In this document: positions 1 through 64,000 of the stretch, piece after piece
Position numbering within the stretch: the first letter of the stretch is position 1
Layout of the letters: each line of letters starts with the position of its first letter
Assembly (NCBI GenBank): GCA_029637525.1
Contig: CP072660.1
Location: 955,612 to 1,019,611 of the forward strand
Source of the DNA: Desulfurococcaceae archaeon MEX13E-LK6-19
GTDB taxonomy: Archaea > Thermoproteota > Thermoprotei_A > Sulfolobales > Desulfurococcaceae
Direction of reading: 5' to 3'
DNA: 64,000 nt
Position numbers and translations under genes: made by a program
Notes under the pieces: generated by a model
The model's input: the letters and a program-made list of their open reading frames with translations, nothing else
What the model was told of the DNA's origin: nothing
Database searches by the model: none

Positions 1-12
1 ATATTATCGAAG

Positions 13-945
13 ATGATAACAATAGGTGTAGGTTCTCGTAAGATCAGAATTAAACTATGGGGTATACCTTTCACAGTAATAGTCCCGGTAATTATAGTTG
101 GTTCATATATAGCTCTTGCATACTACGTCCTTAACCTGTTCATGGGTATAGTAGACAATGTTATTTACAGTAGTGAACTAGCTCATATAGTCTTTACAAC
201 ATTTCTATCTACACGAATAGGAAGCTTAATGTTGTTCGTATTCATAGTATTCGCTGTATTCTTTGTCTTGACGAATTATGTAACAGACCTTATATCAGAT
301 ACTATTTGGCTAAACCCATCTTATGCCAAACAAAGGATTGCCGATTGGATTAAGAGAGAATACGATGAATTACTTAGGAATAAAACTTGGCATCAAAAAC
401 TATATACAAGTGCGGTTACAACCTTCCTATTATTTGCAGTAATGTCGATTATATATCCCTTACTATATGATGTATTCGGGTTCCTTGTTGAGATGGGTTT
501 CAGCGAGCAACTGAAGTACTTTGCATTCTTTGTCTCACTCCCAATATCGTATGTTTTCGGTAGGAGCTTTAAGAATTGGGCATATGGAATGGTTTCTCCA
601 GAAAGATTCAAACGTAGTGTTGAGAGAGAAATAAGGTTTGTTCTACGGGTTCCGAAATCAGATCCGTTCCTTTATCTATTACTAACGTTAGCTTATGCAT
701 TCTTCCTAATGTACATAAATCCTGATATAGTATATCATGCAATCTATACTGTTTTAGGGATGACACCTCCCCAGCCAACAACTACAGGCATTTTCGGGGA
801 AGTTATAGACTTTCTTAATAGATTAGTTGAGTACATTAATACAAATACTATTCCTTACCTCAACAATTATATAGCACGAGCTACAAGTGAGTATAAAGGG
901 TTAATAGGTATCATAAAAACAGTAATAAAAGTGTTGTGGGGGTAG
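13..945 (+). CDS. Multi-pass membrane protein, family not recognised
   Basis: I do not recognise the family. The 310-residue product has about five or six hydrophobic segments, near residues 18-43, 62-90, 130-158, 165-182 and 215-240, separated by short basic loops, so it should sit in the cytoplasmic membrane. The C-terminal part (about 255-310) is hydrophilic to amphipathic. The ATG used here lies 12 bases from the window edge and the four upstream codons are open, so the true start may be outside the window. The next gene begins five bases after the stop, which suggests an operon with the small membrane protein and the HD-domain gene that follow. Confidence 0.7.
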   Translation: MITIGVGSRKIRIKLWGIPFTVIVPVIIVGSYIALAYYVLNLFMGIVDNVIYSSELAHIVFTTFLSTRIGSLMLFVFIVFAVFFVLTNYVTDLISDTIWLNPSYAKQRIADWIKREYDELLRNKTWHQKLYTSAVTTFLLFAVMSIIYPLLYDVFGFLVEMGFSEQLKYFAFFVSLPISYVFGRSFKNWAYGMVSPERFKRSVEREIRFVLRVPKSDPFLYLLLTLAYAFFLMYINPDIVYHAIYTVLGMTPPQPTTTGIFGEVIDFLNRLVEYINTNTIPYLNNYIARATSEYKGLIGIIKTVIKVLWG

Positions 946-950
946 ACTAG

Positions 951-1199
951 TTGCCTGGAGGAGATTATGTCTCTCCAATAGCAGGTCTTGTATTGATACT
1001 ATTTAGTCTGTATATGTTCTATCTAGGACTGGGGTTAATGCAGTCCGCACAAGATGTTGCTTCAAGCCTGTTGGCTACGTTGATAGGATTTGTTACAATG
1101 AGTGGTGGAGTGACTCTTATAAGGACTTGGTCGTTGTCGAGAGTATATCCGGGGAAAGAGGGTGAGCAAGAAAAGGGAGCTTCTCGAAAAACTAAGTGA
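951..1199 (+). CDS. Small membrane protein (two helices), unknown
   Basis: An 82-residue product starting at TTG, five bases after the preceding stop. Two hydrophobic segments (about residues 9-30 and 36-57) are followed by a strongly basic, hydrophilic tail. The end of the gene overlaps the start of the HD-domain gene by 38 bases, so the three genes are probably co-transcribed and translationally coupled. No known family is recognised. The tight packing and clean hydrophobic pattern argue for a real gene. Confidence 0.6.
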   Translation: MPGGDYVSPIAGLVLILFSLYMFYLGLGLMQSAQDVASSLLATLIGFVTMSGGVTLIRTWSLSRVYPGKEGEQEKGASRKTK

Positions 1200-1797
1200 G
1201 CTAGCGAAAAACGTTTTAGGCGATAATTTTAGTCATGGTTTTCCTCACGTAGCTCGTGTGAGGAGAATATCCTGGGAGATCGTAGATAATATTGACGCCG
1301 AAGTAGATCCTTTTCTTCTCGATGCTTCGATACTCCTACATGATATAGGACGTGTCGTCGGAGAACCACATGCATACTATTCTGCCTTGTTTGCCAGGGC
1401 CTATCTGTTAGAACACGGTATTGAAAGTAGTTGTGTAGAAAAAGTAGTGAATGCTATTCTCTACCACAGTTTTTCCTACGCTAGAAGGCATGGAATCAAA
1501 CCCATGACTGTGGAAGCAATGATTCTAAGTGATGCAGATAAACTCGATGCTCTCGGTATAGTTGGTTTTCTACGAGTATTCCATTATGGGTGGGAACGTA
1601 GGAGAAGCCTCGAGCAATCAATTAATCATTTCTACGAGAAAATATTCAAGTTACCTGAGCTAATGCATTTCGAGTATACTAGAAAGAAAGCTAAAGAATT
1701 AGTTGCTACAACTAAATGGGCACTAGATAGACTGCTGGATGAAATAGGTTCAGACTGGGGTTCGCAAAAACATCATCGCCTTACCCAGGCTCCGTAG
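1162..1797 (+). CDS. HD-domain phosphohydrolase
   Basis: The protein (211 residues, GTG start) has the metal-binding HD signature: an early His in HGFPHVARV, the paired LLHDIGR near residues 58-64 and a later DADKLDALG segment near 123-131. HD proteins of this size (YedJ-like) hydrolyse phosphomonoesters or nucleotides using a divalent metal; the substrate cannot be told from sequence. It is the last gene of a probable three-gene cluster with two membrane proteins. Its C-terminal 12 or so residues lie in a stretch much richer in G+C than the rest of the gene, which may be explained by a C/D-type RNA on the opposite strand. Confidence 0.85.
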   Translation: MSKKRELLEKLSELAKNVLGDNFSHGFPHVARVRRISWEIVDNIDAEVDPFLLDASILLHDIGRVVGEPHAYYSALFARAYLLEHGIESSCVEKVVNAILYHSFSYARRHGIKPMTVEAMILSDADKLDALGIVGFLRVFHYGWERRRSLEQSINHFYEKIFKLPELMHFEYTRKKAKELVATTKWALDRLLDEIGSDWGSQKHHRLTQAP

Positions 1798-1816
1798 CGG
1801 CGAGCCTCAACATCCC
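1748..1816 (-). ncRNA. Candidate box C/D guide RNA, antisense to the HD gene end
   Basis: On the minus strand the order of motifs is C box GATGTTGA (1814-1807), an 18-nt segment, a D'-like CTGG, a 7-nt spacer, C' box GATGATG (1777-1771), a 17-nt segment and D box CTGA (1753-1750). The block is noticeably richer in G+C than its surroundings, as expected for structured RNA in a hyperthermophile, and a T-rich TATA-like element lies about 25-30 bases upstream. The C and D' boxes each deviate from consensus by one base, so this is a moderate candidate only. Confidence 0.38.
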
Positions 1817-1887
1817 CGCTATATGTATAGTTTTAACGAAGAATAAAATGTTGTCCTATAATTAATGATAATAATTTCTATCTGCAA

Positions 1888-1935
1888 GCTTATTAACTAA
1901 AGCTAGCTTACGAATTACGGAAAATCGTGGAGGAG
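1888..1935 (+). promoter_or_regulatory. TATA box and ribosome binding site of dtdA
   Basis: A TATA-like GCTTATTAAC lies at 1888-1897, giving an expected transcription start near 1918-1922. The purine-rich GGAGGAG at 1929-1935 is then a good ribosome binding site for the ATG at 1945, and it overlaps the alternative GTG at 1927, which has no such site. This decides the start chosen for the following gene. Confidence 0.5.
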
Positions 1936-1944
1936 AGCACTAGG

Positions 1945-2778
1945 ATGTCTAAGGCCCTGATCTATGGTGTTGTATATTCCGTAAAAGATCCTGCGGGTAG
2001 CGGCGTAGCACGAAAACTCATAGCGATGTTGAATCCCTCTAAGTGTGATGTATGCAAAGATGCTGTAGAGTGTTTTTGTGGTGAAAACTTTGTGATTGCA
2101 GGCTTCAATGAAGATGTTATTTATTTTGATTTCCTTGATAACGTGCTTAATGTTGATAAGTACATCGTGTTATCAAGGCATAGTAGTGCAGCAAAGATAA
2201 AGAGCTATACTGTGCACCACACGGGGAATCCAGGTCCCGAAGCATTATATGGGGGGAGACCACGAAAACTGGCTATTGCCAGTCCAGCTACAACTTATAC
2301 TCTTTTAAAGACATTGTATACTGTGGCTAAGAAACATGGCAGGATAGATGAGTACGAGATTAGTTACGAAGCAACGCATCATGGTCCTACGGATCTAGAG
2401 AAACCGCTTTGCTTCATTGAAATAGGGAGTACTGAAGAGGAGTGGAGACAAGAAATAAACCATGTGGTGCTTGCTGAGACTGTAAAGTATCTTCTTGAAA
2501 ACAATGAGTATGAATGTATTCCGGTGATAGGAATAGGTGGGGGACACTATCCTAGAAAACATACTAAAATAGCATTAGAGACAAAATATTGTTATGGCCA
2601 TATATTTGCTAAGTATGCATTGGATTATCTAGATGAAGAAATCCTGGTTCAAGCTATGGAAAGGTCTAGTCCTAAGCCAAAAGGATTTATTGTAGAGAAA
2701 AAAGGAACAAAGAAGAAACATAGGGATCTTGTGGAGAATATTGCCAAGCAATTAGGGTTATTTGTGGAGTATGTTTAA
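1945..2778 (+). CDS. dtdA: D-aminoacyl-tRNA deacylase, archaeal DtdA type
   Basis: The product (277 residues) removes D-amino acids wrongly attached to tRNA. It carries the His-rich hallmarks of the archaeal/plant DtdA (GEK1) family: TVHHTGNPG near residue 90, a THHGPTDLEKP segment near 145 and GIGGGHYPRKHTK near 197, which hold the zinc and the active site. Length fits the family. The ATG at 1945 was chosen because GGAGGAG lies just before it; a GTG six codons upstream remains possible. An N-terminal CDVCKDAVECFC cluster of cysteines is a local peculiarity and might bind metal. The gene stands alone, facing a convergent kinase-like gene. Confidence 0.88.
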   Translation: MSKALIYGVVYSVKDPAGSGVARKLIAMLNPSKCDVCKDAVECFCGENFVIAGFNEDVIYFDFLDNVLNVDKYIVLSRHSSAAKIKSYTVHHTGNPGPEALYGGRPRKLAIASPATTYTLLKTLYTVAKKHGRIDEYEISYEATHHGPTDLEKPLCFIEIGSTEEEWRQEINHVVLAETVKYLLENNEYECIPVIGIGGGHYPRKHTKIALETKYCYGHIFAKYALDYLDEEILVQAMERSSPKPKGFIVEKKGTKKKHRDLVENIAKQLGLFVEYV

Positions 2779-2789
2779 ATTAGAACTAT

Positions 2790-3527
2790 TTACCTGTGTG
2801 CAGCGTCTTTAATAATTCTTAGGAACTTTAAGTTATAAGGAAACGGGATCAAAACATGTATAAGCATTTTAGACTTGGTATCCCGTCTAAGTTTTTCAAG
2901 GATCTCACTACCACCCGAATCGGCATAAGATTCTAGAAATGCTTTTATCTTAGCTTTGAACTCCTCTTCATGAACCATAAAAGCAGTCATTATATCGGTT
3001 ATGTATACATGTATCACAGTAGCAAGAAAGACTATTATATCCCATATCCTGTGGTTTGTGGCTGACGATGCGATGGCTTGTTCTGCATCGATAATATAGA
3101 CAGTATTATTTTTTGAAACAAGAAAGTTTGTGACCTTAGAGTCTCCCAGAGAATAATCCTCGTTGTGTACTTTATGTAATGTAGTACCTACCTCACTCCA
3201 TGTTTTCACATCATGTCTTAAATTAAGTATGTGTCCTTCAACATATTCTCTTATGATATATAGTTTATCCCAATTAACCTCAATCACTTTTGGAACAAGG
3301 ATCTTTCTGTACATATTGTCAAAGAAATCAATTTCTCTCCTCATGCGTTCACGTGGATTAAATACAAAAGGATAGATACTAACGGGTATTGACAATGATT
3401 TTATTATAAACCATTTTATTATACCCAATTCCTTTGTATACTTCTTTTTGGCATATTTTTTGTTACCAATTTTAATGATTTCTGTTTGGCTAAAGAATTT
3501 ATCAATAGAACCTATAACGCTCTGCAA
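2790..3527 (-). CDS. RIO/Bud32- or aminoglycoside-kinase-like protein
   Basis: A 245-residue protein starting at TTG. The C-terminal half resembles the catalytic part of small protein kinases and phosphotransferases: an IIREYVEGH hinge-like segment (about 88-96), then GDSKVTNF where others have HGDxxxxN (catalytic Asp and Asn kept, the preceding His replaced by Leu), then IIDAEQA in place of the DFG/DFE metal-binding motif. N-terminal basic residues could hold the nucleotide-binding Lys. The substrate is unknown; lipid, sugar or protein kinase activity are all possible. It is not the Kae1-associated kinase itself as far as the motifs show. Confidence 0.65.
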   Translation of the reverse strand: MQSVIGSIDKFFSQTEIIKIGNKKYAKKKYTKELGIIKWFIIKSLSIPVSIYPFVFNPRERMRREIDFFDNMYRKILVPKVIEVNWDKLYIIREYVEGHILNLRHDVKTWSEVGTTLHKVHNEDYSLGDSKVTNFLVSKNNTVYIIDAEQAIASSATNHRIWDIIVFLATVIHVYITDIMTAFMVHEEEFKAKIKAFLESYADSGGSEILEKLRRDTKSKMLIHVLIPFPYNLKFLRIIKDAAHR

Positions 3528-3688
3528 TTTATGTCAGCACTTCCAGCAATCTTTTCATCAGTGTAATGCATGAGTCTATTCTCTACGGTAATATATGAAT
3601 AACCCCTCTTTATAATAATTATGAGCATTATTTGAAAGTTTATATCAAAGAAAATAAAATAATGACGGAACCCATGATGTACTGGTTA

Positions 3689-3979
3689 CTAAAGTTCTTC
3701 AAGTATTTCCTTTGGGATTTCTACTATCTTCTCGCCTGCAACAACTTGGTCTATACTGTGTATTACACCACCTATTTCTTCGATGAGTTTTGTTACTTCA
3801 TCAAAGTTAATGTTGTTTCCTTGTATAACAACTATAATATTTTCTGTCTCCATATCAATTTCCTTTACGGTAATATTTACTGCTTCAACGCCCTCAGCTT
3901 TTGATAAACCTTCTGCGATTTCTACTATGGAGGGACCTTTTTTAGGTATTATGACATCTAATACAACTCTTTTTATCAA
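3689..3979 (-). CDS. DUF211 family protein
   Basis: A compact 96-residue protein with the pattern of the archaeal DUF211 family: a start RVVLDVIIPKKGPSIVEIA, a predicted ferredoxin-like alternation of strands and helices, and an acidic C-terminus. Members form small oligomeric beta-alpha-beta folds of unknown function. The ATG at 3979 lies about 40 bases from a palindromic GCTTATAAGC TATA element, shared with the divergent ribosomal protein gene. Two open frames on the opposite strand look like shadows of it. Confidence 0.85.
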   Translation of the reverse strand: MIKRVVLDVIIPKKGPSIVEIAEGLSKAEGVEAVNITVKEIDMETENIIVVIQGNNINFDEVTKLIEEIGGVIHSIDQVVAGEKIVEIPKEILEEL

Positions 3980-4020
3980 GGCTATGGCTCCTCACGTTAT
4001 TTATCAATATATAGTTCACA

Positions 4021-4068
4021 GCTTATAAGCATTACACTATGATCACTAATAGAATAATGCTTATAAAT
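4021..4068. promoter_or_regulatory. Divergent promoters of DUF211 gene and eL13
   Basis: GCTTATAAGC at 4021-4030 is palindromic and about 40 bases from the minus-strand ATG at 3979. CTTATAAAT at 4060-4068 is a strong archaeal TATA box that predicts a start near 4090 for the eL13 message. A GGGGTGG-like ribosome binding site follows just before ATG 4118. Confidence 0.55.
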
Positions 4069-4117
4069 CCAATACCTATTTTGAGATAATGGAGAAACTA
4101 CGTGGGGTGGACAGCAC

Positions 4118-4390
4118 ATGTCAGAGGTCCAGCAGAAAATAGAACCACCTAAAGCACTCGTCAAAAAGCCTCGATTAATAAAATACGGTGGAAGAGACCC
4201 TGGTTTACGTGTTGGAAGAGGATTTAGTAAAGGAGAGATAGAAGCAGTAGGTTTAACTGTTAGAGAAGCACGAAAACTAGGGCTATATGTTGATGTCAGA
4301 AGAAAGTCTATACATGAGTGGAACATTAAGTTGCTAAGAGAGTTTTTAGAGAAAATAGGATATCGAAAAGAGACTCAGGCTGCAAAATAA
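4118..4390 (+). CDS. rpl13e: Large-subunit ribosomal protein eL13 (L13e)
   Basis: The 90-residue basic protein matches the short crenarchaeal form of L13e: the [22 protein letters not shown] region, then [19 protein letters not shown] and VDVRRKS, which contact 23S rRNA. The start at 4118 follows a TATA box and a purine-rich site. Its last 65 bases overlap the 3' end of the convergent geranylgeranyl reductase gene, so the two transcripts are complementary over that stretch. Confidence 0.93.
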
Positions 4391-5459
4391 CCGTCTTTAA
4401 TGCTTCTATCAATAATAGTTCATGTCTATCATAATATCCTTCACGAATCTCCATCCCCTTATTATGTAATACACTTAGTATATATGGGACAAGCCATGTA
4501 CCTGAAATTCTTACAGCAAATTGATATACTAGATATTGTATTGTAAGCATGAATGACAGCTTGTTAAATTTGGCTTTATAGGCTCTGGCTTCAGTATCTA
4601 GTTCTTCAGCAAGAGCTTTTGCTAAGAAAGCTATACCGTACAATCCTCCACCAGTAAAAGGTTTTATAGCAGGAATACTGTCTCCTAGAAAATATATCTT
4701 ATGACCTATGCAACATTTTTGTGGAGGAAGCAATGGTATTAGGCCGCCGAAAATATTGTTGCTCTTTTTGATGTTTATTTTAAGTGTTTTGCTTATGTAT
4801 TTGACTATTTTATCTAACTCTATATGATGTTCTCCTAGGCGGAATCCTGCGCCGAGCAATGCGTTTTCTCCATCGCCTAGCGGGACTAGCCAGTAGAAGA
4901 AATAGCGATTATGGTGTGTAAAGAACGTGTAAAAAGTATGTTTGTCGATATCGCGTGATTTGACAATAGTTTGTATACCAATGATATAACGTTCTTTATT
5001 GAAACCTGTTCCTAGAAGACTTCTAGTCAATATCCTGGAGGCTCCTTCAGCAATAACTAGTTTATCATATTGCATGCTTCTTTTTGTAGACACGATGTCT
5101 TTGGGATTTACTTTCTTAACTCTCTCCCCAAGGTAGACAACATGACCTCGTTTTAGTACTTTGTCCATAAGTTTTTCCTCAAGAAGAGGTCTCTTAAGCC
5201 TAAATGCGATGGGAGTTCTTGTTCTTAAGTGTAATACACTATAAGGCGTGTAGAAATATACTTCGTTATAGTAATTTTCCACTATTTTGTAGCCCAAGAG
5301 TTCAACAAAGAAATCCTTAGTGAACCTACTAACAAGACTTGTACAATGAAGAGGTAAACCGACTTTCTTATGTTCTTCAAATACTATAACATCATTGTTT
5401 TTTATTAGGGACGCGAGAGTTAAACCAGCTGGGCCTCCACCAACCACAATTATTTTCAA
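4326..5459 (-). CDS. Geranylgeranyl reductase family flavoprotein
   Basis: A 377-residue FAD-dependent oxidoreductase. The N-terminus is a classic Rossmann dinucleotide fold ([12 protein letters not shown], residues 4-15, with an acidic end of the second strand), followed by the HCTSLVS region near the flavin seen in archaeal geranylgeranyl reductases, and a second FAD contact [19 protein letters not shown] around 270-288. The family saturates the isoprenoid chains of archaeal membrane lipids or of related prenyl carriers. The gene starts four bases after the S-adenosylmethionine decarboxylase gene ends, so the two are probably one transcript. The exact lipid substrate is an inference. Confidence 0.85.
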
Positions 5460-5463
5460 AAGA

Positions 5464-5853
5464 CTACTCCCTGAAATTGCGGTTACTGTATCTCACAATA
5501 TATCTTTTAGCCTCAAGTTTGTCGGCAATATATAGAAATGCTTTATAAGGATCACCTTTGCTTCCACAAGTATAAACATCTACTGTTGCAAACTCATACT
5601 CGGGCCAAGTATGGATAGATATATGGCTTTCCAATACTATGCCAATAACACTAACACCTGGGTTAATCTTCCACGCCTTTACATCGAGCAAATGGAATCC
5701 GCCTATTTTTGCTGCCTCAACCACAATATTCTTCAGTTTCTCTTCATCGCTCAGTATATTTGGATTGCAGCCGTAGAGCTCGCCGTAGTAGTGGTGTCCT
5801 ACTACTAGTGTTTTCTCATTCTCTTTTTCCTTAAGTACGAGTACTTCAGTCAT
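5464..5853 (-). CDS. speH: S-adenosylmethionine decarboxylase proenzyme
   Basis: The protein supplies decarboxylated SAM, the aminopropyl donor for polyamine synthesis. It shows the self-cleavage site Glu-Ser in LESHISIHTWPEY; the Ser (residue 76 from the ATG used here) becomes the pyruvoyl cofactor, with His81 and Cys96 (VYTCGSKGD) as the expected processing and catalytic residues. Crenarchaea also use a paralogue as arginine decarboxylase; the ESH...IHTWPE pattern fits the SAM enzyme, but the swap cannot be excluded. ATG 5853 is preceded by GGTGG at suitable spacing; an in-frame GTG at 5862 is an alternative. The promoter region is extremely rich in G/C runs. Confidence 0.85.
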   Translation of the reverse strand: MTEVLVLKEKENEKTLVVGHHYYGELYGCNPNILSDEEKLKNIVVEAAKIGGFHLLDVKAWKINPGVSVIGIVLESHISIHTWPEYEFATVDVYTCGSKGDPYKAFLYIADKLEAKRYIVRYSNRNFRE

Positions 5854-5854
5854 T

Positions 5855-6009
5855 CCCCCCACCCCCTACACATTAACGCCCCCCTCGTAGTTTATAAATC
5901 TCCCCCCTAATCACTTCATGGAGGCTATATAAACTCTGCCAAGATCGTCTAAATGAACATGGGGGGAGATACCCCCCGCTCTAGGGGGGTGGGGGGAGAA
6001 CCTTTAAGA
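5855..6009. promoter_or_regulatory. Divergent promoter with eight G/C runs
   Basis: Between speH and the next gene lie eight runs of five or six identical G or C: C6 5855-5860, C5 5862-5866, C6 5879-5884, C6 5902-5907, G6 5961-5966, C6 5972-5977, G6 5984-5989 and G6 5991-5996. The motif GGGGGGAGA occurs three times; the minus-strand copy (5907-5899) and the plus-strand copy (5991-5999) sit directly upstream of TATA-like elements (5899-5890 minus; CCTTTAAGA 6001-6009 plus). A third TATA, CTATATAAAC, lies at 5925-5934. G6-AGATA-C6 and C6-GCTCTA-G6 could pair as alternative hairpins. Confidence 0.5.
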
Positions 6010-6050
6010 AGATTCTTAGTTAGATAAATCGGTTGTATGGTGGATGTAAT

Positions 6051-6257
6051 ATGGTATCTAACTGTAAATCTGTGATAAAAGATATAGAGGAGTCGATAGA
6101 TTTAGTGGATCTACTTATGAAGTATGTTATGATGCTAGCGAATAATTCTTCTGCATCAGCAGGCGTGAAATTTCAAGCATACAGAGTACTTACCGATCTT
6201 AGGGAGAAGATCGTTTCGGCGAGAATGGGTCTTGTGAATATATGTTATGATAATTAA
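6051..6257 (+). CDS. Small helical protein, unknown
   Basis: Sixty-eight residues, predicted largely alpha-helical, with two cysteines near the termini. ATG 6051 was chosen because GGTGGA lies seven bases upstream; a TTG at 6033 would add six residues. A TATA-like element at 6001-6009 and the G-rich motif before it fit a dedicated promoter opposite speH. The 3' end overlaps the convergent gene on the minus strand by 59 bases. No family is recognised. Confidence 0.5.
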   Translation: MVSNCKSVIKDIEESIDLVDLLMKYVMMLANNSSASAGVKFQAYRVLTDLREKIVSARMGLVNICYDN

Positions 6258-6729
6258 ATAATACTAGTATCCTAGACGCGTTATTCTTTAGAGGGTTTGT
6301 CCTAAATGAACAGTATGGAGAATTTACTCTAATTATGATATTCTTGTTTGTAGTAAGTTTGTCTATAACACATCCATCGTTTAGGGTAATTATTTTTGCG
6401 GTAATAACATTTACATGAGTGTATGTTAGGTAGACATTATTAGCGGTAATACAACTACAGTAGAGTCTTCCATTATTTTTCTTATGCACTCTTAGCACTC
6501 TTGTTTTTAGGTCTATTATTGTTGATGGAGCCGAGATATCTAGTACAGCAATGTCTGTCAAGACTTCTTTTGCCTTAATTCCTCCTATAACAAGTAATCT
6601 ATCAGACCTAATGCTCCCAGTAACTTCTAGAAACCCATGAACTATAACATATTTCGCTACAATGGAATTAACTCTAGTGTACCCGTTGCATCTAAATATG
6701 CTAGTCTTTATTCTCGGTAAACGCCTCAT
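6199..6729 (-). CDS. Possible beta-solenoid (bactofilin-like) protein
   Basis: A 176-residue product whose centre alternates short strands and turns (VHGFLEVTGSIRSDRLLVIGG, then repeating units of similar length), in the way of bactofilin-type or polymer-forming right-handed solenoids. The similarity is of pattern only. No signal peptide is seen. The ATG at 6729 follows a GAGG site; the neighbouring GTG codon upstream is an alternative. It overlaps the convergent small gene by 59 bases, so one of the two could be spurious, but there is otherwise no gene in 6258-6804. Confidence 0.5.
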   Translation of the reverse strand: MRRLPRIKTSIFRCNGYTRVNSIVAKYVIVHGFLEVTGSIRSDRLLVIGGIKAKEVLTDIAVLDISAPSTIIDLKTRVLRVHKKNNGRLYCSCITANNVYLTYTHVNVITAKIITLNDGCVIDKLTTNKNIIIRVNSPYCSFRTNPLKNNASRILVLFNYHNIYSQDPFSPKRSSP

Positions 6730-6804
6730 CACTGTTTCCTCATTTTACTCTTAAACTAAAGATAATTATACTCCGGGATATAGACTATACTACCCAGTGG
6801 GATC

Positions 6805-7782
6805 ATGAGTGATAAAGAAGCTTGTGTATGTATAGACCATGCATACATAAAATCAATGTCCAACATAGTGACAAAATATATTGAAAAGATAAAGCATGAA
6901 CAATTAAATGTTTTCGATGAACGATACTATCCTCCATCCTCTAGCGACCTAGAAACAACTCTGAGATACTTCCTAGTAGTCGTAGCCTTGGATCACCGTC
7001 TGAGTAGACCAGGCAAACCATATGAGGCCTGCTTAGAAGATGGATGTTATCATGGAGCAGACTTACTATATAGAATTGCGCGTAAGATACTGGATGAGAA
7101 TCCACGTTTCTATGATCCACATGTACTCTCTAACCTTAGAGTCGATGAATTCACCAAGTACTTTAACGTAAAAGAAGCTACTGTGCCAGATCCTGAAGTT
7201 AGAACATTGTTGTTACGGGATATTGGAGTAAAATTATTAAAATTATATGATGGAAATGCGGAGAACATCATTAAGATCAGTGGTAATAGATTAAAAGGTA
7301 GCCTCGGAAAACCGGGTTTGATCGATTTGTTACGGGTTTTTAGGGCATACGAGGATCCTGTTGAGAAAAAACTGTTCTTGTTAGCAAAATTCCTTGAAGC
7401 AAGAGGTATAATTAAGGTCAATGATATTGAGGAAAAGGAAGTACCCGTAGATAATCATTTGACTAGAATAGCGCTGAGAACAGGTATAGTTTCTGTGTAT
7501 GGTGTGTTATGGGATAAAATAAGGGAGAATAAGCCAGTATCTTGGGAAGAAGACATATTGTTGAGACTAAGTGTTAGGAAAGCATACAAGATAGTATCTT
7601 TAGAGGCAGGTATAGACCCCTTCCTGCTAGATGATTTTCTATGGGTTTTTGGTAGAAAGGCTTGCTACAGGGATGAGGAGCCAAGGTGTAACGAATGTAT
7701 ATTTAAGGAGTTCTGTAAAGCTTATAGAAACGCGGAGTATATGGTTAGTGAGCACTATTACTATGATACATGGTACTATTAG
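6805..7782 (+). CDS. HhH (EndoIII-like) protein with C-terminal FeS cysteine cluster
   Basis: The 325-residue helical protein has a C-terminal cluster C287-X7-C295-X2-C298-X5-C304, nearly the C-X6-C-X2-C-X5-C loop that holds [4Fe-4S] in endonuclease III and MutY. A segment VPVDNHLTRIALRTGIV resembles the region before the catalytic Asp in that family (VDTHV-R-A-R-G). A base excision glycosylase is therefore possible, but the N-terminal half is not typical and the related queuosine-salvage type HhH proteins are another option. The following winged-helix-like gene overlaps by 13 bases and is probably co-translated. Confidence 0.6.
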   Translation: MSDKEACVCIDHAYIKSMSNIVTKYIEKIKHEQLNVFDERYYPPSSSDLETTLRYFLVVVALDHRLSRPGKPYEACLEDGCYHGADLLYRIARKILDENPRFYDPHVLSNLRVDEFTKYFNVKEATVPDPEVRTLLLRDIGVKLLKLYDGNAENIIKISGNRLKGSLGKPGLIDLLRVFRAYEDPVEKKLFLLAKFLEARGIIKVNDIEEKEVPVDNHLTRIALRTGIVSVYGVLWDKIRENKPVSWEEDILLRLSVRKAYKIVSLEAGIDPFLLDDFLWVFGRKACYRDEEPRCNECIFKEFCKAYRNAEYMVSEHYYYDTWYY

Positions 7783-8132
7783 AATTGGGTGAGAAGTTGT
7801 CTTCTCTCAACAAGAAACCTACGTTGAACGATATAGAGAATTTGCCTAAACTAGAGAAGATTATAATGGAGTATTTCCTTAAACACATTAGTGTCGGCGA
7901 AATAATTGCCGTTATAGAGCTCAGGGAAATAATAAAGCATACTAAAGACCCGGAGCTTGATATAGAAGAAGATGATGTAGTTATTGAGATGAATATATCA
8001 AGGGCTCTAGCTAGGCTTGTTGAGAAAGGTTTTCTTGAGCATGCAGAAGGTTGTTATAATCTTGCACAGCATTTAAGGGAGGAGTTGAAAGAGTCAAAGA
8101 AATATCCTACATGGAGGAAAACATTGTTTTAA
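7770..8132 (+). CDS. Small helical, winged-helix-like protein
   Basis: A 120-residue acidic protein that begins inside the last codons of the HhH gene, which points to translational coupling. The C-terminal half (about residues 60-105) has the look of a winged helix: ISRALARLVEKGFLEHAEGCYNL, a recognition helix followed by a short beta wing. It may act with the upstream HhH protein. No known family could be named. Its last four bases overlap the end of the convergent methyltransferase gene. Confidence 0.65.
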   Translation: MVLLELGEKLSSLNKKPTLNDIENLPKLEKIIMEYFLKHISVGEIIAVIELREIIKHTKDPELDIEEDDVVIEMNISRALARLVEKGFLEHAEGCYNLAQHLREELKESKKYPTWRKTLF

Positions 8133-9016
8133 AACGGAATAGCGTACTTTATCGCTACATACCCCTGTACTTCCCTGTCGTACATCGTGTGGAAACCAGC
8201 TCTACTCAATCTTTCACCAATTCCTTTTACTATTTTACGAGCACCTCTTTTACCAGGTTCTCCTGTGTAATGGAATAATATTCCTCCAGGTTTTAGCACT
8301 CGATGTAGTTCGAGATAAAACTTTAATCCGTACAAGTTTCCTGTTCTTCGCGAAAATCTTGGTGGGTCATGTATTATTTTATCAAAGTATTCTGTGGGGA
8401 AATACCGTACAACTTCGGTGACATCGCCATGAATAATCTCTATTCTTTTGTCGGAAAGCATTTTACTCCATGGATTCCGCTGGGCTATAGCTATAACATT
8501 CTCATCTACTTCAACTGTGTATACTTTAGATGCTCCCCGTAAAAGAGCATGGATAGCTGTATATCCAAGGCCCATACATGTATCAAGAACTATATCGCCT
8601 TTGCCTATTTTTGCGGCCAGTACTTTCCTTCTGCTATCCTCCCATGGTGTTATACCTGTTATTCTATGCATATGAATTCCATCGATTTCTAGTGTAGGGG
8701 CATCTGTTTCGGATACGGGTCTCAGTTTGTACATATGTTCTGTTCTTATGCTTATTTCAACGATTTCGTTGTCTCCAACTACTTCATATACGCGGTTTTC
8801 AGAAATCTCCTTGAGCAAATCAAGTTTAACACGATATTTTCCCCTGAAAACCACAGTATTGTTTTCTATAACTACTTTCTCTTTTGACAACCCTAGATCA
8901 AGAGTTACCTCAACTTCATTTAATCCTTTTTGTATAGCATCAATAATTTTCTCAACAGTCCATTTAGTAAGCCTTGGTAAATCAATGTATTTAAACTCTA
9001 TCTTCCAGCTCTCCAC
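8129..9016 (-). CDS. Archaeal class I SAM-dependent methyltransferase (COG2521-like)
   Basis: The C-terminal two thirds form a class I methyltransferase: motif I VLDTCMGLGYTAI, the acidic VYTVEVDEN end of strand 2, HGDVTEV, then IIHDPPRFS (a DPP(Y/F)-like motif IV typical of base or amino-group methylation) and VLKPGGILFHYTG. An N-terminal domain of about 100 residues may bind the substrate. The substrate is unknown, RNA being most likely. A GTG at 9016 is used: it lies about 25 bases from a TTAATATTTAG TATA element, so the message may be leaderless. A GTG three codons upstream is possible. Confidence 0.8.
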   Translation of the reverse strand: MESWKIEFKYIDLPRLTKWTVEKIIDAIQKGLNEVEVTLDLGLSKEKVVIENNTVVFRGKYRVKLDLLKEISENRVYEVVGDNEIVEISIRTEHMYKLRPVSETDAPTLEIDGIHMHRITGITPWEDSRRKVLAAKIGKGDIVLDTCMGLGYTAIHALLRGASKVYTVEVDENVIAIAQRNPWSKMLSDKRIEIIHGDVTEVVRYFPTEYFDKIIHDPPRFSRRTGNLYGLKFYLELHRVLKPGGILFHYTGEPGKRGARKIVKGIGERLSRAGFHTMYDREVQGYVAIKYAIPF

Positions 9017-9097
9017 TATAAACACCAGATAACTAAATATTAACAGGTATACATCTATTTTTTCAAAAAAGAGTTTTGTGCTGCGGGGTATAAGGCA

Positions 9098-10078
9098 ATG
9101 AAATACATTATAGGAGTAGATGTAGGTGCCACCAATACTAGAATAGCTCTAGCTAACCAAAAAGGTGATATTCTAGATAAGGTGAGGTTTAGAACACCAA
9201 GTAAAGGCGATAGATTAACTATTGCTGATACTATACGTAAAACCATTATGGAAAAATACGGGAAATACATTGATAAAGTGGTTGGCATAGGTATTGGAAC
9301 GATTGGTCCTATAGACTTAAAGAAAGGAATGGTTGTTAATGCTCCAAATAATCCCATCAGAACATTTGATTTAAGAGAACCATTAATGGAATGGCTGGGA
9401 AAACCTGTTTATGTCGCCAATGATTGTGTAGCCGCTGTATGGGGCGAATACTTGTTTGGCGCCGGAAAAGGGTATCAGAACATAGTATATATCACGCTTA
9501 GCACTGGTATAGGTGGAGGAGTTATCGTCAACGGAGTTTTATTGTTAGGCAAACAAGGTAATGCCCATGAAATAGGGCACATGGTTATAGATTATAACTC
9601 GAAATTCAAGTGTGGATGCGGAGGATACGGGCATTGGGAAGCATATGCCAGTGGAGCGAATATACCAAGATTCGCCAAGTACCTTCTCGAGACAGAAAAC
9701 ATACCAGAAGAATTCAGAGAAACAGATCTATATAAACTCATAATGAACAATGAAGCAACTACGGAGAAAATTTTTGAGTACGCCAAGAAAGGTGATAAAC
9801 TTGCTTTATTCATTATAGACAAGGTGTCGCAAGCTAACATTGTAGGTGTAGCAAATACAATAAATGTATATGACCCAGAAGTTGTTACTATCGGTGGCAG
9901 TGTAGCATTATACAATGAAGAACTAATAATAAAGCCTATTATAGAAAACGTGATAAAACACTTAGTTACGACACCACCAAAGATCATGAAGACACCGCTA
10001 GGCGACGACGTTGTTTTAAAAGGAGCTATCGCATTAATTGTAAATACTCCGAGTACTCTTAAAGAATTCCAGGAGTAG
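9098..10078 (+). CDS. ROK family sugar kinase (glucokinase-like)
   Basis: A 326-residue ROK kinase: phosphate-binding DVGATNTRIAL (8-18), catalytic Asp109 in VANDCVAAVWGE, TLSTGIGGG (133-141), and the zinc-binding ROK signature with His157, Cys172, Cys174 and the CGCGGYGHWE loop. Crenarchaeal members phosphorylate glucose and other hexoses with ATP. This fits glucose released from alpha-glucans by the enzymes encoded at 43-61 kb. The final Cys of the usual Cys-Gly-Cys-Gly-X2-Gly-Cys zinc site is replaced by His179. Confidence 0.9.
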   Translation: MKYIIGVDVGATNTRIALANQKGDILDKVRFRTPSKGDRLTIADTIRKTIMEKYGKYIDKVVGIGIGTIGPIDLKKGMVVNAPNNPIRTFDLREPLMEWLGKPVYVANDCVAAVWGEYLFGAGKGYQNIVYITLSTGIGGGVIVNGVLLLGKQGNAHEIGHMVIDYNSKFKCGCGGYGHWEAYASGANIPRFAKYLLETENIPEEFRETDLYKLIMNNEATTEKIFEYAKKGDKLALFIIDKVSQANIVGVANTINVYDPEVVTIGGSVALYNEELIIKPIIENVIKHLVTTPPKIMKTPLGDDVVLKGAIALIVNTPSTLKEFQE

Positions 10079-10085
10079 AAGAAAT

Positions 10086-10147
10086 AGCGGATGAAGATAC
10101 CTACAGAACTGAAAAGTAATTCGTGATGAAGGAGGTTTCGCCTGACA
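10086..10147 (+). ncRNA. Box C/D guide RNA
   Basis: Complete architecture: C box-like CGGATGA (10088-10094), guide of 14 nt, D' box CTGA (10109-10112), 10-nt spacer, consensus C' box GTGATGA (10123-10129), guide of 12 nt (AGGAGGTTTCGC), D box CTGA (10142-10145). A TATA-like CTTAAAGA centred near 10060 would start the RNA at about 10085. By the usual rule of the fifth base upstream of D or D', the predicted modified target bases would be the A at position 5 of GCGAAACCTCC and the G at position 5 of TTCTGTAGG (DNA letters). Confidence 0.75.
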
Positions 10148-10185
10148 TAATAGATTAAATCCGTTATTAATAGGTAATGTTTTTA

Positions 10186-11256
10186 TTATCCAATCTTTAG
10201 CTTAATTGGATTATCCTTGAACATAGTTTTTGATAATTTTCTCCACACAAGTCTTAGGTTAATGTCATGTTCTCCCTTCGGGAGCTTTATTGGTATCTCT
10301 ACTTCTGTTTCTTCGCCAGGCTCGAGGAGAGGTAGTTTTTGTTGGTGAATAGCTTGTCCTCTATAAATTATTGTTAGAAGTGCACGTCCGGGTTTAGCTT
10401 GTCCCTTGTTCTTTATTCTTACGCGTAGTTTTTCGCCAGGAGAGATTTTCTCTGGGGTTTTGAACTCTATTATCTCAAGTAATGGTTCAACGTATTTTGT
10501 CTGCATAAGTATTATTGATGATAATAACAGCTCTTTTGGATAATATTGTGTTTCACTCTCCAAATGTTTTACAAGTATAGTGTTTAAACCATTATTACAC
10601 TTGACATTAAATGATACTTCTTCTCCGCCAACGACACCTCCCAACATGTAGTCTTCATTGTTGTTAAATTTCAATAATATGCGGGCTTGTGTACTAGGCA
10701 ATATCAATACGGTTCTCAACACTGCCGGTACATCCAGTTCGCCTGGGTGATCTATTTTTAGAAGGGTTTCTTCGCCGGGTTCTAAAGCTAATGCACCACT
10801 AAGCATGCTTATGCGTGTTTCAGCATCATCACTCTCGTATCCGATTAATGCTCCTATGTGTTCAACATATATCTTATCACTTCCCTCATACTTTATGGTG
10901 ACGTTTATTCTATTTTTTCTAAGACTCTCTGGTGTCTTCAAGATAGGCGTTATATCGTAGACTAGTTTCGCGAAAACACTATTCTTGAGTCTAGCGAGAA
11001 CCTGTGGTTTAAACTCTCTGGCCACGGGTATACCATTCACCTTAAGACGCCACATAAACTTTTCATGAGGGGCACGAATAGCTACTTCAAGTATTCCTTT
11101 TGAGACTTCTGCATCTATTACAGGAGTTAAGTCAAGAGGAATAGTCGTTCTTATAGTTGAAAGCCCTCCCAAAGATGCATTTGGTGTAGCCGACACGTAT
11201 ATCATGTCTCCCTTAAATGATTCTTTAACATACTGTTTCATATCTCCTTCAACCAT
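10186..11256 (-). CDS. Beta-rich protein with C-terminal CARDB-like domain
   Basis: A 356-residue protein, predicted mostly beta. The last 90 residues (about 265-350) have the CARDB/Ig-like pattern, with EKISPGEKLRVRIKNKGQAKPG, a following strand pair and LEPGEETEVEIPIKLPKGEHDI. Earlier segments also contain the LEPGEE turn, so there may be repeated beta-sandwich units. No signal peptide or membrane segment is visible, which is unusual for such adhesin-like domains. ATG 11256 is preceded by AGGTG; a second in-frame ATG at 11241 also has a site. Function unknown. Confidence 0.7.
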   Translation of the reverse strand: MVEGDMKQYVKESFKGDMIYVSATPNASLGGLSTIRTTIPLDLTPVIDAEVSKGILEVAIRAPHEKFMWRLKVNGIPVAREFKPQVLARLKNSVFAKLVYDITPILKTPESLRKNRINVTIKYEGSDKIYVEHIGALIGYESDDAETRISMLSGALALEPGEETLLKIDHPGELDVPAVLRTVLILPSTQARILLKFNNNEDYMLGGVVGGEEVSFNVKCNNGLNTILVKHLESETQYYPKELLLSSIILMQTKYVEPLLEIIEFKTPEKISPGEKLRVRIKNKGQAKPGRALLTIIYRGQAIHQQKLPLLEPGEETEVEIPIKLPKGEHDINLRLVWRKLSKTMFKDNPIKLKIG

Positions 11257-11343
11257 ATTTCTACACCTACCAAGTAGATTAAGACATGTATGAGATAAAT
11301 AAATTGCTATATAGACTAGTTAATTGTTTGTAATAAGCAGTTT

Positions 11344-12519
11344 TTACATAAGATATTTTCTTGCAAGTCTTGCTATGTTCCTGAGAGCCTTATACTTGTA
11401 CTTGCTGTCAAGCTTGCTTTTCCAAATGAAATGCTCAAGCGTAGTAATAACCTCCTCGGCATGCCGCCTATTTATCGGATAGGGTACACCGTCTTTTCCT
11501 CCTATAGCATAAGCATATACAGCAGGCTCTATTGGGTGAGTCACAGGATCCTTTGTACTTGGCGGTGTATTGAAGATCAAGTCGCTTATAAGCACTAGTG
11601 CTCGTATAGTATCTGCACCAACACCTCTTATCAACAACAATTCTTTGAGTTCTTGTACACAAGTCCTCTTTATCAACTCCAACTTCTTACGTAAACTATT
11701 CGGGTGAATCAATGGTTTGTATATGCTGATTCTTTTCAATGAATCTTTATCTATGGGCTGTTCTTTACCAAGTAGATCAAATAAAGTCTTTTGCTTCTTG
11801 GCAGCATTATATATTGTAGTATAGTCATTAACTATGTAAGATACATTATCATTGACTAGGTCGAGAATAGTCTTTCTAGTATCACGTGATTCTCTTGCTA
11901 CAAGATTTATGACGTTTTCCTCAACTCTATTACATGCTATACCCTTGTGAGGCTCCTCAAAAAACCTTGTATTGTCTACCCAATGGTATCGGCGAGCCAT
12001 CTTTTTCAAGACATTCATTCCTTGCTGGATAACTATCCATTTCCCAGTGCTCGATACTATAAGTGTGTGGTGATAAAGTGTGTACTTGTCTTGCAGCATT
12101 GCAGAATCTATCTTTGCTACAAGCCTAGATGCTTCTTCTAGCTTACTCGCATAGTCAGGGCTTAATCCAAGTATCTTTGTTGCCTCAACCAGTTCTGTAG
12201 GAACACGTCTGGCTTTCTCACCCTTGCCACCCAATACGAGAAACCCTAGTTCCTTATTCTTCCAAGTAATCTCTTTGAGTACACCTGTTGTTACTGTTGT
12301 AGAGCCACTGCTATCCCAGTCCATTCCAATAACGTTGTTAAATGCTTGGAACCAAAGTGGGTTAGAAAGTTTTTCCAAGACGGTATCGGGACCGTATTCA
12401 TCTACTATAATCTCTATTATTGCCTTAGCTAGCCTCTTCATTATATTAGCTATCCATGGAGGTACTCTACCATCATGTAATGGTAGATCAGCAATACCCT
12501 CTAGCACTCTCTCTCCCAC
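11344..12519 (-). CDS. DUF763 protein
   Basis: The sequence matches the DUF763 family (COG1415), found in archaea and some thermophilic bacteria: an N-terminal IADLPLHDGRVPPW, then WFQAFNNVIGMDWDSSGSTTV, and a long helical C-terminal part that includes LLIRGVGADTIRALVLISDLI, resembling an HhH turn. The function is not established; a nucleic-acid role is an inference from the HhH-like piece. It starts at GTG, about 30 bases from an AT-rich TATA element, so a leaderless message is likely. Confidence 0.87.
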   Translation of the reverse strand: MGERVLEGIADLPLHDGRVPPWIANIMKRLAKAIIEIIVDEYGPDTVLEKLSNPLWFQAFNNVIGMDWDSSGSTTVTTGVLKEITWKNKELGFLVLGGKGEKARRVPTELVEATKILGLSPDYASKLEEASRLVAKIDSAMLQDKYTLYHHTLIVSSTGKWIVIQQGMNVLKKMARRYHWVDNTRFFEEPHKGIACNRVEENVINLVARESRDTRKTILDLVNDNVSYIVNDYTTIYNAAKKQKTLFDLLGKEQPIDKDSLKRISIYKPLIHPNSLRKKLELIKRTCVQELKELLLIRGVGADTIRALVLISDLIFNTPPSTKDPVTHPIEPAVYAYAIGGKDGVPYPINRRHAEEVITTLEHFIWKSKLDSKYKYKALRNIARLARKYLM

Positions 12520-12580
12520 AATAAATACTCGTGTATTTAAGAGGATATATTATATTAAGACGAGTGTATTTGTGAAATAA

Positions 12581-12645
12581 TTGATGATGAATTACTCCCG
12601 GCTAGACCAAGGACTAGGGATGATGTAAACTTACCCAGCTGAGTA
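12581..12645 (+). ncRNA. Candidate box C/D guide RNA (first of a tandem pair)
   Basis: GATGATGA (C box, 12583-12590) is followed by a C'-like GATGATG (12619-12625) and a 13-nt segment ending in D box CTGA (12639-12642). The D' box is poor (CTAG near 12614). A TATA-like element at 12545-12556 lies about 25-30 bases upstream of the expected 5' end, although it may instead serve the divergent DUF763 gene. The D guide shares TTACCCA with the second candidate. A T-rich run near 12668-12680 could end transcription. Confidence 0.33.
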
Positions 12646-12690
12646 ATCATGTAAACTCTTAATAAGTATTTTGTCTTTTTGATATTTACT

Positions 12691-12754
12691 GGATGATGAT
12701 TTTTCGGGGAGAATGAGCTACTATGCTGTGAAGAAGCGGTTACCCAACTGACGC
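12691..12754 (+). ncRNA. Candidate box C/D guide RNA (second of a tandem pair)
   Basis: C box ATGATGA (12693-12699), 13-nt guide, D'-like ATGA (12713-12716), 10-nt spacer, C'-like TGTGAAG (12727-12733), 14-nt guide, D box CTGA (12748-12751). CTTAATAAGT at 12658-12667 is a TATA-like box about 25-30 bases before the C box. The guide before D ends in TTACCCAA, close to the first candidate. Together the two candidates account for most of the otherwise empty 12520-12821 gap. The internal boxes are degenerate, so the call is tentative. Confidence 0.42.
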
Positions 12755-12821
12755 TAGATTATTAAGTTTCTTTAGGCATTTCGGTTTTTAAGAGAAGTAG
12801 TTTTACTCAAAGGTGTAGCTA

Positions 12822-13436
12822 TTGGCTAAAGACAAGTGGTGGATTATTGAAGGGGCTCCTAAGCCTGTTTATGTGTATAGTAGTAAAGATAGCAGAAGAA
12901 GACATATGGTTTTTGTTCTGATTAGTGTAATAGTTCTTGCATCGATTTACTTAATAGATATATTCTCAAGCGAGTTAGCGATACTTATGTTATCTCTATT
13001 AATATTCGGCCAGATCATAGATGGGATTGTTAGTTTCTATAAGAGGACTCCTGGTGAGACAGAGAAAGCTGTTGTCAGGAATCTTGTCAAGCTTTTAGGT
13101 AAAAGAGTTGTCGTATGGAGTATACCTACAAGATACATTGTTGCTGCTATAAGGATTCGTGGAGGAGTTTTCATCTACGTATTTGTGGACAAGGGAAGAG
13201 CAATGATCCTTGTTATAAAGCCAGTCATGTTTATGGGCATAGCTGTAAAGAAGCATGTCACAATAAAGGTTAAGAAAACGAAGATCAAGCATGAGAAGGC
13301 AGAAGAAAGGATAGAAGCCATAGCTCCATACCCAGAGAACCCTAGAATGTGGTACAAGATTGTAGGGAAAGGCGTGCTTGTTGATGCAAGTAGAGCTGAT
13401 TTAAACGATATAGTCTCTATCGCAAATAACCTATAA
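12822..13436 (+). CDS. Membrane-anchored protein with basic cytoplasmic domain, unknown
   Basis: Starts at TTG with AGGTG upstream. A short hydrophilic N-terminus is followed by two adjacent membrane helices (about residues 29-48 and 50-66), then a soluble domain of about 135 residues rich in strands and lysines (KKHVTIKVKKTKIKHEK). This hairpin-plus-domain arrangement suggests a cytoplasmic domain held at the membrane. No family is recognised. The gene is followed by a phosphoesterase gene in the same direction 80 bases on. Confidence 0.65.
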   Translation: MAKDKWWIIEGAPKPVYVYSSKDSRRRHMVFVLISVIVLASIYLIDIFSSELAILMLSLLIFGQIIDGIVSFYKRTPGETEKAVVRNLVKLLGKRVVVWSIPTRYIVAAIRIRGGVFIYVFVDKGRAMILVIKPVMFMGIAVKKHVTIKVKKTKIKHEKAEERIEAIAPYPENPRMWYKIVGKGVLVDASRADLNDIVSIANNL

Positions 13437-13517
13437 CACCCAGTTGTAGAACACTTAGTATAACGAGTACACGTTGGTGTTCAGGTCAACCAGTAGAACT
13501 ATCAAGGTGGCATGAAC

Positions 13518-14111
13518 ATGAAGGTCTATAGGATACTAGTCATAGGAGATACACACATACCCGACAGAGCGTCAGCAGTAGATCCGAGAATAAGATCTGA
13601 TATAGAGTCCGACAAACCTTACGATGTAGTCGTGTTTACGGGAGACTTTACTAGCGAGAACGTTGTTGCTTGGGTTGAAGGTCTTGGTAAAGATGTCTAT
13701 TACGTACAAGGAAACATGGACTATCTAGACTTACCTAAGACCCAGAAATTCGTCCTAGCAGGCATAAAGATAGGTGTACATCATGGTGACGGGGTTTACC
13801 CTAGAGGGAATATAAGGCAGCTAAGCAGGATAGCCAAAGAACTGGATGTTAACCTGCTTTTCAGTGGTCATACACATAGTCCATTCATCAAACTTGATGA
13901 GGAGAATATGATCTTACATGTTAATCCAGGGAGCCTGACGGGAGTATGGGGTGGTGGAGGAGGATTAATGGTGCCTACATACATTAAGGCTTATCTCTAT
14001 GACTCCGAACTAGAGTTGAGACTATTCATCTTAAGGGGGTTGGAGATAGAGCTTATGAAAAAACATGTCTATAAATGGGATGGGTCTAGGTGGATTCTTG
14101 TTTCTTCTTAA
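13518..14111 (+). CDS. YfcE/MJ0936-type metallophosphoesterase
   Basis: A calcineurin-like phosphodiesterase of 197 residues with all metal motifs in order: GDTHIP, FTGDFTSENV, QGNMDY, VHHGDGVYPRGN, SGHTHSP and NPGSLT. The fold is shared with bacterial YfcE, archaeal MJ0936 and eukaryotic Vps29; such enzymes cleave phosphodiesters with Mn or Ni in vitro, and the natural substrate is unknown. ATG 13518 is preferred over 13512 because AAGGTGG (13504-13510) is then correctly spaced. A glycine run (WGGGGG) after the last motif is a local oddity. The 3' end overlaps the convergent NfeD gene by 26 bases. Confidence 0.87.
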   Translation: MKVYRILVIGDTHIPDRASAVDPRIRSDIESDKPYDVVVFTGDFTSENVVAWVEGLGKDVYYVQGNMDYLDLPKTQKFVLAGIKIGVHHGDGVYPRGNIRQLSRIAKELDVNLLFSGHTHSPFIKLDEENMILHVNPGSLTGVWGGGGGLMVPTYIKAYLYDSELELRLFILRGLEIELMKKHVYKWDGSRWILVSS

Positions 14112-15435
14112 CTATTAATACTGGCCCATCCTTCTTTACAACAACTATTTTCTCGCCGACATCGATTTTTTCATCACTGCGTGCACGCCAGTATTCTCCC
14201 TGAACTAAAACAAACCCTTCTCTCCCTGGTTCAATGGGTTCTACACACTTACCTTCAAGGCCGACCATACCTATCTTCAATACGGGCGGTTTTCTCTTAG
14301 CTTGAATTATCTTATACAATACAAAACCCATGAAGGCTCCTAGTACTATTCCTGTTGTTATGCCTGTCCAGAAGAGCATTCTTTGGTACTCTGGCGAGAC
14401 GAACCATGATGGATTAAGGTAGGGCATTAACGCTATCCCCAAGGCTATAAGTATTATGCCGCTGAAGCCGAGTATACCGAATCTGGGTGTAACAAGCTCT
14501 ATAGCTAAAGCTATGGCACCTATCAGCATAAGTGTTAAGCTAATATAGTTGGCGTTATATCCAGCACCTAGAAGACTCAATATTATTAATCCTATGGCAA
14601 GAGGTAAGATAACGTAGTGCCCACTTATGACACCTATTATTAGAAGCAGAATACCAAGAGTACCTATAAGCCCATTAATTATAGGGTCTGAGAACACACG
14701 AATTACTTGTGTTCTGAGACTGCCACTATAGTATTCCACGTGAGCGTTTTCAGTATTCAATACAACGGTTTCACCGTTATCTAAAGTTACAGTATATCCA
14801 TTTAACTTTTGGATTAGCTCATCAAGAGATCTTGCAACGAATTCTATAACATTATATTTTAGTGCATCATTCGCATCTAGATTAAGATTCTCTAAAACAA
14901 AGGCTCGTGCTGCAGAAACATTTCTACCACGATCTTTCGCCAACGTAGTAGCCATCTCTAGTACAGGGTTTATTATCTTGCTTTCATTAACAGTAGTGTA
15001 TTCTCCTGTAGCAGGATTATAGTACACTGGTTGAAGCGATCCAATTATAGTGCCGGGAGCCATAGCAGCTACATGGCATGCCAGTAATATTAGTGTACCA
15101 GCACTCCAAGCTCCTTTTCCTGGCGGGTACACGTATCCTACAACAGGGACTTTACTAGTTCTTATTAATGATATAATGTTGAATGTTGCATCAAGAAGCC
15201 CCCCAGGGGTATCAAGTACTATAATCAATATACCGTCTACTTCTTCGGCTCTAGCAATAGCTTCTTGGACAAGCTCCTGGACACCATAGTCTATTCCGCC
15301 ACTTATGTTAACAACTATGATGTGATTACTTGTTTTCCTAGCATTGTATTGGAGTTGAGTTGTTGACAACGTTGTGCTTGAAAGCAATAAGAGTACAAAT
15401 AGCAATGTGATAAAAAATATGAACTTCTTTTTCAT
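14086..15435 (-). CDS. NfeD/1510-N type membrane serine protease
   Basis: About 449 residues: signal peptide or anchor (residues 1-25), a ClpP-like protease domain (about 35-230) with DTPGGLLDA, the likely nucleophile Ser111 in GAWSAGTLIL and a candidate general-base Lys153, then four to five membrane helices (about 250-370) and a C-terminal OB-fold NfeD domain (about 385-440, containing GEYWRARSDE). In Pyrococcus such proteases cut the C-terminal hydrophobic part of the partner stomatin. ATG 15435 is preceded by GGCGGTG; the GTG at 15442-15444 would add three residues. The stomatin gene lies 20 bases upstream in the same direction. Confidence 0.9.
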   Translation of the reverse strand: MKKKFIFFITLLFVLLLLSSTTLSTTQLQYNARKTSNHIIVVNISGGIDYGVQELVQEAIARAEEVDGILIIVLDTPGGLLDATFNIISLIRTSKVPVVGYVYPPGKGAWSAGTLILLACHVAAMAPGTIIGSLQPVYYNPATGEYTTVNESKIINPVLEMATTLAKDRGRNVSAARAFVLENLNLDANDALKYNVIEFVARSLDELIQKLNGYTVTLDNGETVVLNTENAHVEYYSGSLRTQVIRVFSDPIINGLIGTLGILLLIIGVISGHYVILPLAIGLIILSLLGAGYNANYISLTLMLIGAIALAIELVTPRFGILGFSGIILIALGIALMPYLNPSWFVSPEYQRMLFWTGITTGIVLGAFMGFVLYKIIQAKRKPPVLKIGMVGLEGKCVEPIEPGREGFVLVQGEYWRARSDEKIDVGEKIVVVKKDGPVLIVKKKQEST

Positions 15436-15455
15436 CAAGGTCACCGCCTGCGAGA

Positions 15456-16295
15456 CTAACTGGACTCACCCTTGCTTTGCTGTTTAGATAAAGCTGTTAC
15501 CAATCCTATATCTGTTCCTAAGTGCCCTAATGTGACTGGTGCAATAACGATCATGTTTCTCTCTCTAGCGACCTCGACTAGGGTCTGGAGCTCACGTAGT
15601 TTCAACGCCATTGGGTGCCTCTCATAGAAGGCGGCTGCTTCAGCCATTCTTGAAGCGGCTTGTTTCTCACCTTCAGCTTCAATGATCCTGCTTCTTCTCC
15701 ATCTCTCTGCCTCAGCCTGCTTAGCCATTGCTCGAAGTATGCTCTCAGGAAGACGTACTTGTTTAAGTGTTACAGCGGTTACCTTGATACCCCATGGGTC
15801 GGTTATTTCATCTAGGATCTTCTGTATTTTCTTGTTGATTTCTTCTCTACGTGAAAGTATGTCGTCTAGCTCAACGGAGCCAACGATATCTCTTAGAGTA
15901 GTCTGGGCCATCATCAATACAGCGTAGTGGTAGTTCTCTACGGTAGTCACTGCTTTTATGGGATCTATAACCCTGTAATAAACAACAGCGTCAACACTGA
16001 CTGTGACGTTGTCCTTGGTTATAACTTGTTGCTCGGGGACATCGACTGCTGTTACACGTAAGTCTATTTTAATGAAATTGTCTGCGAAAGGTATGATGAA
16101 GAATAAGCCGGGGCCTTTTGCCCCCAATAACCTGCCAAGTCTAAATATTACTGCTCTCTCATACTCTCTCACAATTTTAATGCTCATCGAGAGGAATATC
16201 AGTACGATTATCAGTACGATTATGATTGCTGGTAGAGTCTCGGTTATCTGCAGGAGAACTAGAAGTGTTGTTAAGAATAGGTTTATTATACTCAT
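15456..16295 (-). CDS. Stomatin/prohibitin (SPFH) family protein
   Basis: A 279-residue SPFH protein: N-terminal membrane segment (about 5-40), then VREYERAVIFRLGRLLGAKGPG and the band-7 domain, with RVTAVDVPEQQVITKDNVTV and a long coiled-coil stretch rich in Glu, Ala and Arg (QAEAERWRRSRIIEAEGEKQ) near 190-225. It oligomerises as a membrane scaffold. The hydrophobic C-terminal MIVIAPVTLGHLG region corresponds to the piece cut by the 1510-N protease in Pyrococcus, and the protease gene follows directly, so this is the usual stomatin operon. Confidence 0.92.
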   Translation of the reverse strand: MSIINLFLTTLLVLLQITETLPAIIIVLIIVLIFLSMSIKIVREYERAVIFRLGRLLGAKGPGLFFIIPFADNFIKIDLRVTAVDVPEQQVITKDNVTVSVDAVVYYRVIDPIKAVTTVENYHYAVLMMAQTTLRDIVGSVELDDILSRREEINKKIQKILDEITDPWGIKVTAVTLKQVRLPESILRAMAKQAEAERWRRSRIIEAEGEKQAASRMAEAAAFYERHPMALKLRELQTLVEVARERNMIVIAPVTLGHLGTDIGLVTALSKQQSKGESS

Positions 16296-16473
16296 ATTCT
16301 ACACCAGTTATCCCACATTTTAGTTCGTTAAAATATATCATTGTAACTATAGGATATTATATTTAATCTTAATCACCTTGAAACAACAGCTCTAAATGCT
16401 TGCCGAGATGTTATAACAATATTTTATCCTTAAGGAAAAATAGTAAGTGGTTAGAAGACATAGGGTTGGTACA

Positions 16474-16914
16474 ATGACTAATACTAGGAGGAGCCGTGGG
16501 TTCAGTAGAGAACGAGAACTAGTTAGAACTCTATGGAAGCATGGATTCGCTGTAATGAGAGCACCGGCAAGTGGTGCGAAATCTAGGAGGGTAAAGTACC
16601 CTGATATTGTCGCTATGAAGAATGGGCATATTTTCGTCATAGAGGTTAAGACTAAGGACAAGCCTGGGCATATTTATATTGAGAAACACCAGATTGACAA
16701 GGTTAGAGAGTTTAGTGAAAGAGCTGGAGGAAAAGGATTCATAGCAGTTAAGATAATGGATGGGCGTGGATGGAGGTTTATTCCATTAGAAAAACTTGTA
16801 GAGACCCCCGGGGGAAACTATAAAGTTCCCTTAGAAGAGCTGGACAATGCCCTCGATCTTAAAGGATTTATTAAGTTGGCTGATTCCTCTAGAAAAATCA
16901 CTGAATGGATATAA
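16474..16914 (+). CDS. hjc: Archaeal Holliday junction resolvase Hjc
   Basis: The protein (146 residues) cuts four-way junctions in recombination. It has the Hjc nuclease core: SRERELVRTLWKHGFAVMRAPASG with the first acidic residue, KYPDIVAM with the catalytic Asp, FVIEVKTK (the E-x-K of the PD-(D/E)xK fold) and an IEKHQIDKVREFSE helix. ATG 16474 fits the usual N-terminus; a GTG at 16447 would add a basic nine-residue leader not found in typical Hjc. A C-terminal extension of about 25 residues follows the core. The PIN-ATPase gene converges with it six bases away. Confidence 0.92.
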   Translation: MTNTRRSRGFSRERELVRTLWKHGFAVMRAPASGAKSRRVKYPDIVAMKNGHIFVIEVKTKDKPGHIYIEKHQIDKVREFSERAGGKGFIAVKIMDGRGWRFIPLEKLVETPGGNYKVPLEELDNALDLKGFIKLADSSRKITEWI

Positions 16915-16920
16915 GTAATG

Positions 16921-18492
16921 TTATATAAACCTTAGTTTTATGGCTACACCATACTTCTCTTCCAGCTTCTTAATCCTCTTTACTTTCTTGTTAAATGACT
17001 TTATCATGTTTCTTGGTATCAATACTACTACTGTTGAATCCTCAATGCTAACCTCTGCTCCTGGGAGAATCTTCTGGATGAGTGTAGCTACTTTATCTAC
17101 ATTGGCTCCAGTAGGCTTGAACCTCTTGACGGGCACTACTACGGTTTGTTCACCAAACGTATAGATCTCGTACTCGAGCTCACCTGTAAGGAAGTCTCTT
17201 ACTTCTATTACTGGTCTAGCTAGGTCTGCTTCACGCAGACCTGTTGGTAGCTTTACTGTCATCTTGACTTCATAGACTTTGTCTACTTGACCGTTTCTTA
17301 TGAAAATAACTGTGTCGATAAGACTTGGTATCATGCCTAGTTCTACTCTTCCTATAAATCTTTGTATAGCGTCTATAGGTGTTGTAGCGTGTACAACACC
17401 TATCATGCCTATGCCAGCTAGTCTCAAATCGGCATAGAGTTTGAAGTCCTCGTCACTCCTCATTTCATCAAATACTGTGTAATCGGGTCTGCTTAGCAGG
17501 AGTATGTCATGGAGCTCTCCTAGGTCTGCATAGTTTTTACTATACTGTGTTACTTTGGGTGGTAGCTGCATGTCTCTAGGGGACTCAATGGTCTTAACGA
17601 TCTTTCCTTTCTCCATATAGTATTCTGCTAGTGCTTGGGCAAACGTGGTTTTGCCCATACCTGGTGCTCCAGCAATAAGTATTCCCTCGGCTTTTTCTTC
17701 AAGTCTCTTTAATAGTTTGGGTGGTAAGTTGTAATCTTCTAATCTAAGCTTCTTTAATGGTCTGACAGCAGTGATTTCCCATCCATCGCTGAGCGGTGGG
17801 CGTGTTATGACTATTCTGTATCTACCAAGCTGAATTATAGTTGATCCTGAACGATCTATTTCTATGAAGCCATCAGGTCTTCTACGTGCTTCTTCTATAA
17901 TCTCTCTTGCAATAGCTTCAATCTCTTCTCTGGATAGAGGCCTTTTATCCAGGACAACATACTCCCAATCGCCGGGTCTACCCTTCTTAGCTATGGGTGG
18001 CACGTCCTCCTTTAAGTGAATACTCATTGTCGTCTCATCGAAGAACTCTTCGAGCTTTAGTCTAGTGATTTTCTCGGGTGGTATGAATATTACTTTTAAA
18101 CCCATAGCCTCGGCTACAAGAGCTTGTACACGGTCTCCAGTTATAAGTGTGCCACCAACCTCGTAAGCATAGTCTCTTATGAGAGCATCTATTGCTCCCA
18201 AGCCAGCCATTCTTATATCATAGGGGCGAGGCTTTTCTCCAGCAATTTCCACTGATATGAGTCCCTTCTCCGCGTAGCTCCGGATTCTCTTAATCTCATT
18301 TAAACCAGCATAACCAGTGGCTCTACCCTGATTAGCTTGATGCTCTAGTTCTGCCAGAACGGCTTTATGTATGATTATTCTACCACGGATCTTTCCTTCT
18401 TCAATAAGCCTACTAACAGCTCCCTCTATCAACGCGCTAGTGTCCGGGACATAGATTTCTTCTCCAGCAACACCTATACTCACAGCCAACAC
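16921..18492 (-). CDS. PIN-domain, PilT/VirB11-type ATPase with KH domain (COG1855)
   Basis: Three fused modules in 523 residues. An N-terminal PIN domain (about 10-140) has acidic residues Asp17, Glu48 and Asp120. A secretion-ATPase-like P-loop domain (about 200-440) has Walker A GAPGMGKT at 275-282, DEMRSDEDF and a conserved GVVHATTP. A C-terminal KH-like segment (about 460-523) is basic and could bind RNA. The combination is typical of archaea. A role in RNA cleavage or remodelling is likely but not demonstrated by the sequence. The gene is alone on its transcript. Confidence 0.9.
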   Translation of the reverse strand: MLAVSIGVAGEEIYVPDTSALIEGAVSRLIEEGKIRGRIIIHKAVLAELEHQANQGRATGYAGLNEIKRIRSYAEKGLISVEIAGEKPRPYDIRMAGLGAIDALIRDYAYEVGGTLITGDRVQALVAEAMGLKVIFIPPEKITRLKLEEFFDETTMSIHLKEDVPPIAKKGRPGDWEYVVLDKRPLSREEIEAIAREIIEEARRRPDGFIEIDRSGSTIIQLGRYRIVITRPPLSDGWEITAVRPLKKLRLEDYNLPPKLLKRLEEKAEGILIAGAPGMGKTTFAQALAEYYMEKGKIVKTIESPRDMQLPPKVTQYSKNYADLGELHDILLLSRPDYTVFDEMRSDEDFKLYADLRLAGIGMIGVVHATTPIDAIQRFIGRVELGMIPSLIDTVIFIRNGQVDKVYEVKMTVKLPTGLREADLARPVIEVRDFLTGELEYEIYTFGEQTVVVPVKRFKPTGANVDKVATLIQKILPGAEVSIEDSTVVVLIPRNMIKSFNKKVKRIKKLEEKYGVAIKLRFI

Positions 18493-18604
18493 AATACACC
18501 CAGTCGTGCTCCCAAGAATATAGGTTCACTCCCTAATATAACTAGATGTAGAACCTACATTATTAAAGAAACATGCTGTCAATGAATAATAGAAATAACA
18601 GTTG

Positions 18605-18916
18605 TTATCGGTTAACAACACTCCTGGTAAACCAATAGAACATTATGAAAGGTAGAAGTAGTAAGACTATGATTATAGCAAGTAGTATCAATGGACTGAT
18701 GCCGCCTTGCACTATAATAAATGGTGGTACGATAATAATCGTGGTACCATTTGCTGGGATATTAATTGACCCTAGTGCGTAGATAGTTAAACCTATGAAT
18801 ACAATCATTATACCAATTATTATGAGCATTACTCCGAGGAACTCCTTGACAAATATATTTTCTTTTTCAAAAGCCGGCTCCAATAAGCATTCCCTACAGT
18901 ATTCTATTGAGTTCAT
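18605..18916 (-). CDS. Small membrane protein, unknown
   Basis: A 103-residue product. The N-terminal segment (about 25 residues, with two Cys in YCRECLLE) is hydrophilic, and two strong membrane helices follow (about 29-51 and 72-96), ending in a basic cap. A short non-polar extracellular loop joins them. No family is recognised, and the two cysteines could bind metal. It lies between PEP synthase and the PIN-ATPase, all on the same strand but with gaps of about 80-110 bases, so it may be separately transcribed. Confidence 0.6.
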   Translation of the reverse strand: MNSIEYCRECLLEPAFEKENIFVKEFLGVMLIIIGIMIVFIGLTIYALGSINIPANGTTIIIVPPFIIVQGGISPLILLAIIIVLLLLPFIMFYWFTRSVVNR

Positions 18917-18998
18917 TAAGAAAGATTAGTAGATATTGAGTAAAAAATCTTGTTTATTAAAAACATTGTTTGTTTTAGTAAAAATTTCGAAGGAGACT

Positions 18999-21428
18999 TT
19001 ACTTTACGAGCTCTCTTAGCTTTTCTAGCATTACCTTTCTCTCAATGCTGGCGACTAGTCTCCTTGTCTGTATTACTACGTCAGGGTTAACGCTGATGCT
19101 GTCGATACCAGCTCTTACTAGGAATTCTGTGAACTCTGGATATACGCTAGGTGCTTGTCCACAGATACTTACTGTTGCGCCCTTGGAGTGTGCTTTCTCG
19201 ATTAGCATCTTTATGGCTGCTAGTACTGCTGGGTCACGTTCGTCGAAGTAGCCTAGTTCTGCTAGTAGACCGCTGTCACGGTCTGCGCCTAGGACTAGCT
19301 GTGTTAGGTCGTTGCTACCAATGCTGAATCCGTCTACATACTCAGCGAACTTGTCTGCTAGGAATACTATGCTTGGTACCTCGGCCATAGCCCATACTTT
19401 GAAGTCTTTGCTCCTCTTTAGACCCTCTTCCTCAAGGATCTTGATGGCCTTCTCTAGCTCCCAGATTGTCCTGACGAATGGGAACATTACCCATACGTTG
19501 GTTAGACCCATCTCTTCTCTTACTTTCCTGATGGCTCTAACTTCTAGTCTGAATGCTGGCTCGTACTTCGGGTGGATGTACCTGCTTACACCACGCCATC
19601 CAATCATTGGGTTCCTCTCGTCGGGCTCGTACTTCTCGCCGCCTTTTAGTCCCTTGTACTCGTTGGTCTTGAAGTCACTGAACCTTACTACTACTGGTCT
19701 TGGATAGATTGCTTGTGCTACCTTGGCGATACCCTCTGCTAGCTTGTCTACGAAGAAGTCTCCCTTACCCTGCTCGATCAAGTATAGTGGGTGGTATTGC
19801 ACCCAGTCAGTGATAATGAACTCGATTCTCATTAGGCCAATACCGTCGAATGGTAGGTGCTTGTACTTCTCAATAGCGTCTGGCTCACCTAGGTTCATGT
19901 AGATCTTGGTAGCTGTTACGGGGTATAGTGGGAGTAGCTGTTCTGGACTAATACCAACAGCTACTTCAGCTTTGGCTGCCTCCTCCTTAGGCTTGACTAG
20001 TTCTTCTACAATACCATCGTAGACTACACCTCTGCTGCCGTCAACGGTTACCTCCATACCAGTCTTGATGACTTGTGTAGCATTTCCGGTACCAACGATA
20101 CATGGTATACCTAGCTCACGGCTTACGATGGCTGCGTGGCTTGTCATACCACCTTCGTCTGTCACGATGGCTGCAGCCTTCTTCATTAGTGGTACCCAGT
20201 CAGGGTCGGTCATCTTTGTTACTAGTACTTCACCTTCCTTGAACTCCTGGGCCTCCTTGCTGTGTGGGTCGAAGAGTACTTTTGCTACACCAGCACCTAC
20301 TCCTGGGCTTGCTGGTAGTCCCTTGACTAGTACCTTTGCTTCACTCATCTTGACGACTTTCTTGAAGCCTTTGAGTTCGGCCTTCTTCTCTTCCTCCTTA
20401 GCCTTCTTTGTGCTCCAGACAGTTTCTGCACGGGCTTGCACTATGAATACGTTCTGTGGATACGGTAGGTCCATGTCGATAGCCCACTCTATGTCCATTG
20501 CTCTGCCGTAGTGTTTCTCTATCTTAACACCTAGTTCGGCTAGCTTCTTTACTTCCTCATCGTTTAGTGATGGTGCATCAGGCTGGAACTGTGGGAACCT
20601 TGGGTCTGGTAGCTGTATGGTCTCGTTTTCGCCCTTCTCTGGGTTGAATACTATGGCTATGTTCTTCTTGTTGATTCTTCTATCTTTGATCTCAAGTGTT
20701 TCCTTGTCTACAACCCACTCGTCGGGTGTAACCTTGCCTCCTACAACAGCTTCACCAAGACCCCATGCGCCCTCGATGACTACTACGTTGGTCTCGCCTG
20801 TGACTGGGTGTAGTGTGAACATTACGCCAGCGCTTCTGCTGTTGACCATCTTCTGTACTGTTACGCTCATTAGTGCTTTCTCGTGTGGTATGCCTTGTTG
20901 TACACGGTAGAATACTGCTCTGGCTGTGAATAGGCTAGCCCAACAATCCTTGACTCTCTTTACAACAGCGTCTTCTCCAAAAACGTTCAAGTAGGTCTCC
21001 TGCTGTCCAGCAAAGCTTGCCTCTGGTAGGTCCTCGGCTGTAGCACTGCTTCTAACAGCTACACGTGGGTTCTCAATGCCAAGTCTCTTGGACAGCTCAC
21101 GGTAAGCGTTCCTTATAGCTGCTTCGATTTCTGGAGGCATGGGGGTTTCTTTGATTAGTTTCCTGATCTTCTCTGTTGTCTCCTGTAGGAGAGCTGTATT
21201 GTTTACATCAAGGTCTCTAAGCATGCTGTAGATTTTCTCTGCGAGCCCTGTTTTTTCTAGGAAGTACTTGTAGGCATAAGCTGTTACAGCAAAACCTGGT
21301 GGCACGGGTATTCCTGCTCTAAGCATTTCACCAAGGTTTGCGTTTTTACCTCCAACAAGAACGACGTCGTCCTTAGTTACTTCTTCAAGCCATAGAATAA
21401 ACCGTTTTTCTTTAGGGATTTCACTCAT
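18999..21428 (-). CDS. ppsA: Phosphoenolpyruvate synthase (pyruvate, water dikinase)
   Basis: An 809-residue enzyme converting pyruvate, ATP and water to PEP, AMP and phosphate, the entry to gluconeogenesis and in some hyperthermophiles also active in the glycolytic direction. The N-terminal ATP-grasp domain (about 15-345) contains [18 protein letters not shown]. The swivelling domain has the phosphohistidine in [15 protein letters not shown] (His431), and the C-terminal TIM-barrel ends with the catalytic Cys in SICGQAPS. Length agrees with archaeal homologues. Codon use is notably G-ending and C-ending compared with neighbours, consistent with high expression. The gene stands alone. Confidence 0.95.
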
Positions 21429-21591
21429 ACCGGGTCAACCCCTCTTCTTGGTAGAACCTAACGTTAAATACTCTTTATAAGTAATTCGCTGCCATACCAC
21501 TAGGTTATAATCAGAGGATATAATGTCGTCTCAACAGCTCATATAATCCAGTATTATTCAAGGCGGAAAATGAGTTGTTTAAAAAGAAAGA

Positions 21592-21644
21592 GCTCAGAGA
21601 GTAGTCCCGTCATCACTTTTCAGATGCGTCATCACTCATCATTT
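21592..21644 (-). ncRNA. Box C/D guide RNA overlapping a stop codon
   Basis: On the minus strand: C box ATGATGA (21642-21636), 12-nt guide GTGATGACGCAT, D' CTGA (21623-21620), 3-nt spacer, C' box GTGATGA (21616-21610), 12-nt guide CGGGACTACTCT, D box CTGA (21597-21594). All four boxes match consensus and both guides are exactly 12 nt. The TGA stop of the biotin carboxylase gene (21641-21639) is part of the C box, so the RNA may be processed from, or independently transcribed over, the end of that message. By the fifth-base rule the predicted targets are G in ATGCGTCATCAC and U(T) in AGAGTAGTCCCG. Confidence 0.85.
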
Positions 21645-23168
21645 ACGGCGTTTAACTCTTGAACGAAGCATTGTCCAGTAAGCCCAAGCTCTTCTCTTAA
21701 GTGCTTGTACTCTATGGCTATGTAGTATAGAGTTGTTAATAGATGTGATGCTTGATAGAGCGCTTCTGAATCCATTTGTGGAATTCATAGTCACTATGGC
21801 CATTGCTATGGCATGTATCTTCTCTTCCTCAAGTATGCTGTCAGTTATGCTTTTTCCATAATACTCAATAAACTTTGTTGTATGAATACCTTTTCTAAAC
21901 ACCGGATGCTGTATGATCTTACGTAGTAGGAGTATGTTTGTTTCAACACCTGTTATAGTAAACTCCAGGAGGGCTCTCTCAAGTCTTTTTAGCGCTTGTT
22001 CTCTATTACTACCCCATGCAATAACCTTTGCTATTAATGGGTTGTACTCTGGAGGAATAAATGATCCCTTGTTTACTCCGGAGTCAACTCTTATGCCCGG
22101 CCCATTTGGTTCAATATAATCTACAATAGTTCCAGGGCTTGGAAGCATTGTGAGAGGATTTTCTGCATTTACACGAGCCTCAATAGCATGTCCATTGATT
22201 CTTATATTATCTTGCTTTAAGTCCAAGCTGCCTTCAAGAGCTATCTCTATTTGTTTCGCAACTATGTCTATACCAGTAATCATCTCCGTGACTGGATGCT
22301 CGACCTGAAGTCTCGCATTAATTTCCATGAAATAGTGTTTACGTGTCTTTACGTCGAAAAGCATTTCGACGGTGCCAGCATTAGTATAGCCTATGTATCT
22401 CATGAGCTTTACTGCATCTTCGGTTATATTCATTCTCTCTTTATTTGTCAGAATAGGAGCTGGAGCCTCCTCAAGCAGTTTTTGGTGCCTTCTCTGTACA
22501 CTACAATCCCTCTCGAATAGGTGAACAACTTTATCTCCATCAGATAATATTTGTACCTCAATGTGTTTAGGATTCTCCAAGTACTTCTCTACATAAAGTC
22601 TCTTGTCACCAAAAGCGTTCTCAGCTTCTTTTTGTGCTTGTTCAAACAACGACTCAATATCATCCCCGCTTCTAATGATTCTTATACCCATACCTCCTCC
22701 GCCGGCAACAGCCTTGAGTAACACGGGATAGCCATGGGTTCTTGCAAAATCTCTGAGATCTTCAGGATCCTTTACTATAGCCCATGGCAGTGTGGGGACA
22801 TCAGCTTCTTCAGCCTTCTTCTTAGCCATCGCCTTATCTCCAGCGAGCTCCATTGCTTCAGGCGATGGCCCTATGAAGATAAAGCCTTTATCACGTACTT
22901 TCTTCGCGAACTCAGGATTCTCAGATAAGAAACCATAACCAGGATGTATTGCATCAGCACCAAGCTCCTCGGCCGCCTTTATGATATCCTTTATATTGAG
23001 GTAACTAGAAACCTCATAGTCTTCAGACATGAAATGTCTATGAAAACTCTTTTTGTCAATAGAAGTGTAAATTCCAAGAGGTATGTGCCCTAGTTCTTTG
23101 ACGGTTCTTGCTATTCTAATTGCTATTTCTCCACGGTTCGCGATTAATATCCTCCATCGCTTACCCAT
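21639..23168 (-). CDS. Acyl-CoA/pyruvate carboxylase, biotin carboxylase subunit
   Basis: A 509-residue ATP-grasp enzyme that carboxylates biotin on its carrier using bicarbonate and ATP. It has the N-terminal RILIANRGEIAIRIARTVKELG, the glycine-rich loop KAVAGGGGMGIRI (152-164), the FERDCSVQRRHQKLLEEAPAP segment and EMNARLQVEHPVTEMITG (written as EINARLQVEH here). The partner carrier and carboxyltransferase are encoded at 25.5-27.8 kb. Without fatty acid synthesis in archaea, propionyl-CoA, acetyl-CoA or pyruvate are candidate acceptors. A C-terminal tail of about 50 residues beyond the core is basic. Its stop codon lies inside a C/D RNA. Confidence 0.9.
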   Translation of the reverse strand: MGKRWRILIANRGEIAIRIARTVKELGHIPLGIYTSIDKKSFHRHFMSEDYEVSSYLNIKDIIKAAEELGADAIHPGYGFLSENPEFAKKVRDKGFIFIGPSPEAMELAGDKAMAKKKAEEADVPTLPWAIVKDPEDLRDFARTHGYPVLLKAVAGGGGMGIRIIRSGDDIESLFEQAQKEAENAFGDKRLYVEKYLENPKHIEVQILSDGDKVVHLFERDCSVQRRHQKLLEEAPAPILTNKERMNITEDAVKLMRYIGYTNAGTVEMLFDVKTRKHYFMEINARLQVEHPVTEMITGIDIVAKQIEIALEGSLDLKQDNIRINGHAIEARVNAENPLTMLPSPGTIVDYIEPNGPGIRVDSGVNKGSFIPPEYNPLIAKVIAWGSNREQALKRLERALLEFTITGVETNILLLRKIIQHPVFRKGIHTTKFIEYYGKSITDSILEEEKIHAIAMAIVTMNSTNGFRSALSSITSINNSILHSHRVQALKRRAWAYWTMLRSRVKRRK

Positions 23169-23295
23169 ATTAAGACCTCATACAGCTAGTTCCATTATCT
23201 CATATCATGGTTTAGCTTAGACCACAAGTACTCTGTATCCTAGACACTTATATTAATTACCTCTCATGGAAAAAACCCTTAGTATGAGAGTGTAA

Positions 23296-24030
23296 TCACC
23301 TCATATAAATTACTTTTATCCGTGGAATACTTTTCATTAATTCAAATGCCCTTCCCGCATTATGCTCTCTCTCGATTTTACGAAGAATAGCAATGTCATC
23401 TTCAGTCAAAGGCGCTGTTCTATAGAAAAGCATTGTGTCCCCCACTGTCTCTATAGCATGTCCTATGCCTCTATTCAGCATTATTGAGAAAATAGTTATC
23501 ATATCCTGTATTGATGGGAAAGCTCTTGTAGCGGGATGTGTATGGGCAGAGAAACACTGGTTGACAGCAGGAATTCTTACTCTCTCGGGATCTCCCTCAA
23601 CAATAGCTGCTTTCCCATAGAATGATATAGCGAGGTAGTACTCTCTTTTTGTTAAGAGAGTCCTACTAGCATAAGACTTCATAGTATAGTGAAGGCTTTC
23701 AATGTATTTCCTAGCAATTATCTCATAGAGCTTCCCATACTCATATATGCCCCTACCTATTACGACATTGTCAATACTCCATTCCTCAGAGAAGATCCTG
23801 ACACTTTCATAAGGATCATATTTACAATTGATAGGTTCTATGACTATTTCTGTTGTCCACGGCATGTTGCTGTCGAGTTCATTAATGTATACAGTTGTAC
23901 AATAAGCATCGTCTATAACGTCTTCAATAAAGTTTACAAGCCTTGAATAAAAGGCTATTGTTTTAGTAATATTGTCTTCAAAAATTATTTGTTCTTTATC
24001 GTATTTACCCCTCAATATCATCTTCACCAT
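23296..24030 (-). CDS. Protein with JAMM/MPN-like metal-binding motif, unknown
   Basis: About 244 residues. The C-terminal half holds AHTHPATRAFPSIQDMITIF, which fits the zinc-binding H-x-H-P-x6-S-x2-D signature of JAMM (JAB1/MPN) proteases (His163, His165, Ser173, Asp176 from the ATG used here). The upstream Glu of a catalytic JAMM site is not clear. The N-terminal half (about 110 residues) is of unknown type. It could be an archaeal deubiquitinase-like peptidase or an inactive relative. It ends a probable pair with the M20 peptidase, 15 bases apart. Start uncertain: TTG 24042, ATG 24030 or ATG 24021. Confidence 0.55.
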   Translation of the reverse strand: MVKMILRGKYDKEQIIFEDNITKTIAFYSRLVNFIEDVIDDAYCTTVYINELDSNMPWTTEIVIEPINCKYDPYESVRIFSEEWSIDNVVIGRGIYEYGKLYEIIARKYIESLHYTMKSYASRTLLTKREYYLAISFYGKAAIVEGDPERVRIPAVNQCFSAHTHPATRAFPSIQDMITIFSIMLNRGIGHAIETVGDTMLFYRTAPLTEDDIAILRKIEREHNAGRAFELMKSIPRIKVIYMR

Positions 24031-24045
24031 AGTTAGAAACAAAGC

Positions 24046-25266
24046 TTAGCCGGGTTTGTTCTTAGAAAACTCTACATAGACTTCTATGGCTTTGTATAAG
24101 TCATCTACTACGATATACTCATCTACTTGATGGGCAACATCAGAATCACCGGGCCCATAAGAGACTGCTTGTATTCCCTTCGAAGTATAGTAGTGAAGAT
24201 CTAGTCCTCCTGTACAGACAACTTTCCGTGGTTGTTTGCCGAGTATTTTCTGTATAGTGTTTTCGAGTGTTCTAGTTAATGTTGATTGGGGATCCGTTAA
24301 GGCAGGCTCGAGTTTTGTAACGATCTTGATATCTACGTCGGCTTTCGCATAGGAAGCAGCTTGTTTAATGTAAGAGATAAGCTCTTTCTCGACATCATCA
24401 ACGTTTTCCTCTACAATAACCCTCCTGTCTATACTGAATGACACCTGGCCTGGTACTATGTTTATGCTTCCGGGAGCAGTTAGTTTACCACCTAGATTCA
24501 TTGTTGCCTTAGCGCTTTCCGGCATGTCGTAAGTATATTTGCTTCTCCTTGACTCGACAACAGGTTTTACTTCCTCTATCAGGTACTTGGCTACATAGAC
24601 CATTTTCTCAAACGCGTTAATACCTAGCCAAGGCGTGCTGCCATGTGTTTGTTTTCCTTTAACTATTACTTCAGCCCATACGGCACCCTTGTGCCCTATC
24701 CAGATAGTGTCTATACCACTCGGCTCAGCTATGATGACCCAGTCTGGTCTACTGCCAAGCTTGTCGACAAGATATCCTGTCCCAGTTTCACCACCTATTT
24801 CCTCATCAGGAACTATAGCTGCTTCAACGACATGGTCGAGAGGTTCTTTAGACGACGCCAAATACGCCATTGCTGCTACAAAGGCAGCTATCCCGCCTTT
24901 CATATCAGTGGAACCACGTCCATAGATCTTGTTGTCTATTTTCTTAGGTTTAAATGGGTCTGTTATTTTCCATCCAGCACCAGGTGCGACCACGTCATAA
25001 TGTCCATTAAATTGTATTACTTTGTCTCCTGAACCTAATTTCGCGAGAAGAATGTATCTTGGTTTTTCTGGTCTCAGCGATTCTGGTAGAACTTTCCTAA
25101 GGTATTCATCTTCGACACGGTAGATTGTGGTGTGGATACCGTATTTCTTCAATACCTCGCTATAATATTCAACAATTTCTTTGTAACTATCTCCTAGAAC
25201 TGTTGGATACTCAATACTCTTCATAAGGACTTTTTCAGCAAGCTCATAGACCCATTTGGGAAGCAT
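24046..25266 (-). CDS. M20 family metallopeptidase/deacylase (ArgE/DapE-like)
   Basis: A 406-residue M20 enzyme: FNGHYDVVAPGAGW (first zinc His, catalytic Asp), YGRGSTDMKGGIAAFVAA (bridging Asp), VPDEEIGGETG (catalytic Glu and zinc Glu), a dimerisation domain with KQTHGSTPWLGINAF, and a C-terminal zinc His in SDVAHQVDEYI. Members hydrolyse N-acyl amino acids or small peptides; the substrate is unknown. ATG 25266 is used because GGTGG lies five bases upstream; an in-frame GTG at 25278 would add four residues. It is followed by the JAMM-like gene. Confidence 0.9.
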   Translation of the reverse strand: MLPKWVYELAEKVLMKSIEYPTVLGDSYKEIVEYYSEVLKKYGIHTTIYRVEDEYLRKVLPESLRPEKPRYILLAKLGSGDKVIQFNGHYDVVAPGAGWKITDPFKPKKIDNKIYGRGSTDMKGGIAAFVAAMAYLASSKEPLDHVVEAAIVPDEEIGGETGTGYLVDKLGSRPDWVIIAEPSGIDTIWIGHKGAVWAEVIVKGKQTHGSTPWLGINAFEKMVYVAKYLIEEVKPVVESRRSKYTYDMPESAKATMNLGGKLTAPGSINIVPGQVSFSIDRRVIVEENVDDVEKELISYIKQAASYAKADVDIKIVTKLEPALTDPQSTLTRTLENTIQKILGKQPRKVVCTGGLDLHYYTSKGIQAVSYGPGDSDVAHQVDEYIVVDDLYKAIEVYVEFSKNKPG

Positions 25267-25469
25267 TATAGCCACCACATTATAGAAGTTACTGTCAAGG
25301 TATAAATTGAATGCGACGCAGAAGCGGAAAGAATTGCTTTCTCATAGTGTGTTTAAGAGAAATAATATCTATTTGTTTTACCACGATTATTTATAAGGGA
25401 TAGCGTGTACCTATGTGCCTTGTAAAGTAAAGATAATGTGGTGTAGTACAAAAACAAGGTGTAGAAATC

Positions 25470-26060
25470 TTGGCACGTAGGTATAGAGCAGAGATATCGT
25501 CGGGAGGATTCATAGAGATAGAAATAGATGGTAAAGATCGTGAGTATAATGTGAAAATATTTGATGAATCCGGTGTTAGAATATATAATGTCAAGATCAT
25601 AAATATTGATGATGACGCCAAACAAGCTGTTATTGAGATAAACGGTAGACGAGTAAAGATAGCAGGCTTGTCTGGAGGAATCGTGATTAATGGTGTGCCA
25701 TCTATTGTGAAAAGAGTATTTGAGTTAATTCCGATAAGTTATGGTGAAAAAACTGGTGTAAAAAGAGTTGTACAGAGAGAAAAAGGATTAATTGTCTCGC
25801 CTATTGATGGAAAGATAACTGACGTCAAGGTAAAACCAGGAGACAAAGTTAACCCTGATAGCGTAATTGCTTTAATGTCTTCTATGAAAATGATTACGGA
25901 GATCAAGGCTGGTATAGCAGGTGTTGTAACAGAGGTTTATGTAAAGCCTGGTGTCGCGATAAAGAAGGGTGAAAAGATAGTAAAAATAAAGCCCATAGTC
26001 GAGGAAGAAGGCAAGGAGGAGAAAAAGGAGAAAAAGAGTAGGAGAAAGAAGAAACAATAA
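25470..26060 (+). CDS. Biotin carboxyl carrier protein
   Basis: 196 residues, TTG start with AAGGTG upstream. The C-terminal domain (about 105-175) is a biotinyl domain: the biotinylated Lys140 in MSSMKMITEIKAG (the usual AMKM reads SMKM), preceded by the PIDGKITDVKVKPGDKV strand pair and followed by GVVTEVYVKPGVAIKKGEKI. The N-terminal domain (about 1-90) probably docks on the carboxyltransferase. A Lys/Glu-rich tail (176-196) is unusual. The gene is convergent with the carboxyltransferase gene, so the carboxylase subunits are not in one operon. Confidence 0.9.
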   Translation: MARRYRAEISSGGFIEIEIDGKDREYNVKIFDESGVRIYNVKIINIDDDAKQAVIEINGRRVKIAGLSGGIVINGVPSIVKRVFELIPISYGEKTGVKRVVQREKGLIVSPIDGKITDVKVKPGDKVNPDSVIALMSSMKMITEIKAGIAGVVTEVYVKPGVAIKKGEKIVKIKPIVEEEGKEEKKEKKSRRKKKQ

Positions 26061-26172
26061 ACAGTATTGCTTATCTATAGAATATAAACTATAACATGTT
26101 TAAAACCAATATTGCCTCATATTGTGTTGTGTATAAAATTATTTGTATTTGTTTTATTGAATCGTCAAAACA

Positions 26173-27753
26173 TTAAAGTGGGATGTTACCATGTTTTCTT
26201 GGTATAATCTCTTCTTTCTTATCCATTAATGCTTCTAATGCTACGAATATCTTCTTCCTTGTAGTCCTTGGTTCAATAACATCGTCTACGTATCCTAGTT
26301 CTGCAGCTCTGTAGGGGTTTGCAAATAGTCTACGGTACTCGATTAATTTCTGCTTCATGAATCCTTCGGGATCCTCCATTTTACTTGCTTGTTTCCTGTA
26401 GAGTATACGTACAGCACCTTCTGGTCCCATTACTGCTATCTCGGCTGTAGGCCATGCATAGACTATGTCTCCTCCAAGCGATTTAGAGCCCATTGCAATG
26501 TATGCTCCACCATATGCTTTCCGCACTATTATCGTGATCTTGGGTACAGTCGCCTCGGTGTATGCATAGAGTATTTTTGCTCCATGTTTTATTATGCCAT
26601 TGTGCTCCTGGTCTATACCTGGCATGAATCCTGGGGTGTCAACGAATGTTATTATCGGTATGTTGAATGCGTCACAGAACCTTACAAACCTCGCGATCTT
26701 ATTTGATGCATCTATGTCTATAACACCAGCGTTAACAAGAGGCTGATTAGCAACGATGCCTACTACAAATCCTCCTATTCTACCGAATCCTACTATTGCT
26801 GATCTGGCATAACTACTATGTACTTCGAGAAACTCTCCATTATCGACTATACTTAGTATTATGTCGTGCATATCAAACGGTTTTGTTGGGTCGGGTGGTA
26901 CTATGGTATCTAACTCGGGGTCCTCTCTATCCCATGGATCACCTGTATCGACATAGGGTGGTGTCTCGTTGTTGTTTTGAGGCAGATAGCTTAGGAGTTT
27001 TCGTGTAAGCAAGAAAGCCTGGTCTTCGGTCTCGGTGACAAAGTGGGCTACGCCACTAGTCGTAGCGTGGACATCGGCTCCTCCTAATTCCTCAAATGTT
27101 GTCTCAACACCCGTAGCCGCCTTGACTACCTCGGGGCCTGTTATAAACATGAAGCTGTTTTTCGTCATTATTATGAAGTCTGTTAATGCTGGACTGTATG
27201 CTGCAGCGCCTGCACATGGACCTAGTATTAGGCTTATTTGTGGTATGACTCCGCTTGCCTTTATATTTGCAGCAAAAATCCTGCCGCATCCATGTAGTGA
27301 TGCAACTCCTTCTTGTATTCTTGCGCCACCACTATCGTATAGGCCTATTACTGGTGCTTGGTTTGTTATAGCCATCTCTATTAAGCGTGCTATCTTCTCT
27401 CCATGAGCTTCTCCTATACTTCCGCCGAGAACGGTAAAGTCTTGTGCAAATACATAGACGAGTCTTCCATCGATTTTTCCGAAACCAGTTATGACACCGT
27501 CTCCAAGATACTTTACTTTTTTGAACTCTATTCCAAGTTCTTCATAGTATCTTGATCTTGTTGTCACTAGCCAACCTAGTTCATGGAATGTATCGGGGTC
27601 AAGTAGTTTACTTAGTCTCTCACGTGCTGTTAGTTTTCCTTTCTTGTGCTGGGCTTCTACTTTCTCGGGGCCTCCGCCTTCCAGAGATTTCTTTCTTAAT
27701 TCTTTGAGTTCGTCTAGTAATTGATCTATAGTTCTCTTCTCTTCGACACTCAA
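26173..27753 (-). CDS. Acyl-CoA carboxylase carboxyltransferase subunit (PccB/MmdA-like)
   Basis: A 526-residue crotonase-fold carboxyltransferase that moves CO2 from carboxybiotin to an acyl-CoA. Recognisable pieces are the N-terminal KKGKLTARERLSKLLDPDTF, oxyanion glycine pairs in YDSGGARIQEGVASL and in VRKAYGGAYIAMGSKSLGGD, and the TFVDTPGFMPGIDQE segment. The nearest named relatives are propionyl/acetyl-CoA carboxylase beta and methylmalonyl-CoA decarboxylase alpha; no membrane decarboxylase subunit is present here, so a carboxylase is favoured. It starts at TTG and is followed upstream, after 41 bases, by the thiolase gene on the same strand. Confidence 0.9.
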   Translation of the reverse strand: MSVEEKRTIDQLLDELKELRKKSLEGGGPEKVEAQHKKGKLTARERLSKLLDPDTFHELGWLVTTRSRYYEELGIEFKKVKYLGDGVITGFGKIDGRLVYVFAQDFTVLGGSIGEAHGEKIARLIEMAITNQAPVIGLYDSGGARIQEGVASLHGCGRIFAANIKASGVIPQISLILGPCAGAAAYSPALTDFIIMTKNSFMFITGPEVVKAATGVETTFEELGGADVHATTSGVAHFVTETEDQAFLLTRKLLSYLPQNNNETPPYVDTGDPWDREDPELDTIVPPDPTKPFDMHDIILSIVDNGEFLEVHSSYARSAIVGFGRIGGFVVGIVANQPLVNAGVIDIDASNKIARFVRFCDAFNIPIITFVDTPGFMPGIDQEHNGIIKHGAKILYAYTEATVPKITIIVRKAYGGAYIAMGSKSLGGDIVYAWPTAEIAVMGPEGAVRILYRKQASKMEDPEGFMKQKLIEYRRLFANPYRAAELGYVDDVIEPRTTRKKIFVALEALMDKKEEIIPRKHGNIPL

Positions 27754-27794
27754 TACGGGTCACTTCCCATGATTAATATATGTGGATGCTAATG

Positions 27795-28976
27795 TTATCT
27801 TCTTCTGCGGAGAATAGTGACAGTTGTATATGTTGCAACACCGCCTAGGTTTTGGGCGAGCCCTATTTCTGGATCACTTGCTTTGTATCCAGGGAAGTCG
27901 CCGCGAAGCTGCATTGCTACCTCGGCGATCTGGTATATACCTGTGGCTCCGACAGGATGTCCTCTGGCTTTCAAACCGCCGCTGAAGTTTATCTCGGGTT
28001 TGTCTCCTTTTCCAAACTTTCCTTCTCTCCATAATTTGGCGGCTGCTCCTTTTTCCGCGAAACCTAGGTCTTCTATTGATAGGAAGGCTGTTATTGAGAA
28101 TGCATCATGTACTTCGGCATAATCTATCTGTTTGGCGTCAACGCCAGCCATTTCGTATGCTTTCTTTGCAGCCTCTATAGTTGAGTCCATTACAAGTAGG
28201 TCTCTTCTGCTCCCAAGGTCAACGCTATCGGTAGCCATGCCTATACCAGCTACTTCAACAAGAACGTCGCGTCCAGTATTCTTTGCTATTTCTCTTGCTT
28301 TTTCTTCTCCTCTAACGAGAATAACTACGGCAGCTCCATCGCCTAATGGTGAGCAGTCAAATAGCCGTAATGGATCGGCTACAACGGGGCTTGAGAGTAT
28401 TGCTTTTAGGTCAGTTTTACGTGGTAATTGCGCATAGGGGTTATATGAAGCATATTCATGCATTCGGAGAGGCCAATAAGCCATGTCCTCGCTCGTATAA
28501 CCATATTTTGTCATGTATAACCGGGCGGCAAGAGCATTAAGCCCGGCGAAGCTTGTTCCATAGAATAATTCGTATTCTGTATCAGCAGCTTGTGCTAAAG
28601 CTTTTGTAGCATGGGCAGTAAGTTTCTCCGTAAGCTTCTCTACACCACCGACAGCAACGACATCCACTACACCTGATGAGACTAGACCGTATCCAGCATA
28701 GAATGCCGCACCACCACTTGCACAAGCAGCTTCTACTTTGAATGCAGGTATTCCACGTAATCCACTGTAATCAGCGACTAATGCAGCCAAGCTATCTTGT
28801 TCCATTAACACGCTTGAAGTCATGTTGCCTACAACGAGTGCTTGTGGTTTAACCCCACCGGCATCCTCGATCGCTTTTAATAGTGCTTCAGAGAAAAGAT
28901 GTCTAGCGCTCTTGTCAAACCATCTACTAATTTTTGTTAATCCAACTCCAACAATAAACACAGGATCACGAGACAC
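27795..28976 (-). CDS. Archaeal acetyl-CoA acetyltransferase (thiolase)
   Basis: A 393-residue thiolase of the archaeal SCP-x-like kind: nucleophilic Cys85 in VEAACASGGAAF, the EVHDAFSI segment near 290, and the second active site His340 in LKARGHPVGATG. In archaea this enzyme makes acetoacetyl-CoA for mevalonate-based isoprenoid lipids, working in a complex with HMG-CoA synthase through a small OB-fold (DUF35) protein. Neither partner gene is next to it here, so a role in acyl-CoA degradation alongside the carboxylase is also possible. GTG start. Confidence 0.88.
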   Translation of the reverse strand: MSRDPVFIVGVGLTKISRWFDKSARHLFSEALLKAIEDAGGVKPQALVVGNMTSSVLMEQDSLAALVADYSGLRGIPAFKVEAACASGGAAFYAGYGLVSSGVVDVVAVGGVEKLTEKLTAHATKALAQAADTEYELFYGTSFAGLNALAARLYMTKYGYTSEDMAYWPLRMHEYASYNPYAQLPRKTDLKAILSSPVVADPLRLFDCSPLGDGAAVVILVRGEEKAREIAKNTGRDVLVEVAGIGMATDSVDLGSRRDLLVMDSTIEAAKKAYEMAGVDAKQIDYAEVHDAFSITAFLSIEDLGFAEKGAAAKLWREGKFGKGDKPEINFSGGLKARGHPVGATGIYQIAEVAMQLRGDFPGYKASDPEIGLAQNLGGVATYTTVTILRRRR

Positions 28977-29227
28977 TATATGGACACCCTCATAATGATA
29001 AGTTATAATCCTAGGGAATCTTATACAATAGGCATCTAATTATAAGTCTTGTGATTGTCCGCATCTTATACCTGATATACATCTTGACGTTTTGAAAGCT
29101 TTGTTTATACATATTTTTGGCTATTGATATAATGTATTTTAGGTAAACACTATATATTGAAACTCTTTCTTTATAAGTAGAGGTTACATGAATATGTTAA
29201 GCGAGACAACATCCAGACGGTGATAAC

Positions 29228-29557
29228 ATGGTCAGCGTGGCAACAATAGCTCCTAGGCTTGTAGAGTATGTTGCTAGACTAGCTGTCGGACTACCTGTTG
29301 ATGACAGTGATCTAAGAAGAATCTCAGGGTCTGTACTCTATCCAGTTATGAGAGAAGTAGTTAGGAGAGTTGCAGCAAATATTGTTACTACAAAAAACGG
29401 TCTCCCCAGATGCAATATATGTGGGAAAGGACCATTTACTAGACGTGGTCTTTACCTGCATTTAATTAGAGTTCACAGATATGACATAATAGCGTTTACA
29501 GAAGAGGAATACAAGAAAATAATGGAAGTGATTTCTCCTCTAGACAAGAAATACTAG
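29228..29557 (+). CDS. C2H2 zinc-finger protein
   Basis: 109 residues with a single classical C2H2-type finger near the C-terminus: Cys62-X2-Cys65-X12-His78-X4-His83, spaced RCNICGKGPFTRRGLYLHL. The N-terminal 55 residues are helical and contain no other motif. Such proteins occur in crenarchaea as small DNA- or RNA-binding regulators. The gene is isolated, with about 250 bases upstream (28977-29227) in which I see only AT-rich, possibly promoter, sequence. Its targets cannot be inferred. Confidence 0.75.
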   Translation: MVSVATIAPRLVEYVARLAVGLPVDDSDLRRISGSVLYPVMREVVRRVAANIVTTKNGLPRCNICGKGPFTRRGLYLHLIRVHRYDIIAFTEEEYKKIMEVISPLDKKY

Positions 29558-29735
29558 ATGTGCAAAGTACTGTTAAAGAATGGTCCTGAAGGGGTGGTTT
29601 TCCTCATCGAATTCCTCTCGGTATTGGAGTCACCTGTCATCCAGATAATCATAATTACCATTTTGAGCTAATAAAAGTTAACCAAATAGTTAGTATTAAA
29701 GCAAAGAACATTACGATGATTTGTCTCTAGAACTG

Positions 29736-30833
29736 TTAATCAACTATTTCAATAATTACAACCACTCCTTCTTCAAGTTTCTTCTCCTCTATTGTAGCAA
29801 GGAATTTTGCTGACCCAACAGTATAGTCGCCGTGCACTACGTGTTCAAGTACAGCTGTTGGGAAGTTATAGTATGCGGCTAATAGAATATGGTCTTGTAG
29901 TCTACTGGACGCTCTACCGAATGTTAAGTCTATTCTTAAATAACCCCATGGGGGAATGTATGCGACGACCCAGCCATGACCACCCCCGCCTTTAAACTTG
30001 TACTTATAATATCCGTTTGCGCTTGTACCACTGTATTCAATATCGTCTGATATGTAGACGATTCCTACCTCTTGGTAAGACGGGATACCAACGGCTCGGA
30101 GGAGTGTAATAAACAGATTTGCTTGATCGTCGCAATCTCCCCGTCCGAATGCTATGACTTCCCATGGCTGTCTAGGTGGTATTCTTGTCGAGTACTTCAC
30201 GTTGTTCTCAAACCATGACAACAATCCTAGTACATAATTATAGGGAGTCTTATTGTATTTCTCATTCTTCATCATATAATCTACTAGTAGGCTAACCAAT
30301 GGGTTAGAGAAATTCCATAGCCTTGTTTTCTCTATGTATGTCTCATTGGCTACTATTATGGCACTCCACTCGCCAGGATACAGTCCAAGAAATGTGCCTA
30401 GAACTTTCCTTCTCTCGGTCATGTTTATTTCGACAATGTATTCTATTCCAGCACTGATGTTTTCCCAAGGATCTATTAGTGTATCGTTTAGATAGCTTTC
30501 ATTAATACTTAGCACATTACGGTTTTTGCCAAAGTGTATGCTGATGTACTTATCGGGGACAATAGTGTTGTTCAAGTATACAGTATAGCTAAGTACTCTT
30601 TGGTCACTCAAATTTAGTGGATAAGGAAATACGAGAAGATCAGTTTCATTAACAGGAACAGGATGTGAACCCCTATTTAATATGTATCCTCCAATGTAAA
30701 TTCTAATTTTAATAACACCCGTATATGGTGGACGGGCACTAGATACAGTATCAATAGATAATGACGACAATATTACTATAGCAATTAATATAATGACAAA
30801 TATTTTCTCCACATAAGGCAATCTGGGTGCCAC
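29736..30833 (-). CDS. Secreted transglutaminase-like protein
   Basis: 365 residues with an N-terminal signal peptide or anchor (about 8-32). The transglutaminase-like papain fold is in the second half: Cys234 in FGRGDCDDQANLFITLLRAVGIP, His286 in GGGGHGWVVAY and Asp302 in LRIDLTFGRAS form a plausible Cys-His-Asp triad in the right order. About nine N-x-S/T sequons in the first 200 residues suggest glycosylation outside the cell. It may act as a protease or cross-linker of surface proteins. The start at GTG is uncertain because other GTG or TTG codons follow closely. Confidence 0.8.
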   Translation of the reverse strand: MAPRLPYVEKIFVIILIAIVILSSLSIDTVSSARPPYTGVIKIRIYIGGYILNRGSHPVPVNETDLLVFPYPLNLSDQRVLSYTVYLNNTIVPDKYISIHFGKNRNVLSINESYLNDTLIDPWENISAGIEYIVEINMTERRKVLGTFLGLYPGEWSAIIVANETYIEKTRLWNFSNPLVSLLVDYMMKNEKYNKTPYNYVLGLLSWFENNVKYSTRIPPRQPWEVIAFGRGDCDDQANLFITLLRAVGIPSYQEVGIVYISDDIEYSGTSANGYYKYKFKGGGGHGWVVAYIPPWGYLRIDLTFGRASSRLQDHILLAAYYNFPTAVLEHVVHGDYTVGSAKFLATIEEKKLEEGVVVIIEIVD

Positions 30834-30914
30834 CAGGTTAAGTATAATACGAAAATGGAATATAAATGAGACTTAGCATTATGCTAATGAGTTAATTGTA
30901 AAATAAAACAAATT

Positions 30915-31253
30915 TTATTGTTGAGAACCTTCTTCCTCCTTCTTTGGAGCCATTATTACAAGATTAACGTTAGAAAGCCCATCAAGCGCGATTATTAGAG
31001 GCTCTATTATTTCTTCCAGAGGCATTGATAAGTCTTTGCTCATTCTTTCTGCTATTTCTGCTACAGTATGTTCTCCATCACATAATAGCCAAACATAGTA
31101 TGCAAGTGGACTCAGTTCATAGATTTCTTCAGGCGATACAGCTATGTAGAATTTCTCGCCTTTCTCGCCAAGATAGTTGCCGTTTCTTGATGGCTTTAAA
31201 TCTTTGAGCTGGTCAAATGTTTCTTTATGCTTAGTTTCATTACTAGCTGCCAT
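30915..31253 (-). CDS. PqqD-like small protein
   Basis: 112 residues from ATG 31253, which has GGAGGT about seven bases upstream; a longer reading overlaps the SSB gene and has a low-complexity basic leader, so it was not used. The core (about 35-95) fits the PqqD/winged-helix pattern: FYIAVSPEEIYELSPLAYYVWLL, then a CDGEHTVAEIAERM turn-helix and a last helix. Stand-alone PqqD-like proteins present peptides to radical SAM enzymes, but no such peptide gene is visible here. It follows the SSB gene after seven bases, so the two are co-transcribed. Confidence 0.65.
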   Translation of the reverse strand: MAASNETKHKETFDQLKDLKPSRNGNYLGEKGEKFYIAVSPEEIYELSPLAYYVWLLCDGEHTVAEIAERMSKDLSMPLEEIIEPLIIALDGLSNVNLVIMAPKKEEEGSQQ

Positions 31254-31260
31254 AGCCTCT

Positions 31261-31686
31261 CTACCTCCATGAAGTTCTTCTAAATCCTCTTTGCCTTCTG
31301 GAAAAGCCCTTTGGCTCCTCTGGCGCTTTTGGCGAGTCCTCGGGGATTTCTTCTTTTGGCGGTACAATATCTTCGTCGATTATTCTTACCGTAGTACTTG
31401 ATCCGATATTGATTTGTACCTGACCCCTGTAGGCTGTTGTCCAAGCACCAGTTATATCAACTACTTGTCCCTCCTTTAATGTACCAGCTTTTCGTCCCCA
31501 TAATGTTGCTCTTACTCTACCTGTTTCGTCGCCTAGTATGGCATTACTTATAGTTCTTGGCCCTTTTCGTGTTTGAATAACTCTTGTTGGACCTGCTTCT
31601 AGGACACGTACTATTATGTGGACGTCTTCTTGTTTAGGTTTGAGGTTTATAACAGGAGTTTTTTCTTTGCCTACGTTTTGAGACAT
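31261..31686 (-). CDS. ssb: Crenarchaeal single-stranded DNA-binding protein
   Basis: A single OB-fold followed by a flexible tail, the layout of the Sulfolobus SSB. The OB-fold (about 15-110) includes VHIIVRVLEAGPTRVIQTRKG, ILGDETGRVRATLWGRKAG and WTTAYRGQVQINIG, with aromatic Trp and Tyr positions suited for base stacking. The C-terminal 30 residues are rich in Pro and Glu and then basic with Arg, Gly and Phe. It binds ssDNA in replication and repair. The PqqD-like gene follows immediately. Confidence 0.88.
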   Translation of the reverse strand: MSQNVGKEKTPVINLKPKQEDVHIIVRVLEAGPTRVIQTRKGPRTISNAILGDETGRVRATLWGRKAGTLKEGQVVDITGAWTTAYRGQVQINIGSSTTVRIIDEDIVPPKEEIPEDSPKAPEEPKGFSRRQRGFRRTSWR

Positions 31687-31741
31687 ACGAAATTCGACTC
31701 CTACGACGTATATGGGCTTGTGCCCTTATTCTCTTCCACGA

Positions 31742-32230
31742 CTAATAAATGTGTCGGAGCAATAAAATTGTTGGTTTCAGACCAAGACTTTCCATGGAAT
31801 TTGCTATAAGCAATACACACTTGTTAAGATCACTAATACATTTAAATAAGTGAGTATAATCGTTGGTATCGGTTGACCCGAAGCCTTTTATTGACGGAGC
31901 AAGTTTTTCTTCGAGAATTTTAGCTATTCGTGATTCCATACCGTTAACTGACGTAGTAGAGTAAATAATTGCAGTGATTTCTGTGTAATTGTTTGATGTA
32001 AGATAATCTATATGCCAACGAAGCTTCTTTACTTTACTAATATGCCTTTTTATTCTTGCTTTCAAACCACCAGGACCCATGGCACTACCTACATAAGCAT
32101 AGTAGCCTTTACCGAATACGAATGAACCAAGTTTACCAACATTAATGCTTGTATCCTCAACAACCTTGATCACAAGAACATAAACTCCTTTTTCTGCCGG
32201 GATATCGTCTATAGTGGAATATTCGGGCAT
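31742..32230 (-). CDS. DUF123 GIY-YIG family protein
   Basis: 162 residues of the archaeal DUF123/COG1833 type within the GIY-YIG nuclease superfamily: GVYVLVIKV, then GYYAYVGSAMGPGGLKARIKRH, which carries the YVGSA and the following Arg, and HIDYLTS. These proteins are thought to be sequence-nonspecific or structure-specific nucleases; activity here is inferred. ATG 32230 is preceded by GGTGA; the TTG before it would add one residue. The gene is next to SSB, consistent with a DNA-processing role. Confidence 0.82.
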   Translation of the reverse strand: MPEYSTIDDIPAEKGVYVLVIKVVEDTSINVGKLGSFVFGKGYYAYVGSAMGPGGLKARIKRHISKVKKLRWHIDYLTSNNYTEITAIIYSTTSVNGMESRIAKILEEKLAPSIKGFGSTDTNDYTHLFKCISDLNKCVLLIANSMESLGLKPTILLLRHIY

Positions 32231-32309
32231 CAAGTTTCACCAGAAGTATTATCTCGTTATATAAGTTGATCGGTGCTTTATAAGTAAATATCTTGCCATA
32301 AGTTATTGG

Positions 32310-32609
32310 GTGATTAAATTGGATGATGAAAAGATCATTAGACAGTTAAAAGAAAACCTCAATGAAATACTACATGAAATAAAGGGTGGGCCAAACAAGT
32401 ATGGTACAAAACTAAAGAAGACTTCTGTGATATTTCTCTCAATGCCCGATCCAACAATGATCTCTACAGGAATAGGATTATCATTATTTACGATAGGTAA
32501 AATTCTTGAACATAAAAGAGATAAGGGTATAGAAGATCTATTGCTTGATTATAGTATTGAACTTGAGGAAGCAAAAGAACTACTAAAGAAACTAACAATT
32601 CCACTCTAA
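32310..32609 (+). CDS. Small helical protein, unknown
   Basis: A 99-residue protein starting at GTG. It is mostly helical and charged at both ends with a hydrophobic middle (TSVIFLSMPDPTMISTGIGLSLFTIG, about 38-62) that might cross or touch the membrane once. No family is recognised. The upstream gap to the DUF123 gene is 79 bases and holds a plausible divergent promoter. Confidence 0.55.
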   Translation: MIKLDDEKIIRQLKENLNEILHEIKGGPNKYGTKLKKTSVIFLSMPDPTMISTGIGLSLFTIGKILEHKRDKGIEDLLLDYSIELEEAKELLKKLTIPL

Positions 32610-32621
32610 CTTTCCAACTCA

Positions 32622-32686
32622 ATATCGGTCCGCCGAGCAACTCGTCATCATACTTCTATTCAGCTAAAACCGGGGTCTTCATCCCA
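32622..32686 (-). ncRNA. Candidate box C/D guide RNA
   Basis: On the minus strand: C box GGGATGA (32684-32678), guide of about 15 nt, D' box CTGA (32662-32659), 8-nt spacer, consensus C' box ATGATGA (32650-32644), 16-nt guide CGAGTTGCTCGGCGGA, D-like CCGA (32627-32624). The segment is far richer in G+C than the flanking intergenic sequence. The D box is one base off consensus and the guides are a little long, so this is a fair but not certain call. Confidence 0.5.
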
Positions 32687-32805
32687 ATTACATTATATTC
32701 GAACCTAACCTTAATAGTAGTTGGTGTTAATCATCTATATTAATGATGAATAATTATTTTAGGTATTAGAATAAGATGGTTGCCAGGTATCGTGGTGTAT
32801 AGTAG

Positions 32806-33945
32806 ATGAACAAGCATGATATACTTAGTCTCGCTAGTAAATTCGTTGAAGAACTTAGCAAGCCGTTTGTTGGTAGAGAAGAAGAAGCCTATGCCATAGC
32901 TCTAGCTCTCATATCAGGTGAACATGTAGTACTTATAGGTGAACCAGGTACAGCTAAATCAGCTCTTGCACGTCGTGCAGCAGAACTAGTGAATGCAAGG
33001 TTTTTCAAGTACTTATTAACTAGATTTACTGAGCCCGACGAGCTCTTTGGGCCTTTGGATATAAATGCATTAAAGCATGGTAAGTATGTGAGAATAACCA
33101 AGAATAAACTACCTGAAGCAGAGATCGCATTTATAGATGAGATCTTTAATGCTAATTCCGCTATACTAAACATGTTCTTGACTATAATGAATGAAAGAAT
33201 TGTTTACGATGGATACAACGAGATCCATGTGCCATTATGGACGATGATTGCTGCAAGCAATAACGTGCCAGACGAGCCGGAATTACAGGCATTATACGAT
33301 AGGTTCCTATATAGGCACTTCGTGAAACCTGTCGGCGAGGACAAGTGGTTAAAACTAATAGATGCTGTCTGGAAAATCGAGGCAGGATACTATGAAAAAG
33401 CAGAACCCATTTTATCAATGGATCAGTTAAGAGCTCTAAACAAACTGTTGTTTGAAGTAGACTTGTCTAAAATAAAAGAGAAACTTGTGAAAATATATGC
33501 TGTCTTTGAAGACCATGGTATACATATAACTGATAGGAGAAAAGGAAAAGCTTTGAAGGCTATTGCTGGCTCAGCACTTCTCTCCGGTAGAATGGTTGCA
33601 GTTGAAGAGGATCTTCTCGTACTACGTATGATAGCCCCCAAAGACAGAGATGAAGCTGAACAAGTAACAGCAATACTATTCGAAGAAGTTAAAGCTAGTG
33701 AACGTTACCTCCGTGAACTAAATGAAATAGAAGCAAATATACGTGATGCAATGGCCTACATAGAGAGTATAACAGAATTCGAGCCCCGTCTTGTCGACTA
33801 TTTAAGGAGCTTTGAGACAGTAAGGGATCGTGTCAAAAAGATTGCTGATGAAACGACTGACGAGAGAGTTAGAAGGAAAGCCTTGGATGTGCTTGCCGAA
33901 ATAAGCGATGTAATATCGATGATAAGAAGTAAACTAGGGATCTAG
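32806..33945 (+). CDS. MoxR-type AAA+ ATPase
   Basis: A 379-residue MoxR/RavA family ATPase: Walker A GEPGTAKS at 45-52, Walker B IAFIDEIFN at about 107-114, sensor 1 in IAASNNVPDEPELQALYDRF with the arginine finger nearby, and a helical C-terminal lid rich in charged coiled coil. MoxR ATPases act with VWA-domain partners as chaperones inserting metals or remodelling complexes. The partner gene begins two bases after the stop, so the pair is one operon. The ATG at 32806 lies 58 bases downstream of an AT-rich TATA-like stretch. Confidence 0.92.
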   Translation: MNKHDILSLASKFVEELSKPFVGREEEAYAIALALISGEHVVLIGEPGTAKSALARRAAELVNARFFKYLLTRFTEPDELFGPLDINALKHGKYVRITKNKLPEAEIAFIDEIFNANSAILNMFLTIMNERIVYDGYNEIHVPLWTMIAASNNVPDEPELQALYDRFLYRHFVKPVGEDKWLKLIDAVWKIEAGYYEKAEPILSMDQLRALNKLLFEVDLSKIKEKLVKIYAVFEDHGIHITDRRKGKALKAIAGSALLSGRMVAVEEDLLVLRMIAPKDRDEAEQVTAILFEEVKASERYLRELNEIEANIRDAMAYIESITEFEPRLVDYLRSFETVRDRVKKIADETTDERVRRKALDVLAEISDVISMIRSKLGI

Positions 33946-33947
33946 AA

Positions 33948-36278
33948 GTGTTTTCCTTCGATAAACTAAAGGAGAGAAAAGGAGTTATAAAAAACATTGA
34001 TTATACAGACCCTGTTGTCAAGTATAGAGGTAGGAAAGTATACAAGCTTGCCAAAATACTTGTTGACAAAGAGAAGCTGAGTATAGACTATATAACGGCT
34101 GTCGATATCTTCTACACATTCTATCTCCCATATCCTATTCTAAAAGATCCTATGGAGATAAGTGATAAACAAGGCTTCACGTCATATAAGATAATATCAT
34201 CAATGCTTTCTTCTAAGCATATACATGATATTAGAGGAAAAAGTGTAGCCGATAGTCTTCTCAGTAGCATAGCTGCAGGGATCTTTATATCAGAGCTGGA
34301 GAATGAGCTACAAGAAAGTACTGGTAATGCTGAACAAAAAGTTAAAGACAAAGAACAGGGAATTGTTACGCGTGATGAAACCATTAAGAAAGTTGTTGAA
34401 CGTGCTTTAAGTAACACGAAATCTGAGATTGATGGTATTAGAAAACTTAGGTATGTTATCGAGGGACAACAGCCGGGCACAGTAAGTATGATGGTGCAAG
34501 AAGAGTATGCTATTGAGTTAATTAGACTTGCAAGAAATACGGAAGTAAAAAAGATACTTGAACTAATATCGGGAGTAAAGCCTTGGAGTATTAATATCCC
34601 AAAGAGAAAACGTAGATCAAAGCATGGAGAAATAACTGGATATGAACTAGGTAGAGATATCGAGAGAATTGTTGCCTCGAACCTTGCTCTGCCTGATGAA
34701 TTATTCTACTTGAGATTCCTTGAAGGAAGACTTCTTTTAAATCAGAAAGTATTATCACATAGCATGGGACCTATTTATGTTCTTGTTGACAAGTGTTTGC
34801 CTGGCGATACACTGGTTTACACGAGTACGGGTGGTCTTAAGCCTATTTCTGAAATAAGGCTTGGTGAAAGAATCCTCTCTGTTTCCCCAATAGGTAGTTC
34901 CTTAGTGTTTACTGTATCAAAAGTAGTCTCTATTAGACCTGGGAGAGCTAGGGAAGTGTATAAAGTAGAAACACCCATGGGAACTCTTAATGCTACAGGT
35001 AATCATGTTGTAATGATTGTTAGAGACAATATGCTTATTGAGACAACCATAGATAATATAGATTATGGCGATGAACTATTAATGCCAACGCCGGAACTAC
35101 TTAATAAAACATGTAGAGATAATTTTGCTGACCAAGAAGTAATCCTTCTTGGGTTATTGACTGGAGGTAAAATAAGTATAGAAGATGGTATCGTCACAAT
35201 ATGTTTTAGAAACAAAAACGTCATAGAGAAATACAAGGATGTATTGAGCACACTTGGCAATTACTATGTCTATGGAAACTGTATCTCATTACCGATTAAA
35301 GAAAAAGCAATTCAAATACTGTATAAGAACTATGAGAGTATCTTTAGGAATGATGATGTAAAGTCTATACCAGATTCTTTGACTAGACTGTGTGGGAGAT
35401 CCCTTTCGTTATTCTTGGCTGGGGTAATTGATGCTTGTGGTATTACTGCTAGTGATAAGATAATCATGGTTTTTAGGAACGGAATACTTGCCCGTCAAAT
35501 ACATCTCTTATTGCTCAAGCAGGGAATAATGAGTAGAATCATCGAGGAGTATGGTTCAAAAGTATTCAAGATAACTATAGATAGAAGTAACCTTGTAAAA
35601 CTTGTTAGAAAACTTCCTTTACGAAATATAAAACACGAAAACATTGCCTCAAAAGAAATAAGTAATGACTTAGAGCAAGCTAAGAAACATGATTTCTTGT
35701 ATACAGTTCCTATAACATCAATAAAGTCTGTAGGCGAAGAAATAGTCTATGACATAACTCTTGAAAACGGGAATAGATTCTTTGCAAATGGATTTATAGT
35801 CCATAATAGTGGGTCTATGGATGGAATCAAAATGGTTTGGGCAAAAGCAGTCGCTCTAAGTCTCTATATGAGAGCCCTTAAAGAACATAGAGAATTCTAC
35901 TTCAGGTTCTTCGACAGTATACCCTATCCTCTTGTGAAGTTAAGCAAGAAGCCTAGCACTAAACAAGCCCTTAAACTCATGGACTATATAGCCTCGATTA
36001 AGGGGAGTGGAGGAACGGACATATCAAGAGCATTAATGCTCGCATGTAATGATATAAGATCTGGTATTACAAAAGATGTAAGCGATATAGTATTGATAAC
36101 CGATGGTGTTGATAGAATAGCTGAATCACTGATCTCTCATAATTTAAGGAAAGCCAATGCAAGACTTATTTCAGTAATGATATTTGGTGATAATAGGTCT
36201 CTCAAGAGACTTTCAACAAAATACTTCTCGGTGAGGAAACTCGGTACAGAAGAGATCCTAAAGATTGTTGAAGCCTAG
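33948..36278 (+). CDS. VWA-domain protein (MoxR partner) interrupted by an intein
   Basis: 776 residues before splicing, 438 after. The N-terminal 270 residues are helical, as in CoxE/YehP-like MoxR partners. The VWA domain begins at PIYVLVDK (about 275-282), is interrupted by an intein (283-620), and resumes with SGSMDGIKMVWAKAVAL. Joined, this gives the MIDAS motif D-K-S-G-S-M. Later MIDAS pieces are GGTDISRALMLA (Thr) and VLITDGVDR (Asp). A GTG start two bases after the MoxR gene implies translational coupling. Function of the pair is unknown; the radical SAM gene downstream may belong to the same operon. Confidence 0.92.
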   Translation: MFSFDKLKERKGVIKNIDYTDPVVKYRGRKVYKLAKILVDKEKLSIDYITAVDIFYTFYLPYPILKDPMEISDKQGFTSYKIISSMLSSKHIHDIRGKSVADSLLSSIAAGIFISELENELQESTGNAEQKVKDKEQGIVTRDETIKKVVERALSNTKSEIDGIRKLRYVIEGQQPGTVSMMVQEEYAIELIRLARNTEVKKILELISGVKPWSINIPKRKRRSKHGEITGYELGRDIERIVASNLALPDELFYLRFLEGRLLLNQKVLSHSMGPIYVLVDKCLPGDTLVYTSTGGLKPISEIRLGERILSVSPIGSSLVFTVSKVVSIRPGRAREVYKVETPMGTLNATGNHVVMIVRDNMLIETTIDNIDYGDELLMPTPELLNKTCRDNFADQEVILLGLLTGGKISIEDGIVTICFRNKNVIEKYKDVLSTLGNYYVYGNCISLPIKEKAIQILYKNYESIFRNDDVKSIPDSLTRLCGRSLSLFLAGVIDACGITASDKIIMVFRNGILARQIHLLLLKQGIMSRIIEEYGSKVFKITIDRSNLVKLVRKLPLRNIKHENIASKEISNDLEQAKKHDFLYTVPITSIKSVGEEIVYDITLENGNRFFANGFIVHNSGSMDGIKMVWAKAVALSLYMRALKEHREFYFRFFDSIPYPLVKLSKKPSTKQALKLMDYIASIKGSGGTDISRALMLACNDIRSGITKDVSDIVLITDGVDRIAESLISHNLRKANARLISVMIFGDNRSLKRLSTKYFSVRKLGTEEILKIVEA
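34794..35807 (+). other. Intein with degenerate LAGLIDADG endonuclease
   Basis: The 338-residue insert begins with Cys (CLPGDTLVYTSTGGLKPISE, block A), has a block B GNHVVMIV with the Thr-Gly-Asn-His, and ends with block F/G VYDITLENGNRFFANG...HN before Ser+1 of the host protein. The middle has two LAGLIDADG-like motifs, LLGLLTGGK and LAGVIDACG. In active enzymes the eighth residue is the metal-binding Asp; here it is Gly and Cys. Splicing residues are intact, so protein splicing should work while DNA cleavage probably does not. Confidence 0.92.
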
Positions 36279-36304
36279 CTATTACTTACATGGTGATTAG
36301 TAGG

Positions 36305-37081
36305 ATGAGCTATGATCCTATTGAGAGGGCGATGCTTGTCTCAAAGAATGTTTGTAGGAATGTGGATGGTATTGAAGAGAGATTGTATTATAGGTTCCGT
36401 GGAGGAAAATGGTATGGCGGTATAGCGTCGGCTGATGTTATTGGATGTAATATGGCTTGTAAATTTTGTTGGGCGTACTACTTCAGAGATAATATCAGAA
36501 AGGGGAAGTGGTGTAGTCCTTATGAAGCAGCCGATAAATTACTCTACATAGCTTCTACGAGAGGATACAAGTATGTTAGGCTAACAGGCGGAGAACCAAC
36601 TATATGTAGAAAGCATCTTCTCGAAATAGCGGCTATTGTTTCTTCAGAAAAGAAGTACTTTATTGTGGAAACAAATGGAATACTCCTTGGTTATGATAAG
36701 TCCTATGCTGAAGAGCTTGCTAGTATAAAGAACATAATTGTAAGGGTTTCATTCAAAGGAGTTACGCCTGAAGAATTCGCTAGACTCACTGGTGCGAAGA
36801 AGGATGCTTGGTACCTTCAGTTGAAGGCGTTAAAAAATCTTGTTGATGCTGGACTCGAGCCTGGGGAGCAAGTCTATCCTGCTGCAATGATTGGCTGGAG
36901 TGATGAAAAAGATATAGAATGGTTCCTCAGTGAATTACGGAGAATACATCCTGCTTTAACTGATGTTGACTGGGAGTACATTATACTATACGATCATGTT
37001 ATACGGTTACTCAAGAAAATGGGGCTATGGCCTCCAAAAAGAGCTGTTACACCAAACGGTATACCTAGCTGGATGATATAG
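36305..37081 (+). CDS. Radical SAM protein
   Basis: 258 residues from ATG 36305, which has GGTGA at 36292-36296; an ATG at 36290 would add five residues. It carries C48-X3-C52-X2-C55 in IGCNMACKFCWAYY, the [4Fe-4S] site, then RLTGGEPTICRKHL (the GGE SAM-binding motif) and FIVETNGI. The overall layout is close to pyruvate formate-lyase activating-enzyme-like archaeal radical SAM proteins. No extra Cys cluster (SPASM) is present. It lies 26 bases after the VWA gene and may act with the MoxR-VWA pair. The substrate is unknown. Confidence 0.85.
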   Translation: MSYDPIERAMLVSKNVCRNVDGIEERLYYRFRGGKWYGGIASADVIGCNMACKFCWAYYFRDNIRKGKWCSPYEAADKLLYIASTRGYKYVRLTGGEPTICRKHLLEIAAIVSSEKKYFIVETNGILLGYDKSYAEELASIKNIIVRVSFKGVTPEEFARLTGAKKDAWYLQLKALKNLVDAGLEPGEQVYPAAMIGWSDEKDIEWFLSELRRIHPALTDVDWEYIILYDHVIRLLKKMGLWPPKRAVTPNGIPSWMI

Positions 37082-38012
37082 ATTGTGTGTTTTTATTAAA
37101 CTTTGCTTTATAGTATTCTATGTTCTTCTTAACAAACATAGCTATTATTAATGCTAATAAGTATATGGTCGGCGTTATAAAGTACAAGAAAATCCTTGTC
37201 CTATTAATGTTTTCTGCTGAAAACTCATAAAACGATACTTCTCTATAAGACAATTCCTTTACGTTACTGTTGGTGGGTACGAGTACAAATATGTATATTT
37301 TCTTGCCTATGAATGATTTGTTTAAATGTATTACGAAAAGATTAGATGGATTCATTTCTATTCCTTTAGTGAAATTCTTTGTACCGACAATTACGATGAA
37401 GTTTGTTCTATTACTTTCGAAAACCATGATCTTCTCTGTGTCAATATGTTCTTTGAACAAGTACATCGTGTAGTTCTTTGGGAGAAGAGGATATCCTATG
37501 GTACCAGCAGGATTTAATAAATGGAGTGTGCCTTTTTGTTCTCTTGCAATGGAATAAGGTATTGTAGAGAATAGTGATGCTATCAAGGTGTTAGCAAGAG
37601 CTAGCACAAGGGCTATTAGGAATGCTAATGTGATAATTGTTTTTGCACGCCCACTTAATTCTCTTAGGATGTAAGTCCATAAAATACCAAATACAATAAT
37701 ACCTGTGATTATCATGGAGACAACATAAATGTCTACACCTCTAGACTTCACGATAACATAGTCGTATTTTATCAATGGGGCGGGCTCTATTGTTGTCTGT
37801 AAAACCGGTCCTTTTAAGACAATTGTTGTAGTGGTTTCATTAGCTATATTCTTGTACAATATAATGTGTTCTAGACGAGGAGGTAGGCTAATAGAGTAGG
37901 TCTTATCTAATGGAAATGAAGCAACAGTTATTGAATAGGTATTATGTACTATGTAAAGTATCGTAAATGATGTTATTATCAGTATTATGAAAGCGATTTT
38001 CGTGACATCCAT
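37065..38012 (-). CDS. Membrane protein with large external loop, unknown
   Basis: 315 residues with an N-terminal membrane helix (about 5-25), a pair of helices in the middle (about 103-125 and 132-160) and a C-terminal helix (about 278-298) with a basic cytoplasmic tail. Two external loops (about 28-100 and 160-275) are beta-rich and contain several N-x-S/T sites. No family is recognised. ATG 38012 is used; the TTG just before it would add one residue. The 3' end overlaps the radical SAM gene by 17 bases in opposite direction. Confidence 0.65.
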   Translation of the reverse strand: MDVTKIAFIILIITSFTILYIVHNTYSITVASFPLDKTYSISLPPRLEHIILYKNIANETTTTIVLKGPVLQTTIEPAPLIKYDYVIVKSRGVDIYVVSMIITGIIVFGILWTYILRELSGRAKTIITLAFLIALVLALANTLIASLFSTIPYSIAREQKGTLHLLNPAGTIGYPLLPKNYTMYLFKEHIDTEKIMVFESNRTNFIVIVGTKNFTKGIEMNPSNLFVIHLNKSFIGKKIYIFVLVPTNSNVKELSYREVSFYEFSAENINRTRIFLYFITPTIYLLALIIAMFVKKNIEYYKAKFNKNTQSISSS

Positions 38013-38168
38013 CAAGAATAATCAACCTAGCTTATTTTCTTCGGTCTGCAGATATTTTAATATAACTTCTTTTCTTTATGGACAAGAAGAAATACTACTT
38101 GTCTCCGCTTGAAAATATAATGAGGTTATTCTTAACAGAATAGTTTACTACATAAAACAATGGCTATT

Positions 38169-38717
38169 TTACTTTTTGTTTAGAGAAAGAGTTAGTGCTA
38201 CCGCTATTATCGTTATGGCTTTCCTAATGGTTTCTGAGGGATCTGCTGGCGTATTTATTGTCTCTAAGACTATTTCCTCTGCAGCTTTTGCATCTCCACT
38301 GAGTTTTTCCAGTAGGATGATGGCATGGGCCTGGATAGTTTCGGCAAGTGCCTCAAGTATAATGGGTTCATTGTTCTTGAAGAGCTCTTCTTTGAAAACC
38401 ACTGACTCTATGAGAATACGTTCAAAGAGATCTTCTGTGAGCTCTGGTATAATATCCCAGAACGGGTGCTTGATTATCTTGTCTAGTTTCTCAACAAGAC
38501 CTGGAATATACTCGATGGGCGAAACAAGCTCTAGCCATTTATCGAAAGCAGCAGTTATGTATCTTATTGCTTCCTCCTTCCCCTTGTCATCGACTACAAG
38601 GTCTTTGTATACTGATGCGATAGATATTATGTCTGCAATAAAATACCCTATATCCTTTGGTGAAGGTGTTTGAATTATTGTTGTCTTGGTAGTATTTAGT
38701 ATGCTCTCCTCGGCCAT
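38169..38717 (-). CDS. Helical cytoplasmic protein, unknown
   Basis: 182 residues, almost entirely predicted helix with acidic character, and a hydrophobic C-terminal stretch (about 160-178) that could be amphipathic or a tail anchor. A long open frame on the opposite strand (38176-38673) exists, but its composition (Ser- and Met-rich) looks like an antisense shadow, while this frame has the Glu/Lys/Ile-rich profile of thermophile proteins. Function unknown. Confidence 0.65.
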   Translation of the reverse strand: MAEESILNTTKTTIIQTPSPKDIGYFIADIISIASVYKDLVVDDKGKEEAIRYITAAFDKWLELVSPIEYIPGLVEKLDKIIKHPFWDIIPELTEDLFERILIESVVFKEELFKNNEPIILEALAETIQAHAIILLEKLSGDAKAAEEIVLETINTPADPSETIRKAITIIAVALTLSLNKK

Positions 38718-38804
38718 GAACTAAGACACCGATTACTATGTTGCAAAGACTAACCCTTTTAGAACCTAGGATACATCATAAATTTAAATAGGGACATGAA
38801 GTGG

Positions 38805-38873
38805 GATCAGGTGGGGCGAAAATCTTCATAGCAAAACATTTTCGTGCTCCGACGCTGGCGTAATTCATCATCT
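38805..38873 (-). ncRNA. Box C/D guide RNA candidate
   Basis: On the minus strand: consensus C box ATGATGA (38871-38865), 13-nt guide ATTACGCCAGCGT, D'-like CGGA (38851-38848), 18-nt spacer, C' box ATGAAGA (38829-38823, six of seven consensus bases), exactly 12-nt guide TTTTCGCCCCAC, D box CTGA (38810-38807). The block lies in the 38718-38928 gap, is richer in G+C than its surroundings, and a TATA-like element is found about 30 bases upstream on the same strand. Confidence 0.6.
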
Positions 38874-38928
38874 ATATTATAGTAGTGAAGCACTACTTCT
38901 TATTCTTAAACTAGCTTTATACTAAACA

Positions 38929-39411
38929 CTAGGAAGACAGTATTGTTTTCACGCCAAGAGTTGCAATGAGAACTATTATTGATGCCATTAGGTTCCCTAT
39001 AATCACAGCAATGGTAGACTTGGTTTTACTCAAGTCCAGAACATAGGCTACTAGGCTGCCAGTCCATACGCCTGTTCCTGGTGAAGGTATAGCGACAAAG
39101 CATGCGAGTGCAAGGTACACATACTTGCTTCCCCTAATCTTTTCAGCCTTCCTTCGAGCCTTCTCTATACTGGCCTTGTATATTCTCTCAAGTAATGGCA
39201 TCTTAGTGAATATTTTTGGCAGAAACTCTTTCTCAATGTATGAGAGACCATAGATTAATATGGGAGCCGGTATTGATGCGGCAATGAATGCTAGAACAAA
39301 TACAAGAAGGGGATCAAGTCCTCCAGCTATGCCTACGGGTATTGCACCCCTCACTTCTACTATGGGTGAAAGCGCAAGCATTATTACTACTAGGTATAGT
39401 CCTATATCCAT
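38929..39411 (-). CDS. Small multidrug export-like membrane protein (COG2426)
   Basis: 160 residues with about five hydrophobic stretches. Two family hallmarks are present: PIVEVRGAIPVGIAGG near the N-terminus and AIPSPGTGVWTGSLVAY near 107-123, which form a pseudo-symmetric pair of re-entrant loops in this DedA-related family. The annotation 'small multi-drug export protein' is historical; transport function is not proven. It is divergent from the M28 peptidase gene, with 40 bases between the starts. Confidence 0.8.
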   Translation of the reverse strand: MDIGLYLVVIMLALSPIVEVRGAIPVGIAGGLDPLLVFVLAFIAASIPAPILIYGLSYIEKEFLPKIFTKMPLLERIYKASIEKARRKAEKIRGSKYVYLALACFVAIPSPGTGVWTGSLVAYVLDLSKTKSTIAVIIGNLMASIIVLIATLGVKTILSS

Positions 39412-39451
39412 ACTGTATACACCGTGGCTTAGTTACTGAGGTGTAGATACG

Positions 39452-41248
39452 TTGGTTCTTGTAAGCGAAATAGTTGAGCGAGCTAGAAAAAATTATCCTC
39501 GACACCTAACGTCGAGGCTCCTAGGCTATATAACTAGTCTCCACAGAATACAGGGATCGACAGGGCTATGGGATGCTGTCAAGTTTGTTAAGGAAGTTCT
39601 TGAGGAAAATGGTGTCTATGCGAAGGTCTTCAGGGTAGAGAACAATACTGCATTAGATCTATTGGAAACACCATGCGGATGGGATCTAGAATATGGTGAA
39701 ATAGAGATTTATGAGGACTCAAACAAGATCTTGAGTACAACGACTATTGAGCACCCTACATTAATTGCTGCTCATAGCCCTGGAGGTGAAGGTGAGGCAG
39801 AAATAGTTCATGGAAGCATTATTGATGGCGATAAGAATATTGAAGGAAAAGCTGTGCTGACTAAAGATAGAGCTTCACTAGCATACTATCTTGGCGTAGA
39901 CAAGGGTGTATCTGCTATAATATGGTATAGCCCTGATAGATTCCATTCAGCATACCCGTATACAGGTTTATTCCTTCCCAGCAAGCTTTTACGCGAAAAA
40001 ATACCTGTGATAACACTTCCATATAAAATAGCTTCGAGAATAATAGAGAAAATGAAGACGGGATCCAAGTACAGAATTCGCTGGAAGATACAGTCCAGAT
40101 ATCATGAACGCGGTCTACCAGTGCTTATGGCTTGTATAGGGGAAGCAGATGATACAGTGGCTGTGACTGCCCATATATGTCATCCACTCCCCGGAGCACA
40201 TGATAATGCAAGCGGTTCTACATCAATTGCTTTAGCCGCTATTACCCTGAATAACATTGTTAAAGAGAGTAGTCTCCAAGCAAAGATTTGTTTCTATTGG
40301 GTGCCGGAATACACTGGTACAGTAATGTTGTTTAAAGAGAAGCTCGTTAAGAACATTGTTGCCGCAATAAACTATGACATGGTTGCGTCAATACAATCTC
40401 TAACAGGTTCAACACTTCACTTAATAAGAAGCATGATATACCACATGGGTATTGCGACACCTGTTACAGATATGGTTATGAGGACAGTAATGACTCTAGG
40501 CAAGACTTTCCACGGACATCCAGGTATGGGTGCAATAAAGTTCGATGAAACACCCTATGGGTTTGGAAGCGACCACGATGTTTTCTTGATAAACGGTATC
40601 GAAGCTGTTATGGTCAATGAGTGGCCGAGTAAGTACTATCATACTGATATGGATGAACCCTATACTATTGGATGGCGTGAAATGGCTATCGAAACTCAAA
40701 TGCTTACATCGATACTATACATATTAGGAAACATCAATAAATACAAAAGTACCATACGTGAATATGCTAGAAACTATTATGGCTATTTAACGACATGGTA
40801 CGTAATGGAGGCAATTGCTCGGAATAAAGACCATAGATTCATTGAGTCAATACTACCTAGATACATAGGTAGAGCTTTAAAGAGAACAATGGGCTTACTG
40901 GAGGGAAGAAATGAGTTAGCACTAGAAACTGGTAAAGGAGTAGTATACAAGGGTGTATCAAATATCTCTTCACTAAAAATAGCATTGGAGCTTGGTATAG
41001 ATTTCTATAAAACGATATCAAAAGATAACTTGGTATCACAATTCGTGACAATAGTGTTGCCAGCACTAGCGAAGGGTAAACTCGAGGTAGAGCACATGAT
41101 TGATCTTTATCTTGCTGAGCAAATAGCCACGCCAGAGGATATAAAGATAGTCTATGAGGGAGAGAAAGGCTATAGGGCATTGAGAAAAATTGTGTATCAA
41201 GTTATTGCATGGCTTGAAGAGAAAAACCTCATTGAAAAACAAGAATAG
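39452..41248 (+). CDS. M28-type aminopeptidase-like protein (DUF4910-like)
   Basis: 598 residues, TTG start with GAGGTG upstream. The catalytic part follows the M28 zinc peptidase pattern: AHICHPLPGAHDNASG (His and Asp251), VPEYTGT (Glu287), INYDM (Asp310) and YYHTDMDEP (His near 405). A PA-like insert with a Gly-rich HSPGGEGEAE segment lies between about 100 and 200. A helical C-terminal domain of about 180 residues ends in a winged-helix-like segment. Archaeal members are annotated as aminopeptidases of DUF2172/4910 type. Lacking a signal peptide, it should act in the cytoplasm on peptides. Confidence 0.82.
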   Translation: MVLVSEIVERARKNYPRHLTSRLLGYITSLHRIQGSTGLWDAVKFVKEVLEENGVYAKVFRVENNTALDLLETPCGWDLEYGEIEIYEDSNKILSTTTIEHPTLIAAHSPGGEGEAEIVHGSIIDGDKNIEGKAVLTKDRASLAYYLGVDKGVSAIIWYSPDRFHSAYPYTGLFLPSKLLREKIPVITLPYKIASRIIEKMKTGSKYRIRWKIQSRYHERGLPVLMACIGEADDTVAVTAHICHPLPGAHDNASGSTSIALAAITLNNIVKESSLQAKICFYWVPEYTGTVMLFKEKLVKNIVAAINYDMVASIQSLTGSTLHLIRSMIYHMGIATPVTDMVMRTVMTLGKTFHGHPGMGAIKFDETPYGFGSDHDVFLINGIEAVMVNEWPSKYYHTDMDEPYTIGWREMAIETQMLTSILYILGNINKYKSTIREYARNYYGYLTTWYVMEAIARNKDHRFIESILPRYIGRALKRTMGLLEGRNELALETGKGVVYKGVSNISSLKIALELGIDFYKTISKDNLVSQFVTIVLPALAKGKLEVEHMIDLYLAEQIATPEDIKIVYEGEKGYRALRKIVYQVIAWLEEKNLIEKQE

Positions 41249-41250
41249 AT

Positions 41251-42195
41251 CTAGATTAAACGAGATATGTGATTTAGTATTGTAGTGATGTCTAGTGCCT
41301 CGGGGATACCTGCAGCTCTCGGATGCCCTCCGCCTCCTAGAGACATGGCTATACGTGCAACATCTATACGGTTGCTACGTAGACTAGTAGCAGTAGGATA
41401 AATGAATACGTAGAGATCAGCTGTAAGTCCTCGTTTTTCTATTTCTTCTTGGACTTCACCAGGGTGTACACGTGGGTCTATATCGTTTACAACGATTATC
41501 TTTAATCCCTTGACAGTGTAGACCAAATGCTTGTCGACGCTCTTCTTGATTAAGGCTTGGTATTCTTCCGATATTTGGTTGTATAGTCTTTCAAGCATGT
41601 TGTTCCATATGATTCCGTTGATGAAGTACTTGAGTACTTTATAACGTATTTTCCAGTCATACCATCTCAATATTCTTCTAAGCTTCTTTGTATACGATAT
41701 ACGGTTCAGGAATAGGTCGTCGTCGCGTGCGAGCTGGACGAGAGTATTGCTTGTCATATCATCTATGCCTATAAGAGTCTTTACTAGTTCGGCTGACACT
41801 TTAGATGGATCTAAATAGAGTTTTACACCAATTGACTTGAGAGCGTCTATTATCTCCTTCTTCCATACATGATGATCGATCCAATATACTTTTATCCCCA
41901 TATCTAAGGCGTTAGAGAGAAGAGAAACAATTGCCTCCATATCTTGAGGTGAGGGATTCAAGTCGGAGATAATAAGATTCGTGAAGGGCTGGATATAGAA
42001 TGATTTAGATAGTGCGTGGTTAAGATTTGTTGTTAGAGCTGATATTGTTGATAATCTTATTTTTGTAATTCTCGTCTTCGTTATATTTGTAGACCTAGCT
42101 ATGAGTGCCGCTGAGGCAATACCATCAATATCCCAGTGTGAGATGATGTATGTTGTGTTGTATGTGGTATTCAAGATCGCGATCCCTAATTGCAA
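41251..42195 (-). CDS. DHH family phosphoesterase
   Basis: 314 residues with the DHH/DHHA1 layout: HWDIDGIASAALIA (motif I), LIISDLNPS, YWIDHHVW (the DHH motif) near 108-115 and, near the C-terminus, GGGGHPRAAGIP of DHHA1. Related archaeal proteins are RecJ-like nucleases, nanoRNases or GINS-associated nucleases. The substrate is not evident and the size fits a stand-alone nuclease or nanoRNase. It begins at TTG, so the message may be leaderless. Convergent with the M28 gene. Confidence 0.87.
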   Translation of the reverse strand: MQLGIAILNTTYNTTYIISHWDIDGIASAALIARSTNITKTRITKIRLSTISALTTNLNHALSKSFYIQPFTNLIISDLNPSPQDMEAIVSLLSNALDMGIKVYWIDHHVWKKEIIDALKSIGVKLYLDPSKVSAELVKTLIGIDDMTSNTLVQLARDDDLFLNRISYTKKLRRILRWYDWKIRYKVLKYFINGIIWNNMLERLYNQISEEYQALIKKSVDKHLVYTVKGLKIIVVNDIDPRVHPGEVQEEIEKRGLTADLYVFIYPTATSLRSNRIDVARIAMSLGGGGHPRAAGIPEALDITTILNHISRLI

Positions 42196-42287
42196 CTCAT
42201 TGGATTACTGAAGATACAATTCAATTATTTGTACACGTTTTAGTAGATAAGCTAATCTTAATTAAACTTTACTAAAATGAGAAAATC

Positions 42288-42773
42288 TTATTGCTTATTA
42301 AGAAGCGAGTGTTTACTATGTAAAAGCTTGTTAAGTGATCTTATTTTTGTAAGCCAAGAAATGGTATCAAGCCATAATAGAATAGATAAACTAGTCATTA
42401 TAATCGTGGCAATTATGTCGACAGCATATTGTCTTACTAGTATATACAATAGTGTTGCTAGTGAAGAGAAAATCGCGTAGAAGAGTATTTTCGGCAGAAA
42501 TAAGCCACGAACGTAAATTAAATGTGATAAAATAGAAGAATGAGGTTTAACTGCAATATATCCTTCGTCAGTCTTTATCGCATAACCTTTCTCTACAAGT
42601 TTCTCCAAATGGTGCCTAGCACTATTCGGGCTTCTGAACCCTGCTCGTCGTTGTACTTCTCTCACACCAAGAGGCCTATTGCTTGTAAGCAATATCAGGT
42701 AAACATACAATGTTGAACCAGATAAGTTAAGTAACGGATCAAGGTCGGTGGCGGTAGAACTGTTTTGTTCCAC
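42288..42773 (-). CDS. Membrane-anchored winged-helix regulator
   Basis: 161 residues: an N-terminal winged helix (about 15-80, with LGVREVQRRAGFRSPNSARHHLEKLVEKGYAI) followed by two membrane helices (about 92-112 and 116-140) and a basic tail. This makes a DNA-binding domain held at the membrane. It lies 42 bases downstream of a gene for a single-span protein with an external domain on the same strand, so the two may form a sensor-regulator pair. Related membrane-bound HTH proteins are common in archaea; targets are unknown. GTG start. Confidence 0.75.
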   Translation of the reverse strand: MEQNSSTATDLDPLLNLSGSTLYVYLILLTSNRPLGVREVQRRAGFRSPNSARHHLEKLVEKGYAIKTDEGYIAVKPHSSILSHLIYVRGLFLPKILFYAIFSSLATLLYILVRQYAVDIIATIIMTSLSILLWLDTISWLTKIRSLNKLLHSKHSLLNKQ

Positions 42774-42815
42774 AGTGTTGTTCCCTCATTCATTCTTGAT
42801 GGTATAGTGTTTGAT

Positions 42816-43472
42816 CTAGAGCACGAACTTAAGTATAATCCTTGAGATTAGTAGTATCAAACACACTATCCCTACTCCAATAAGTACTTCTTTCATTATA
42901 TCAGAAAAGGTTTTTTGTTGACTACTTTCACTAGTTAAATGCGCCTCATATACTCCTTCATTACTGCTATAACTAGTTGGATAAACATTTTGTGACGATC
43001 TACCGTATGTTGCGGCAACGAGTGGTGTCAACTTTACTTTGTTTACTATAACTATGCTGCTACTATTGAAAAATAGTTGTATGCTATAGTCTCGCGGTAA
43101 TGTAATGCTCATGTTGACAAGAACTACTGTTGTGTAAGGTGGTACCTTTATTGTTTTGTTGACACCGATTGTTTGCCTACATAAAATAGTATTGTCGCCG
43201 CTGGTTATTACCAATACAGGATTTTCCTTAATGCCTAGCACGTACTGTTCATTATCTTCACGGTTAATGATGTACAATAATACAGTATAGGTTATAGTGT
43301 TTTCATCTATTTTGCTTATTTTTAGTTCTTTATAGAGATATAGTTTAGAGTCAAGAGGATATACGGTTTCTTCTGAACAAACTATAGTACTCAATAGTAA
43401 TGAAACCAGCATCATTATTGATAGAACTATTACTAGTATTCCCTTTGTTTTGGTTGTAAGCATTTTAATCAT
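42816..43472 (-). CDS. Single-domain exported protein with two anchors, unknown
   Basis: 218 residues: signal peptide or anchor (about 10-33), a beta-rich external domain (about 35-165) with several N-x-S/T sites, a Ser/Tyr-rich linker (about 165-190) and a C-terminal membrane helix (about 195-215) with a basic end. The layout is that of a surface sensor or a small S-layer-associated protein. The membrane-bound regulator gene follows on the same strand. No family is recognised. Confidence 0.65.
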   Translation of the reverse strand: MIKMLTTKTKGILVIVLSIMMLVSLLLSTIVCSEETVYPLDSKLYLYKELKISKIDENTITYTVLLYIINREDNEQYVLGIKENPVLVITSGDNTILCRQTIGVNKTIKVPPYTTVVLVNMSITLPRDYSIQLFFNSSSIVIVNKVKLTPLVAATYGRSSQNVYPTSYSSNEGVYEAHLTSESSQQKTFSDIMKEVLIGVGIVCLILLISRIILKFVL

Positions 43473-43566
43473 CTAGGATTAGACACTACCACTAACCCTT
43501 ATATCACTAGTTTTGATACGGGCTTGTACAAGAGTTTTGAACAAAAATAGGTGATGACGTTTTGTT

Positions 43567-45489
43567 TTACACTGGGTTAGGTCTAATAAATGGCTTTACA
43601 TAGAATTCTTTAGTCTTAACATCAATGATATAGCCGTCAGCTGTTATAGCAGCAATAATGAATACTCTCCCCCACGTAAGTACTCTGGCCTTAACTACCC
43701 TGTCATAGCTTGACATAGGCTTTACAACAATTGGTTTTATTTCACTCCCTTCCTCGATCCTAATATCTATTCCTCTAACTCTTATTATTGGCTTGATCTC
43801 TTTGTCTGTCTTATTAACTGTTTTTATGAGAATACTTATTTTTCCTCCTTCAACTGGTTCGCCAGCGATTTCTATGTCGCTTATCTTAATCAGGGAGAGT
43901 TTCTGTGGAACTGTTTTCTCGAACTCATTTAACCACATATCTATTACTTTGGGGCTCCAAAACTCTGCCCACCAATAATCACTATCAAGAGCATGCCATA
44001 GACACCACCTGGCTTGCGTACTCACTTCATCTCTCTTGCCGATGATTCTCTCGTATGCTTTGAGTATCCTGTATTTTTCTACGACTTTAATCCAGTACTC
44101 TTCGTGTTCTTGTTTTTCTCCTCTCCACTTCCTAAATGTTCCAAGCCAGCTGTTGGTTGGTATGTGTTTTAATACGCGTTGGGGCGGGCATTTTTCAAGC
44201 ATTTCTCTTAGGTGAGAAAGTTTCATGAACTTTTCTTGGTCTATTGATATAAGGTAGTCGGATAGTTTATCAAGGTAATATGCTGTCATTGGAGGGTTTT
44301 TACTGAAAACCATCCAGTTCTCTCCATCAAGTGCTAGTACGAGTGTTGAAGCGTGTGTAGACAATGCTTTCTTTAAAATACGATAAGCTGTTTCATAGGC
44401 ATTCCTCCAAGCATGATGCTCGCTCATGAAAACATTCATGAATCCTATGATATCGCTTAACTCGTGGTCTCTAAAGAATACTGTTATGTAATCCCCTGTA
44501 CCGCTATTTATTACAAGATATGGTTCGTATTGAGAGTTCTTATCTCCCTCAGCGAACCTAAAATGATGCTGATCATCAAGTACAGTATATTTTATGCCGT
44601 TGGAAGCATAAATTGGTATGAGACCCATGGAAAACGCCATTTCTGGAGTCCAGATCCCGGTGGCATCATAGTTGCTGCCCATGGCTTTCCTCGTTATTTC
44701 TTTACCATAGCTTATTTCCTCATCAACTATGTCACTTGCATCAAGAACATCTACGAGGAATCCTCCTATGGTATGAGCGTAAATGCTTGTCAAAACATCT
44801 ATTTGTCCTCTATGAAGAGCATTCCTGTAATTTTCTAGAGTCTCCCTCACAAGCTCTATTTCAGGTGTGTTTGAGTCAAGCTTCTTTCCATCAGTAAAAA
44901 CAATACCTCTCTCAATGGCATCAAGCCATTGTTTAAGTAAACTAGGACTCAAATTGTATGTTGTCTTAAACCCTGGTTTCTTCGAGAGAAGTACTGAGTG
45001 ATAATGATATGGTCCATAACCATATGGCGATAGATATGCCCCCCATACGTAGACAAAAGCCCATGGTGCATGGATTTTCCCGTCTGGAGTATAATTTGGT
45101 GCTTGATGATGATGCCATACTATAGTGAATAGTGTTGGTTTGTCCAGGGGTTCATCGACAATGAATAATGATTCGTCTACAATCTTATCATTGATATAGA
45201 GAACAAGTTTATGTTCACCATGTTTCTCGCCTAGAGGCACATCAGTTGTTATTGTTAATGAAGCCATCGAACCTATTTTAACTTGTCCATCATATATTAA
45301 TGTCTCTTTACCATCGCTGCATTGATATTTTATTTTCACATTGATATTTCTCTCTGTGGATGACTTATTTGAAATAAGGGCAATGGCTTTCAAACTTGAA
45401 CCTGGGGATACGGCTGGTTTTTCCGAAACAATATAGGCTTCAATATTATCCACAGTCTTTACAGGTACTAGGGAGCTCAATTTTTTCAC
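43567..45489 (-). CDS. GH57 family glycoside hydrolase, cytoplasmic
   Basis: 640 residues without signal peptide. An N-terminal beta domain (about 15-110) precedes a GH57 catalytic domain: WHHHQAPN (conserved region 1), GIWTPEMAFS with nucleophile Glu283, and ALDGENWMVF with acid/base Asp388. A beta-sandwich C-terminal domain (about 540-640) ends the protein. It most likely hydrolyses alpha-1,4 or alpha-1,6 links in imported maltodextrin or glycogen, but specificity cannot be read from these motifs. It is co-directional with the ABC ATPase, 83 bases away, consistent with joint expression. Confidence 0.87.
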   Translation of the reverse strand: MKKLSSLVPVKTVDNIEAYIVSEKPAVSPGSSLKAIALISNKSSTERNINVKIKYQCSDGKETLIYDGQVKIGSMASLTITTDVPLGEKHGEHKLVLYINDKIVDESLFIVDEPLDKPTLFTIVWHHHQAPNYTPDGKIHAPWAFVYVWGAYLSPYGYGPYHYHSVLLSKKPGFKTTYNLSPSLLKQWLDAIERGIVFTDGKKLDSNTPEIELVRETLENYRNALHRGQIDVLTSIYAHTIGGFLVDVLDASDIVDEEISYGKEITRKAMGSNYDATGIWTPEMAFSMGLIPIYASNGIKYTVLDDQHHFRFAEGDKNSQYEPYLVINSGTGDYITVFFRDHELSDIIGFMNVFMSEHHAWRNAYETAYRILKKALSTHASTLVLALDGENWMVFSKNPPMTAYYLDKLSDYLISIDQEKFMKLSHLREMLEKCPPQRVLKHIPTNSWLGTFRKWRGEKQEHEEYWIKVVEKYRILKAYERIIGKRDEVSTQARWCLWHALDSDYWWAEFWSPKVIDMWLNEFEKTVPQKLSLIKISDIEIAGEPVEGGKISILIKTVNKTDKEIKPIIRVRGIDIRIEEGSEIKPIVVKPMSSYDRVVKARVLTWGRVFIIAAITADGYIIDVKTKEFYVKPFIRPNPV

Positions 45490-45572
45490 CGAATATATGC
45501 TTGTAACTTTTCATTGTCCTTTGATTTAGTGTATTGGTTCTTTATATTATGTTTAATAAAAAGAAGCAATTG

Positions 45573-46718
45573 TTATATAATGGATTTACCTGTCTTTCCA
45601 TCGAATAATATTATTCTATCCCAGTCAATATCCAAATATACTTCTTCATTCATACTAAATGATACACCAGGAGGCATCTTTACACGCAATAGGTCATCGT
45701 TAATCTTTATGGTCACTATAATTTCTGAACCAAGAGGTTCGACGACGATAACGCGAGTCTTTATTACACCCTCTCTTCCTGCGGGAGGTTCTTTTGACAA
45801 ACGCATAAACTCTGGTCTTATACCCAATATTATTTCGGGCCCGTATCCTTTCTTCTTTATTTCGTTCCCTATGGTTTCAGGTATAGGTATACGGATTGCA
45901 TGGTACTCGAGAACGTATTTTGTTTTCTCTTGTTTGTTAAAGAGTTTCACTGGCTCGCTTAGTTCTTTAAATACGCAATTAATTAAATTCATTGGTGGTG
46001 TTCCGATGAATGTTGCCACAAAAGTGTTTGCCGGCTTGTAGTATAGCTCGTATGGTGTGCCTACTTGTAGTATCTTACCACGATCCATGACAGCTATTCT
46101 GTCAGCCATTGACATTGCTTCAATCTGGTCATGAGTTACATAAATTGTTGTTATGCCTAACTCCTTTTGAAGCTTCTTTAGCTCAACTCTCATCATAAGT
46201 CTCAGTTTAGCATCGAGATTAGATAATGGCTCGTCTAAAAGCCATACCTTGGGTCTTCTAACTAGTGCTCTGGCTAATGCAACACGTTGTTGCTGGCCTC
46301 CAGACAATTGATTAGGATATCTATCTAGCAGATCCACTATGTTAAGCATTTTAGCTACTTCAATAACCCTCTTCTTGATATCTTCTTTTGTTAGTCCAAG
46401 CTCTTTCTTTCTTGCTATAAGAGGAAATGCTATGTTGTCAAAGACTTTTAGATGCGGGTAAAGCGCATAGTTTTGGAAAACCATTGCTACATCACGGTGT
46501 TTTGGATGAACATTATTAACGAGCTTGTCATCGATCCATATTTCTCCTTCATCAGGTACTTCGAGGCCCGCTATTAGTCTTAATGTAGTGCTTTTGCCGG
46601 AGCCAGATGGTCCTAGAAGTGCGAAGAACTCACCATCCTTTATATCAAGGTTTATATGGTCTACAGCAATGGTTTTCCCGAATCTCTTAACAACATCAAC
46701 AAGTCTTACTCTAGCCAA
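45573..46718 (-). CDS. malK: Maltodextrin ABC transporter ATPase (MalK-like)
   Basis: About 381 residues. Nucleotide-binding domain: LLGPSGSGKSTTLRL (Walker A), LSGGQQQRVALARAL (signature), VWLLDEPLSNLDAK (Walker B) and the switch His in YVTHDQIEAM. A C-terminal TOBE/OB domain (about 240-370), as in MalK and UgpC, may carry regulation. It energises the permeases encoded at 52.3-54.7 kb. TTG 46718 is preferred because GGAGGAGG lies just upstream; a TTG five codons earlier is the alternative. Gene order splits ATPase and permeases onto opposite strands around the pullulanase gene. Confidence 0.9.
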   Translation of the reverse strand: MARVRLVDVVKRFGKTIAVDHINLDIKDGEFFALLGPSGSGKSTTLRLIAGLEVPDEGEIWIDDKLVNNVHPKHRDVAMVFQNYALYPHLKVFDNIAFPLIARKKELGLTKEDIKKRVIEVAKMLNIVDLLDRYPNQLSGGQQQRVALARALVRRPKVWLLDEPLSNLDAKLRLMMRVELKKLQKELGITTIYVTHDQIEAMSMADRIAVMDRGKILQVGTPYELYYKPANTFVATFIGTPPMNLINCVFKELSEPVKLFNKQEKTKYVLEYHAIRIPIPETIGNEIKKKGYGPEIILGIRPEFMRLSKEPPAGREGVIKTRVIVVEPLGSEIIVTIKINDDLLRVKMPPGVSFSMNEEVYLDIDWDRIILFDGKTGKSII

Positions 46719-46917
46719 AGATACCTCCTCCAAAGCACGCTTCTATAACCTAGAGAAACTTTAGGCTACACCGAGAAAAATACTCTTCTATAAATTCAAT
46801 TAATGGAATAAGAATAATGGATAATAGTATTTTTCTGGAGCTATTTTTATGGAAAAAGTTGCAGGTATTTATGGTGAGTGTGAGGAAAAAATATGATTTA
46901 GTTTAAAATAGTATTCT

Positions 46918-49900
46918 TTAGCCTCTTCTTGATATTGCTAGCATTATTATTAATCCGAGTATTAGTCCGGCTGCAAATGCTCCGCCTAGGTATGCTGTGT
47001 TGGTTTCTGTGATTGTCTCGGTGGTGGTTTCTGTGGTTGTTTCTGTTGTGGTTATAGAAACTGTTGTTGTTTCTGTTGTTGTATGTGTTGTGGTTTGTGT
47101 CTCAGTTATTGTTGTTGATACCGTAGTTGTTTCTGTAGTCGTCTCTGTTATTGTTGTTGTCTCTGTTACGGTGACTGTTTCACCTGTGGGTGGAGCCATT
47201 ACTTTGCTTACACCACTTACAACAGCGTAAGTTCCGGCTGAAGCGTCAAACGTGTTTAGCATCTCGTACTGGAGTTCGGCTGTTGGCGCCAGTAGGTCCA
47301 TAACTCTTGGTACTACTCCTTTGAGTATTGCTTCAGCGTACTTTGTGCCTGCTCCGACAACCCAGTCACTTGCTTGTACGCCAAACGGTCTTATTCTGGC
47401 TTCGCCATAGCCGTCGTAGCTTGTTAGAACCACTACGTAAACCCAGTTTTCAATGTTGTCTATTCCTGGCAGTAGCGACTTCTTGACTTCAGCATATATT
47501 GTGTTTGCTGTTGGGTCAGCGTATACTTTGAAGTCACCATCTTGTACTACAACAGTATTGTTGGCATAATAGATTGCAGCTCTCTCACCATCTGGTACGG
47601 GGTCTGTTCCCCAGCCGGGTGCTACTAGTATCGCTACCTGCCATGCACTATCCTCGCTCACATTGATCCATAGTCCGAATGTGTCTGTTCTACCAGGCTG
47701 GTCAGGCATCGTCCTTATGTAGATGTGTATATACTGTAGACAGAATCCGTTGGGTCCGTTCCATGGGTTACCGCCAAGATCTTTCACTGTTATGGCGAAT
47801 TGTAGCGTGTCTCCAAGATCTATTACCTGGAATTTCAGCATGTCGAAGACTCCGGGCTTGAATACTGGTGCTGTTGGGTAAGTATAACCTCCCGCACCAT
47901 CATCGTCGCCTTCGGGGTCATCCATCTCGAATATAACATTGCCAGCTGGTCCTGTGACCAAAGCTGGTACATAAACCTTGTATACACCGTCGAACTTTGT
48001 AGCTGTCTCAACGAGTTGATGGTTGTAGAATGTTGCTATAGTCAGGTATGCTATATCGCCTGCAGTGAGACCCACATAAACCCATGGTACTTGTAGTTCT
48101 ACAACATTTCCGACGGCGACATCAATCTTGTATATTTGTATGAATCCGCCGGTTCCATCAGCATAGTTGATGTAGGCTTTTCCTTCAGCGGGCTTGATCA
48201 GTACTTCAATAGCCAAGCCTATGCCTAGGTCTCTATTGCCGTATCTTGGATAAGTGTTGTATCCTGGTGTGTATGGGCTTGTGCTTCTCCTCGGGTTCGT
48301 GATGTATAGTGCTATCTCTAGGTCGGGGTCTTGTAGTAGGCTACTGTCTTTGGGTATAATAGCTAAGCTCATGCCATATCCATCAACAAGAAGGTATGCG
48401 TTGATTGTGTAGTTTAGGCCTATTGTTATGTTAAGTCCTTTTCCAGTGCTGACATCAAGTGCCCAAGTGTCTTCAAGATTGCCGTCAATGGCTGGTACGC
48501 TATCAACAGGCTTTGGTACGTCAACGTTTAGTGTGAATCTAGGTGTTGTATCTGGATAGAAGCTTGCCTTCAGGTAGTCTGGTGGCGTGAGATTGACTAG
48601 TTCGTATGCTCTCCTAAGGAATGCCTTGAATAAGGGGTCAAATGTCTGTGGCGAACCACCACCGTCTCCTCCGTACCACCACCACCAGTCGCTTGCCTCA
48701 GCTTTCAATAGGTACTCGACTGCTTGTGGAGCAATGTTGTAGGCTTCGAGAATACTGTTTACACCGAGAGCATTGAGTATATCGCTTCTTGCTTTAGCAA
48801 ACCACATCCATGCGCTGTTTTCTTGTCTATCACCAATCCAGATGTTTAATTCGCCAGCCCAAGAGCCCTCGGGGATTCTTGATTCGACAGTTTTTCTTGG
48901 TAACTGATCATAGGCGTCTCCGTAGCTGTCCTGTGGTATATCGGCTATGTCCTTGCCTTGTAGGTCAAGATACTGGTATGTTCCTAGTGGGAGTTCCTTG
49001 GCTTTATCAGCATATAACTTCAAGTATTCACGTGGAGTTATTGTTTCTAATAGTCCTTGCTGCTGCATTTCACTTAGCTTACTGTATAATGCGTGTAGGA
49101 ATGTGTCTCCAAACTCCTCGTAGTGTTCCCATGGGTTCTCTCCGTCAAGAGCTATTACTATAAAGTGTGTTCCATCACTTGACTGGGCTATCTGTAGTAG
49201 CCTGTTAACAAGATCTTCAGCGGCTTGTTCAGGATCCCATTTGGAGTATTCAAAGCTTATTAAGTTACTTAGTTCAGTGTCTCTGAATATTATATACAGT
49301 CTCTTGCCATTGAAGTCTATATACCATGGTCTCCCTATGTTGTCGAGACTAGTCGTATCAATGCCTGCCTTGGCTAATATTGACTCGTCGCTTATTGTCC
49401 AGTTTATACCTGCTTCAGCAAATGCTTGCAGTACATATTCGTTGATTGCTTGCTCTGCAGGCCATATTCCTGCCGGTGTATAGTTGAAGTATGTGTTGAA
49501 TAGTTCTACGCTCTTGTTGACATGTAGCTTGAGGTCTTCAGTCCATCCAAAGTCTGCTATAATCGGTGCCAATGGATGGCTAAATGGTACAGGTATTATC
49601 TCTACTTGGCCTGTCTCAGTTAGGTTCTTATACAATGGTATTATCTTGCTTATTATCTCGTGGTGGGCTTCAAGAACCATTCTGAGCTCTGTAGTGTTGA
49701 ACTTTGGTAAAGCCTCTGTTTTAGCACGCTCCATGAGATCGTAGAGAGTAGGATACTGTTCCCTAACTACTTCTGGGTCCATCCAGAACAAGTTGAACAT
49801 TACAGCGAGGTCTATGAGTTCTTGTGGGTAGAATTTTGATGCTATACAGTGTATCATTTCTTCTTCCGGCAGCACTGAACAGATCTTGAATACGTTTTGT

Positions 49901-50370
49901 GCCTTATCTCTGAGTTCTGAGTACCTGGGTATCTGGTCGACTATCCTAGCCCAGTTTATATCGAAGAATCCTCCGGGTATTCTAAGCATTGACACTATTT
50001 CTTCATCCGTAAGGTTTTCACCATTAGCTATTTTCCATGATATTATTTCTCTATAATCCATCAATCCTCTCTCGTAGTCTAGAAGCTGTGTTAGCAATGA
50101 ACCTGAGAACGTAAACGTTACTTTGATATCAGGATGTTTCTGGAGGATATAGCCCATTTTATAGTAGTTGCCAACGCTATGTAGTCTAACCCATGGCAGT
50201 ATAAACGCTGTTTCGTTTTCATTGTAATACCAGGGTTGATGGTAATGCCATACAATCATTACATAGAGTTTATTGGTTTCCTGGCTTTTGGTAGGTAAGG
50301 CTGCCATTAATGATGATAATAGTAACACGGAGAGTACTAATAGGGCAATGAATTTATTCTTATAGATCAT
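46918..50370 (-). CDS. Secreted GH57 amylopullulanase with Thr-rich stalk and membrane anchor
   Basis: About 1150 residues. Signal peptide (about 1-25, from ATG 50370 with GGTGAG upstream), then a GH57 domain: VWHYHQPW, GIWPAEQAINEY with nucleophile Glu306, and IALDGENPWEHY with acid/base Asp409. A beta-rich region (about 600-1040) includes two glucodextranase C-terminal/DOMON-like modules with DPEGDDDGAGGYTYPT, probably binding polysaccharide. A Thr/Glu/Val-rich stalk of about 65 residues and a final membrane helix (GGAFAAGLILGLIIMLAI) tie it to the cell surface. It should split alpha-1,4 and alpha-1,6 links of starch and pullulan outside the cell. Confidence 0.92.
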   Translation of the reverse strand: MIYKNKFIALLVLSVLLLSSLMAALPTKSQETNKLYVMIVWHYHQPWYYNENETAFILPWVRLHSVGNYYKMGYILQKHPDIKVTFTFSGSLLTQLLDYERGLMDYREIISWKIANGENLTDEEIVSMLRIPGGFFDINWARIVDQIPRYSELRDKAQNVFKICSVLPEEEMIHCIASKFYPQELIDLAVMFNLFWMDPEVVREQYPTLYDLMERAKTEALPKFNTTELRMVLEAHHEIISKIIPLYKNLTETGQVEIIPVPFSHPLAPIIADFGWTEDLKLHVNKSVELFNTYFNYTPAGIWPAEQAINEYVLQAFAEAGINWTISDESILAKAGIDTTSLDNIGRPWYIDFNGKRLYIIFRDTELSNLISFEYSKWDPEQAAEDLVNRLLQIAQSSDGTHFIVIALDGENPWEHYEEFGDTFLHALYSKLSEMQQQGLLETITPREYLKLYADKAKELPLGTYQYLDLQGKDIADIPQDSYGDAYDQLPRKTVESRIPEGSWAGELNIWIGDRQENSAWMWFAKARSDILNALGVNSILEAYNIAPQAVEYLLKAEASDWWWWYGGDGGGSPQTFDPLFKAFLRRAYELVNLTPPDYLKASFYPDTTPRFTLNVDVPKPVDSVPAIDGNLEDTWALDVSTGKGLNITIGLNYTINAYLLVDGYGMSLAIIPKDSSLLQDPDLEIALYITNPRRSTSPYTPGYNTYPRYGNRDLGIGLAIEVLIKPAEGKAYINYADGTGGFIQIYKIDVAVGNVVELQVPWVYVGLTAGDIAYLTIATFYNHQLVETATKFDGVYKVYVPALVTGPAGNVIFEMDDPEGDDDGAGGYTYPTAPVFKPGVFDMLKFQVIDLGDTLQFAITVKDLGGNPWNGPNGFCLQYIHIYIRTMPDQPGRTDTFGLWINVSEDSAWQVAILVAPGWGTDPVPDGERAAIYYANNTVVVQDGDFKVYADPTANTIYAEVKKSLLPGIDNIENWVYVVVLTSYDGYGEARIRPFGVQASDWVVGAGTKYAEAILKGVVPRVMDLLAPTAELQYEMLNTFDASAGTYAVVSGVSKVMAPPTGETVTVTETTTITETTTETTTVSTTITETQTTTHTTTETTTVSITTTETTTETTTETITETNTAYLGGAFAAGLILGLIIMLAISRRG

Positions 50371-50574
50371 GTTCTCACCGGCATAGAATCTGTACCCAGC
50401 CTTCGAGAGAGGTACCACCAGATAAGTAAATTACTTGACTTCAAAAATAAGCCTTTAGCTCTGTTTATCCCCGAATCACTAAGACAACCACAGCAATTAG
50501 TTTTTGTAGATGATGTCTTATTTATGGGTTAGAAGCGAATAAATATTTTTAGTAAGAGTTTCCGGGGGTTTCGT
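50371..50574. promoter_or_regulatory. Divergent promoter of amylopullulanase and sugar-binding protein
   Basis: TATA boxes can be seen for both sides: GCTTATTTTTGA on the minus strand (50452-50441) and AATAAATATT on the plus strand (50539-50548). At 50424-50436 is a perfect inverted repeat AAGTAA-A-TTACTT located at the predicted pullulanase start site, a good place for a repressor. GGGGG at 50564-50568 is the likely ribosome binding site of the binding-protein gene. The TrmB site of Thermococcus has the same half-site letters in the opposite order (TACT-N3-AGTA), so any link is speculative. Confidence 0.45.
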
Positions 50575-52140
50575 ATGGGTTCCAAGAGTATGAGTGCCGT
50601 AACAAGACTTCAAGCCATTATATTGTTTATCATTATTGCTGTTGCCGTAACGGCTGGAGTGCTATATGTTATGCAGCAAAAACCTGGGGTTCCAGAAGAG
50701 ACAGGGACCCCGACAACAACCACACCTACTACTACCACGACTACGACCACAACTACAACCACCACCACTACCACGACGACAACCACAACAACGACAACGA
50801 CTACGACCACAACAACGCCTCCTTCTCCTCAAAGCATAGTTGAGATGACGATAGGATCGGCAACAATAAGAGTGCCATACTGGCTTTACGACTTTGCCAA
50901 CAAGTGTAAATTAGGACAACTTGACAGGAATATAACAATAGTTTTCTGGACACAAATGATGCCTTTTGAAGAAGAAGTGATAAGACAAGTTGTCGAGGAG
51001 TTTGAGAAAGAATATCCATGTATCCATGTTGAATACGAGAACATTGGTGGAGGTCTCGGTGAGTTAAAGAATAGGATTATGGCTGGAGTACAGGTTGGCG
51101 AAGTAGGAGCTGCGGCAGACATATTCACATGGGCTCATGACTGGACTGGAGAACTGGCAGAAGGAGGATACATTGTCCCTCTAGACAAGTATTTGCCGCA
51201 GGAAACTCTTGAAGACCTTAGAAACCAGTATCTAGCTCTAGCTTATAATGCAGGATACTACAACCTTAGACTATACGGCCTGCCTTGGGCCGCCGAGGCA
51301 ATAGCCCTCATATACAACAAGAACATGGTGAGCGAACCACCACAGAACTTTAGTGAATTTGAGGAGATCATGAAACAATACTATAATCCTGGCGAGGGAC
51401 TCTTTGGTCTAGCCATGGAGGTTAATGCTTATACTATATATCCATGGGTTACAGCATTTGGTGGATACTATTATGATGAAGCAACAGATACCATAGGAGT
51501 CAATAGTACTGGAACAAAAGAAGGTATCAAGTTCTTCTTACAACACGTACTCCCATACATGGATACAACAGACCTAGGACATGAGAGACAACTCCTATTG
51601 TTCCAGCAAGGCAGAACACCGTTTCTTATAACAGGTCCATGGGATATACCAGGTATAAACGAGAGCTTAGGTGGAAACTTCAGTGTAGCACCGTTACCAA
51701 AGATTGGCGATAAAGTACCTAAGCCATTTGTTGGAATAAAAATGCTATGGCTATCAAGTCTTGTTGAAGCCGATTCACCAGATAAGCCGTATAGAATAAA
51801 TGCATCATTACTATTTGTACTATGGTTTACATTGAACGACGATACCCTGAAATTCCTTGTAGAAAAAGCAGGATTTATACCAGTGAAATTAAGTGTGCTA
51901 GACTACGTTAATCAAAACAAAGATAAGTTCCCCATAGTATTCGGTTTCGCACAATCAGTAGCACAAGGTGTGCTAATGCCAAAGTCTCCTAAGATGTCCA
52001 AGGCATGGTACATTGGTACATGCTTGAACTCAATACTACAGACATACCAGACTGAAGGACTCGAGGCAGCATTAGCAGCAGTCGATAGTACACTAGACCA
52101 GTGTTATGCAGAGATAATGCAGTCAATGTCGGGTGAATAA
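50575..52140 (+). CDS. Maltodextrin ABC transporter substrate-binding protein
   Basis: 521 residues. A membrane segment (about 13-34) near the N-terminus is preceded by GSKSMS, which could be a class III (pilin-like) processing site. Then comes a Thr-only stalk (52-81) and a type I periplasmic-binding domain (about 90-520) of the maltose/UgpB kind: NITIVFWTQMMPFEEEVIRQVVEEFEKEYP, VPLDKYLPQ, YNLRLYGLPWAAEAIALIYN and FQQGRTPFLITGPWDIPG. It delivers maltodextrins to the permeases encoded just downstream. It should be anchored in the membrane with its binding domain facing out. Confidence 0.92.
   Translation: MGSKSMSAVTRLQAIILFIIIAVAVTAGVLYVMQQKPGVPEETGTPTTTTPTTTTTTTTTTTTTTTTTTTTTTTTTTTTTTPPSPQSIVEMTIGSATIRVPYWLYDFANKCKLGQLDRNITIVFWTQMMPFEEEVIRQVVEEFEKEYPCIHVEYENIGGGLGELKNRIMAGVQVGEVGAAADIFTWAHDWTGELAEGGYIVPLDKYLPQETLEDLRNQYLALAYNAGYYNLRLYGLPWAAEAIALIYNKNMVSEPPQNFSEFEEIMKQYYNPGEGLFGLAMEVNAYTIYPWVTAFGGYYYDEATDTIGVNSTGTKEGIKFFLQHVLPYMDTTDLGHERQLLLFQQGRTPFLITGPWDIPGINESLGGNFSVAPLPKIGDKVPKPFVGIKMLWLSSLVEADSPDKPYRINASLLFVLWFTLNDDTLKFLVEKAGFIPVKLSVLDYVNQNKDKFPIVFGFAQSVAQGVLMPKSPKMSKAWYIGTCLNSILQTYQTEGLEAALAAVDSTLDQCYAEIMQSMSGE
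50728..50817 (+). repeat. Thirty consecutive threonine codons, four synonyms mixed
   Basis: Thirty threonine codons in a row form the stalk of the binding protein. Counting them gives 6 ACT, 8 ACC, 8 ACG and 8 ACA, in no regular order, so the protein repeat is perfect while the DNA repeat is not. The complement reads as a poly-valine frame, which is a shadow. Confidence 0.95.
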
Positions 52141-52330
52141 TGAGATCGAGAACGTTTTACATTATCCACAAACTTTTTTCACTTTAACAACCCATTATTT
52201 GGACATAAGCATAATCTAAGATAATGCCGGCAAAGCCTGTTTTCTATGATAATGTTTTTAATTAATCGTGTCCCCTCTTCTATACGAGGGTGGCCGCGTC
52301 CTTTATTCTTCGTGGACGAGGTCTATTATC

Positions 52331-53842
52331 ATGAGCGGTGAGGGTACTTTCAAGAAAAGCGTAGGAAAGATAAAGAGTACTCTCCGTCTTTATCCAGTAA
52401 AAGTAGCTCTAGTACTAGTTTTGCCCAGTCTAGTGCTTTACCTGTTCTTCATGATATGGCCTATAATGTTCTCTGTATATCTCGCATTTACTGATGCCAA
52501 CAACTACAACATAGCGCCCAGTCCTACAAAGCTTCAATCACTCTACGAGCTTCGAGAAAACATCACATCTAAACTTGATGAAAATAAAGAACTCATACAA
52601 AACTATGCACGCGAAGCAAAAACGCTGATTGAATCTATACAAAGCGATCTTAGCGCTCTTCGTGAATACCTCATTGAAGTAAACGAAACAGGAGGACAAG
52701 TGGATACAACAATTATAAGACAGTATTTAGAGAGCATACAAGATAAAATGGATAAACTTGTTGTTATAGTTAAGGATGAAAACACGTTCTTCCTAAGATA
52801 CAAGCCTATTGGGGAAAACGTGAGTACAGCTAACTCAGTCTTCCAGGAAAAACTTGTCGCCAAATTACAGACAATAGTATACTTCCCTCTAGGCGGAGCT
52901 GAGCTGACAAAAGAGGATATAGCAGAGATAATAAGTGGAATCGATATAATAGTTAGTTCACTGAAGAAAGCATATGATGGATTTAATGTTGTGATTACCG
53001 ATTATGAATCCTTTAAGAAAGGTGTTGTGAAAGACATAGATGAAGAAATAGACAAGCTTACACTACACTTTGTTGGGACAGAAAATATCGAGAAACTATT
53101 TACAGACGCGAGATTTGTCTACTCAATATTGAAGACATTGTTGTTCGTAGCTACAAGCGTTCCATTAAAAGTAGCTGTGGGCGTTGCACTTGCATTATTC
53201 TTTTCAACACCATATGTATACGGTAGAAAGGTTATGAGGGCATTGTTGTTAACTCCATGGGCTTTGCCGGTACTATTATCAGTAACGACCTGGAGAATGT
53301 TGTTCCTACCACGTGAGGGAGTTATGGCCAAACTCTTCTCAAGCATCACAGGAACAAGTTTCGAGATATTCACCAACGAATGGCATGCATTCATTGTATA
53401 CAATATTGTTGAAATGTGGCTTGCATACCCATTCATAATGACTGTTGTTATGGGTGCTATAGCAGGGATCCCCAAAGAGATCATAGAAGCATCATATATT
53501 GACGGCGCTGGTCCCTGGCTGAGATTCCGAAAGATAATACTACCAGAAGTAGCTAGCTCAATAATGTTTGTAACAATACTCACTACTGGTGCAAGCCTGC
53601 AAGCATTTATGGTTCCTCTACTGATTAACGGAGGAGGTCCAACGGGTACAATTAATATATTCGGGCTCCCGCCGAAGATAGGTAATCTGAACGAAATGCT
53701 TATCCTCTTTGGCTATAACAGGGCGTATATTGATCGTGAATATGGTTATGCTGCTGCAGCCTACTTGATAGCGGTTCTATTCCTAATGGTCTATGTCATG
53801 ATATGGTTTAAGTACATTAAACCCAAGGGTGAGGAACGATGA
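52331..53842 (+). CDS. malF: Maltodextrin ABC transporter permease (MalF-like) with long helical loop
   Basis: About 503 residues. TM1 (about 24-51) is followed by a loop of about 215 residues, largely predicted coiled coil (many Leu/Ile heptads with Glu and Lys), before TM2 begins near 270. The usual binding-protein-dependent permease core follows, including the EAA loop IPKEIIEASYIDGAGPWLRFRKI that contacts the ATPase. ATG 52331 is used because GAGGT lies at the correct distance; a GTG at 52268 would add 21 residues. Overlaps the second permease gene by four bases (ATGA). Confidence 0.9.
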   Translation: MSGEGTFKKSVGKIKSTLRLYPVKVALVLVLPSLVLYLFFMIWPIMFSVYLAFTDANNYNIAPSPTKLQSLYELRENITSKLDENKELIQNYAREAKTLIESIQSDLSALREYLIEVNETGGQVDTTIIRQYLESIQDKMDKLVVIVKDENTFFLRYKPIGENVSTANSVFQEKLVAKLQTIVYFPLGGAELTKEDIAEIISGIDIIVSSLKKAYDGFNVVITDYESFKKGVVKDIDEEIDKLTLHFVGTENIEKLFTDARFVYSILKTLLFVATSVPLKVAVGVALALFFSTPYVYGRKVMRALLLTPWALPVLLSVTTWRMLFLPREGVMAKLFSSITGTSFEIFTNEWHAFIVYNIVEMWLAYPFIMTVVMGAIAGIPKEIIEASYIDGAGPWLRFRKIILPEVASSIMFVTILTTGASLQAFMVPLLINGGGPTGTINIFGLPPKIGNLNEMLILFGYNRAYIDREYGYAAAAYLIAVLFLMVYVMIWFKYIKPKGEER

Positions 53843-54732
53843 CAAAAATTACGCAAGCCACATCGGTCATTAGACATGGTATAGGCTTTTTACTTACAAC
53901 AATAGGTATGAGGATAATATTGACTGTACTCGGCATGCTAATAGTTTTCGCACTTCTCTATCCAGTAATATTCGTTGTATTGACGTCATTGATTAAAGGA
54001 CAGGTTATTGTGACGAGTTTTGAAGACATAGAGAGATTCGGTTTATCCTTAGAACACTATTATAGTGCGATCTCGGAAGAGGGATTTGTTAGGGCATTCA
54101 CGACAAGTATGTTAGTGGCGTTCATGAATATACTAATATCAGTCCTGGCAATAACGCCTGCAGCATACGCTTTCTCGAGATTCAAATTCTGGGGTAAAGA
54201 CACGTTACTATACACATACCTTATTCTAAGCCAGATTGGTGGAGGATTCGGTATTGCAGCAGTAATAGCACTCTACGTATTCTTCTTAAAGCTACAAGTA
54301 ATGGGCTTGCCTATGCTAGGAAACCCATTTGTACTACCTCTAGTCTACACGGCTGGCGCAGTACCATTCCAGACATGGTTGATAAAGAACTACTTCGATT
54401 CAATACCACGTGATCTCGATGAAGCAGCATTTATTGATGGAGCAAGCTGGAGCATGATAGTATTCAAAGTAATACTACCCACTTCAAGACCAGCGATGAT
54501 AGTGATAGCGTTATTTGCGTTCATGGGGGCGTGGGGAGACTTCATTATAGCGAGTTTCCTCAGGGTAAGAACACTTGGAGCCTTCATCTACGAGACTGCA
54601 GCCGGACAGACAATATACTGGGCAGATTTTGCTGCTAGAACAATAATCTATGCAATACCCATAATCATACTATATGCTGTAGCTCAGAAGTACATTGGAG
54701 AAGCGATGGCTAGAGGAGCAGTGAAGAGATAA
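53839..54732 (+). CDS. malG: Maltodextrin ABC transporter permease (MalG-like)
   Basis: 297 residues with six membrane helices and the EAA loop IPRDLDEAAFIDGASWSMIVFKVILP near residues 190-215. It forms the transmembrane channel with the preceding permease; the ATG overlaps its stop, so the two are translationally coupled. Binding protein, MalF and MalG are thus one plus-strand operon starting at the pullulanase-binding protein promoter. The ATPase is encoded elsewhere in the cluster. Confidence 0.92.
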   Translation: MTKITQATSVIRHGIGFLLTTIGMRIILTVLGMLIVFALLYPVIFVVLTSLIKGQVIVTSFEDIERFGLSLEHYYSAISEEGFVRAFTTSMLVAFMNILISVLAITPAAYAFSRFKFWGKDTLLYTYLILSQIGGGFGIAAVIALYVFFLKLQVMGLPMLGNPFVLPLVYTAGAVPFQTWLIKNYFDSIPRDLDEAAFIDGASWSMIVFKVILPTSRPAMIVIALFAFMGAWGDFIIASFLRVRTLGAFIYETAAGQTIYWADFAARTIIYAIPIIILYAVAQKYIGEAMARGAVKR

Positions 54733-54765
54733 AGTATTGAAGCAAAAGAGGCTACGTTAGAAATG

Positions 54766-56400
54766 TTACATTAAAGCTTTTTCGTAAGCTTTCTCTGCTA
54801 TTCTTGCTGCAGCATCCCATGAAAACTCTCTTGCTCTCCTAATACATGACTCTCTTATCTTCCATGGAGCCTCGGGGTTCTTTAAGAGTAGACTAGATAG
54901 TTCCTCGTCGTCAATTCTCTCAATAAGTCTTTTCCATTCGGGAGACCATGGCTTAATGTAGCCTGCCTCCATGAACAACAACATATTAGATAAAGCCTTA
55001 GCTAGCTCTGTTGGGTTACCGGGGCTTACAAGTATACCTGTACCAAGAACACCATGCTCTCTTATATCAAGTACTGTCTCTGATAATCCACCAGTTCTAC
55101 TTGCTACAACTGGTGTGCCGGACGCCATAGCCTCTAGAGCCATTATACCAAATGGCTCGAACAAACTGGGTGCCGCCATTACATCAGCTGCTATGTGCGC
55201 CGTAACAAAAAGCTTCTTTGCAATACCGAAAACAGGCCTAATATTGTCTCTATAAATTCTAGCATAGTCAATTATCGTCTTCATTAGATCGATATGACCG
55301 CCTACGGGCAATGGGAATAAGAGTATTCGTGCTTCGGGAACTCTAAATAATAGTGTATCCAAGGCCTTAATGAAGATACTCCATCCTTTCTGCTCTGTGA
55401 GTCTACCAGTCATTATAACTAGTGGACCCGTTTTAGTGAATGGATGGAGACGACCTCTCCCCATGAAGGGGTATTTGTCAACACTCTTTACTATAGTTTC
55501 AGCGTCTTTATTCGAAATTATTGGTTCATTTGTATCGAATACCTCGTTGAGTCTAGTCAGTAGAGTGTCGCGTATTGTTTTCCTATCTTTCAATGGATCG
55601 CCGGAAAGTTTGTTGGAGAACAAGGGGTTACTAGTGATGTTTTCTTTATAGATTTTCTCAAGACTCCAGTCAGTACCATTATATATGACTGTAGCTTTAT
55701 CCTTGAGTTCCCACCCGACATAGGATAAGACGTCGACGAGATAATGCTTGCTAACAGTTGCAATTACATCTGCAAGAATACAGCCCAAACGCTCGAGATC
55801 ATTATGAGCGAGATCAATTATTTCCTTTATGCTAAGCATTTTCTGTGTGCTATTAATTTTTATTGGTATCTGTACATCCAGTGAAATTCCTAGACTCTGT
55901 GGATCTAGACCAGTGATCCTTTTGTGGGATAGGAGGTGTATTTGGTATAGAAACCTGGTTTTATTTCCTAGGATGGTCTTGAGGATAAGTAGTGATGGAA
56001 TTGTATGCCAGTCGTTACAATGAATGATATCTGGTACATTGTTTGTTTTCAAAGCATGTATTGCATATAGAGAAACAGCTTTGGCGTAGTCTCTTATCTT
56101 TTCATACAAGATATCCTGGTCATAGACCTTCTTGTTATCTAGGATATTACTTGACAATAGGATATGTGGAGGAGTAATATCATCAACTCTATATGCTTTA
56201 TAGTCTTCTTTCTCAAAAACAAGTGATAGTTTGTGTTTACTGGTAAAAGCATTATTGAGTATAACACCGTGGCTAGGCATTATAATTTCTACATCGTGAC
56301 CCTTCTTTACAAGAGCTTCTCCGAGACTTGGTGGTACCTCGCCTAAACCACCTATTTTGACTATCCTCTTTGATTCAAATGTTAGCATCCATATTTTCAT
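54766..56400 (-). CDS. glgA: Glycogen synthase (GT5)
   Basis: 544 residues of the bacterial/archaeal GT5 type. The N-terminal KxGGLGE sugar-nucleotide motif is present as VKIGGLGEVPPSLGEAL (15-31), together with DIIHCNDWHTIPSLL, VIMTGRLTEQKGW near 330 and LFEPFGIMALEAMASGTPVVASRTGGLSE with the catalytic Glu pair near 410. It extends alpha-1,4-glucan with ADP- or UDP-glucose. No ADP-glucose pyrophosphorylase or GlgB-type branching enzyme gene lies in the window; a GH57 member could take the branching role. It follows the 4-alpha-glucanotransferase by three bases, so they are one transcript. Confidence 0.92.
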   Translation of the reverse strand: MKIWMLTFESKRIVKIGGLGEVPPSLGEALVKKGHDVEIIMPSHGVILNNAFTSKHKLSLVFEKEDYKAYRVDDITPPHILLSSNILDNKKVYDQDILYEKIRDYAKAVSLYAIHALKTNNVPDIIHCNDWHTIPSLLILKTILGNKTRFLYQIHLLSHKRITGLDPQSLGISLDVQIPIKINSTQKMLSIKEIIDLAHNDLERLGCILADVIATVSKHYLVDVLSYVGWELKDKATVIYNGTDWSLEKIYKENITSNPLFSNKLSGDPLKDRKTIRDTLLTRLNEVFDTNEPIISNKDAETIVKSVDKYPFMGRGRLHPFTKTGPLVIMTGRLTEQKGWSIFIKALDTLLFRVPEARILLFPLPVGGHIDLMKTIIDYARIYRDNIRPVFGIAKKLFVTAHIAADVMAAPSLFEPFGIMALEAMASGTPVVASRTGGLSETVLDIREHGVLGTGILVSPGNPTELAKALSNMLLFMEAGYIKPWSPEWKRLIERIDDEELSSLLLKNPEAPWKIRESCIRRAREFSWDAAARIAEKAYEKALM

Positions 56401-56403
56401 GAA

Positions 56404-58362
56404 CTAGTTCACCGTACTACTATTAGTTTTCATGAATACTAGTCTTATTGTTTGTCTAAATTCGTCTCCTGGAGACAACATAATCCTGTATACAGGCATT
56501 ATGCCCAGGCCTTCGAAATTCTCTTGGATTCCCTTCTCTGTTCTAGAAGGCATGTTTATTGGTGAAACCCAGAACTCCGTCTTACTGCTTGTCTCGAGTA
56601 CAACGTCACGCATTACAGGTGATTTGAGGATTAACGTGTTTGTCTCGCCTATCCATTTATCGTTAATAGGTTTGTCGACCCCATTGACGGTATAACCGAC
56701 AAAACCTACTTCCTTCTTAAGACGGGGTAGTTTTGGTGCTAACGTGAATTCTATTCCAAGTCTTGCATCAATGTATGCCTTGCCTTGATTCTCAATCTTG
56801 TAAGATATAATGATACCTGGCTCACTTGGATCGAATTTTATTCTCTTCTCGACAAACACTTCTACGGGCTGAGCTCCTTCTGGATAGTAATGACCTAGAG
56901 TTCTCAGTATAAGCGTGTTGTCTTCAAGAATAGGCTTGTACTCTGCAAGGGCTAGATCGCTTTTATCAATAAATGGTGTATTATTGATCCAGTCATCAAT
57001 TGTTGCATAGGGTGCCCATAAATGTTCTCTAAGACTGACTCTACGGTACCAATCAGCTCTAAACCCGGTTCCATCTAGGTAGGGTTCTTGGTATCTTGTC
57101 ATTGTGTTCAGTAGATTGTGTTCAAAACCATGTTCTTTATAGTCGAGCTCGAATAGTGTTCCTCCATCGCTTGGTTTGAAATAAGCGTTTATTAAAGGTG
57201 TTTCCACAAGGATCTCTGGCTTCCCATCGTAATCGAAGTCCGTTCTTGTTATAATGACTTTTGATTCGCCATAGTATTCCATAGCTTCTTCAGCATGTAC
57301 TTCAGCTTTTATCAAGTTTTCATAAAGGGCTTGTCTAAGTGGTGTTAAGTATATTCCTCCGAAAAGACCGTGCCAGAAAGCATCATTACATTGTCCTAGG
57401 TGGTATAGTCTCCATATGTCTTCGCTTGTGACATTGGCTTGCTTTAGCTTCATACGTACTCGAAGCATTTTCTTATGGAGATTATTGCTCTCCCTGTATT
57501 TGATTAGAAAGTTCCTGAAGAATCCTCCACTCCACTCAAGCATTTTGTCATAGCTGCCTGAAGGTAGGTAGATTAGTCCTTTAACACCGTATTTCTCGAG
57601 ATAAGTTGATGGATGTATTGTTTCTATTTCGTGTCTTAGCCTACGTAGTTTACTAAAGAACCCTATGAGCCATTCCCTAGCCCATTTAGGATCATGCCAC
57701 TCACCGAATTTTTCTGCATCACTACCCCATAGCATGTACCTATCTCCTTTTTCATCGGCTCTACTGAGCATGTAGTTGAAAACTTCTTCATGGCTTCTCC
57801 ATGGGAGAATGTACCTCAATTGAGTATCTATGAATAATATTTTTAGTGGGTGTCCTCCATCTTCTGTGATCCATGCATATAAGGAATCATTGCCTCCCCT
57901 ACCGCCTCTATATAGGGTGCTATCATCTACAACAACGTATTCTATACCGTTACGTGCTAAAGGCTCTGGTAGACCGGGCTCCCAAACACGCTCTGGTAGC
58001 CACATGCCCTTGGGTTTGAACCCAAAGATCCTGTTGAACACCTTAATGTATTCCTTAACCTGGTAGTACCTATCCTCAGGCGGTAGCAGGGGTAGTATTG
58101 CTTCACCAATACTTCCTGCTAAAAGCTCTATGGTTCCGTGTTCGGCAAGCTTAGCTATACCATCAATCCATTCAGGGTATCTCTCATTCATTTCAAGAAG
58201 TAAAGGTCCACTGATATGGACGGCGATTTTTATGTCAGTGAACATCTTGAAGATATCTAACAGCAACTTGTAGGAGTTGTTATAGATCTTCTCTAGAATC
58301 CACTCAAGTTGCCCTGTTGGTTGATGGAAGTGTATAATAAATATGAAGTTTATCTTGGGCAA
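56404..58362 (-). CDS. GH57 4-alpha-glucanotransferase
   Basis: 652 residues. The sequence follows the Thermococcus litoralis 4-alpha-glucanotransferase throughout: INFIFIIHFHQPTGQLEWI at the start, GMWLPERVWEP with nucleophile Glu124, SDAEKFGEWHDP with acid/base Asp215, AQCNDAYWHG-like QCNDAFWHGLFGGIYL near 335, and a beta-sandwich C-terminal domain. These residue numbers match Glu123 and Asp214 of that enzyme within one, which supports TTG 58362 (GGGTG six bases upstream) over the ATG at 58455, whose 31-residue leader is unlike the family. It transfers maltooligosaccharide units, probably tailoring glycogen or imported dextrins. Confidence 0.9.
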   Translation of the reverse strand: MPKINFIFIIHFHQPTGQLEWILEKIYNNSYKLLLDIFKMFTDIKIAVHISGPLLLEMNERYPEWIDGIAKLAEHGTIELLAGSIGEAILPLLPPEDRYYQVKEYIKVFNRIFGFKPKGMWLPERVWEPGLPEPLARNGIEYVVVDDSTLYRGGRGGNDSLYAWITEDGGHPLKILFIDTQLRYILPWRSHEEVFNYMLSRADEKGDRYMLWGSDAEKFGEWHDPKWAREWLIGFFSKLRRLRHEIETIHPSTYLEKYGVKGLIYLPSGSYDKMLEWSGGFFRNFLIKYRESNNLHKKMLRVRMKLKQANVTSEDIWRLYHLGQCNDAFWHGLFGGIYLTPLRQALYENLIKAEVHAEEAMEYYGESKVIITRTDFDYDGKPEILVETPLINAYFKPSDGGTLFELDYKEHGFEHNLLNTMTRYQEPYLDGTGFRADWYRRVSLREHLWAPYATIDDWINNTPFIDKSDLALAEYKPILEDNTLILRTLGHYYPEGAQPVEVFVEKRIKFDPSEPGIIISYKIENQGKAYIDARLGIEFTLAPKLPRLKKEVGFVGYTVNGVDKPINDKWIGETNTLILKSPVMRDVVLETSSKTEFWVSPINMPSRTEKGIQENFEGLGIMPVYRIMLSPGDEFRQTIRLVFMKTNSSTVN

Positions 58363-58433
58363 TAGATGCACCCTAAACAAAAAAGCGTTGTTTAAAAAAT
58401 AAAAACAGTTCGATTTACGCCAGGCAGATAGGA

Positions 58434-59582
58434 TTACTTGCTTATTCCGAGCCAATCTAGTAGTTTGTAGTAGGCAACTATCTTTGCTATAGCCTTGGCG
58501 TTGTATGGACCTGGGTTCTTCATGTAGAATGCGTTTACCTCGTATACTGTGCCTTTAACGCCTCTGTCCACAGCGATCTTGCCTAGTCTTGCAAGGTCTA
58601 CTAGTAGTCCTGCTAGAGCTGGGCTGTCGTTTATTCTCGCGTTAATGTATAGTTCGTCTTTGAGATTGTTGAATGTTAGGTATTCTAGGTGCATTGCAAC
58701 GTATTTCTTGTCTCCAATGGGCTCTAGGTAGCCTGTTGGCTTAATGTAGTGTGGTGCATCATAGCCTAGTATGTCTTCAACTATGGTGCTCTTCGTTGTT
58801 TCCTTCATTACGTTTCTCTCTGGTATATCTAGGGCAAGGAAGTCTGTATTGCCTCCAATGTTGAACTGTACGACATATTGTACAATTCTGTTCCTTTCTG
58901 CCATGTGCTCAAGTAAGTCAGCTGTTAATGGGGTTGCACCAGTGGCACCATCGTCTCCAAACACTACTGCACCATACTTCTCATAGAGTTCAATGAATGC
59001 TCTATCGTTAGCTATTGGTACTGGTATAGCGTTGACGAAAGCTGCTCTCTTATGCTCTCTAGAATATAGTGCTACGGCATAGGCGTATGCTTGTGTAGCA
59101 CTGAGCCCTCCCTTGTCTCTGTGAATAGTGTACTCTAGCATTGATAGTTCGTTAAATGGTTTGGCGGGTTCTGTTGTAATGACATTAATAACCACGTCGA
59201 CATCAAGGGATTTCCATTCGTCGACAAGCTTCATAATGGCTTCGTGTACGCTCATTCTATCATCGAGACCGCGTGGCTTGAATGGTAGTCCTCTTAGGCT
59301 TCCAAGGTGGATACCTTCACGTACCTCTATGTCCTTAAGTGTCTCAGGGATAGGTAGTATATCACCAACAAGTTTTTTAGCAACCTCATAGATACTCTTA
59401 CCAACCTTATCAGCATCAACATCATATGCAGCAACAATTTCTATATCCTCAGGCTTGTAAGGCAAATTATATTTCGCTAGAGGGACACCAAAAGGCTTTA
59501 TCTCTCCAGTCTTCAGCCTCTCAACACCTACAGCAAAATGCGAGGCGACCATACCCTGACCTAAAATAACTACTCTAATCAC
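58434..59582 (-). CDS. ino1: myo-Inositol-1-phosphate synthase
   Basis: About 382 residues. It converts glucose-6-phosphate to inositol-1-phosphate with internal NAD. The N-terminal Rossmann motif RVVILGQGMVASHFAVGVERL, the VVINVITTEPAKPFNELS region, GDDGATGATPLTADLLEH with the NAD-phosphate contacts and NFNIGGNTDFL-like FNIGGNTDFLAL are all present. In hyperthermophilic archaea the product feeds inositol phospholipids and the thermolyte di-myo-inositol phosphate. GTG 59582 fits GGAGGTG at eight bases; GTG 59588 would sit too close. An inverted repeat and TATA element lie upstream. Confidence 0.92.
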   Translation of the reverse strand: MIRVVILGQGMVASHFAVGVERLKTGEIKPFGVPLAKYNLPYKPEDIEIVAAYDVDADKVGKSIYEVAKKLVGDILPIPETLKDIEVREGIHLGSLRGLPFKPRGLDDRMSVHEAIMKLVDEWKSLDVDVVINVITTEPAKPFNELSMLEYTIHRDKGGLSATQAYAYAVALYSREHKRAAFVNAIPVPIANDRAFIELYEKYGAVVFGDDGATGATPLTADLLEHMAERNRIVQYVVQFNIGGNTDFLALDIPERNVMKETTKSTIVEDILGYDAPHYIKPTGYLEPIGDKKYVAMHLEYLTFNNLKDELYINARINDSPALAGLLVDLARLGKIAVDRGVKGTVYEVNAFYMKNPGPYNAKAIAKIVAYYKLLDWLGISK

Positions 59583-59638
59583 TCCCACATCACCTCCTGA
59601 GCTTTTAAATAAGATTATATATCTATATAGAGAGATAC

Positions 59639-59660
59639 TTTTTCCAAAGCCTTGGAAAAA
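59639..59660. promoter_or_regulatory. Inverted repeat upstream of the ino1 TATA box
   Basis: TTTTTCCAA (59639-59647) and TTGGAAAAA (59652-59660) are perfect 9-base arms around AGCC. The repeat lies next to an AT-rich TATA region (about 59617-59632) that would start the ino1 message near 59597. A second palindrome, AGTGATCACT, is at 59681-59690. These positions suit an operator, although a terminator or hairpin for the upstream GH57 gene, which ends at 59802, is another reading. Confidence 0.4.
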
Positions 59661-59801
59661 TTGCCACTCTCTAAAATGCTAGTGATCACTTATAAATATT
59701 ACTCATCATTAATAGAAAACATGTATAGATACAGAATCCTTTTTCCTATATGTTGTTAAAAATACTTCATAATACATTGTATCAATAGATCCCTATTGGG
59801 T

Positions 59802-61346
59802 TTATAATTCAAAATATCTTCTTAATATACTGAGTAATTTATTTCTCTTTTCTTCAGCAGGCAATCTCTCCCTAGCGATCTCATCGATTTCTTTAGCAAG
59901 ATCATCTAGTGCAAATATATTTCTCAGCCAATTTTGTATATCGCCTCTATGTAAATGATATAATACTGACTCCAGTGGTATATGCTCGAGTTTCTCTATA
60001 AACTCCTTTATGCTATTGGCTTTAACCCATAGATATTCTCCTTCTCTCCTATGGAAATGAAATGCTTTATCGTCTGGTAGAATTATTCTAAGCGCGATTT
60101 TCTTGGGGTTCTTTCTCAGCTCTTCCGCTATCTTCATTGTCAGTATGGAGAGAGCTTGTACAAGTATGGCATAGGCGTCTGGCGCGTTCTTGTATGGGCT
60201 GAAGTAGCTATGTACCTGCTCTATTGACCCGAATTTTGTTGCGATGTAATAGTAGTGGTCACTTATAGTCATGAGCTTCCAAAGTCTAGTTAACTCTGGT
60301 TTATTGATGGCTTTTATATAGGGTCTTAAATCAATCAACATCTTGAATGCATTACGTTGCATGTGGTTACCAAGCCAAGCGGATATATCCCTCTCATCGG
60401 CCCAGCTAATGGTACTCCATGGGGGCACGTCTATTACATCGCGTACGGGGTGCTTGAATGCTGCTTCGCTGGGTGTTGAAGTATAGAGGTTCATCCATTT
60501 GAGTATCTCTCCTGGCAACCACTTCAAGAACTCGTATATACCCGTCTCAGGCCAATGGTGCTCGCCAAATGTCTCATAGTCTATTGCAATGAAGATCACG
60601 TCTCCAGGTGTAGCGGCTAGCCACGATGCGTACTTGTCCGCTGTAAGAGGGTATTGGTCCCAGTTTCTATCACTAAACCTATATCCTATGTCATCGCTGA
60701 GTCTATAGTTTCGTGTTAGAACCCTGATATCGCTGCCATAGGCTTTGTACACGTAATTCGGTGATCTCCACCCTAGAACCCAGTCAACACCCTCTGTAAG
60801 CATAACTTTATAGCCAAGACTATGGAAGAACCCGGCTATGTCGTTATTGTACATGAACTCTGTGTTCTCGATAGAAACAGGCTCTACACCAAATAGTTCT
60901 TTCACCAATTTCCTATGCTCCAAAACTTGTTCTCTAAGCTCATCGAAATCAGGTGGAATAAAAGCTGCTAGGCTATGATAGTAGGTTTGCTCAATAATCT
61001 CAACCATGCCTGTGTCTACGGCTTCCTTGAATAAATCAATTACACGTGGAGCCCATCTAGACGCCTGCTCGATAAATACACCACTAATACTATAACTCAC
61101 TTTGAAAGGCTTGTATGAATTCTTGTACTTCTTTATGTTCTCTATGATAATACTTGTCGCAGGTATATAGCATCGTGCACTAGCTCTCTCCATAACAAGC
61201 TTATTCAACCCATTATCAAGTATAGCTTCTTCTAGATCCCTGTAGCTTAGATTACCACGTAAACCTTTCTCTAAGAGTTTCTCATAGGCTCTTCTATCAA
61301 GTCTATACGGCTGATGCACTTCAAACATGAATACTACATCAGGCAT
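59802..61346 (-). CDS. GH57 alpha-amylase-like protein
   Basis: 514 residues, no signal peptide. GH57 regions: FEVHQPYRLD at the start, SIENTEFMYNNDI (candidate nucleophile Glu163, with Glu160 nearby) and AIDYETFGEHHW with acid/base Asp256. The order and spacing are those of the shorter archaeal GH57 alpha-amylases such as the Methanocaldococcus one. A C-terminal helical domain completes it. It probably trims cytoplasmic alpha-glucans. It is 17 bases downstream of the maltokinase-like gene in the same direction. Confidence 0.87.
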   Translation of the reverse strand: MPDVVFMFEVHQPYRLDRRAYEKLLEKGLRGNLSYRDLEEAILDNGLNKLVMERASARCYIPATSIIIENIKKYKNSYKPFKVSYSISGVFIEQASRWAPRVIDLFKEAVDTGMVEIIEQTYYHSLAAFIPPDFDELREQVLEHRKLVKELFGVEPVSIENTEFMYNNDIAGFFHSLGYKVMLTEGVDWVLGWRSPNYVYKAYGSDIRVLTRNYRLSDDIGYRFSDRNWDQYPLTADKYASWLAATPGDVIFIAIDYETFGEHHWPETGIYEFLKWLPGEILKWMNLYTSTPSEAAFKHPVRDVIDVPPWSTISWADERDISAWLGNHMQRNAFKMLIDLRPYIKAINKPELTRLWKLMTISDHYYYIATKFGSIEQVHSYFSPYKNAPDAYAILVQALSILTMKIAEELRKNPKKIALRIILPDDKAFHFHRREGEYLWVKANSIKEFIEKLEHIPLESVLYHLHRGDIQNWLRNIFALDDLAKEIDEIARERLPAEEKRNKLLSILRRYFEL

Positions 61347-61363
61347 AAGTACACCTCAACATC

Positions 61364-62809
61364 TTATTCCTTGCCAGGCATGTAAGATAAAGACTTGGGT
61401 TTTCTTGTCAAAAACACGTAGATTTCATGTAAGCCAGTTATTGGGACAGGTATGAGGTCTCTACCATAGGATGTCTCATAGTATACTTCATAGAATCCTC
61501 GTTCTATAATCCATGGTAGAGTATAATGGTTGAATAATCTCAATAGTTCCACGGGATTCTTCCCAGTAATAACAGGTGACATGCGGGCTACGCCCGCAAC
61601 ATAACTTGCAGTCAAGGCTCTTAAATGAACGTTACGCCATGGTAAAGTCGGGTCATTGGAGCCACTAACTAGTCTACGGCCGAGCTCATCTATAGATAGC
61701 CCTAGATAATCCTTCAATGCAAAGAACGCTAGATACTGAAAACTCCTAGCCATCGATGCAATGTCTCTAAAGACGGGTAGTTTCAACAATCGCTCGTCAG
61801 GTTTCCTCCCAGGCTCTCCCTCGAAATCTGTGAGTATGAATCCTCTCTCTTTATTGTAGATGAATTGAGCTAAATGTAAATCATTATGTATCCTCAGTTT
61901 ATTCAAACCAGTCTGCTTACTAAACCCTTCTACAGCTATTTCAGCTAGCCTCGGAGCTATCTTATCGAATACTTCTAGCCAGAACTCCAGGTACTTGAAT
62001 TGCTGAATGCTAGTTAGTTCCTCAAGGTTTTTGACAGCAGTTTTATACATTCCATAGAGTATTCTTTCCCATTTCTTTACATCTTCTTCAACTATTTTTT
62101 CAGGAGAAAAGAACGGATCATTGCTTTCTGCAATAACGCAATGGAGATCAGCTATTTCAGTGCCAAGAAGGCTTGCAAGACCTATTTTCATACCCTTGCT
62201 TCTACCCTTAAGCATGCTGAGTAAAGCATCGTAGAAAGGCTTGCCTCCATCACCAACCCCGTCAATATACTCCATTGCAAGAGATACCGGGTTGCCTTCC
62301 CATATATACATTGCATAAAGACTCGGTGCATACTTGTATCCTTTTCTTGTCAACAAGTCTAGGAAAAGAGGCTCTGGATTTTCTTTAGAAAGTCTTCTAT
62401 AGCTTTTTACAACAATTTTGTTAAGTCCTTCATGGAGGGAGACAATGTTTGTTGTCTCGAAAGTCAAGGGCTTAACTGTTTTTATTGTTGAGGTAAACTC
62501 TCCTGTACCATAGTATCGTTTCTCGATATGATCACTTTTATCTAGTACTCTAAGATACTTTGGCGAAAACTCTGCCTCATAAAATATAGTATTGTCTATA
62601 TGGATTATTCTTTCACTTGGGAGAAACTCTGGTGGTTCACCACTAGATAATGGAAGATAGAATTTCTCGCCTCTATAATCAATTATGATGAAGACTAAAT
62701 CATCTTCACTCCATTCTCTATGAATCTTGATACCTTCTGCCGTGGGATAAGGCCACCATCTTATTCTTGGCAGCCACGCCTCCAGTTTATCTAATGGTAT
62801 TGATGTCAA
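61364..62809 (-). CDS. Maltokinase-like phosphotransferase
   Basis: 481 residues with an aminoglycoside-phosphotransferase fold. The catalytic loop RIHNDLHLAQFIY (HND in place of HGD), the metal-binding LTDFEGEPGRKPDER, and PVFRDIASMARSFQYLAFFALK closely follow the maltokinase (Mak1) signature. The N-terminal 130 residues form a beta-rich cap domain as in Mak. The expected reaction is maltose plus ATP to maltose-1-phosphate; the substrate is an inference, strengthened by the position among GH57 genes. It starts at TTG and overlaps the upstream regulator gene by four bases. Confidence 0.78.
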   Translation of the reverse strand: MTSIPLDKLEAWLPRIRWWPYPTAEGIKIHREWSEDDLVFIIIDYRGEKFYLPLSSGEPPEFLPSERIIHIDNTIFYEAEFSPKYLRVLDKSDHIEKRYYGTGEFTSTIKTVKPLTFETTNIVSLHEGLNKIVVKSYRRLSKENPEPLFLDLLTRKGYKYAPSLYAMYIWEGNPVSLAMEYIDGVGDGGKPFYDALLSMLKGRSKGMKIGLASLLGTEIADLHCVIAESNDPFFSPEKIVEEDVKKWERILYGMYKTAVKNLEELTSIQQFKYLEFWLEVFDKIAPRLAEIAVEGFSKQTGLNKLRIHNDLHLAQFIYNKERGFILTDFEGEPGRKPDERLLKLPVFRDIASMARSFQYLAFFALKDYLGLSIDELGRRLVSGSNDPTLPWRNVHLRALTASYVAGVARMSPVITGKNPVELLRLFNHYTLPWIIERGFYEVYYETSYGRDLIPVPITGLHEIYVFLTRKPKSLSYMPGKE

Positions 62810-63345
62810 ATTTTCTCGGACACCTGGAGACCCTTTATACTATCAATGATCTTTAGTCTCTCCTCTATAATTTTCATAAGCTTATCTTTGTCAATACTAT
62901 TCCTAGCTTCATCAATCTTATTTGCAAGCTCTATATCACCTATTGCTTCACGGATCCATTTCGATAAATAGCCTGCTTTAACATGATGTTCAAGGATCTT
63001 CCATTCTATCACATCATACTTTAATAGTGCATAGAGTTGCTTCAAGTTCTTTATTGATAATGGTACTGGTTGTGATGTAGAGGGATCTGTAAAGAAGTAT
63101 GGCGATAGGTCCTTATGGCTCTTTAGATGAGACAACACGCTTTTCTGCAGGAGCTCGCCTGTTTCCGTTAGTGAAAACCTCCCTTCAAAAACCTCAGTTA
63201 CATAACCCAGTTTCACGAGCTCTTTCAAATACCTCTTTGCTGTCGAAGGTAGGACACCAAGTTTCTCTGCTATTTCATCAATACTACACGATTCTCCTGG
63301 AGCTAGTGCAAATAATGCTCTATAGAATGAATGGCGCAAACCCAT
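62806..63345 (-). CDS. Winged-helix transcriptional regulator of the glucan locus
   Basis: 179 residues. An N-terminal winged helix (about 8-70) has SIDEIAEKLGVLPSTAKRYLKELVKLGYV as helix-turn-helix and EGRFSLTETGE as wing; the C-terminal 110 residues are helical with no sugar-binding signature. ATG 63345 is preceded by GGAGGT. It overlaps the maltokinase-like gene by four bases and heads a run of minus-strand genes (maltokinase, GH57), so it probably autoregulates the cluster. It is not a full TrmB, since the sugar-binding C-terminal domain is missing. Confidence 0.78.
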   Translation of the reverse strand: MGLRHSFYRALFALAPGESCSIDEIAEKLGVLPSTAKRYLKELVKLGYVTEVFEGRFSLTETGELLQKSVLSHLKSHKDLSPYFFTDPSTSQPVPLSIKNLKQLYALLKYDVIEWKILEHHVKAGYLSKWIREAIGDIELANKIDEARNSIDKDKLMKIIEERLKIIDSIKGLQVSEKI

Positions 63346-63461
63346 GAGTATTACCTCCGCTAAGTGAGACTAGTGGTTCTTGATTAAAATTTAAGCTTTT
63401 TATTATCAAGTATATACGCGTAGATACAATATATGGACTGAATACAACTACTATATTAACC

Positions 63462-63848
63462 ATGACATTCCTAGATCAAAATAGGGTTTTAGATATGGAA
63501 CGGAATGATAGTATTGAAATAAAACATACAAGCACTGTCATATGGGCTCGTTTACCCGATAACACAAAGGCGTATATAAAGTATGAGATTAGAGAAAACA
63601 GGATGCTAATACTTGAAACATATACACCACCACAACATAGAGGTAAGGGTATAGCTAAGAAGCTCATGGAGTATGCTGTTAAGCTAGCTGAAGAAAAGAA
63701 CCTGTACATAGAACCAATATGTAGTTATTCAATATATTATTTCACGAAAAACCCTGATAAGAAGTATATTTTGGCGCCTGAATATCGTGACGTCGATTTA
63801 GAGCAGTTATGGCGGAGTAAAATCGAAGAGGAAGGTAGGAAAAAATAA
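63462..63848 (+). CDS. GNAT family N-acetyltransferase-like protein (YjdJ-like)
   Basis: 128 residues of the short GNAT type: LILETYTPPQHRGKGIAKKLMEYAVKLAEEKNL, with the QHRGKGIA acetyl-CoA loop, and CSYSIYYFTKNPD near 88-100, as in YjdJ-like proteins. The extreme N-terminus is not conserved, and an ATG at 63498 could be the start instead. The acceptor is unknown. It is divergent from the regulator gene. Confidence 0.8.
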   Translation: MTFLDQNRVLDMERNDSIEIKHTSTVIWARLPDNTKAYIKYEIRENRMLILETYTPPQHRGKGIAKKLMEYAVKLAEEKNLYIEPICSYSIYYFTKNPDKKYILAPEYRDVDLEQLWRSKIEEEGRKK

Positions 63849-63857
63849 TCTAAATCA

Positions 63858-64000
63858 ATTATTTCTTCAACACAATGTGTACAGGGTCTCCCAACAGGTA
63901 TTCAGCGAATTCCCTTACCGCCTCGGATAATGTCAAGTGTGGATATGGGATTTCAACGATCTCTCCTAGACTCATTTTATCTAGGTATAATGGTAGGAAT
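63858..64000 (-). CDS. Dihydrolipoamide dehydrogenase-like protein, C-terminus only
   Basis: The last 47 codons of a gene that enters from the right edge. The visible part reads GEIVEIPYPHLTLSEAVREFAE and ends in LLGDPVHIVLKK. The HxTLSEAV pattern is the C-terminal interface segment of pyridine-nucleotide-disulphide oxidoreductases such as dihydrolipoamide dehydrogenase; the usual His of the HPTLSE motif appears as His in PHLTLSE. The rest of the gene is outside the window, so the assignment is by family pattern only. Confidence 0.55.

Follow-up and report, generated by a model that had tools for sequence, protein, structure and literature searches.

A class 1 intein in the MIDAS codons of an archaeal MoxR-linked VWA gene, probably placed by homing

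The VWA gene in the 64,000-nucleotide stretch of DNA from Desulfurococcaceae archaeon MEX13E-LK6-19 that was analysed here (the window) is interrupted within its metal-binding motif, and we assign the insert, with a probability of about 0.82, to an allelic family of class 1 inteins homing to the MIDAS codons of the MoxR-linked VWA gene in hyperthermophilic archaea. The host reading frame (33948-36278, + strand; 776 amino acids) is open throughout, with the intein in frame as residues 283-620, and 88 homologues without the insert can be aligned to it. The N-extein (33948-34793, +; 282 residues) aligns with these uninterrupted homologues and ends in VLVDK, its last two codons, GAC AAG (34788-34793, +), encoding the MIDAS Asp-Lys, which is invariant in all 88. 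The intein itself extends from Cys1 to Asn338 (34794-35807, +; 338 residues) and is followed by the C-extein (35808-36278, +), which starts with SGSMDG and comprises SGSM, GGTDI, TDG, the remaining VWA domain and the stop codon, as judged by conservation and a Pfam VWA_3 match (1.2e-06) beginning immediately behind the intein. From these ends it follows that the insert lies between the Lys and the first Ser of DxSxS, and a protein of 438 residues (776 - 338) is expected after splicing. The original prediction, made from the sequence alone, had placed an intein inside DxSxS with the same boundaries and product length, and both junction and numbers proved exact. It further depended on insert-free homologues having the motif at this place, and D-K-S-x-S was indeed read in 88 of the 88 extracted (DKSGSM, one of them reading DKSSSM).

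The nature of the insert, likewise proposed beforehand, is borne out by profile matches and modelling. Pfam Intein_splicing was matched with an E-value of 1.1e-14 for the whole protein and 3e-15 for the insert alone, and NCBIfam intein_Cterm (TIGR01443) scored above its cut-off, with intein_Nterm just below. AlphaFold2 modelled the two splicing halves with confidence and the middle with low confidence, the best structural matches of this model in Foldseek were inteins, and the window intein is predicted to adopt a Hint fold. Blocks A, B, F and G of a class 1 intein were all located together with the splice residues, namely Cys1, T68-x-x-H71 in block B (T68 at 34995-34997; G69-N70-H71 at 34998-35006, +, with His71 at 35004-35006, by alignment of the same-site inteins), D320 in block F, H337-N338 and Ser+1 (AGT, 35808-35810, +), so that the Cys, block B His, terminal His-Asn and Ser named in advance are all present in the alignment. 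Blocks F and G (35745-35807, +), the YDITLENGNRFFANGFIVHN region ending in His337-Asn338, were assigned from TIGR01443 and the alignment. A feature that had gone unmentioned is an Arg in place of the auxiliary His of block F, and splicing may be slow because of it. Judging by its residues, the intein would excise itself via Cys1, Asn338 and Ser+1 and rejoin DK to SGSM. No Cys was found near the N-junction when the alignment was inspected for a redox trap there, and any additional Cys of the window intein lies within or beside its dead endonuclease region.

The expected pairing of the host, as a VWA protein, with a MoxR ATPase agrees with its neighbourhood. The VWA gene starts two bases past the end of a gene for a MoxR-family AAA+ ATPase (32806-33945, +; Pfam bpMoxR 1.3e-64, AAA_5 4.3e-29), which has no intein in the window genome, and is directly followed by a radical SAM gene (36290-37081, +; Pfam Radical_SAM 5.1e-20), its neighbour in AUK150 too. 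In the spliced protein the MIDAS would be complete (D-K-S-G-S, GGT, TDG), with ligand positions invariant in the 88 homologues, and the eight-residue segment at the junction is the most conserved among 435 in the host (rank 0). Adjacent genes for a MoxR and a C-terminal-VWA protein with a complete DxSxS-T-D MIDAS are also found in the bacterial systems RavA-ViaA, NorQ-NorD and CbbQ-CbbO. Unlike these, the present pair belongs to a separate archaeal lineage and is interrupted by an intein; its similarity to RavA and ViaA is weak, with scores below the curated cut-offs (PRK13531 for RavA, 168.5 bits against 681; PRK10997 for ViaA, 29 bits against 500). The AlphaFold2 model of the precursor region, with a mean pLDDT of 59 and without a resolved first VWA strand, was too poor for metal binding to be judged from it; with the two MIDAS halves separated by the inserted Hint domain, it is plausible that the precursor is unable to bind metal before splicing.

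Two LAGLIDADG motifs can be recognized in the window intein, both degenerate, which again was no part of the original prediction. The first, LLGLLTGGKI (35145-35174, +), has lost the catalytic Asp seen in LLGYILGDGHI of Archaeoglobaceae A1, and the second, LAGVIDACG (35415-35441, +), carries a Cys for the catalytic acid of LRGLFDAEG. Pfam LAGLIDADG_3 gave 16.6 bits against a cut-off of 22.5, and the window copy lacks the two acid-bearing motifs of an active homing endonuclease. The 410-residue intein of Archaeoglobaceae A1 (a MAG; L043/L090/L099) has both acids (LLGYILGDG and LRGLFDAEG; Pfam 95.3 bits), its motifs appear intact, and the endonuclease region of the window copy can be aligned with it. 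From the remaining same-site inteins the LAGLIDADG domain is absent. These are mini-inteins of 141-144 residues in genus g5, 144 in AUK150, 156 in S9B1_HD70, 167 in S141 and T11, 170 in ex4484_204 and 193 in the second Archaeoglobaceae genome.

Same-site copies were sought by a DNA pattern scan (G-x-x-V-H-N-[S/T]-G-S-M) of one genome per species over 84,980 species in GTDB, and by homology searches. The scan gave 11 matches, seven of them inteins, all seven in the same host family and at the same site; the other four (L039, L044, L046, L047) were due to chance, as were both viral matches (L050, L051) and a match in G460 with an in-frame stop inside. Homology searches contributed genus g5, with the same-site intein in three species. 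The site is filled in 11 genomes including the window, nine in the class and two in Archaeoglobaceae, which belong to another phylum. Within the class (229 genomes) the host was found in 194 genomes and the intein in 9 of these 194, the insert being missing from about 95% of host-bearing relatives; among about 15 full hosts in Archaeoglobi, two are filled. These counts are lower bounds, since the scan missed G004, G017 and G026 though the pattern is present in them. A looser pattern, applied to 398 genomes across the phylum, returned only five of the same cases and one chance match. An apparent interruption of the host in G118 was a contig split. A second, diverged VWA copy (L130, G278:C65) stops at a contig end (position 13564) just before the MIDAS (...AFYVL); this may be a coincidence, or the assembly may have broken at an intein.

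Intein blocks are present, and the junction residues invariant, in the 11 genomes, and the intein of ex4484_204 shares the block F Arg of the window copy. The other same-site inteins are 25-39% identical to that of the window, a range so low that several old invasions are possible rather than one recent spread. In mutual matches they outrank every other-site intein tested from the same genomes, and for this reason were treated as one allelic family; the AUK150 intein seemed to match one at another site, but this proved to be its own N-part, located on the neighbouring contig. Due to long branches the intein tree is unresolved, and the patchy distribution forces at least 6 changes on the host tree. 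For the mini-inteins of S141 and T11, a dN/dS of 0.056 (exteins 0.036) indicates purifying selection, presumably for splicing.

Serine codons fall into two classes, AGY and TCN, which cannot be interconverted by one-base changes without passing through another residue. At the +1 Ser, AGY is used by 11 of 11 filled genes vs 38 of 88 empty ones (P 1.2e-5, from a two-state model on the host tree, fitted to the empty genes). The mark was spotted by eye prior to testing; among 76 tests of flanking positions and codon classes it was the sole clear outlier, at about 9e-4 after correction for these 76 tests. An independent-pairs test gave 3-4 concordant and 0 opposed pairs, too few for significance, and the motif's second Ser had no excess of AGY. 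Where a filled gene falls within a group of TCN relatives, as in the window, ex4484_204, S9B1_HD70 and Archaeoglobaceae, it always has AGY. As the codon class should be irrelevant to protein splicing, the mark points to homing or co-conversion: at the DNA level it fits an endonuclease recognising AGY or a co-conversion of flanking DNA at invasion, as known for the MCM inteins of haloarchaea, whose extein flanks are co-converted when the intein invades (PMC10643990). The latter also resemble the present family in their patchy invasion of one conserved site and the altered flanking host codons, but co-convert an amino-acid change (Pro to Ser) instead of a synonymous codon-class mark. The DNA around the site thus suggests arrival of the inserts as mobile elements, not as inbuilt switches.

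We propose that a LAGLIDADG endonuclease once cut intein-free genes at the MIDAS codons, and that the intein would have been copied in by repair, which may have carried flanking DNA along, as the codon mark and the apparently intact motifs in one relative suggest. The window copy would then have lost both catalytic acids, and most relatives the whole domain. Splicing of the precursor, for which the residues are present, would restore the metal site by joining DK to SGSM. Since only precise deletion or efficient splicing would give a working VWA protein, the splicing domain would be kept; it would persist because the site tolerates no scar. In general, inteins are found where their host proteins are most conserved (PMC2814812).

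The placement had been taken as a hint of an activity switch. In a switch of this kind the unspliced VWA protein would bind MoxR and, without a metal site, be unable to engage its client, with splicing controlled by heat, redox, metals or the partner. Such a regulated switch has some appeal by analogy with NorD (PMC9976466) and CbbO (PMC4660213), in which MIDAS mutants still form the MoxR complex and lose their action on the target, and with other inteins known to splice conditionally (PMC7765530); the purifying selection on the splicing domain after endonuclease loss and the intein-bearing state of both partners in AUK150 may be read in the same direction. We nevertheless regard it as unlikely, as selection on splicing is expected even without regulation, the general conserved-site rule accounts for the placement, the insert is missing in about 95% of host-bearing genomes, and the synonymous mark at the junction indicates arrival at the DNA level. 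Neither does the N-junction have a neighbouring Cys for a redox trap, extra Cys being confined to the dead endonuclease region and its immediate surroundings, and no positive evidence for control of splicing by a host or environmental signal was found in sequence or distribution. Very unlikely is a post-translational checkpoint, in which an unspliced VWA protein on the MoxR ring could not grip its client and the ATP-site intein of the partner would act likewise in one relative; were this true, splicing would time the action of the MoxR-VWA machine.

Repeated independent invasion by unrelated inteins, all preferring the most conserved codons, would explain the low identity among lineages, the poor resolution of the intein tree and the changes forced on the host tree. 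It appears improbable to us, as inteins sharing this site score far higher against one another than against inteins at other sites in these genomes, and as the window and Archaeoglobaceae copies can be aligned over the endonuclease. That the intein is degenerate, splices poorly and leaves the host inactive or partly active, as a pseudogene in the making, could be concluded from the block F Arg and the decayed endonuclease. The retention of all essential splicing residues, the frame open over 776 codons, the intact MIDAS residues of the exteins and the occurrence of the same Arg in ex4484_204 make this highly unlikely, and homing to the MIDAS codons is the reading that we prefer.

With its blocks A, B, F and G, Hint fold, Cys1/Asn/Ser+1, conserved-site placement and endonuclease decay to mini-inteins, the family is like other class 1 LAGLIDADG inteins and mini-inteins (PF14890/PF14528), for instance the archaeal VMA and PolII inteins or the DnaB and DnaX mini-inteins in the PDB. 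It differs from them in having a VWA metal-site protein as its host instead of a nucleic-acid enzyme or P-loop NTPase, and the original prediction was right to call such a host unusual. In Vint proteins the Hint domain stands behind the VWA domain. These eukaryotic proteins (PMC2362128) also unite VWA and Hint domains in one polypeptide; here, by contrast, the Hint domain interrupts the MIDAS itself and has splice residues at both of its ends. No description of this site was returned by full-text literature searches on inteins hosted by VWA, MoxR or MIDAS proteins; the main intein surveys, which were beyond reach, may list it. A metal-site adhesion domain is hereby added to the hosts of inteins, and a single site in two archaeal phyla displays successive stages, namely a full intein whose endonuclease motifs are apparently intact, a dead-endonuclease copy and mini-inteins. 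The synonymous-codon mark offers a simple homing trace that separates DNA-level arrival from protein-level function and is applicable to other intein sites.

Some of the genomes carry inteins at other sites. In AUK150, a MAG (G006; L036, L037, L102), both partners have one within a key motif, which is the MIDAS for the VWA protein and Walker A for the adjacent MoxR (GEPG/C...SHN/TAKSALARR, slashes marking the junctions); the MoxR intein has apparently kept one LAGLIDADG acid and lost the other. The only other intein found in the window genome (G000:C1:1435707-1436741; L001/L038) lies beyond the window, in Walker A of a secretion-type ATPase (GEMASGK/S...VHN/TTLL), and seems to have Ser1 and degenerate LAGLIDADG motifs. 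Several MAGs with the VWA intein (among G229-G235) are intein-rich, each giving 4-14 matches to Intein_splicing in which a single intein is sometimes counted by its halves; the window genome, by contrast, has two inteins.
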